IMG/VR virus record: IMGVR_UViG_3300025873_000040
Span: 1-25,660 of that record
DNA from: a virus
Strand: one strand, 5' to 3'
DNA: 25,660 bases
How positions within the stretch are numbered: position 1 is the first letter of the stretch; each line of letters begins with the position of its first letter. Positions 1 to 25,660 of this stretch are shown one piece after another. The position numbers and the translations under genes were made by a program. Below the pieces are notes generated by a model. The model searched no databases, was not told the DNA's origin, and saw only the letters and a program-made list of their open reading frames with translations.

Positions 1-174
1 ATGGGAGAGACTTGGGTAGATGACATGATAGAGGAGGGAATAAAGGTAGAACCAATTGATAAGGTACAACTAGGTGCTATTGATTTCTATTGGGAGGCAC
101 CTATCCTAGAGATTGATCTTGTGTCTATTACGGGTAGAAGATTCATGCTATACATAGATGTGGTAGGAGGATAA
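1..174 (+). CDS. Hypothetical protein, 57 aa (possibly 5' truncated)
   Basis: An open frame begins with ATG at the first base of the window and ends at TAA 172-174, giving a 57-residue acidic protein that starts MGETWVDDMIEEG. The true start may lie upstream because the window opens exactly on this codon. It has no cysteine cluster or membrane segment, and I do not recognise a family. The next gene begins 9 bases after the stop and its likely ribosome site (AGGAGG, about 168-173) overlaps the end of this frame, so the two are probably co-transcribed. Confidence 0.5.
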   Translation: MGETWVDDMIEEGIKVEPIDKVQLGAIDFYWEAPILEIDLVSITGRRFMLYIDVVGG

Positions 175-183
175 TGGTTTGAA

Positions 184-771
184 ATGAAGTGGATCCCAGC
201 AATACTGCTGCTGTTAGTTGCCTTTGCCCAACGAGGAAAGGTTGAGTATTATGACAGAAGTAATATTGTACAGACTCCCCACTTAGGTAATTCCCAGTAC
301 CACCCACAATCATTCAGCGAAGAGTTCTTTATCCCCCTTCTTACGAGAGACAAGCTAAACACAATAAAAGTAAACATAACAGTAAAAACAAGAAAGGTAA
401 TGGGTGTAGGGAATGTTACTCCAAAGGATGGAGTAATAACCTTATCAAACATAAGCAATCACATCACCGTAATAATAGATACAACTCATTCAAATGATCG
501 GGTAATAACCTTACAAAGAGATTACAATTATTGGATAGTAGATGTACCAGCACAGACATTAATTAATTCACCCCCACAATATACAAAAGAAATAGGTGTA
601 GGAGTAGTAGCAGATATAAATAATATAAAGGTGTATAATATAGAAGGAAAACCACACATGAAGTTAACAGTAACTGGAGATTCTTTCTATGAACACGCTT
701 CTACGCTACCTATATTTGTTAGCAAGATTTCGTACAAGCATGACATAACAGGACAGGTATTAATACTTTAA
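184..771 (+). CDS. Secreted or envelope-targeted hypothetical protein
   Basis: This is a 195-aa protein whose first 15-16 residues (MKWIPAILLLLVAFA, then Q) look like a cleavable Sec signal peptide: one lysine, a Leu/Ala core and a small residue at the cut site. The rest alternates beta-forming segments rich in Val, Ile, Thr and Asn, such as NTIKVNITVKTRKV and VGVVADINNIKVYNI, suggesting an all-beta fold. A GGAGG lies about 11 nt upstream of the ATG. The family is not recognised. The signal peptide suggests action in the host envelope or periplasm, or membrane-associated virion assembly, but this is inference. Confidence 0.7.
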   Translation: MKWIPAILLLLVAFAQRGKVEYYDRSNIVQTPHLGNSQYHPQSFSEEFFIPLLTRDKLNTIKVNITVKTRKVMGVGNVTPKDGVITLSNISNHITVIIDTTHSNDRVITLQRDYNYWIVDVPAQTLINSPPQYTKEIGVGVVADINNIKVYNIEGKPHMKLTVTGDSFYEHASTLPIFVSKISYKHDITGQVLIL

Positions 772-780
772 GGAAATAAT

Positions 781-1023
781 ATGAATGCAGAGCCATGGAT
801 TTACACCTTAGCTAGACAAATGCTAGGAGAAGAGGATTTAGACTCTCAACTAACTGATTACTTATCAGATGTTGAGACATTTGCTAGTTTAGCCCATGGT
901 TCAATACAATCCAGACAGGTTGTAGCGTTAGCTCTTGTACACTTTCTTGATCGGAGGACATTGACGAAGAAGTTAGACAGGATGGAGAAAGACATTGAGA
1001 ACTTAAAAGGATTGGAGGATTAA
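781..1023 (+). CDS. Hypothetical protein, 80 aa, helical
   Basis: An 80-residue, mainly helical and acidic protein (MNAEPWIYTLARQML...). Its C-terminal third, KKLDRMEKDIENLKG, has coiled-coil spacing. AGGAAATAAT precedes the ATG as a good ribosome site, and the stop codon TAA abuts the start of the next micro-gene. No family is recognised. It sits in a closely spaced co-directional run from the signal-peptide gene to the nuclease gene, so co-expression is likely, but its function is unknown. Confidence 0.65.
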   Translation: MNAEPWIYTLARQMLGEEDLDSQLTDYLSDVETFASLAHGSIQSRQVVALALVHFLDRRTLTKKLDRMEKDIENLKGLED

Positions 1024-1098
1024 ATGAGTATACCATTTATGATTTTATTAGGAGGCAGTCTGATCTGGTTGCTTTACCAGATATTTGACGAGAGATAA
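1024..1098 (+). CDS. Membrane micro-protein, 24 aa
   Basis: A 24-codon frame, too short for most gene callers, encodes one hydrophobic helix (about residues 3-20: IPFMILLGGSLIWLLYQI) ending in the charged tail FDER. GGAGG lies 8 nt before the ATG, and the ATG directly abuts the stop of the upstream gene, as in translational coupling. The nuclease gene starts 1 nt after its stop. The arrangement is that of a real small phage membrane protein; the role is unknown. Confidence 0.6.
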   Translation: MSIPFMILLGGSLIWLLYQIFDER

Positions 1099-1099
1099 T

Positions 1100-1474
1100 A
1101 TGTACGAATATCAAGTAAGATCAATAGACCATATCGTAGACGGAGATACCTTCGATTGTACCCTGGATCTAGGATTTAACATCTCACACAAGATAAGAGT
1201 GAGGATGTATGGGATAAATACCCCAGAGAGTAGAACTAGGGACTTAGAAGAAAAGAAGAGAGGATTAGCCAGTAAACAGAGACTCACTCAATTGTTAAAT
1301 ATTGGTACTAACTCAGATGTTAACCTTATCCTACAGACTAAAGAGAAAGGTAAGTACGGAAGATATTTAGGTATCATATTAAGAGAGCGCGAGGATGATG
1401 ATGAGCGATTAAACATAAATGAAAGGTTAGTAACTGAGGGCTTTGCTGTTGAATATTTCGGTGGGAAGAGATAG
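1100..1474 (+). CDS. Staphylococcal-nuclease-fold (thermonuclease-like) nuclease
   Basis: A 124-aa SNase-domain protein (PF00565 type), predicted to be a Ca2+-dependent phosphodiesterase cutting DNA or RNA. The catalytic set of staphylococcal nuclease is visible: the acidic loop VDGDTFD (Asp21 region), the arginine and Asp/Glu segment RMYGINTPES (Arg35, Glu43; the Asp40 position is Asn here) and KYGRYLG (Arg87). I chose ATG 1100 over an upstream in-frame TTG at 1085 because GAGAGA stands 6 nt before it and the domain begins right there. There is no signal peptide, so it acts in the cytoplasm or is packaged. In phages such enzymes may degrade host DNA or help recombination. The Asn for Asp change deserves attention, although Asp40 is only a Ca2+ ligand. 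Confidence 0.85.
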   Translation: MYEYQVRSIDHIVDGDTFDCTLDLGFNISHKIRVRMYGINTPESRTRDLEEKKRGLASKQRLTQLLNIGTNSDVNLILQTKEKGKYGRYLGIILREREDDDERLNINERLVTEGFAVEYFGGKR

Positions 1475-1481
1475 TAGATAG

Positions 1482-1489
1482 CTATATAA
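1482..1489 (+). promoter_or_regulatory. Candidate late promoter box CTATATAA
   Basis: CTATATAA stands 4 nt before the ATG of the gene at 1494. It matches the CTAWATAW box seen before several structural genes in this window and resembles the T4 late element TATAAATA. It would start transcription at or near the ATG, giving an almost leaderless message for the head-protein-like operon. Confidence 0.4.
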
Positions 1490-1493
1490 TTAC

Positions 1494-1706
1494 ATGAAGT
1501 ATTATATTACACAAGCAGGAAAAGAGTTTATAGCTGAGACATCTGAGCGTGTTAAAAAGGCAGAGAATGAAGCTAGAGATAAAGTTACCGCAAGAGTTGC
1601 TAAGGCAAGAAAAGCGGGTGAGAATATTAGCCCCACTCAAGCAGGTAAAAGACAAGGACGAGCAATGCATTATGCAGGTAGACAGGCTGTAAAGGAGACT
1701 CCATGA
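1494..1706 (+). CDS. Small basic protein with capsid-targeting-like N-terminus
   Basis: A 70-aa, Lys/Arg/Ala-rich, helical protein. Its first 15 residues, MKYYITQAGKEFIAE followed by T, match the tag shared by other proteins here and end in EFIAE, the same ending as the T4 internal-protein targeting peptide (FIAE before Ala), where the prohead protease gp21 cuts ([LI]-x-E). The remainder is an amphipathic basic helix (VKKAENEARDKVTARVAKAR), as expected for a DNA-binding internal head protein. Its stop overlaps the next start (ATGA). The packaging role is inferred from the motif and composition; no homologue is recognised. Confidence 0.65.
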   Translation: MKYYITQAGKEFIAETSERVKKAENEARDKVTARVAKARKAGENISPTQAGKRQGRAMHYAGRQAVKETP

Positions 1707-1927
1707 ATTTCAAAGAATACTTAAAAGAAGAAGAGAACTTACTATGTGAGGAAGGACTTAAAACAAGGATTAAAGGAGTATATAAAAGAGCTAAAGAAGC
1801 TATTGTGGGAACCCCTGCCTCCGATACTTCTCTTTCTAAAGGAGATAGAGTTCTACATTGGATGAAAAAAGGACTTTCAAAGAGCGCAGCCCAAACAAGA
1901 TCAAAAACAGAACACGGGGATGGTTAA
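1703..1927 (+). CDS. Small basic protein with T4-IP-like N-terminus
   Basis: A 74-aa protein beginning MNFKEYLKEEENLLCEEG. This resembles T4 capsid-targeting peptides of the form M-K-x-[FY]-x-[ED]-[FY]-[IL]-x-E, with possible protease sites after YLKE or LLCE. Downstream it is basic and helical (KTRIKGVYKRAKEAIVG). The start overlaps the previous stop by four bases, implying coupled translation. It is the least similar member of the tag-bearing set and could simply be a structural or chaperone-like protein; an internal head protein is the leading guess. Confidence 0.6.
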   Translation: MNFKEYLKEEENLLCEEGLKTRIKGVYKRAKEAIVGTPASDTSLSKGDRVLHWMKKGLSKSAAQTRSKTEHGDG

Positions 1928-1928
1928 A

Positions 1929-2342
1929 ATGTACTATTTAACTGAAGAAGGTAAGAAGCTTTTAAGTGGGGTAGCAAAGGGTGATCCCCTTAGACGCTTT
2001 ACAGCAAGGGCAGTTAGAAATTTAAGACAGTATAGGCAGAGCCAAGGAACCCACGGTACGCTTGACCCTAGGGAACGAGCTTTTATTAGGCAAAGGGCAA
2101 GAGATCAGGAGCTTGCTACTGGTGCAACACCAAAAAAGCAACAGGAGGCTACAGATAAGCTTCCTGAGTATGACCTTCAAGCTATATTTAGGAATATAGC
2201 TAGTAGAAAAAATCTTTCACCGGAGGAGCAGAGTGACTTAGCAAAAAGAGTTGGGTCTGGAATGGGTGGCAAGATTCAAAGGAGAAGAGAAAAACTCCAA
2301 GCGCAAGGTATGTATAGAGTGGGACAAGCGACTAAGAAGTAA
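1929..2342 (+). CDS. Basic protein with MYYLT-type N-terminus
   Basis: A 137-aa, Arg/Gln-rich protein. I chose ATG 1929 rather than the in-frame ATG at 1920 because a GGGGATGG ribosome site lies 5 nt before it and because the protein then starts MYYLTEEGKKLL, aligning with the MKYLT tag of its neighbours. Unlike them, the tag ends LLSG and lacks the Glu before the presumed cleavage point, so it may be uncut. The body is helical and strongly basic (RRFTARAVRNLRQYRQ). Its stop overlaps the next ATG (TAATG). Function unknown; a packaged DNA-associated protein is inferred. Confidence 0.6.
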   Translation: MYYLTEEGKKLLSGVAKGDPLRRFTARAVRNLRQYRQSQGTHGTLDPRERAFIRQRARDQELATGATPKKQQEATDKLPEYDLQAIFRNIASRKNLSPEEQSDLAKRVGSGMGGKIQRRREKLQAQGMYRVGQATKK

Positions 2343-2569
2343 TGAAAGAAGAATTTAACAGACCCAAGGTTATAGATGCTCTTAGAAGAATGTTTGGGGG
2401 ATCCAAGTCCAAGGAAGAACAGGAAAAAATAGATGCTACGATGGCTCAGACAGATACTAAAAATCCCAAAACTATAAAGAATGATGCTGAAAGAGCAGCG
2501 TTTGATCAGTCTATTAGAGGGGTGAGGCATTCACCAGGAAGACCAAGACTAAGAAGGAGAGGTAGATGA
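2342..2569 (+). CDS. Small basic hypothetical protein, 75 aa
   Basis: A 75-aa protein with an acidic-to-basic gradient ending in the Arg-rich tail GRPRLRRRGR. It lacks the MKYLT tag of its neighbours. It is embedded in the same operon by overlapping stop and start codons on both sides (TAATG at 2340-2344, ATGA at 2566-2569). The Arg-rich tail suggests nucleic-acid contact. No family is recognised. Confidence 0.6.
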   Translation: MKEEFNRPKVIDALRRMFGGSKSKEEQEKIDATMAQTDTKNPKTIKNDAERAAFDQSIRGVRHSPGRPRLRRRGR

Positions 2570-2811
2570 AGTACTTAACTAAAGCAGGAGTCAAATTTAT
2601 AAAAGAGTCTCGCACGGGTAGACAATATCCCAGAAGAGGAAGAAGATATAGAAGAAGTAAAGCAGCATCAACAGAATCAACAGAATCAGAGGAAACTCTA
2701 CCCCCAGGAGTTGTTCGTGCTGAACCAGGATCAGGTGGGATAGGATCTAATCTCCCCCCTGGTGTACTTAATCCTAAACCTAAGCCTAGAGTAAAACTAC
2801 AAAAGAGATGA
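2566..2811 (+). CDS. Small basic protein with MKYLTKAG tag and protease-site motif
   Basis: An 81-aa protein beginning MKYLTKAGVKFIKE then S. The tag ends in I-K-E before Ser, a perfect fit to the T4 prohead protease rule ([LI]-x-E before a small residue). The mature part would be an extremely basic segment (PRRGRRYRRSK) followed by a low-complexity Ser/Thr/Glu and Pro/Gly tail containing LPPGV twice. AAGGAGAGG upstream is a good ribosome site. The first 45 coding bases are nearly identical to those of the next gene, indicating a recent duplication of the tag. Predicted internal head protein (inference). Confidence 0.65.
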   Translation: MKYLTKAGVKFIKESRTGRQYPRRGRRYRRSKAASTESTESEETLPPGVVRAEPGSGGIGSNLPPGVLNPKPKPRVKLQKR

Positions 2812-3602
2812 ACTACCTCACTAAAGCAGGAGTCAAATTAATAAATGAGGGTAGGAGAAGAAGTAGGTCTCAGAAATCTCAAAAAGTTAAGGATAAGTTA
2901 CTTATGCCAGGAGAAACTCCGTTAACTCCTCAAGGGCATGATGATAGAGGTAGAACCCCTAATGTAGAACTTAGAGCAGGTTTAGAGGATATGAAACCTA
3001 GAATAAAGAGAGCTAAGGATAAAAATAAAGATCTTGCGTATGGTAGAGAAGGTGATGTAGCAGGTACAAGAGGGGAAAGACTTGCGAGGGCATACGCACA
3101 AAGACTAGCAAGAGGTGGTAAGAAAGCTAGTAGAAAAATAGTAAGAACAGGGAAGACTAAAGAACCGATTAAAGGTTGGCAAGGAAAGGTTACAGGCTTT
3201 AGTTTAGAACATCCAGATACTGACCCTAAGAATAAAGGTAACAGATTAAGTAGAATATTAACTAAATCTTTAGGGGGAGCAGATCAAGGAGCAGCAGCAA
3301 CACATTCATTCCTTAGAGGGGCAGGAACAAAGACAAAAGCAGACCCAAGTGCAAGAAGAGGATTAAAAAAATTAGGGGTATCACCAGACGAGAACAATCC
3401 ACAAACTTTCTTTAGACATAGTTTTGCTAGAACTGATCCATCACAAACTAGACCAGGACAATTAACTAAAGGACAAGAGATAATAAATAGAGTGAGGAGG
3501 ATGGGTGTAAGGAGAACTGTAAAGAAGAAAAAGAAAGAAGGTTATGAGGTTATAGGAACTATGGGATCAGGTCATATGGGATCAGGTCAATGGACCGATT
3601 AG
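2808..3602 (+). CDS. Large basic protein with MNYLTKAG tag, candidate internal head protein
   Basis: A 264-aa, Lys/Arg/Gly-rich protein starting MNYLTKAGVKLINE then G, which again fits a [LI]-x-E prohead protease site. The body is almost all basic and disordered-looking: RRRSRSQKSQKVK near the start, RTVKKKKKEG near the end, then a Gly/Ser/Met repeat with GSGHMGSGQ. It is the longest and last member of the coupled operon 1494-3602, with its start overlapping the previous stop. The composition suits DNA binding inside the capsid. An enzymatic role is not excluded, but I see no catalytic motif. Confidence 0.65.
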   Translation: MNYLTKAGVKLINEGRRRSRSQKSQKVKDKLLMPGETPLTPQGHDDRGRTPNVELRAGLEDMKPRIKRAKDKNKDLAYGREGDVAGTRGERLARAYAQRLARGGKKASRKIVRTGKTKEPIKGWQGKVTGFSLEHPDTDPKNKGNRLSRILTKSLGGADQGAAATHSFLRGAGTKTKADPSARRGLKKLGVSPDENNPQTFFRHSFARTDPSQTRPGQLTKGQEIINRVRRMGVRRTVKKKKKEGYEVIGTMGSGHMGSGQWTD

Positions 3603-3648
3603 TAAGGGGTAATATAGGTACAAGTATAATACTCCATAGTATACTACT

Positions 3649-3948
3649 AAAAGTCAAATCAATAGTTAACAAGTGAACAGATCATGCAGTCTATTGAGTA
3701 TAGTATACAAGAGTCCATTTATTAAAAGTCAAATCATAGTGTTATATGCAGGGTAATGGATAAGTGTTTTGTTTTTGCTTTACACAAAAGTACATCCAAC
3801 CCCTAATCATAGTAATTCTAAGCTATATATAATAGCATCTAATCATATAATATATAATAATATACCCCCATTGCATACATAAGAGCATTAGAAAAAGTCA
3901 AATCATATATTAATATACTCAGAATACACTTGATAAAAAGTCAAATCA
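3649..3948 (+). repeat. Four direct repeats AAAAGTCAAATCA
   Basis: Identical 13-bp copies lie at 3649-3661, 3724-3736, 3893-3905 and 3936-3948. In the last three, a -10-like hexamer (TATATG, AATATA, TATAAT) begins exactly 6 nt after the repeat; the first copy lacks one. This spacing suggests an activator box of a phage middle promoter, similar in layout to a MotA box. The unequal spacing and AT-richness would also suit iterons at an origin. Confidence 0.75.
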
Positions 3949-3960
3949 TGTTAGTATAAT
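3930..3960 (+). promoter_or_regulatory. Candidate promoter TTGATA-19-TATAAT
   Basis: TTGATA (3930-3935) and a perfect TATAAT (3955-3960) are separated by 19 bp, with the fourth 13-bp repeat filling most of the spacer. Spacing is long for sigma70 alone, so an activator may be needed. It points at the short terminated segment that follows. Confidence 0.45.
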
Positions 3961-3963
3961 GTT

Positions 3964-4024
3964 CCAAAGCTACTCCTTTGGCCCTGTTTATTTCATACTT
4001 TGTGAGATATTCAGGGCTTTTTTC
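3964..4024 (+). ncRNA. Candidate small RNA ending in a rho-independent terminator
   Basis: Just after the promoter come a hairpin CCAAAG-6-CTTTGG (3964-3979) and then GCCCTG (3981-3986) pairing with CAGGGC (4012-4017), followed by a run of T (4018-4023). The whole transcript would be about 60 nt with no room for a protein. Alternatively it is only the terminator of the upstream operon, whose stop is 360 bp away. Confidence 0.4.
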
Positions 4025-4140
4025 TTTAAACCACTACATATAGTGGGTATAAGAAATTTAGATTCACTCAAAAACTAGCTAGGAATACCCATTCTAGACC
4101 CCGTGAATTCATGTTGCCCCTAGACCTATAAGCAATATAA

Positions 4141-4179
4141 GAGAAAACCCCACCCATACCATATGTAGTGGGTGAGGTT
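4141..4179 (-). terminator. Rho-independent terminator of the minus-strand early block
   Basis: On the minus strand an 11-bp near-perfect stem (AACCTCACCCA / TGGGTGGGGTT, 12-nt loop) is followed by TTTCTC. It lies about 20 bp beyond the stop of the last minus-strand gene (4202). Confidence 0.6.
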
Positions 4180-4201
4180 ATTATACTATTCAGTATATAG
4201 T

Positions 4202-4393
4202 TTATTTCTCTTCAGACTTATAATGGCAATCCCATTCAGATTGTTCTTTCTCGATTCTCTTAAGCAATTCACCCAAGAAAAGATATGGGGCATTATAGAG
4301 CCCATGATTCAATCCGATTGCAAACACTTCTGATTTCAAGGACTTGTAAACTTCCAAAGACATTGTAACCGTTATGGGATTCTTCTTTTCCAT
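4202..4393 (-). CDS. Hypothetical protein, 63 aa
   Basis: A 63-aa charged protein starting MEKKNPITVTMSLEVYKSLK, a beta strand then helix pattern that recalls ribbon-helix-helix proteins (short strand ITVTMS, then helices), though this is weak. AGGAA stands 6 nt before the ATG and the gene follows the GP88-like gene by 7 nt, so they share a transcript. The terminator at 4141-4179 ends it. If it is a ribbon-helix-helix protein it could be a small DNA-binding regulator. Confidence 0.55.
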   Translation of the reverse strand: MEKKNPITVTMSLEVYKSLKSEVFAIGLNHGLYNAPYLFLGELLKRIEKEQSEWDCHYKSEEK

Positions 4394-4400
4394 TCAATTC

Positions 4401-5057
4401 CTAATGCGTTGCAAACCTTACGGTTTTAGGGACGCTCCAACATAGACCACAACTAGCACAATCTTTCAATTTGCCTGTTTGTTCTGGACAATCAAAACTC
4501 TTGCCCTCAAATGATTCTTCCGCAGCGAATAGATTAGAAGACTGTACTCCCTCTGAGAAAGATTTATTTCGAGAGAATCTAATTGTGCATCGCTCATTAT
4601 AGCGAGTATTTAGCATCCAAATAGACCAGCCAATCTCACTACCTTCTTCCCTTCCCGTGTATCCGAACAATGAAAGAGTGGGGAAATCAAATAGCATCTT
4701 CTCCCAAAAATTAACATATTCCGTCGTCATGAAATCACCTAGAACATGGAGACGAATAACAATTCCTTGCGCGTGTTTCTTTGTTAGTGTTTCAATCTCA
4801 CTTTCAATCTTGGGAAGCAATCCGATTGTACTAAATCGGTGCGCGAATGGCATATTGTTACCATAACAATCTTCCCAATGATGGCATGATGTTGGGCAAG
4901 TTTCACGCTCAACTAGTGTGAGAGAATATAACTTTTTTCCTTTCCACTTTGGAGTGGTTATCTTGAAACCTAATTTCTTATTATTGGATCCTGGTTTGAG
5001 TACGGTATATAGTGTGGGGTCCTTGATGGACTTCTGAAAGCGTGTAGAGTATTGCAT
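4401..5057 (-). CDS. GP88-like phage protein with Cys clusters
   Basis: A 218-aa protein with cysteines at about 54, 58 and 64 (ETCPTSCHHWEDCYGNN) and a second cluster at 190, 200, 203 and 206 (CASCGLCW). The TCPxxC...CYG segment recalls the GP88 family (PF17338) found in actinophages and other phages; I assign this from memory with moderate confidence. The cysteines suggest a bound metal or Fe-S cluster. The middle, IVIRLHVLGDFMTTEYVNFW, looks like a beta-alpha unit. Its promoter has a -10 box ending 6 nt before the ATG, so the message should be leaderless. The biochemical function of the family is unknown to me. Confidence 0.65.
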   Translation of the reverse strand: MQYSTRFQKSIKDPTLYTVLKPGSNNKKLGFKITTPKWKGKKLYSLTLVERETCPTSCHHWEDCYGNNMPFAHRFSTIGLLPKIESEIETLTKKHAQGIVIRLHVLGDFMTTEYVNFWEKMLFDFPTLSLFGYTGREEGSEIGWSIWMLNTRYNERCTIRFSRNKSFSEGVQSSNLFAAEESFEGKSFDCPEQTGKLKDCASCGLCWSVPKTVRFATH

Positions 5058-5063
5058 AGGTCT

Positions 5064-5092
5064 ATTCTAGCGTCTGGGGTGGTGAGAATCAA
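5064..5092 (-). promoter_or_regulatory. Leaderless sigma70-type promoter TTGATT-17-TAGAAT
   Basis: Read on the minus strand: -35 TTGATT (5092-5087), 17 bp, -10 TAGAAT (5069-5064), then 6 nt (AGACCT) to the ATG at 5057. A start of transcription 7 nt after the -10 box falls on the A of the start codon. Confidence 0.75.
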
Positions 5093-5106
5093 TAAATAAA
5101 TAGTGG

Positions 5107-5180
5107 ATCGTCCTAAGTCCTTGTCAATACCGTACTTAGGTCATTCGGGCGGGGCCCGCCCCGCCAAATGGGGAATCCTA
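5107..5180 (-). repeat. Intergenic cassette copy 1
   Basis: It contains the conserved core CTTGTCAATACCGTACTTAG (plus strand), flanked by complementary arms CCTAAG and CTTAGG, then a GC palindrome (GGCGGGG-CCCG-CCCCGCC) and the box AAATGGGGAATCCTA. The cassette lies between the stop of the upstream micro-gene and the promoter of the GP88-like gene. See the other five copies at 6063, 7211, 8206, 8921 and 9963. Confidence 0.8.
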
Positions 5181-5246
5181 AACTAGAAAAGTGATAGCAC
5201 CTAGGATTGCAAAGAAGATAACAGATCGCCAATCATCCCTGCTCAT
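5178..5246 (-). CDS. Membrane micro-protein, 22 aa
   Basis: A 22-codon frame starts MSRDDWRSV and continues into one hydrophobic helix (IFFAILGAITFLV) to a TAG at the cassette edge. GGAG lies 7 nt before the ATG, and the frame overlaps the last codons of the upstream gene in another frame. Size, topology and placement before a cassette parallel the micro-gene at 8279-8347. Function unknown; possibly an inner-membrane regulator or superinfection factor. Confidence 0.5.
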   Translation of the reverse strand: MSRDDWRSVIFFAILGAITFLV

Positions 5247-5448
5247 TGTTTTTCTCCCATGCTTCACGCATCAATCGGTTACCCTCTTCGGTCCATCGGA
5301 TAGTTAGATCTTCCTCCTCGTCATTCCATCCAAGGTCACACCATCCCATTTCAGAAGCTCGGAGATAGCACAGAGCCTCGTCTAAACTGTCGGCTAGGCT
5401 TTCGTTGAAATTGTTACCAGTCCAAGTTATTCGATTGCGTAGGCTCAT
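5233..5448 (-). CDS. Hypothetical acidic protein, 71 aa
   Basis: A 71-aa Trp- and Glu-rich protein (MSLRNRITWTGNNFNESLADS...). A longer frame extends to 5499, but I chose ATG 5448 because GGAGG lies 8 nt upstream and the extension would run inside the sigma gene. It starts 2 nt after the sigma factor stop, so it is translationally linked to that gene. Repeated acidic stretches such as DLGWNDEEEDLT suggest a protein-binding or DNA-mimic-like surface; this is speculation. No family recognised. Confidence 0.6.
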   Translation of the reverse strand: MSLRNRITWTGNNFNESLADSLDEALCYLRASEMGWCDLGWNDEEEDLTIRWTEEGNRLMREAWEKNNEQG

Positions 5449-5450
5449 TG

Positions 5451-5993
5451 TTATGCCTCCATAGTGGCAAGGGTTCGGTTGATAAGTTGACGCACCCACT
5501 CGTTAGAGCGTCCAATGTTCTTTCCAATCTCTTCCAGGGTGAGGTCATCCACAAAACGCAACTCGAAAATGTGCTGCATAGCAGGGGACAGGTCAGCGAT
5601 CATATCAGAGAATGAATCGGTGTCGTTCTCGGTGTATGATGGGTGCCAGCGGTCGCTGTTTGATCCTCCACGCCCACCTGTTTCATTCTCGCAATTATTG
5701 TTTAGGTCGTCAATCGAGAAGTGGACCGTTTCACGCTTTGCGCGGGGCATACTAGAACGCAGGGAAGTATTTAGTCCCCAACGGATACGCTGGATGATAT
5801 AAGTGGAGAGGGTCATACCAGCTTCGGGGTCGTACTCCTCAAGAGCCTTGAGAATATAGATGCGCCCGATCTGTGCGAGGTCTTCAAGTTCATAGTCCAT
5901 ACGGATCGAGCGGTAGCGCATCCATTGGTGTGCGTACTTGTAGACTGCCAGATCAAATTGGGCGAGTGCTTGTGCTTGTGTCATTGTTTCCAT
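5451..5993 (-). CDS. Phage RNA polymerase sigma factor (sigma70 family, gp55-like size)
   Basis: A 180-aa protein with the two core sigma modules. Region 2 spans about residues 35-75 (LEDLAQIGRIYILKALEEYDP then STYIIQRIRWGL), binding core polymerase and the -10 element. Region 4 spans about 135-176 with the helix-turn-helix LTLEEIGKNIGRSNEWVRQL. The linker (about 100-125) is Asn/Gly-rich. Its length is close to T4 gp55, the late sigma factor, and T4-late-like boxes precede virion genes here, so a late-transcription role is likely. It could alternatively serve the TAGAAT promoters of this block. The start METMT lies 6 nt after a -10 box; a second ATG three codons later is possible. Confidence 0.85.
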   Translation of the reverse strand: METMTQAQALAQFDLAVYKYAHQWMRYRSIRMDYELEDLAQIGRIYILKALEEYDPEAGMTLSTYIIQRIRWGLNTSLRSSMPRAKRETVHFSIDDLNNNCENETGGRGGSNSDRWHPSYTENDTDSFSDMIADLSPAMQHIFELRFVDDLTLEEIGKNIGRSNEWVRQLINRTLATMEA

Positions 5994-5996
5994 ACC

Positions 5997-6028
5997 CCTA
6001 TTCTATCAGAATAGGCCCCTTATCTCTA
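5997..6028 (-). promoter_or_regulatory. Sigma-gene promoter overlapped by a perfect inverted repeat
   Basis: On the minus strand: weak -35 TAGAGA (6028-6023), 17 bp, extended -10 TGATAGAAT (-10 at 6005-6000), then AGGGGT and the ATG at 5993. CCTATTCT (5997-6004) and AGAATAGG (6008-6015) form a perfect 8-bp inverted repeat with a 3-nt centre directly over the -10 box, a natural operator position. Confidence 0.65.
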
Positions 6029-6062
6029 CAGTTTGGGCTAACTATCGACCGAAAATGAATTT

Positions 6063-6120
6063 ACCTAAACCCTTGTCAATACCGTACTTAGGTCAATCGG
6101 GCGGGGCCCGCAAATGCGAC
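6063..6120 (-). repeat. Intergenic cassette copy 2 (short hairpin)
   Basis: The core CCTTGTCAATACCGTACTTA is identical to copies 1 and 3, with arms ACCTAA and TTAGGT that pair. The GC palindrome is truncated (GGGCGGGGCCCG without the second arm). It lies 35-45 bp upstream of the sigma-gene promoter. Confidence 0.8.
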
Positions 6121-6425
6121 ATTGTAGAAAAGAACAAAGGGGACAACTCCCCCGTCCAAAAACCAGACTCCGCGCCTAGGTCACATCAACACCCGATTTT
6201 TATCATGTATGAGCTTGGTGAGTGTCCACCTTCACAAGAGAGTTATTCCGTCCAGTTAGGATTACTAAGCCTTTCCTTCTGGCATCTTGAATGCTTCCCC
6301 TCCACGGTGAGGATGATTGAAAAAAAACCGTGGAGGACGCTCAGAGCCTGTTAGCCTATTTATACTCGCTCTGTCGAGTGTGGGGAGAGGGGGGATATCA
6401 ACCTAAAACCCTCCCCCCCAAACCG
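6121..6425 (-). other. Structured non-coding stretch downstream of the 70-aa gene
   Basis: No convincing gene is seen on either strand. On the minus strand it contains a G-run/C-run hairpin (about 6384-6420), a T4-late-like TATAAATAGG (about 6355-6364), a perfect 9-bp hairpin CCTCCACGG/CCGTGGAGG (arms near 6300-6335, with eight T in the loop) and a terminator-like GGGGGAGTTGTCCCC followed by TTTGTTCTTTT (about 6127-6153). It may be a long 3' UTR or a small-RNA locus. Confidence 0.4.
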
Positions 6426-6638
6426 TCAGACGCTAAAGCTCATCGGGTTTTTGCTTGCCGTTCCTGCGTTGTTCCAAACTTCCACGCAATGCTTACGCTT
6501 GCCAGAGGCTACGATATTGCCAGAGCGTCCAGCGATAAAGTAGTGGTTGGAGGTTCCGTTGCCGCTCAGACGATACATCGTCCAGTTGGAATTGGAGTAG
6601 CCAGAGACGGGGGAGATAAAGTTATTCAGATTCAGCAT
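6426..6638 (-). CDS. Hypothetical protein, 70 aa
   Basis: A 70-aa Asn/Ser-rich protein (MLNLNNFISPVSGYSNSNW...). I chose ATG 6638 rather than the frame's upstream ATG at 6713 because AAAGGA lies 9 nt before it and the longer form would overlap the neighbour by about 90 nt. The remaining overlap with the upstream gene is 17 nt. Several Asn-Gly and Ser-Gly turns with alternating strands (TMYRLSG, HYFIAGR, NIVASGKRK) suggest a small beta fold. No family recognised. Confidence 0.55.
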   Translation of the reverse strand: MLNLNNFISPVSGYSNSNWTMYRLSGNGTSNHYFIAGRSGNIVASGKRKHCVEVWNNAGTASKNPMSFSV

Positions 6639-7119
6639 GGGAGCTATCCTTTTGAGTTGAAGTAGAAAGAGACTTGCGTTGGTTGTGCGCTTGACCGTAC
6701 TTGATCGTTGCATCTTCCAACACGGGAGAGGTAGGTATACTAGCCAGGGTTTCTAGAATATCAACGGAAATATCTTTTCCGCTGAGGAGATCCTGAGACA
6801 TGGTAGCAAGAGCAGAGGAGAGATAATCTTTCCGCTCTTGCGCTTGAGCGAGGATCAGTTCTGCAAGATCCTCTGCTGCGGTGATTTCTTCAAGCCACGC
6901 TTCGTGCTTTGCAGCGCGTGACTCAAAAGATTGGGGACCAGCACCCAAGCCACGCTGGGACTCGGTGATAGCTGCGGAGTTTTCCTTGATGGCATCCACG
7001 ATGGGAGCCAGTTCGGGCGATTGTTTAGCTTGATCGAGAGCAGCCTTCTCACGCAGTTTGGTGAGACGGGCTTCTGATTCCTCGATCAGTTCTTGGGCAC
7101 TTCTTCGGGTGCGACTCAT
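6622..7119 (-). CDS. Coiled-coil hypothetical protein, 165 aa
   Basis: A 165-aa, Glu/Ala-rich, helical protein (MSRTRRSAQELIEESEARLTK...). Heptad-like spacing over about residues 8-32 and 70-105 suggests coiled coil. The C-terminus is Ser/Thr/Gln/His-rich. A full AAGGAGGT ribosome site lies at 7131-7124, and the promoter TTGATA-17-TAGTAT sits 35 nt further up. Unlike most genes in this block the message therefore has a normal leader, suggesting strong translation. Function unknown; a structural or DNA-organising role is possible. Confidence 0.65.
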   Translation of the reverse strand: MSRTRRSAQELIEESEARLTKLREKAALDQAKQSPELAPIVDAIKENSAAITESQRGLGAGPQSFESRAAKHEAWLEEITAAEDLAELILAQAQERKDYLSSALATMSQDLLSGKDISVDILETLASIPTSPVLEDATIKYGQAHNQRKSLSTSTQKDSSHAESE

Positions 7120-7160
7120 GATGACCTCCTTGGTCAGTAAATGTAACGAATTATAACCCT

Positions 7161-7189
7161 ATACTAGCGTTTGGGTTGGGCCATATCAA
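7161..7189 (-). promoter_or_regulatory. Promoter TTGATA-17-TAGTAT with leader
   Basis: Minus strand: TTGATA (7189-7184), 17 bp, TAGTAT (7166-7161). The ATG is at 7119, leaving a leader of about 35 nt that carries AAGGAGGT. It is one of only two promoters in this block not placed for a leaderless start. Confidence 0.7.
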
Positions 7190-7210
7190 CAGTCGGGAAG
7201 TGTAAATCGT

Positions 7211-7286
7211 GAATCGTCGTAAACCCTTGTCAATACCGTACTTAGGTCAATCGGGCGGGGCCCGCCCCGCCAAATGGGTATTCCTA
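7211..7286 (-). repeat. Intergenic cassette copy 3 (full form)
   Basis: It has a GAATCGTCGTAAACC lead, the core CTTGTCAATACCGTACTTAG, the full GC palindrome (7 bp stem, loop CCCG) and the box AAATGGGTATTCCTA. It lies between the DUF932 terminator and the promoter of the coiled-coil gene. Confidence 0.85.
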
Positions 7287-7299
7287 GAAAGTGAAGATA

Positions 7300-7330
7300 G
7301 AAAAAAGGGGAGGACCTGAGCCCTCCCCTG
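7300..7330 (-). terminator. Rho-independent terminator after DUF932 gene
   Basis: On the minus strand AGGGGAGG (7329-7322), an 8-nt loop and CCTCCCCT (7313-7306) are followed by TTTTTC. The stem is perfect and sits just past the DUF932 stop codon. Confidence 0.85.
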
Positions 7331-7335
7331 AAAAC

Positions 7336-8124
7336 CTACGAGCAGAGCAGAGCAGTTTCCGCAAGATTCCAAAGACCAGTATTCACACGGTCCAAAGCGT
7401 CGATGTTGCGAAGCTCACGCGAAGTGCGCTTGTTCAACTTGAATCCACCACGGACACAGTTCTCTTGGAGAACATTGTAGGTAGTCCAAATGTCTCGACC
7501 ATGATCCTCACCCCGTCGAGGTGCCAGTAGGAGCATGGGGTCCATGTGAGTTTCACCAAAGCGAAGCTCACGCGCACCAACAGCCATATCGGTGCGCTGA
7601 TTGTCGTTGAGATCAACCTGCACCATATCCGACACAGTACCGAAGAAGTTACCAAACGAGTCCGAAATACGATTTACGGCATCGTAAGCATAGACGGGAT
7701 TCCATCCAATGTGCTTGCGGGAAACCTCTTCGCCCACCTTCTCAAATCCAGGAACGCGAATGGTGAGACCATTAGAACAAACCATGGAGAACGCACCAGC
7801 GGAGAGCTTCCACCGACAAGTACCATTGCTGGAGTTGTAAAGAAGAATCTCAGGGAACACATCACGGTTGCCCCTAGGATCACGGAATGTGAGTTCGTCC
7901 GACTTGGGACGGAATCGGATCATGTGCTTATTGTGCATGGGGTCCGATTTGCGAGAGTGGGGGGATTGAGCGTCAGCGACACCCCAGCCCAGATCCTGGA
8001 ATGTATCCATGATCTTTTCAGAAGAGACGAAAGTGTAACGATCAGAGCGTTTGCCATCGTGTCCAGTTGCGAACACAGAAGGTGCGCGTTCTTGGATCTG
8101 ATCGGGAGTGAGAAATGAAACCAT
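7336..8124 (-). CDS. DUF932 phage/plasmid-like protein
   Basis: A 262-aa protein with the hallmarks of DUF932 (PF06067): an N-terminal segment RYTFVSSEKIMDTFQDLGWG, a conserved HMIRFR strand, the core GTCRWKLSAGAFSMVCSNGL, and the C-terminal segment NVLQENCVRGGF that is typical of the family. Such proteins are common in phages and plasmids; their biochemical function is not established, though they are often made early and abundantly. AAGGAC precedes the ATG by 8 nt within a leader of about 30 nt, and a strong terminator follows, making this a single-gene transcript. GC content appears higher than in the structural genes. Confidence 0.88.
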   Translation of the reverse strand: MVSFLTPDQIQERAPSVFATGHDGKRSDRYTFVSSEKIMDTFQDLGWGVADAQSPHSRKSDPMHNKHMIRFRPKSDELTFRDPRGNRDVFPEILLYNSSNGTCRWKLSAGAFSMVCSNGLTIRVPGFEKVGEEVSRKHIGWNPVYAYDAVNRISDSFGNFFGTVSDMVQVDLNDNQRTDMAVGARELRFGETHMDPMLLLAPRRGEDHGRDIWTTYNVLQENCVRGGFKLNKRTSRELRNIDALDRVNTGLWNLAETALLCS

Positions 8125-8156
8125 TGTAATGTCCTTATTGGTTAGAAGTTACCCCT

Positions 8157-8184
8157 ATTCTAGCATGGGGGGCATAGGAATCAA
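8157..8184 (-). promoter_or_regulatory. DUF932 promoter TTGATT-16-TAGAAT
   Basis: Minus strand: TTGATT (8184-8179), 16 bp ending ATGC, and -10 TAGAAT (8162-8157), giving an extended TGC-TAGAAT. The leader to ATG 8124 is about 30 nt and carries AAGGAC. Confidence 0.7.
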
Positions 8185-8205
8185 GTGGAAAGGTAGGAAA
8201 GTTTT

Positions 8206-8282
8206 GAATCGTCGTAAACCCTTGTCAATACCGCACTTAGGTCATTTGGGCGGGGCCCTCGCCCCGCTTTGCAACTTCCTAG
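8206..8282 (-). repeat. Intergenic cassette copy 4
   Basis: GAATCGTCGTAAACC lead, core CTTGTCAATACCGCACTTAG (T to C against copies 1-3), and a changed palindrome GCGGGG-CCCTCG-CCCCGC in which pairing is kept although the loop differs. It ends in ACTTCCTAG, touching the stop of the micro-gene. Confidence 0.8.
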
Positions 8283-8347
8283 TCTGCCATCAAGTTGCAG
8301 AGTGCCCAGATCGTACCCCATAGAATAAGTAAGATTGCGAGGGCCAT
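8279..8347 (-). CDS. Membrane micro-protein, 22 aa
   Basis: A 22-codon frame beginning MALAILLILWGTIWALC, almost entirely one hydrophobic helix, ending in MAD and TAG. It starts 2 nt after the stop of the zinc-ribbon-like gene, with GGAA about 11 nt upstream, and stops at the edge of cassette copy 4. The arrangement matches that of the 22-aa micro-gene at 5178-5246. Function unknown. Confidence 0.5.
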   Translation of the reverse strand: MALAILLILWGTIWALCNLMAD

Positions 8348-8349
8348 TC

Positions 8350-8592
8350 TTACATTTCCGAGTAGGTGCCAGAGTAAGGGTTGGGATCATCATCGTATTG
8401 GGATGCCCAATCCTCAAGCTCCGCTTCCTGAATACACTTGGAATCGGTGTATTCTTGATCGAAATCCCGTGCTATCTGCTCGGAGCATTCGTCACAGGTG
8501 AGATCGTTGCCGTATCGGTTGCTGACCATGTACTGAGGAAATTCCTCACCACACGCATCGCAAGGAATGAATTGTTGAGTTTCGTAGTTCAT
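8350..8592 (-). CDS. Small zinc-ribbon-like protein, 80 aa
   Basis: An 80-aa acidic protein with two CxxC knuckles, CDAC (11-14) and CDEC (33-36), spaced as in a zinc ribbon. The rest is acidic (EAELEDWASQYDDDP). It is predicted to bind one zinc ion and contact nucleic acid or a host protein. The promoter has a near-consensus TTGACA-17-TGC-TAGAAT and the ATG begins 6 nt after the -10 box, so the mRNA should lack a leader. It is followed at once by a membrane micro-gene. Confidence 0.7.
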   Translation of the reverse strand: MNYETQQFIPCDACGEEFPQYMVSNRYGNDLTCDECSEQIARDFDQEYTDSKCIQEAELEDWASQYDDDPNPYSGTYSEM

Positions 8593-8598
8593 GAGTTT

Positions 8599-8627
8599 AT
8601 TCTAGCACCAGTCCGTGGAATTGTCAA
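8599..8627 (-). promoter_or_regulatory. Leaderless promoter TTGACA-17-TAGAAT; stop codon of upstream gene lies in the -10 box
   Basis: Minus strand: consensus -35 TTGACA (8627-8622), 17 bp ending GTGC, -10 TAGAAT (8604-8599), AAACTC, then ATG 8592. The TAG stop of the upstream gene is the first half of the -10 hexamer, so the gene ends inside the promoter of the next one. Confidence 0.8.
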
Positions 8628-8862
8628 GGTCTTTGCTGTCTTCTTCGATGGTGTCCCAGATACCATCCTGGCACACTTGACACATTCCAGAGATCTGGTA
8701 CTCTTTCACGGAGAGGTCATCGGTGAATGAGGAAATTTCAATACCCTCAGTGTGGCAGAGGACACAAAGACCCTCAGCGATAGCGTACTCGCGTGTGATG
8801 AATTTAGGAATGAGAGAATTGATGAGTGCCATCAGTTCGGGTGATTTGTCTGTTGCTTTCAT
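8602..8862 (-). CDS. Small zinc-binding-like protein, 86 aa
   Basis: An 86-aa protein with an N-terminal helical part (PELMALINSLIPKFITREYA) and two CxxC pairs, CVLC (33-36) and CQVC (61-64), consistent with one structural zinc. The C-terminus is acidic. The ATG follows a TGA-TAGAAT extended -10 box by 6 nt. No named family is recognised; such small zinc proteins are frequent in early phage regions and often target host machinery. Confidence 0.7.
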   Translation of the reverse strand: MKATDKSPELMALINSLIPKFITREYAIAEGLCVLCHTEGIEISSFTDDLSVKEYQISGMCQVCQDGIWDTIEEDSKDLDNSTDWC

Positions 8863-8868
8863 ACCCCT

Positions 8869-8897
8869 ATTCTATCAAGTGGTGTGCTATGTATCAA
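8869..8897 (-). promoter_or_regulatory. Leaderless promoter TTGATA-17-TAGAAT
   Basis: Minus strand: TTGATA (8897-8892), 17 bp ending CTTGA (extended TGA), -10 TAGAAT (8874-8869), AGGGGT, ATG 8862. Confidence 0.78.
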
Positions 8898-8920
8898 GTG
8901 CAATGGTAGAAAAGTTTAGT

Positions 8921-8991
8921 GGATCGTCGTAAACCCTTGTCAATACCGCACTTAGGTCGTTTGGGCGGGGCCCTCGAAATGGGTCTTCCTA
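8921..8991 (-). repeat. Intergenic cassette copy 5 (short hairpin)
   Basis: GGATCGTCGTAAACC lead, core CTTGTCAATACCGCACTTAG, truncated palindrome GGGCGGGGCCC, and the box AAATGGGTCTTCCTA. It begins 5 nt after the CCA end of the tmRNA-like RNA and lies 30-40 bp upstream of the next promoter. Confidence 0.8.
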
Positions 8992-8995
8992 TGAT

Positions 8996-9077
8996 TGGTG
9001 GAGGTGGAGGGAATCGAACCCTCGTCCTAACTAGTTCCCATATGGGTCTTAGCTAGTCGAACAACCTTTACACCCCC
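8996..9077 (-). ncRNA. tmRNA-like tRNA-like domain, 82 nt, without a tag-coding part
   Basis: Read on the minus strand, the RNA begins GGGGGUGUAAAGG, followed by UUGUUCGAC, closely like the 5' end of tmRNA (GGGGCUG...GGUUUCGAC). It ends GGACGAGGGUUCGAUUCCC and then UCCACCUCCACCA, like the tmRNA 3' end. All 7 acceptor pairs form (GGGGGUG with CACCUCC, one G-U), the T stem is GAGGG/CCCUC with loop UUCGAUU, and CCA is encoded. Between the two ends there is only a helix (ACUAG/CUAGU) capped by CCCAUAUGGG, in the place of tmRNA helix P2. No D stem or tRNA anticodon arm can be folded. A normal tmRNA is over 300 nt with a tag frame, absent here. An aberrant tRNA or a remnant are alternatives. Confidence 0.6.
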
Positions 9078-9084
9078 GAAGGTG

Positions 9085-9130
9085 GGGGAGAGGCTACGCT
9101 AAACTTAAGGTTTGCGCTTCGCCTCTCCCC
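9085..9130 (-). other. Strong stem-loop preceding the tmRNA-like RNA
   Basis: A perfect 10-bp stem, GGGGAGAGGC (9130-9121) with GCCTCTCCCC (9094-9085), encloses a nested stem in which CGC and AAAC pair with GTTT and GCG. It is not followed by a T run. It could be a processing or stop signal for the upstream gene, or a detached structural part of the tmRNA-like molecule. Confidence 0.5.
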
Positions 9131-9181
9131 TAATAAACAAACAACTCGTAGGTGATCAACCTAACTGCGTCTGCTTATGTA

Positions 9182-9508
9182 CTAATAAGTTAGTTCAAGT
9201 GATTTCGCCTCGTTCTCGTTGATCTTCCCAAGAATGTGCCAAACCGTATCCCAGCTTCTATGCCCAATCACATCATCGTATTCGGTTAGACGCAAGTAAT
9301 CACCAGAAGGTGTGAAGACTGCAACCTCATAAGAGGTTGCCTGTCCAGTCTCGTTCATTTCACCATAAGAGCCCTCGCCCCATAGCAAACTTACCATGTA
9401 GCCATTGTCAAAGATGTATCTGGTAGCGTGGTCTTTGGTCCAGATGGTAGCTTCCCAATAGGTACTGCGTCCTACCTCATAGTATCCTGCTGTTGATATC
9501 TTGCTCAT
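9182..9508 (-). CDS. Hypothetical protein, 108 aa
   Basis: A 108-aa protein with many aromatic residues (MSKISTAGYYEVGRSTYWEA...). Alternating strands such as HATRYIFDNGYMVSLLW and TSYEVAVFTPSGDYLRL suggest a compact beta-rich fold. The ATG overlaps the stop of a 36-aa micro-gene (ATGA) and also lies exactly 6 nt after its own -10 box, so it can be expressed both by coupling and from a leaderless transcript. Its stop is about 100 nt upstream of the tmRNA-like RNA. Family not recognised. Confidence 0.65.
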   Translation of the reverse strand: MSKISTAGYYEVGRSTYWEATIWTKDHATRYIFDNGYMVSLLWGEGSYGEMNETGQATSYEVAVFTPSGDYLRLTEYDDVIGHRSWDTVWHILGKINENEAKSLELTY

Positions 9509-9615
9509 GGTGCTATACTAGCGTGTGAGATCCAGCTTACAAGTGAAAAGAAAAGAAATGCAGCTATGGCATAGCACACTACACCCCTAGCCACTACCTT
9601 ATTGAAATCAGCCAT
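9505..9615 (-). CDS. Membrane micro-protein, 36 aa
   Basis: A 36-codon frame starting MADFNKVVARG, then one hydrophobic helix (VVCYAIAAFLFFSLVSWI). The start overlaps the end of the upstream gene and the TGA stop overlaps the ATG of the downstream gene, an arrangement expected for coupled translation and unlikely by chance. The downstream gene's promoter lies inside this frame. Positive residues precede the helix, favouring a cytoplasmic N-terminus. Function unknown. Confidence 0.6.
   Translation of the reverse strand: MADFNKVVARGVVCYAIAAFLFFSLVSWISHASIAP
9515..9542 (-). promoter_or_regulatory. Leaderless promoter TTGTAA-16-TAGTAT
   Basis: Minus strand: -35-like TTGTAA (9542-9537), 16 bp, -10 TAGTAT (9520-9515), AGCACC, ATG 9508. 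The -35 is weaker than in its neighbours, but the 6-nt gap to the ATG is kept. Confidence 0.6.
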
Positions 9616-9886
9616 TGCTAGTAGGCCCACCATGCATCCACTCGTAAGCCTCAGCAGCCCCGTAACGCTTCCCGTCCTCATCTAGTGGTAGCTCACGCCT
9701 CAGACCACGGAATGCCTCTAGGAGTACGCTCATGTCCTCTGAGGCATCCTCGTTGTATGCTTCATTGAATAGCTCTGCCACCTCAAGTGATAGGTTGTGA
9801 ATGTGCGAGGGTGCTTGATCGTCCCACCCATTGTATGAGTCGAGATGGTCAAGCATATACTGTGTCTGTTCTAGGGTGTATGTCAT
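9608..9886 (-). CDS. Hypothetical acidic protein, 92 aa
   Basis: A 92-aa, helical, strongly acidic protein (MTYTLEQTQYMLDHLDSYNGW...). Helices with EVAELFNEAYNEDASEDM and LEAFRGLRRELPLDEDG dominate. It is the first gene of the minus-strand early block. It has its own promoter with the -10 box 6 nt before the ATG and cassette copy 6 further up. The stop overlaps the following micro-gene. No family recognised; the acidity might suit a host-protein inhibitor. Confidence 0.6.
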   Translation of the reverse strand: MTYTLEQTQYMLDHLDSYNGWDDQAPSHIHNLSLEVAELFNEAYNEDASEDMSVLLEAFRGLRRELPLDEDGKRYGAAEAYEWMHGGPTSNG

Positions 9887-9892
9887 GCCACT

Positions 9893-9921
9893 ATTCTAGC
9901 ATGGTGTGGTGTGTATCTCAA
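9893..9921 (-). promoter_or_regulatory. Leaderless promoter TTGAGA-17-TAGAAT
   Basis: Minus strand: TTGAGA (9921-9916), 17 bp ending CATGC (extended TGC), -10 TAGAAT (9898-9893), AGTGGC, ATG 9886. Confidence 0.78.
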
Positions 9922-9962
9922 CACTACCCAGAGCATTATAATGCAATTTCCTATGCCATGTG

Positions 9963-10052
9963 CGTAAGTGCTTGTCAATGCTATACTTACAAAGACTTAC
10001 AAAGGTCCAACGGAAAAAGGCGCGGCAAGGGTCCTACATTTGGGTCTTCCTA
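9963..10052 (-). repeat. Intergenic cassette copy 6 (diverged)
   Basis: It is recognisable by CTTGTCAATGCTATACTTAC, with arms GTAAGT and ACTTAC that still pair although their sequence differs from other copies, and by the terminal box TTGGGTCTTCCTA. The GC palindrome is replaced by a less GC-rich sequence around CGCGGCAAGGGTCC. It marks the upstream end of the early block. Confidence 0.65.
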
Positions 10053-10120
10053 GCGCATATAGGGACTCTCATTAGTATAGGACCCTTAAAAAAAATTATA
10101 AAAAAAAATTCTCACCAACT

Positions 10121-10128
10121 CTAAATAA
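10121..10128 (+). promoter_or_regulatory. Candidate late promoter box CTAAATAA
   Basis: CTAAATAA stands 3 nt before the ATG at 10132, preceded by a very A-rich stretch (10088-10109). It has the same layout as the box before the tag-bearing gene at 1494. Confidence 0.45.
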
Positions 10129-10131
10129 GGT

Positions 10132-10335
10132 ATGAAGTATCTTACAGAAGCTGGGAGAGAGTTCTTAAACGAGGTTGAAGAAAGGGTTAGACGACCTTTA
10201 ACACGCCCTGGAACTACTAGACCTTCAAGAAGATCTTTTGCTAGACAAGTTAAGGCTGCACAAAGAGTTCAGAGATCTAAAGAAAGACAAGGTGAGAGAG
10301 TACCAGAGACCCCCAGAGTTATTTCCCTTCCTTAA
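10132..10335 (+). CDS. Small basic protein with MKYLTEAG tag, isolated copy
   Basis: A 67-aa, Arg-rich protein starting MKYLTEAGREFLNE followed by V, the same tag as in the 1494-3602 operon, ending in L-N-E at the presumed prohead protease site. The rest is basic and Pro/Ser-rich (RRPLTRPGTTRPSRRSF), ending in VISLP. It is single, with its own late-type box and its own terminator, 6.5 kb from the other members and beyond the minus-strand block. An internal head protein role is inferred. Confidence 0.65.
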   Translation: MKYLTEAGREFLNEVEERVRRPLTRPGTTRPSRRSFARQVKAAQRVQRSKERQGERVPETPRVISLP

Positions 10336-10337
10336 AT

Positions 10338-10373
10338 AAAAAAAGCTCAGATGTTTAAGTCTGAGCTTTTTTT
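10338..10373. terminator. Bidirectional rho-independent terminator
   Basis: AAAAAGCTCAGA, an 8-nt loop, then TCTGAGCTTTTTT: a 10-bp-plus stem with A tract on one side and T tract on the other, so it works on both strands. It separates the + strand gene ending at 10335 from the convergent gene ending at 10393. Confidence 0.9.
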
Positions 10374-10392
10374 GTATCTATTAATTTATTTA

Positions 10393-11346
10393 TTAAGTGT
10401 AATCGTGATGGGCCGAATTGTAATACGGATTTACAGCAAGCCTGTCTGCGTCTTGGGGCCAGATAAAGCCATCGGACACCACTGGGTAAGACACAACGAA
10501 TCTGTATTGGTATACATTAGTGTTGTTTAAATTATCACAATTTGTATTAATAAATTGTAGTAACCTATTTGCTCCAGCAGCATTATCACCAAATCCTGGC
10601 TCTGAGGAAGTGTTGTATCCACCACCCATCAAATCGAAATAATCACCACCAAGGGCATACGGAGATATTAACGGGTATAGTTCATTGGTTACATCCCCAG
10701 TTGTGGTATTGTACCAGGGGCTCCTTGGCAGATAATCCTTATAGGGAGTACCTAAATTACCACCGTCACCCCACACAAACCCTGTTGCTGGCCCTCCACC
10801 AGGAGTCGGGTAAGAAGATAATATAGTTGCATGTCCAGTCCCAACTTGCATGAAAGTATAGGGTACATCTGTTGCTTTCTTTGGGTCTCTTCTTATAAAA
10901 GGTTGAGTAGTAATAATGGATCCTTGGGGACCAAATACATATTTATTATTAGTTCCACTTACTTCTCCATAAGTATAACCAGCTTTACCAACCTTTTGGG
11001 CTTGTATAGCAATCTTTTGTGGTTGTGTATAGGAACTTAGTGTAAAGTTATTATGTAAAATTCTACATGAATTATAAGCAGTTATTTTAACATGTAAATT
11101 AGTACCATCTATACTGCCACTAGCGGTAGCACTTGCATGAGTTAAACTCCTAAATTCAGTAGATACTTTATTCCACAAGTATTTAGGATTTCGAGTATAC
11201 TCGATAGTCATCCACTGCGTATATTCTGCATAATCAATTGGATCAAGTCCACTTGTAGCTGTATGCCCACCAGCCGAAACCCAAGTGGTGCCACTTAAGC
11301 CTTGGGTGTTAGGTGCGGGTGTTGGGGGAGTTCCTGCTGCTGTCAT
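10393..11346 (-). CDS. Virion-type structural protein (paralogue of 24215 and 25144 products)
   Basis: A 317-aa Gly/Thr/Asn/Tyr-rich protein. Residues about 40-115 contain the pattern WMTIEYTRNPKYL ... SSYTQPQKI, which matches the products of 24215-25120 (WLDIVYTRVPNYV ... SSWTQPQTF) and 25144-end (LTLTYYRAPRMYG ... STWQQPQTF). All share a later motif FGPQG / LGPNG / LGPQG. The composition suits a surface or fibre protein. AAAAGGA precedes the ATG. It is on the opposite strand from its relatives, so the family has been duplicated and inverted. Exact virion role unknown. Confidence 0.65.
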   Translation of the reverse strand: MTAAGTPPTPAPNTQGLSGTTWVSAGGHTATSGLDPIDYAEYTQWMTIEYTRNPKYLWNKVSTEFRSLTHASATASGSIDGTNLHVKITAYNSCRILHNNFTLSSYTQPQKIAIQAQKVGKAGYTYGEVSGTNNKYVFGPQGSIITTQPFIRRDPKKATDVPYTFMQVGTGHATILSSYPTPGGGPATGFVWGDGGNLGTPYKDYLPRSPWYNTTTGDVTNELYPLISPYALGGDYFDLMGGGYNTSSEPGFGDNAAGANRLLQFINTNCDNLNNTNVYQYRFVVSYPVVSDGFIWPQDADRLAVNPYYNSAHHDYT

Positions 11347-11379
11347 AATTAATTCCTTTTATCTATTTTGAATCTCAGA

Positions 11380-11952
11380 TTAGTATTTAACTAAACTTGG
11401 TATGAATGTGGGACATCTTTGTTCACAATCCATTAAAAGGTCTGCAACATGAGATCCTATAGTTGCAGATGTATCGAAATCTAAATTATACACGCCTGGG
11501 AGTCTTGCTAAGGAGTAATTTGCATTTTGGGTACATATCCCTTCAACATCTACCCCACTAACCCATTTTCTTCTAGTATATCCAACTGCGCTAGTAGTAA
11601 AGGTTCCAGAAAGACCTAAGCCTCCTGTGGTTGAATCGCTGTATACTTTAAGCTGTTGTGGTAGGTATTGACCACTACAATAAGAAGCTGTTTCTTTTTC
11701 GTGTGCTACTTGTACCGTATAATTTAAATCAAGATAATTGAAAGATATAGAAGGACACCCAGAAGCTACCCCTCCAGCACCTAGGGTAGGGTTTCCATCA
11801 AATATAAAAATCCTTTTGTACATTCCATTAATAACTTGAGTGTGGGTAAACCAATCAGCAAAATCACAGCTACTGGTATCTCCAGAAGAGTTGAGGTATT
11901 GAGTAGTGGGTGCTACAGGAGCGGCTGCTGGGTTATGTGGGGTAAGGGCCAT
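11380..11952 (-). CDS. Hypothetical structural-type protein, 190 aa
   Basis: A 190-aa protein rich in Ser, Thr, Gly, Tyr and Cys with no strong charge, looking like a beta-rich virion component (LNYTVQVAHEKETASYC, GLGLSGTFTTSAVGYTRRKW). AAGGAAA lies before the ATG and a CTATATAT late-type box about 20 nt further up. It is upstream of the related-looking gene at 11346 with 33 nt between them, likely one operon. Six or so cysteines are unusual for an intracellular phage protein. The family is not recognised. Confidence 0.6.
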   Translation of the reverse strand: MALTPHNPAAAPVAPTTQYLNSSGDTSSCDFADWFTHTQVINGMYKRIFIFDGNPTLGAGGVASGCPSISFNYLDLNYTVQVAHEKETASYCSGQYLPQQLKVYSDSTTGGLGLSGTFTTSAVGYTRRKWVSGVDVEGICTQNANYSLARLPGVYNLDFDTSATIGSHVADLLMDCEQRCPTFIPSLVKY

Positions 11953-11972
11953 AATAAATTTCCTTGTCTATA

Positions 11973-12046
11973 ATATATAGATTACTGAAATATAGATTTA
12001 CTTTTTAAATTTGTTTATCCCGATATTTTTTAATTTCCCTAAATAA
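11973..12046. promoter_or_regulatory. Divergent late-type promoters
   Basis: In the 112-bp gap between divergent genes there are CTATATAT on the minus strand (11980-11973, upstream of the ATG at 11952) and CTAAATAA on the plus strand (12039-12046, upstream of the ATG at 12065, with GAGGAG between). Both fit the CTAWATAW box of this genome. Confidence 0.5.
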
Positions 12047-12064
12047 TAGAGAGGAGTTTATATA

Positions 12065-12667
12065 ATGTCAAGATTCGGAGCCCTACCCAATACATCTAAT
12101 ACTGTGTCTAATTTTGTGCCCACCACTGGAAACTTTAGTAATGATGACGATAAGGAAAAGTTTTGCATCTATACGGAGGTATATGAGATATCAATAGATT
12201 GGTACAAAGGGATTCCAGGATTTCGGAATTGGTTTACATATAATGCTTCTTACACTGCAAAGATTACATGTAAGGAAAATGGGGATGGGGAAGATCTTGG
12301 GGATCCTACCGTAAAAGTTGAAGACGGTGTTACTGGGCAAAAAGGACAACATGTAAAGATTACATGGGGTCAAATAAGAGTATGTAAGTCCTGTACTACA
12401 GATCCAAAAGATAGTTTTGATAAGGACAGGTATTTCTGCGGAAAAACTGTAACTCAAGCTTCTAATCGTAGTAAAGGGACTTATAATAATGTTATGAAAG
12501 AGTTATGGGGTTTAGCGGGTGGGGGGCAGCCACCAGGAAGCCCTATAAAGATTAAACCATTAAAGAAGGCTCTGAAAAAGTTTGCTGAATATATGGGATG
12601 TGAACCAGACATGAAATGTAAGAAAATTAACGAATATTGTAAGAAGAAAAAGGAAGTAGATCAATGA
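12065..12667 (+). CDS. Cys-rich hypothetical protein, 200 aa
   Basis: A 200-aa protein with a central beta-rich part (YNASYTAKITCKENGDG, HVKITWGQIRVCKSC) and a Lys/Cys-rich helical C-terminus (GCEPDMKCKKINEYCKKKK). About ten cysteines are spread over the sequence. GAGGAG precedes the ATG and a late-type box lies further up. It overlaps the next gene (ATGA), which is also Cys-rich, so the two products probably act together. No family recognised; a virion surface component stabilised by disulfides is one idea. Confidence 0.65.
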   Translation: MSRFGALPNTSNTVSNFVPTTGNFSNDDDKEKFCIYTEVYEISIDWYKGIPGFRNWFTYNASYTAKITCKENGDGEDLGDPTVKVEDGVTGQKGQHVKITWGQIRVCKSCTTDPKDSFDKDRYFCGKTVTQASNRSKGTYNNVMKELWGLAGGGQPPGSPIKIKPLKKALKKFAEYMGCEPDMKCKKINEYCKKKKEVDQ

Positions 12668-13863
12668 ATGATTTTGGACAAATAGGTGTAACAGGAAGTG
12701 CTAAGGGTCCTCCTAGATTTGGAACTGGTGGCTCCGATAGCACTGGATTTGGGTCTGGTGGCTCCAATAGCACTGGTACAAAGAAATTAACGGTTGGTAT
12801 GATATCTGATGATCTAAGAGTGACAGCATTAAATACTACTAAGGTAGGACCAGATTCCAATGATAGTGGGAAAGCTAATTGGGTACTTAATATCTTTGGC
12901 TTTGCATATTTTAGTTATATTACTAGAGTTACTCCTTACAATTATGAGGCTGGGACTAGACATGTTCCTCGTACTAAATTACCAAAGTTAAATTATTGTC
13001 TACAAAAATTATGTAATAGCCAAAGAAGTGAAGGGTATAAACTTTGGGGAACTGATGATGAGTGGGAGGCATTTGTAAAAATTTCTGCGACAATGGATCA
13101 AAATATTAATATTACGACTACGCCCCCACCAGGGTCGGTGGCTATGGAGGAGCCTCCTACCGTTTACTATTATGGACCAAAGAAGGTTATGATTGCAGAG
13201 GAAATTGTAACTGGTCAAAGATGCCCTGATTTAGGAGATGTAAAAAAAGCTTTGGAAAAAGCTACAAGTTTGCCGTGGTGGGAACTTCGTGAAGATGGGA
13301 GGGTACTTTCAGTTGTTGGTGTTAAATTTAATGAATTTATGGACTGTGAGAAGGAGCCTAGGGAAGATATGCAGACAGGGGAAGCTGCTAAAGATCAAGA
13401 GAAGACCGATGATGTGACCTGGGTAGATAAAGGACAGGCAGCAGCTTATGATAAACTTGAGAAGAGTGTAGCAGCTAGACTATTTCAGGGATTCGCTGAG
13501 GGTTTTGGTGTTTCTATAAAAGTTTTAACTTATGGACTAAGATTTTTAAATCTTATACATGACGAAACTACTCCCCCTGAATATGAGGCCCCCACCAATG
13601 ATATATTATGTAAATGTAGTGGTTCGGGGATGACTGATAAGTGTTGGGCATGTAGATATGAAGCGATAAGTGATTCTTCTGGAGCTAAAAAGTGGGTTGT
13701 GAAATGTGTACAAGATATCCCTAGAGTAGGGGGTGAATGTCCATCCTACCTCAATGATAAAACAGGTAATAAGGTAAAATCATGGGAAACCCAAGATGAA
13801 TGTGAAAAAGAAAAAGATCTTTACTGTCCCACCCCTGGTGATCCTCCTCCTCCCAACCAGTAA
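12664..13863 (+). CDS. Cys-rich hypothetical protein, 399 aa
   Basis: A 399-aa protein with an N-terminal Gly/Ser repeat (about residues 18-40, GTGGSDSTG and GSGGSNSTG units), a central region, a helical stretch around 270-300 (RLFQGFAEGFGVSIKVLTYG) and a C-terminal Cys module of roughly 75 residues with CKC, CWAC, KCVQD, ECPSY, DECEKE and LYCP. The final tail is Pro-rich. It starts on the overlapping ATGA of the previous gene. The Cys module looks like a small disulfide or zinc-stabilised domain. Unknown family; late expression and a virion or adhesion role are inferred from context. Confidence 0.6.
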   Translation: MNDFGQIGVTGSAKGPPRFGTGGSDSTGFGSGGSNSTGTKKLTVGMISDDLRVTALNTTKVGPDSNDSGKANWVLNIFGFAYFSYITRVTPYNYEAGTRHVPRTKLPKLNYCLQKLCNSQRSEGYKLWGTDDEWEAFVKISATMDQNINITTTPPPGSVAMEEPPTVYYYGPKKVMIAEEIVTGQRCPDLGDVKKALEKATSLPWWELREDGRVLSVVGVKFNEFMDCEKEPREDMQTGEAAKDQEKTDDVTWVDKGQAAAYDKLEKSVAARLFQGFAEGFGVSIKVLTYGLRFLNLIHDETTPPEYEAPTNDILCKCSGSGMTDKCWACRYEAISDSSGAKKWVVKCVQDIPRVGGECPSYLNDKTGNKVKSWETQDECEKEKDLYCPTPGDPPPPNQ

Positions 13864-13894
13864 AAATAAATACGAAAAGATATTTGGAAGTGGT

Positions 13895-13902
13895 CTAAAT
13901 AT
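13895..13902 (+). promoter_or_regulatory. Candidate late promoter box CTAAATAT
   Basis: CTAAATAT followed by ACTAGAGG and the ATG at 13918, so the box, the ribosome site and the start lie within 26 bp. Same pattern as at 12039 and 20725. Confidence 0.5.
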
Positions 13903-13917
13903 ACTAGAGGTATATTT

Positions 13918-14283
13918 ATGGCAAACTCACCTATGGTAGATGGAAAAGGTTATATTGATGTAAACTCTGCTTTAAGGCTTAAAGAAGCTGAAGGTAGGGT
14001 TGAGGTAGAAAAACTACAAGCTGAAGCTGATTCTAGATTTAGAGAATTGTTAATAAAAGAAAGTGCCAAAGAAACTGCTTCTAAGCACCTCGCTAAGTTT
14101 GCAGGTTTATACTTATTAATTCTCGTACTAGCGTTCATTGGTAGTATTAAATTCATTCCCTCAGAAAGCATAGCGGTGGTTGCGGGCTTAATAACTCTGG
14201 TAGTGACGAGCCTATCCACGATTTTAAAGGGGATAGTGGAAAATGGAACAGTGCAGGATGATTTAAAGGGAGATAAGAAATGA
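13918..14283 (+). CDS. Two-TM membrane protein, holin candidate
   Basis: A 121-aa protein. Residues 15-60 form a charged coiled coil (LRLKEAEGRVEVEKLQAEAD), residues 61-79 (GLYLLILVLAFIGSI) and 84-106 (IAVVAGLITLVVTSL) are transmembrane helices joined by a very short loop, and the tail is charged (DDLKGDKK). This topology fits class II holins, but the long N-terminal coiled coil is unusual, and no endolysin gene is seen nearby. It overlaps the next, also membrane-bound, product (ATGA). It could instead be a membrane anchor or tail-assembly factor. Confidence 0.65.
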   Translation: MANSPMVDGKGYIDVNSALRLKEAEGRVEVEKLQAEADSRFRELLIKESAKETASKHLAKFAGLYLLILVLAFIGSIKFIPSESIAVVAGLITLVVTSLSTILKGIVENGTVQDDLKGDKK

Positions 14284-14456
14284 ATCCAATATGGGGACTA
14301 TTTTTCAAGGACAGGTTTAGAACACCTTTCTCAGTTTACAGAATGAGTTTAGCAGAGGTTGTAGTTTTGCTTGGACTAGTTGCTGGTGCTGGAATTGGAA
14401 TTGCGAAAGGGGTTAGCTGGGTTATGGATTTAGAAGGTGTGGAAGCCACGGAATAA
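14280..14456 (+). CDS. Single-TM small protein, 58 aa
   Basis: A 58-aa frame that overlaps the previous stop (ATGA) and has GGGAGA 6 nt upstream. It begins MNPIWGLFFKDRFRTP, then one helix (about residues 23-43, LAEVVVLLGLVAGAGIGIAKG), then the acidic tail DLEGVEATE. The positive-inside rule puts the N-terminus inside. Pairing with the two-TM protein suggests a shared membrane function such as lysis control. No family recognised. Confidence 0.6.
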   Translation: MNPIWGLFFKDRFRTPFSVYRMSLAEVVVLLGLVAGAGIGIAKGVSWVMDLEGVEATE

Positions 14457-14459
14457 AGT

Positions 14460-14591
14460 ATGCCTTACGGACCTGGAACATACGGCTCTAAGAAGGGAAG
14501 ACCCGCTAAAAAGATTAAAAGACAAAGGAAGTCTACTAAAAAATCTCTTAGAGAAACTGTCTATAATCGTTTAAAGAGGATATTAAAGTAA
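14460..14591 (+). CDS. Small basic protein, 43 aa (GPGTYGSKKGRP type)
   Basis: A 43-aa, Lys/Arg-rich protein starting MPYGPGTYGSKKGRPAKK. This N-terminus, M-P-x-G-x-G-T-Y-G-x-K-x-G-R-P, is a recurring form among small phage proteins of unknown function as I recall it. The TAA stop overlaps the next ATG (TAATG), so the two are coupled. A nucleic-acid-binding or packaged role is inferred from its charge. Confidence 0.55.
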   Translation: MPYGPGTYGSKKGRPAKKIKRQRKSTKKSLRETVYNRLKRILK

Positions 14592-16321
14592 TGCCTAGTG
14601 GATCTAAAGTAGCTCGTTGTGTTGGACATGTAATGGATGATGGTAAATCTAAAGTACCTGCTATTAAGATATGTCAAACATCTACTGGACAAGCCTATAG
14701 GACTGGGAAGAAATCGAAGAATGAGAATACTAGGAATTCTATTTACGACAGAACTTTTATCTTATTAGAAAAAGATACTCATGGTCAAATGGGCTCTGGG
14801 GGTTCATTAGGCGCGGGTCAGAGGGCTTTATTTAAACCACAACATAAACTTTCACTAAACCCCCCAGCAAGAAAGCCACGCACTCCTCATACGCCACTTC
14901 TACGAGGATCATTGGGAAGAGGGGCTATGGCGAGAAGTCGAGCTACACAGAGTCTAGGCCAGGGGATCTGGGACAAGGCAACTGGTACATGGAAAACCGC
15001 AAAAGCAATCGCTAATGTTGCTGGCCCAGCGATTAAAAGGGGTTGGGAAGGACAGTCCACCATAGATAAGGCCCAAACGGTAGGGGATGTTGCAGGGTTC
15101 GCCCCTGCTCCGTATGGCCCCGCTATAGATCTAACTAACGCTGGTTTATCTGTCTTGAGGGGAGGGGGGGATGTTGCCCAGGCAGCATACCATGGTGTTA
15201 AAGGAGATTCTAGTAAAGCTGGGGAACATCTAGTGGGCGCTAGGAAAAATATTACGAATGCGGCTTTTAGAGGATTTGCTGGTATTCCTTATGTGGGTGA
15301 TACTTTTGCTGCTGGGAGACTTGGCGCAAAAGCTATTAGCTCTGTATTTAAAAATCTATCAAAAGGGAAAAAGGCTAAGAAGGCAGAGGCTGGCGCTGAT
15401 GCTGCAAGAGCTACTTCTACTCCTTCTACTCCTACTCCTACTCCTACTCCTGGTGGGGGAGGGGGATCTACGGTTGCTGCCTTGCCTACCCTAGGACAAC
15501 AAGCTAGAAAGGCTGCACAGGAAACTGGAGGGGTTATTAACCAAGCAAGATTGGCAGGTGTTCCCAAGACTGCTAGAACCACCCAGAGTTTAGTAGGGGA
15601 TACTCCCTCCACTACCGCTACTACAGATGCTACTGCTGCTACTGCTGCTACAGGTGCCCCAGGTAGTCCTAAGGAGCCTTCTGCTAAGAAGAGGCCAAGA
15701 AAACTTCCATCTATAAAAATTCCAATCTCCAAAGGATCTCAAAGAGGTGGACATATTCGTGGAAAGAGAGGAGATACTAGAGGTAAACGATTTGCTGCCT
15801 CCACACAAAAAAGTGATGAGGATGAATTATTAACTATGAGTACTATTTATAAAAGAATGGGTGTTTTACTAGAGGCTCTCCCAGACTACGATCCTCGTCG
15901 CCCTCAGCACCGTTGGAGTAGAACGGGTAGGGGGAGAGAGAACCCAAGGGCTGGATGGCAAAAATTTAAGAGTCGCGTAGGAGCTTTAGCGCAGGGCGGC
16001 CCTGGCAAATTTACTGGAATTTCCCAATTTGAAAGACCTATAAAAAAAGATCCCGATGGGAAACCTATAATAAACCCACGGACTGGTAAGCCAGAGAAGG
16101 GCGCGTACCAATGGGGTTTAGGGAGGACTGGTGGTGATCCTCTGGCAAAGACAACTCCATTCGGGGGAGGCCTTAGGGGTTCTCTTAGTCACGGAATTAT
16201 CCGACGAGGAACAAAACTACACCAATTTGCCTCGCCACTAGCGGGAGGAGTTAAAGATATGTGGGGAAAAATAAGAGGACTTTCTCCGATGAAAAGTGGT
16301 GGAACTGTGGGACTTAGGTAG
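14591..16321 (+). CDS. Composite basic/Gly-Ala-rich protein, 576 aa
   Basis: Three parts are visible. Residues 1-45 (VARCVGHVMDDGKSKVPAIKICQTST) resemble small stand-alone phage proteins of the form CVxxVM...AIxICxxS. Residues about 125-265 are Gly/Ala-rich amphipathic or weakly hydrophobic helices (AGFAPAPYGPAIDLTNAGL, GFAGIPYVGDTFAAGRLG), like ejected or membrane-active virion proteins or pre-toxin regions. Residues 285-350 are a Thr-Pro and Ala-Thr linker, and the rest is very basic. An in-frame ATG at 15836 (residue 416, MSTIYKRMGVLLE then A) carries a [LI]-x-E prohead-protease-like site and could be a separate start. A packaged or ejected protein is the best guess. The 3' end overlaps the convergent gene by 8 nt. 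Confidence 0.6.
   Translation: MPSGSKVARCVGHVMDDGKSKVPAIKICQTSTGQAYRTGKKSKNENTRNSIYDRTFILLEKDTHGQMGSGGSLGAGQRALFKPQHKLSLNPPARKPRTPHTPLLRGSLGRGAMARSRATQSLGQGIWDKATGTWKTAKAIANVAGPAIKRGWEGQSTIDKAQTVGDVAGFAPAPYGPAIDLTNAGLSVLRGGGDVAQAAYHGVKGDSSKAGEHLVGARKNITNAAFRGFAGIPYVGDTFAAGRLGAKAISSVFKNLSKGKKAKKAEAGADAARATSTPSTPTPTPTPGGGGGSTVAALPTLGQQARKAAQETGGVINQARLAGVPKTARTTQSLVGDTPSTTATTDATAATAATGAPGSPKEPSAKKRPRKLPSIKIPISKGSQRGGHIRGKRGDTRGKRFAASTQKSDEDELLTMSTIYKRMGVLLEALPDYDPRRPQHRWSRTGRGRENPRAGWQKFKSRVGALAQGGPGKFTGISQFERPIKKDPDGKPIINPRTGKPEKGAYQWGLGRTGGDPLAKTTPFGGGLRGSLSHGIIRRGTKLHQFASPLAGGVKDMWGKIRGLSPMKSGGTVGLR
15427..15450 (+). repeat. Tandem hexamer (TACTCC)4
   Basis: Four exact copies of TACTCC encode an alternating Thr-Pro linker in the 576-aa protein. 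A length change would keep the frame, so it could vary between strains. Confidence 0.8.
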
Positions 16322-16712
16322 GTTTATCTTCCTCAGGCTTCCATTTAGATATAGGGCAGCTTGCTGCTGCCATCTGAGCTTTATACTTCATATAACATCC
16401 ACATAGTTGGCATAGTTTATTATCCTTGTAGTATTCACAGCTAGAACAGATTTCCAATCTACGATCTACGAATTTAGATTTTTTAAATCCTGTCGTACAC
16501 CATGCTTTGATTGTAGAGAAGAATGAATGTATCTTAGGGGGTATCCAGGATGAGTATAAGGACTCTATACTTTTTATTAGTTCTTTTCTAACATCATTTA
16601 ACCTGTAGTAGGCAGAACTACATTGTTCTAAATGATCAATACAAGGATGCTCTTCTTCTAACTTCTCATACTCAGCTAGTAACTTTAAATATTTTTCTTC
16701 TAAAGAGTCCAT
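16314..16712 (-). CDS. Cys-rich small protein with C-terminal zinc module
   Basis: A 132-aa protein with a charged coiled-coil N-terminus (LEEKYLKLLAEYEKLEEE) and a C-terminal metal site: cysteines at about 89, 92, 101, 104, 106 and 119 in RLEICSSCEYY, CQLCGCYMKYKAQ and CPISKW. This R-x-x-x-C-x-x-C ... C-x-x-C-G-C ... K ... CP-x-x-x-W module is common in small phage proteins often found next to glycosyltransferases (recalled, not searched). It starts 2 nt after the glycosyltransferase stop, so both lie on one minus-strand transcript. It may be an accessory to that enzyme. Confidence 0.7.
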   Translation of the reverse strand: MDSLEEKYLKLLAEYEKLEEEHPCIDHLEQCSSAYYRLNDVRKELIKSIESLYSSWIPPKIHSFFSTIKAWCTTGFKKSKFVDRRLEICSSCEYYKDNKLCQLCGCYMKYKAQMAAASCPISKWKPEEDKPT

Positions 16713-16714
16713 TG

Positions 16715-17398
16715 TTATACTTCTATAGGTAAGGAATGTTGTTCTATAAAGGCTTGCTTATTTTTATGCCAAGAGTCTCTACCTGCTAATTCCCCAAAAG
16801 AATGATGAATCATAAAGATAGGCTCTACCGTATTATAGAACCCTTTTTTGTGTGCTTGTATTGTATAGTGAATATCATAGAAATCCCACTCCCCTTCGAA
16901 GTACTCAGGCTTAGTTAAATTAATTGATTTAAGGGTCTTTCCTTTCACAGCTAAGAACAAACCATCTAGACATACTACCCTACCTGGATTTCCATAGTAA
17001 GTATATTGAGCATCTCTTATATCCTTCCCATGCAACACCATTCCCCTATGCTTCCCTTGTTGCCACATTTGATGATTCCACCATACAGCATCCTCAGATA
17101 AGTAGGTAGTTCCTGCGGGACCAAAGAACCCACACTTCTCTTTTCTAGAAGCGGATACTAGGACATTTACAAATTGTTGTGGGTCCATTATAATTTCAAT
17201 ATCATCATGGCAGAATATAACGATATCATTATCTCTTAGTATAATATTTTTTAATCCTTCAGAATAAGCCTCAAAGATACTTTTTTTATCTATTAAGAGT
17301 TTTACATCTATTTTGCACCTAGATAAATAGGAGAGCAATTTATGTGTATAATCAGGTAAAGACTCTTTACGAGTGCAAATAAAAGCGTATATCTTCAT
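16715..17398 (-). CDS. Glycosyltransferase, GT2-like (PF13712 type)
   Basis: A 227-aa protein with a GT-A style layout: N-terminal beta strand MKIYAFICTR, the donor-binding acidic motif FCHDDIEI (about 62-69), DGLFLAVKGK (145-154), EWDFYDIHYTIQAHKKG (170-186) and IHHSFGE (197-203). These match the small GT2-like family (Glyco_tranf_2_5) I recall from bacteria and phages. It would move a sugar from a nucleotide donor to a phage or host surface acceptor, or to DNA. I chose ATG 17398 because the domain begins there; the frame runs to 17458. No ribosome site is visible. The start codon shares CATG with the terL start on the other strand. Confidence 0.75.
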   Translation of the reverse strand: MKIYAFICTRKESLPDYTHKLLSYLSRCKIDVKLLIDKKSIFEAYSEGLKNIILRDNDIVIFCHDDIEIIMDPQQFVNVLVSASRKEKCGFFGPAGTTYLSEDAVWWNHQMWQQGKHRGMVLHGKDIRDAQYTYYGNPGRVVCLDGLFLAVKGKTLKSINLTKPEYFEGEWDFYDIHYTIQAHKKGFYNTVEPIFMIHHSFGELAGRDSWHKNKQAFIEQHSLPIEV

Positions 17399-18953
17399 GG
17401 ATTCAAGAGAAGTAATTAAATTAAAACAGGAGTATAAGAGATGCAAGGTAGATCCCATATACTTTATATCAAATTATATCAAGGTTGTACACCCTGTTAG
17501 AGGATTAGTCCCTTTTAAATTATATCCCTTCCAGAAGATGATTGTAAACTGTTTGGAAGATAATAGGTTTAATATCCTTAGAAAGTTCCGTCAGGCTGGA
17601 TGTACTACTATTTCTGCTGCTTATGCTTTGTGGATGTGTATATTTCAGGAGCATAAAACAATCGTATTCCTGTCTGTGGGGGATACAGAATCTACTGAGA
17701 TTTTGGATAGAATTAAGATTATGTTTGATGAGTTACCTTTATTTCTCAAACCTAATATTCTTCAAGAGAACATGCATAACTTAAAACTTAGTACAGGATC
17801 TATAATTAAATCTCGTCCTTCTGGTAAGCAGTCTGGTAGATCGTTGGCTGGCTCTTTCTTGTTTATTGATGAGGCTGCTTTCATTGAACATATTGATTCG
17901 ATTTGGGCTGCTGTTTATCCAATTATTTCTACTGGGGGTAGAGCATTTGTACTTTCCACGGTTAATGGTGTTGGTAATTGGTATTACGATGCTTGGTATA
18001 GGGCTATGGAGGGGGCAAACTCTTTTCACCCTATACAGATTAATTGGGAGGACCACCCTGAGTACACTCGTATAGAAGGCTATGAGCATCTGTACGAAGC
18101 TATGGAACAGAGAGAACCTCCCATTATAATTGATAAATGGGAAGAAACTACTCGTTCTAATATGAGTCATAAGAAGTGGTTACAAGAGTATGAGTGTGAG
18201 TTCTTAGGTACGGGAGAGACTTATATCGAGGGTACTGTACTCACCAATATGGATAGTAGAGTAAAGAAACCTCTTTATCGAACTTTTAATAATCGTTTAT
18301 ATGTGTGGGAAGATCCCCAACCCTCTAGGCAATATTTAATTGGAGTAGATGTATCCTTAGGAAGAGAAAGAGATTTTTCAGCATTCCATGTAATAGATTC
18401 TTACTCTGGGGAGCAGGTAGCAGAGTATTACTCTAATACTACTCCTATTAATGAATTAGCAGAAGTATTAAATCAAGTAGGTCAAAGATATAATCTAGCT
18501 ATAATCTTCTTAGAGCGCAACACTATCGGGCACAATCTAATAGATCATTTGTTTGAAAGATTAGAGTACGAGAACCTGTACTTTGATGAAAAGAGGAATA
18601 TTGGAGTGCAAGTAACTTCTAAAAATAGAGACGAGATACTGGCTATGATGGAAGAGTGCTTGAGGTTAAATAAGATTAAAATTAATTCCAAAAGAACTGT
18701 CTCCGAATTGAACACATTTATAGTTTCCCTAGCAGGAAAGGCGCAAGCAGAGAAATCTAAACATGATGATTTGGTAACTAGTTTAGCTCTTTGTGCCTTT
18801 GGGATGACTACATATTTAGAGAGTATTCCTGTTAATTTTATTGACGGGCACGGTAAAACACCAACAGAGAAGCTTTTAGCTCCTATTAAGCTGAGAAACT
18901 TAAAAAGCTTCGGTGGGGATGTTGAAGAAGATATAACATGGCTATTCAAATAA
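17397..18953 (+). CDS. terL: Terminase large subunit (T4 gp17-like)
   Basis: This is the DNA-packaging motor: an ATPase that drives DNA into the prohead through the portal, and a nuclease that cuts the concatemer. From ATG 17397 it has 518 aa. ATPase: deviant Walker A RKFRQAGCTT (about 62-71, Cys where T4 has Lys; Arg/Lys at the front may replace it), Walker B FLFIDEAAF (154-162) with catalytic Glu, coupling motif VLSTVNG (185-191). Nuclease (RNase H fold): GVDVSLGRERDFS (Asp 318), LERN (Glu 373), HDDLVTS (Asp 457/458). An upstream GTG (17373) is possible; no ribosome site is visible for either. It overlaps the portal gene by 16 nt. Confidence 0.93.
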   Translation: MDSREVIKLKQEYKRCKVDPIYFISNYIKVVHPVRGLVPFKLYPFQKMIVNCLEDNRFNILRKFRQAGCTTISAAYALWMCIFQEHKTIVFLSVGDTESTEILDRIKIMFDELPLFLKPNILQENMHNLKLSTGSIIKSRPSGKQSGRSLAGSFLFIDEAAFIEHIDSIWAAVYPIISTGGRAFVLSTVNGVGNWYYDAWYRAMEGANSFHPIQINWEDHPEYTRIEGYEHLYEAMEQREPPIIIDKWEETTRSNMSHKKWLQEYECEFLGTGETYIEGTVLTNMDSRVKKPLYRTFNNRLYVWEDPQPSRQYLIGVDVSLGRERDFSAFHVIDSYSGEQVAEYYSNTTPINELAEVLNQVGQRYNLAIIFLERNTIGHNLIDHLFERLEYENLYFDEKRNIGVQVTSKNRDEILAMMEECLRLNKIKINSKRTVSELNTFIVSLAGKAQAEKSKHDDLVTSLALCAFGMTTYLESIPVNFIDGHGKTPTEKLLAPIKLRNLKSFGGDVEEDITWLFK

Positions 18954-20704
18954 ACGAAGATAAACTTAATGAGAATGCTGGTCCTGGATATGTAACCTTT
19001 GGGGGGCCTGGGCAGGGGACAACCTATGCGTATCCTAGAGGGAAGATAGGAAGATTTTTTGCTAAATTCTTTGCTACCCCAGCCATACCATATCTTAAAG
19101 ATCAAGAGGACTTAGCTGGGGATACGATAATAAATCCAGAACAGGCTCATCGCCCAGCCAGGATGCTCACCTATCATCAAAAGCTTCCTTATCTACCTGA
19201 AGTTGAAATAAATAGAAAGAAAAGATATTCAGAATACGAAAGGATGGACGACTACCCTGAAATAACAGCAGCATTTGATATATATGCTGATGATTCTTGT
19301 CAAAGGGATACCAAAAATAGACGATGGGTAGTTAACTCAGAAAGTACATTAGTGGTAAATGAGATAAATAAACTCTTTACTAAAATGAAGATGAAGAGGA
19401 TCTATTGGGATCTAGTTAGAAATACTGTAAAGTACGGAGATTGTTTCATAGAACTGATTGCAGATATTAATAAACCGGATCAGGGTCTTCGTAGGTTGAA
19501 GGTACTAAATCCTAATTATATTATAAGAGTAGAGAACTCTTACGGTTATCTTGAAAGATTTCTCCAAGAAATACCCGATAAGAGTGCTTGGGAGTCTGCC
19601 CCAGATCCATATGAGAGAAATAAAAAATTCATAGAATTAGATAGAAACCAAATTGTGCATTTTAGATTACATACCTCTGATCCGAAATTTTATCCTTATG
19701 GAAAATCAATAGCTTCTGCCGCTATTAGTATTTTTAGATCATTGAAATTAATGGAAGATGCTATGCTGGTTTATAGATTAGCCAGGGCACCAGAGAGAAG
19801 AATTTTCTATATTGATGTTGGTCAACTCCCAACATCTAAAGCTGAAGCATTTATTGAAGATGTAAAACAAAGATACAAAAAAGAGAAGTTCTACGCTAAT
19901 GGTAAGGTGGATGCTAGGTATAACCCATTAGCTGCTGATGAGGATTACTTTGTACCTGTTAGGGGTGGGGCTGGTACGAAGATAGAAACTCTCCCTGGTG
20001 GTCAGAACTTAGGTGAGGTGGATGATGTGAAATACTTTAGGGATAAACTTTTGGCTACGATGAAAATTCCAAAAGATTACATAATAGAGTTTGATAAGTC
20101 CCCAGAAAGGAAAGCCAACTTGGCACAGCTAGATGTTAAATTTGCTAGAACTATTGTTAGAATACAAGAATGTATAAGTATAGGGTTAGAAGCTATAGCT
20201 AAAAGACACTTAAAATTAAAAAACTACCCTGCCAGTCTGATAAAGGATTTATCTATTACACTTCCAGACCCTTCTGATATGTTTACTAAAAGAAAATTAG
20301 AGATTGATGAGGCTAAAGCTAGAGTAGTCCAAGCAGTTGTAGGTACTGGCTTATTTCCAACAGAAACTATCTATAAAGAACTTTATGACATGACAGATCA
20401 AGAGATTGAGGTTACTAAAGAGAAGTTGGAGAAGGAACAAGATGAGCAAGCGCAGAGGGCTCAGGACCAACAAAGCGCAGAGCAAGCGGCTATGAACCCT
20501 GGTATGCCCCAACCAGTGGCTGGAAATCAGAATGTTGGACCAGCAGGGCAAGCACCATTACCCCCAGAGCAACCCAATGCTACAAAGGCTACAGCAGAAG
20601 ACATTGAGACAGTTAAATCCTTCATATCTAATAAATATGGGGAAAAAAGTAAACAAATGTATCTTATTGAGTCTATAGATGCATTAAAAATAGAAAATTT
20701 ATAA
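18938..20704 (+). CDS. gp20: Portal vertex protein (T4 gp20-like)
   Basis: The 588-aa portal forms the dodecameric ring at one capsid vertex, docks the terminase and later the neck. It shows strong T4-gp20-like segments: RYSEYERMDDYPEITAAFDI, then YADDSCQRD (about 96-124), NTVKYGDCFIEL (about 165-176), RLARAPERRIFYIDVGQLP (about 282-300), RYNPLAADEDYFVP (about 325-340), TLPGGQNLGEVDDVKYF and KIPKDYI. It is longer than T4 gp20 (524 aa) because of a C-terminal Gln/Ala/Pro-rich tail (about 480-560) ending LIESIDALKIENL. The start lies inside the terminase end, a usual coupled layout. In T4 the prohead protease gene follows; here it does not in recognisable form. Confidence 0.92.
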   Translation: MAIQINEDKLNENAGPGYVTFGGPGQGTTYAYPRGKIGRFFAKFFATPAIPYLKDQEDLAGDTIINPEQAHRPARMLTYHQKLPYLPEVEINRKKRYSEYERMDDYPEITAAFDIYADDSCQRDTKNRRWVVNSESTLVVNEINKLFTKMKMKRIYWDLVRNTVKYGDCFIELIADINKPDQGLRRLKVLNPNYIIRVENSYGYLERFLQEIPDKSAWESAPDPYERNKKFIELDRNQIVHFRLHTSDPKFYPYGKSIASAAISIFRSLKLMEDAMLVYRLARAPERRIFYIDVGQLPTSKAEAFIEDVKQRYKKEKFYANGKVDARYNPLAADEDYFVPVRGGAGTKIETLPGGQNLGEVDDVKYFRDKLLATMKIPKDYIIEFDKSPERKANLAQLDVKFARTIVRIQECISIGLEAIAKRHLKLKNYPASLIKDLSITLPDPSDMFTKRKLEIDEAKARVVQAVVGTGLFPTETIYKELYDMTDQEIEVTKEKLEKEQDEQAQRAQDQQSAEQAAMNPGMPQPVAGNQNVGPAGQAPLPPEQPNATKATAEDIETVKSFISNKYGEKSKQMYLIESIDALKIENL

Positions 20705-20724
20705 AATTAGGTAAAAAAACAATC

Positions 20725-20732
20725 CTATATAA
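20725..20732 (+). promoter_or_regulatory. Candidate late promoter box CTATATAA
   Basis: CTATATAA followed by TAAAGAGG in the 60-bp gap after the portal gene, the same box-plus-AGAGG layout as at 13895. The next ATG is at 20765. Confidence 0.5.
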
Positions 20733-20764
20733 TAAAGAGGACTTTTAAGGGTCAGGATCTATAT

Positions 20765-22405
20765 ATGTTAAAAATATTCGAATCGAGAAACAAGAAAATC
20801 TCCAATTTAATACAGTTGGGGGACTATTTAGGGTATTCTATCAGAGAAAATGTTCAATTATTTTCTGTTGATGGGACTGAAGATAAGGTGACTTATCTTA
20901 CAGAAAATAAAAAAATTATTTCAGGTAATTATTTAATTAGAAATAATTCATATATTCTTGAAAATATTACAATAGAAGACTCAGACATATTTACTGACGA
21001 TAAGAGATTTGATAATAAAGTAAAAAATCAAGTCTCTATCTTTTTAGAGGGACTATACAATGACGATTATACTAATGCAAATAGTACTTTCAGTGATGTT
21101 GTAGATATTCTTACCTCTAGAACACATTATCAGTCTATCTCGGAGAAACTTGAAAAGAAGGCATCTGTTTTTAACAAAACTCAAAATATACTAGAGTCTG
21201 AAGAGTTTGAAAGATTTGTGGAAGTACTTCCTGAGTTAGTAGGATTTTTAACAGAGAATAAAGATCAAATTACTTCTCAGGTTCCTGAGATAATAAACTC
21301 CCTAAAACTTTCTGAAGCGGTTTCTAACTCTTTTAATGTTCCTTTGGTATCAGTGGATAGTTTGAAAGAAAATGGAAGATTTGAATTTATAGATAATTCT
21401 CAAAAATCTATTTACGAGATGATCTGTAAACAAGAACTAGTTAAGAAAGAGATCCTTGAGGCAAAAGAAGCCTTTGATCTAGTTTGGGCTTCTGAGCCTG
21501 TTATAAATAATTTAGCAAGTAAAATATTTTCTAGTGATATGGAAGTAGAAGATGCTTTGACCGAAACTATTAAGGAACTTCCTTATATGGCTCTGTTATC
21601 CAAGAAGAAAATCTTTGAAACCCTTTCCCGTAACCTTGGTCACTCTACAGAGCATATCTCAGAGAAAGAACTTAAAGCGTATTCCAGAGTGCTTTTTGAA
21701 ATGAAGAAACCTGCTAGAGAGCAGCTTACTCATCTTCTAAGTGAGAAGTATGGAGTAAATCTTCAATACCTTAAGGAGTCTTATTCTTTTAAGAGCTTAA
21801 TTAATACACAAGTCGTTCTTTTTGAAGCTATTTCTAGGATCGCTCCTAAAAATAGTGTCCTAAAGCAAACTATTTCTGAATTCTCTACATTCCTTAAGAC
21901 TAAGAATGGTATCCAGGGTGTAGATATTAATAATATCATACAACAAGTATTTCAACATGCTAATTACTCTAAAGAAGAGATTCCTTTAATGGAAAGTTTT
22001 TCTTTCGATGAGATTAAGAAAGCTTTTGAAAAATCTAAAGACTTAGTGCAGAGTATTATTAGAGAGGATCATTCGGAGGGGGATGAGGAAAATCCTAAAG
22101 CAAAACCAAAGAATGACAAAGACGATAATGATGATGATGGTGACGACGATGAAGAGGGGAACAAAAAAAAGAAGAATGGCAAAAAAGATAAAGGTAAGAA
22201 ATCCAAAGACGAAGAAGAAGATGATGATAAAAAAGACAAAAAAGACTCTGGAGATCTTCAGGAAGAAGAAGTAGAAGAGTCCGAAGCTGAAGAGGAGGAG
22301 GCTCCTGAAAATATAATGTCAGACGAAGAGGTGAGAAAAGCCATTAAAAGTCTATCCGATATAGTAAACGGGGTTGGCATTGAAGATGATAAGGAGACCA
22401 ACTGA
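20765..22405 (+). CDS. Charged head-associated protein, scaffold candidate, 546 aa
   Basis: A 546-aa mostly helical protein. Residues 1-440 contain many Glu/Lys/Leu helices (LEKKASVFNKTQNILESEEF, KELKAYSRVLFEMKKPARE). Residues about 440-515 are an extreme low-complexity tract of Asp, Glu and Lys (for example DDNDDDGDDDEEG and KKKKNGKKDKGKK), followed by an acidic tail with a helix (SDEEVRKAIKSLSDIVNG). The N-terminus MLKIFE then S offers a [LI]-x-E protease-like site. The position after the portal, where T4 has genes 21 and 22, plus the helical charged composition suggest a prohead core or scaffold role. I see no Ser-His protease motif and do not recognise the family. Confidence 0.6.
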   Translation: MLKIFESRNKKISNLIQLGDYLGYSIRENVQLFSVDGTEDKVTYLTENKKIISGNYLIRNNSYILENITIEDSDIFTDDKRFDNKVKNQVSIFLEGLYNDDYTNANSTFSDVVDILTSRTHYQSISEKLEKKASVFNKTQNILESEEFERFVEVLPELVGFLTENKDQITSQVPEIINSLKLSEAVSNSFNVPLVSVDSLKENGRFEFIDNSQKSIYEMICKQELVKKEILEAKEAFDLVWASEPVINNLASKIFSSDMEVEDALTETIKELPYMALLSKKKIFETLSRNLGHSTEHISEKELKAYSRVLFEMKKPAREQLTHLLSEKYGVNLQYLKESYSFKSLINTQVVLFEAISRIAPKNSVLKQTISEFSTFLKTKNGIQGVDINNIIQQVFQHANYSKEEIPLMESFSFDEIKKAFEKSKDLVQSIIREDHSEGDEENPKAKPKNDKDDNDDDGDDDEEGNKKKKNGKKDKGKKSKDEEEDDDKKDKKDSGDLQEEEVEESEAEEEEAPENIMSDEEVRKAIKSLSDIVNGVGIEDDKETN

Positions 22406-22953
22406 TGAGAGAATATTTTAGACCATATAATAAAATAATTGATATTACAGATGCAGCCCAGCATGTTGTACTTTTAACGGATACTTCTGGTGGAACGATG
22501 CCCTGTAATTATATTACTGTAGGGGCTGTATCCTCTGGTGGTGTTGCGGCAGGGGATGCTATGTTCCAGGTAGTCCCAAGCGGTGTTAATACCATGTTTG
22601 GTGCTTCCCATCTTGTGGGAGGCATTTGGCAAAGTAATTCATCAGGATCTGACCAATCTACATCTGGTGCCTTATCAGGTAGAGATAGGGGACCTTCTGG
22701 ATATCCTAATGCTTCTGTTAGGGCTTCCAATAGTACGAGTGGTGTTTTAGGTATGTTGGGTTCTGTGGCTTCCGATACCCTAATCTTTAGCCTAGCTCCG
22801 TTTGATGCTGCTAGAGCGGTCATAATTACGCAAGATCATCCACTCATAGCAAGATATGTTATAACCTATGGACAAGTTAATGAGGCTAATAGTAGGGCAG
22901 ATATATCTAAACCTGTGGGGGAACAAACTTGGACTGGACGCTCGTACCCTTAA
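22405..22953 (+). CDS. Hypothetical structural protein, 182 aa
   Basis: A 182-aa Gly/Ser/Ala-rich, low-charge protein starting MREYFRPYNKIIDITDAAQHV. Its start overlaps the previous stop (TGATGA). It has beta-rich ends (NYITVGAVSSGG, ARAVIITQDHPLIARYVITYG) and a Ser/Gly loop region in the middle (about 75-115). The module position suggests a capsid decoration, neck or head-completion protein. No family recognised. Confidence 0.6.
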   Translation: MREYFRPYNKIIDITDAAQHVVLLTDTSGGTMPCNYITVGAVSSGGVAAGDAMFQVVPSGVNTMFGASHLVGGIWQSNSSGSDQSTSGALSGRDRGPSGYPNASVRASNSTSGVLGMLGSVASDTLIFSLAPFDAARAVIITQDHPLIARYVITYGQVNEANSRADISKPVGEQTWTGRSYP

Positions 22954-22966
22954 TTGAATAACTAAA

Positions 22967-23386
22967 ATGTTTAAGGCATTAGAGACTACAAATGTTAACC
23001 CTTCTTTTAGAGCAGGGAAACCCAGAACACTTAAAAGATCTGCCAGCGTAGCTAGTACTACTTTTTCAGATAGTTCTAATCGTGTTATTAAAGTCTCTTT
23101 TTTAACTACAGGAAAAAGAGGTAATAATTATGTAGCTAATCTTTTAAAGATTTCTGCTACCAAATTTAGATTTAGACTTTGGGCTCCTGATGGGACTAGA
23201 TTAAATACTATTACCAAAGAGGATGCCTCGCCCCCTTCTACAGTTATGGCTCAATTAGTAGACGCTATTAATGCGAATGCGACTTTTAGTACTTATATCC
23301 GTGTTCAATTTATAAATGAGTCTACTGAAGCATTTTCAGCAAGTACAGATATTGGTGATGGTCAGAGACTTCGTGGTGGTAAATAA
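22967..23386 (+). CDS. Hypothetical structural protein, 139 aa
   Basis: A 139-aa protein with a basic N-terminus (RAGKPRTLKRSAS) and a mixed alpha/beta body (NRVIKVSFLTTGKRGNNYV, KFRFRLWAPDG, STVMAQLVDAINANATF). The strand and helix order, with a VDAINAN helix, recalls repeated domains in tail sheath proteins, where a helix is followed by short strands, but it is too short to be a sheath. No ribosome site is obvious. Role uncertain. Confidence 0.55.
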   Translation: MFKALETTNVNPSFRAGKPRTLKRSASVASTTFSDSSNRVIKVSFLTTGKRGNNYVANLLKISATKFRFRLWAPDGTRLNTITKEDASPPSTVMAQLVDAINANATFSTYIRVQFINESTEAFSASTDIGDGQRLRGGK

Positions 23387-23401
23387 CTATAATAAAGTAC
23401 T

Positions 23402-24148
23402 ATGGCTGATGTTAATCCTCTTAAATTAGAATTTGATGGTAATGGTGATCCCTCTGGAATAGCGGAATTTCAGAGTGGAGATACTATTGCAGGTACTATT
23501 GTAGATCTTGCTCTTCCTGAGTTAACTGATGTAAGTTCTACCTTATCTCCTACTAAAGGAGATTCTTTAGTTTATACTGGTTCTACTTGGAGTTCTTCCT
23601 CTGTTACTCACCCAGACACATTTGGCTCTGTTAAGGTTACTACTACTTTAAGTGCTGGTCCTAGTTGTTCTGTTAAGTTTGATTTATCCGCTGTTACAGT
23701 AAGTTCTTGCCCAGTACCTCCCCCATGGTCTTTTGTTGAAGTTACTGCTGATGATGGACAGAATACGGCTGATCCTTATTATTTTGCTTCGGGATCTACT
23801 CAAGCAAAAACTGAGGTTAACGCTGGTCACATTACCTGGAATTCTACCCACAGCTATTTCACCATAGCCAATGCTGGCTACTACGAGTTTGAGATGCAGG
23901 GAAGCATTACGGTAGGAAGTAGTCCCACAACAGTTACAACTTCTATTATACAGACAGCAGGGTTAGGAGGTTCTGAAACTGAGAAGATAGATAAGGTCCA
24001 GGTTGTCAGAACCAATATAGACCCTCATGATATAGTGATCAAATGGGTTGGGTATTGTGGGGCAGCAAACTTTACTTGTAAACTAGACGGAACTGGTACT
24101 GTTAGAATGGAAAAAGGTTCTACATTTACTTGTAAGAGAATTAATTAA
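23402..24148 (+). CDS. Fibre-like virion protein with beta jelly-roll C-terminus
   Basis: A 248-aa protein. The N-terminus NPLKLEFDGNGDPSGIAEFQ then SGD is a form I recall from marine phage fibre or neck-fibre proteins, where LEF...GIAEFQxGD repeats occur. Around residue 50 VYTGSTWSS resembles the linker that often follows it. The second half (about 110-248) alternates strands and contains FTIANAGYYEFEMQGSI, similar to C1q/TNF-like jelly-roll domains (strand, then GYYEF). It would form a trimeric fibre or whisker. The start ATG at 23402 follows CTATAATA, another late-type box. Confidence 0.65.
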   Translation: MADVNPLKLEFDGNGDPSGIAEFQSGDTIAGTIVDLALPELTDVSSTLSPTKGDSLVYTGSTWSSSSVTHPDTFGSVKVTTTLSAGPSCSVKFDLSAVTVSSCPVPPPWSFVEVTADDGQNTADPYYFASGSTQAKTEVNAGHITWNSTHSYFTIANAGYYEFEMQGSITVGSSPTTVTTSIIQTAGLGGSETEKIDKVQVVRTNIDPHDIVIKWVGYCGAANFTCKLDGTGTVRMEKGSTFTCKRIN

Positions 24149-24187
24149 TTCTCACTAAAAATAGTTGATATTATCTTTTTACCCCTT

Positions 24188-24195
24188 CTATATAC
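24188..24195 (+). promoter_or_regulatory. Candidate late promoter box CTATATAC
   Basis: CTATATACTATAG is followed by GATAGGAA and the ATG at 24215. It is nearly the same as the element before the minus-strand gene at 11952 (CTATATATTATAG, then CAAGGAA), linking two operons that encode related or similar-looking virion proteins. Confidence 0.5.
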
Positions 24196-24214
24196 TATAG
24201 GATAGGAATTTATT

Positions 24215-25120
24215 ATGACCAATTCAGATGTTATTATTGGGCTCCCCATACAAACAGACCCTTATTATTTTAATGATCAGTCTCAGGGGATGGTTGGTGC
24301 TTCCGGGATAGTAAACACTGGCGGGGATCTTTCTGGGCCTTGGAAGATTGAAGAACAATGGCTAGACATTGTGTATACTAGAGTTCCTAATTATGTAGTT
24401 TCTTCTGTAAAATATGGCTTATCTTCAGTTTCTAGAGGTGTGGGAATTACAGGTAATTTTTTGTTAGTTAGGGTTTCTGCTCAATTTATAAGATATAAAT
24501 CTTATGACAATTTTTCAACTTCTTCCTGGACTCAACCACAAACATTTAAATATCATACATTCCAAGGTGATGATTATGGAAATAATTATGGTCTTTCTTC
24601 TGATTATGGTTCTTCTGCCTTAGGCCCTAATGGCATTATACAGACAATGAATAGTTGGTATGATAGACGAAGATGGAACGATAAAATAGATACTTCTGCT
24701 CGGGAATATTGCGTAGGGACTAGACATTATTATCCTATAGGAGGATCTGCTATAGATCCGAATGGTATAATATATGGCAAGAGTGGAGACAAGTTTTGGG
24801 GAGAATTTGAGAGGCACGGTCCACTTCCTTGGGAATCTCATACTTTCCTAGATAGTGACATCTATGATACTGGTGATTACTTTTTTAGAGGAACCCAAGA
24901 ATATTATATTGCTGGTACTTATGATCCTAAAAAAGAGTCTGCCTTCCAAATTCAAAATTTTATAAATAAAATGGGCAATAAGGTAACTGAAATGAGCCTC
25001 TATTCAGTAGGTACTGATTGGATAAATAATTCTGCGGGGGGTAGCAACTTATATCCCCCTGAGTCTAATAGAATACAAGGGTGTCCTAGTTATTCTATAA
25101 CTAGACATAATTGGTCATAA
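24215..25120 (+). CDS. Virion-type structural protein (paralogue family)
   Basis: A 301-aa Tyr/Ser/Gly/Asn-rich protein. About residues 37-110 carry LSGPWKIEEQWLDIVYTRVP, GLSSVSRG and SSWTQPQTF. Later motifs are SDYGSSALGPNG, SWYDRRRW and SAREYCVGTRHYYP. The next gene shares the same order (LSGPWMIE, GLASVSRG, STWQQPQTF, SALGPQG, EWYNRRPW, TAREG), so the two are close tandem paralogues. The 10393-11346 product is a more distant one. Such tandem families often make receptor-binding or fibre proteins; the exact role is unknown. Confidence 0.7.
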   Translation: MTNSDVIIGLPIQTDPYYFNDQSQGMVGASGIVNTGGDLSGPWKIEEQWLDIVYTRVPNYVVSSVKYGLSSVSRGVGITGNFLLVRVSAQFIRYKSYDNFSTSSWTQPQTFKYHTFQGDDYGNNYGLSSDYGSSALGPNGIIQTMNSWYDRRRWNDKIDTSAREYCVGTRHYYPIGGSAIDPNGIIYGKSGDKFWGEFERHGPLPWESHTFLDSDIYDTGDYFFRGTQEYYIAGTYDPKKESAFQIQNFINKMGNKVTEMSLYSVGTDWINNSAGGSNLYPPESNRIQGCPSYSITRHNWS

Positions 25121-25143
25121 TTTAAAAATAAAAGGAACTTAAT

Positions 25144-25660
25144 ATGCCACCACAAAATCCAAGTTATCCTGGCGCAGGAGGAGGGGATCCATCCTATACT
25201 TACCAAGGGGGGGATGGGTCTGGTATGGTCCCTGTTTCGGGGTCGCCTTATGATCCAACTCTATCAGGTCCGTGGATGATAGAAACTCAAGGTTTAACTC
25301 TTACATATTATAGGGCTCCTAGAATGTATGGAGTTAGTTCTGTTAATCATGGGTTAGCGTCTGTATCTAGAGGAGACTACATCCAAAGCACTGAGATGTT
25401 GCAAACAGTAGCAGCCTATTACAAAAGAGAAAAGGTTTACGGAAATTATTCAACTAGCACATGGCAACAACCCCAAACATTTAGATATTTAATTAATATG
25501 TGTGATCCCTATGGGAATTGTTATGGGGCTTCTTCAGACTATGTTAGTTCTGGTCACGGGGCATCTGCCTTGGGCCCACAGGGTCAGGTAATTACAGCCC
25601 ATGAATGGTATAACCGAAGACCTTGGGATGAGTTGGGTGATTCTACAGCACGTGAAGGAG
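25144..25660 (+). CDS. Virion-type structural protein, paralogue, cut by the window end
   Basis: An open frame from ATG 25144 continues to the last base without a stop, giving the first 172 residues. AAAGGAAC stands 7-8 nt before the ATG. The N-terminus is Pro/Gly/Ser-rich (MPPQNPSYPGAGGGDP). The body aligns motif by motif with the upstream gene (LSGPWMIETQGLTLTYYRAP, GLASVSRG, ASSDYVSSGHGASALGPQG, EWYNRRPW). It has an insertion around ALGPQG compared with its neighbour. It is presumably of similar full length, about 300 aa. Confidence 0.75.
   Translation, partial: MPPQNPSYPGAGGGDPSYTYQGGDGSGMVPVSGSPYDPTLSGPWMIETQGLTLTYYRAPRMYGVSSVNHGLASVSRGDYIQSTEMLQTVAAYYKREKVYGNYSTSTWQQPQTFRYLINMCDPYGNCYGASSDYVSSGHGASALGPQGQVITAHEWYNRRPWDELGDSTAREG

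Follow-up and report, generated by a model that had tools for sequence, protein, structure and literature searches.

The window, that is, the whole 25,660-nt stretch of viral DNA analysed in this work (IMG/VR virus record IMGVR_UViG_3300025873_000040), carries on its minus strand, at 9077-8996, the gene for an 82-nt RNA, encoded CCA included, which is a phage-encoded tRNA-like domain (TLD) of tmRNA standing alone. This tag-less mini-tmRNA is no one-off: it belongs to a family spread across several unrelated phage groups, of which at least 127 unique members, mostly 78-80 nt long, were found in IMG/VR. From sequence, we infer that these molecules would carry alanine, bind host SmpB and compete with or divert host trans-translation, a reading to which we assign a probability of about 55%. 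The window record contains a terminase of the T4 type, with about 33% identity to gp17 homologues, and a T4-type (gp20-type) portal.

Read along the minus strand, the RNA has the order GGGGGUG UAAAGGUUGUUCGAC UAGCUAAGACCCAUAUGGGAACUAGUUAG GAC GAGGGUUCGAUUCCCUC CACCUCC A CCA, and its mature 5' G lies at 9077. The gene, its elements and the leader preceding it are as follows:

8996-9077, minus strand: tag-less mini-tmRNA gene (RF00023, 66.4 bits; family model R1, built without the window, 60.1 bits, E 7e-15)
9071-9077, minus strand: 5' strand of the acceptor stem, GGGGGUG, with G3 at 9075 (fold, RF00023 alignment)
9056-9070, minus strand: reduced D-like segment UAAAGGUUGUUCGAC, with UUCGAC at its end and without a D stem (RF00023 alignment)
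9027-9056, minus strand: capped P2-like hairpin CUAGCUA-AGA-CCC-AUAU-GGG-AAC-UAGUUAG (fold; P2 covariation across the family)
9007-9023, minus strand: T arm GAGGG-UUCGAUU-CCCUC (fold; compensatory change among relatives)
8996-9006, minus strand: 3' strand of the acceptor stem, CACCUCC (U at 9002 is the partner of G3), discriminator A at 8999 and CCA at 8998-8996 (sequence, fold)
9078-9130, minus strand: 5' leader, a GC-rich hairpin (9130-9085), after which CACCUUC abuts the mature 5' end (fold)

When the whole window was scanned against all 4227 Rfam families (E<=1), the tmRNA model RF00023 matched at this place with 66.4 bits (cut-off 47, E 4.4e-24). The match covers both ends of the model (1-374) and skips 290 internal positions, so that the tag reading frame and the pseudoknot ring of standard tmRNA are absent; the mRNA-like domain and pseudoknots are replaced by the capped P2-like hairpin, which folds into 7 bp, an AGA/AAC internal loop, 3 bp and a 4-nt loop. 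The original prediction of a tag-less, TLD-only tmRNA encoded by a phage, with a complete acceptor stem, T arm and encoded CCA, is borne out by this match and by the fold, in which the acceptor stem forms all seven of its pairs (GGGGGUG/CACCUCC) and the T arm pairs GAGGG with CCCUC. As had been supposed, no tag frame fits, since only 28 nt separate UUCGAC from GGACG. The G3-U70 alanine identity pair, which was to be looked for, is formed by 9075 with 9002, and it is accompanied by the discriminator A. The fold itself gains modestly over shuffled sequences (z -1.8); the significance of the RNA rests on the profile scores and on covariation in homologues.

Other identities for the locus were considered. 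A tRNA is rejected: ARAGORN made no call at all in the window, and the fold offers no cloverleaf with an anticodon arm and 7-nt anticodon loop, the hairpin having 7+3 bp interrupted by an internal loop and closed by a loop of 4 nt. A full tmRNA close by is rejected as well, RF00023 having a single match in the window's record. It had also been proposed that the structured segment upstream is the other part of a split tmRNA. This idea fails, because both acceptor strands are already present in the RNA and no other tmRNA piece was found; the hairpin upstream of it is a leader element in its own right. The permuted tmRNA model RF04321 had no match in the window in the all-Rfam scan, in which older permuted models of the clan that overlap a better match go unlisted; it did match permuted tmRNAs in Stenotrophomonas phage DLP_6 and Acinetobacter phage BUCT628, and the same library also detects full tmRNAs in other phages. 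A chance fold is rejected because the covariance model built without the window still recovers the RNA. Bacterial origin was addressed by partial tests only: in a pre-filtered search at E 1e-7, model R1 found nothing in 396 Actinomycetota and 398 Pseudomonadota genomes, and an exact-pattern scan of the same 396 Actinomycetota gave two matches, which on visual inspection are a tRNA and the 3' end of a tmRNA, and no mini-tmRNA.

The family was collected by pattern scans of IMG/VR that left the acceptor stem unconstrained, followed by a structural filter. The counts include related sequences, which are not independent observations, and the number of members is to be read as a minimum. Alignment A2, made from 28 members with the window left out and used to build R1, supports all four helices: 96.5% of cells are paired, compared with 71.4% after shuffling, two-sided changes number 155 against 46, and the covariation score is 0.642 against 0.133, a signal that is destroyed by sliding the partners. 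Covariation is strong in the acceptor, P2 and T stems. In the window, R1 had the RNA as its sole match. The first five positions of the outer P2 stem are paired in 83-96% of the listed members (41-46% when shuffled), and in 108 of 119 the short inner stem is preceded by an internal loop rich in purines that leads into CC (UAAGACC, GAAAGCC, UAAAGCC and similar). The D signature UCGAC and the GGAC before the T stem are also kept in the family; both were part of the search patterns and are not independent evidence.

Four representatives were each searched singly by BLAST, and the phage matches at L201, L344, L349, L353 and L354 proved to be full or permuted tmRNAs. ARAGORN tmRNA calls overlap the minis of L165, L193, L218, L268 and L341; these full-tmRNA calls are apparent over-extensions, and Rfam prefers a mini of 81-85 nt in L165, L218 and the BRock record of L341. 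A shorter tag-less type of 65-66 nt, whose acceptor/T stack is one pair shorter, was seen at L029, L035, L040, L056, L064, L069 and L072, and phage tRNA genes are present at six of these seven loci.

The alanine identity elements are strictly conserved across the family. Pair 3-70 is G-U in 126 of the 127 unique members listed, the sole exception (L285) being apparently misregistered, and the discriminator is A (A73) in all 127; neither G3-U70 nor A73 was constrained by the search, and an earlier count made without any U70 filter gave 93/94. Pair 1-72 is G-C in 127/127 listed members, as is pair 2-71 in 126/127, with many pair types at acceptor positions 4 to 7. Among tRNAs from the same DNA, G3-U70 occurs in 17 of the 419 scored, including 9 of the 10 scored as tRNA-Ala.

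The mini-tmRNA was located in ten cultured phages, nine of Streptomyces and one of Pontimonas:

Streptomyces phage BRock, 97143-97220: mini-tmRNA
Streptomyces phage LuckySocke, 17977-18054: mini-tmRNA
Streptomyces phage GiJojo, 17025-17102: mini-tmRNA, under a called CDS
Streptomyces phage pSt2308, 33356-33433: mini-tmRNA
Streptomyces phage Alone3, 18155-18231: mini-tmRNA
Streptomyces phage Tomas, 88030-88107: mini-tmRNA
Streptomyces phage Naboo, 16911-16988: mini-tmRNA
Streptomyces phage NootNoot, 84341-84417: mini-tmRNA
Streptomyces phage Riptide, 83298-83374: mini-tmRNA
Pontimonas phage phiPsal1, 5569-5647: mini-tmRNA, just before the major capsid gene

None of the cultured-phage annotations examined names it. 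Six records hold a full-length tmRNA and a mini-tmRNA in one genome, namely those of Tomas, Naboo, NootNoot and Riptide and the virus records G001 and G025. No SmpB was found in 33 phage records, many of them fragments (controls positive), so host SmpB would be used; the mini-tmRNA would likewise need host AlaRS and EF-Tu. Two other unannotated tRNA-like elements were noted in cultured phages. In Mycobacterium phage Konstantine (about 683-727 of L200; FJ174691 near 40846-40890), a short element has a T arm and a paired acceptor-like stem with almost nothing in between. In Roseobacter phage DSS3P8 (655-725 of L202), an odd element with G3-U70 and CCA matches the mini-tmRNA model weakly (25.8 bits) and may be a degenerate tRNA-Ala.

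The window shares neighbouring genes with three virus contigs (L166, L167 and L340), among them one for a GP88-like protein with 58-69% identity. In both L167 and L340, the mini-tmRNA has a homologue of window gene 9608-9886 on one side and one of 4401-5057 on the other. The T stems and acceptors of the four RNAs differ by compensatory changes. The leaders of the three relatives also contain a GC-rich hairpin, with unrelated arms, and then ACCYUUC directly before the mature 5' end. A CCC in the leader could base-pair with the initial G residues of the RNA, enclosing a UUCG loop and competing with the acceptor stem. Elsewhere in the window, a Pistol self-cleaving ribozyme was matched at 6292-6379 on the minus strand (54.2 bits, cut-off 34.5); L340 has one at 10954-11006 (38.5 bits). 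By eye, small plus-strand ORFs at 1494-1706, 1920-2342, 2566-2811, 2808-3602 and 10132-10335 have similar N termini (MKYLTxAGxxFxxE), and two proteins of about 300 aa encoded on opposite strands, at 10393-11346 (minus) and 24215-25120 (plus), are apparent paralogues.

tmRNA is charged with alanine only, and its binding by SmpB needs D-T loop interactions (PMC3968760); work cited in that article crystallised an alanyl-TLD-SmpB-EF-Tu complex on a stalled ribosome. With standard tmRNA (RF00023) the window RNA shares the 5' and 3' ends, the acceptor stem with G3-U70, the D-like segment, the T arm and CCA; in contrast, it has neither tag frame nor pseudoknots and measures 82 nt, compared with 230 to 400 nt. 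Its closest described counterpart is the TLD-only tmRNA of mycobacteriophage DS6A (tmID 11587; Mao et al. 2009, as cited in PMC4131195 and PMC11915505), which, going by its description, is also phage-encoded, consists of scarcely more than a tmRNA TLD and has no tag frame. DS6A is a single case, whereas the present family spans several phage groups that are unrelated to one another and counts at least 127 unique sequences. Of the 97,179 tmRNAs in the 2025 tmRNA database, 9 are non-permuted and lack a coding sequence; the database lists 79 phage tmRNAs, and DS6A is the only phage case of the TLD-only form that is named (PMC11915505). Mitochondrial tmRNAs without the mRNA-like domain (RF02544; Jacob et al. 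2004) are similarly tag-less and retain a conserved TLD, but they are organellar and usually permuted, while the window gene is viral and in standard order. Plastid tmRNAs of about 65 bp without a CDS (PMC11915505) likewise combine a TLD with the absence of a tag but are organellar, and two-piece tmRNAs such as that of methylophage Melnitz (PMC9004378) are phage-encoded too but are permuted and include an mRNA-like piece. No published description of the mini-tmRNA family was found in the open-licence literature searched. The TLD-only kind of phage tmRNA is thus already known from DS6A; new are the family's size and spread, its conservation and covariation, and its co-occurrence with full tmRNA.

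In the proposed mechanism, the mini-tmRNA would undergo tRNA-like processing, receive alanine from host AlaRS and be bound by host SmpB and EF-Tu; it would then take the place of host tmRNA in entering ribosomes that have stalled at the end of a broken mRNA. Having no resume codon, it would be unable to add a degradation tag, and host trans-translation would in this way be competed with and diverted during infection. High expression, plausible for a phage tmRNA, has an example in mycobacteriophage Wildcat, whose tmRNA is the most highly expressed lytic gene (PMC7474061). The decoy role raised in the original prediction, or an inhibitor role, has a published precedent: according to the accounts in PMC4131195 and PMC11915505, an RNA similar to the DS6A TLD, chargeable or not, was a strong inhibitor of tmRNA in E. 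coli, and titration of SmpB may be the cause. That inhibition needed no charging, so simple inhibition leaves the conservation of G3-U70 unexplained, and a pure inhibitor would also block the full tmRNA present in six phage records; both points weigh against the proposed mechanism. Since the alanine identity elements are under such strict conservation, and titration alone would not need G3-U70, the mini-tmRNA probably works on the ribosome while charged and is more than a sink for SmpB; a full phage tmRNA in the same genome also speaks against a plain SmpB sponge. The class is widespread and largely unannotated; it has a conserved P2 module with a cap, occurs in tailed phages that are unrelated, and in some genomes accompanies a complete phage tmRNA. 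We propose tentatively, at a little under even odds, that these tag-less tmRNAs would be alanine-charged effectors on stalled ribosomes, either rescuing them without a tag or trapping them, rather than simple sponges for SmpB.

Rescue without tagging is rather unlikely. Here the charged mini-tmRNA with host SmpB would accept the nascent chain, and the peptidyl-RNA would be dropped and hydrolysed by host Pth, freeing ribosomes without tagging, which would be useful to the phage while mRNAs are cleaved. Strict G3-U70 and A73 point to a charged form, a full tmRNA alongside fits a helper better than an inhibitor, and mitochondrial tag-less tmRNAs occur together with targeted SmpB and are considered to be still helpful (PMC11915505). 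Against this stand the inhibition of tmRNA by a similar TLD RNA in E. coli, as recounted in PMC4131195, and a search of 34 phage records (many of them fragments; controls positive) that found neither Pth nor an RF-1-type domain. A further difficulty is release itself. To our knowledge, there is no route by which a ribosome is freed once the chain has passed to an RNA that lacks a resume codon.

A distinctly less probable target lies outside SmpB: as an anticodon-less mimic of tRNA-Ala, the RNA would occupy AlaRS or EF-Tu or bait a host RNA-cleaving defence, which would suit the conserved alanine identity and the members within phage tRNA arrays. Of 128 loci, 25 have another tRNA gene within 500 nt; against this reading, 96 have none in the stretch of DNA retrieved around them. 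The D-like segment and GGAC, moreover, are of the tmRNA type, not that of tRNA-Ala, in agreement with the fit to RF00023. That the RNA is a functionless, decaying remnant of a deleted phage tmRNA, as the original prediction had also entertained, is very improbable. The mRNA-like domain is indeed missing and full tmRNAs in some phages are a possible source, yet compensatory changes are found in every stem while the functional nucleotides stay fixed in the 127 unique members listed, G3-U70 being near-invariant; the lengths peak narrowly at 78-80 nt, the RNA is retained in the window's relatives, whose proteins are about 60-70% identical, and it coexists with full-length tmRNA in several phages. 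Hardly any weight falls on a piece of host ssrA carried as an attachment site for site-specific integration. Such a fragment usually consists of the 3' end only, and the window RNA family has both acceptor strands, co-evolving; no integrase was matched among the neighbouring window proteins scanned, even though ssrA is a known integration target and its fragments occur in prophages (PMC9004378).

Returning to the reading of an alanine-charged RNA that would compete with host tmRNA, the near-absolute conservation of G3-U70 makes the choice between a charged effector and an SmpB sponge directly testable, and the cultured carriers among Streptomyces and Pontimonas phages mean that laboratory phages are at hand for testing. 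The class is missed by annotation, as ARAGORN was silent in the window and so were the cultured-phage annotations examined. Its occurrence in over a hundred phage sequences suggests that phages may interfere with or redirect host ribosome rescue. If mini-tmRNAs do divert ribosome rescue, the control of trans-translation would be a common phage strategy.
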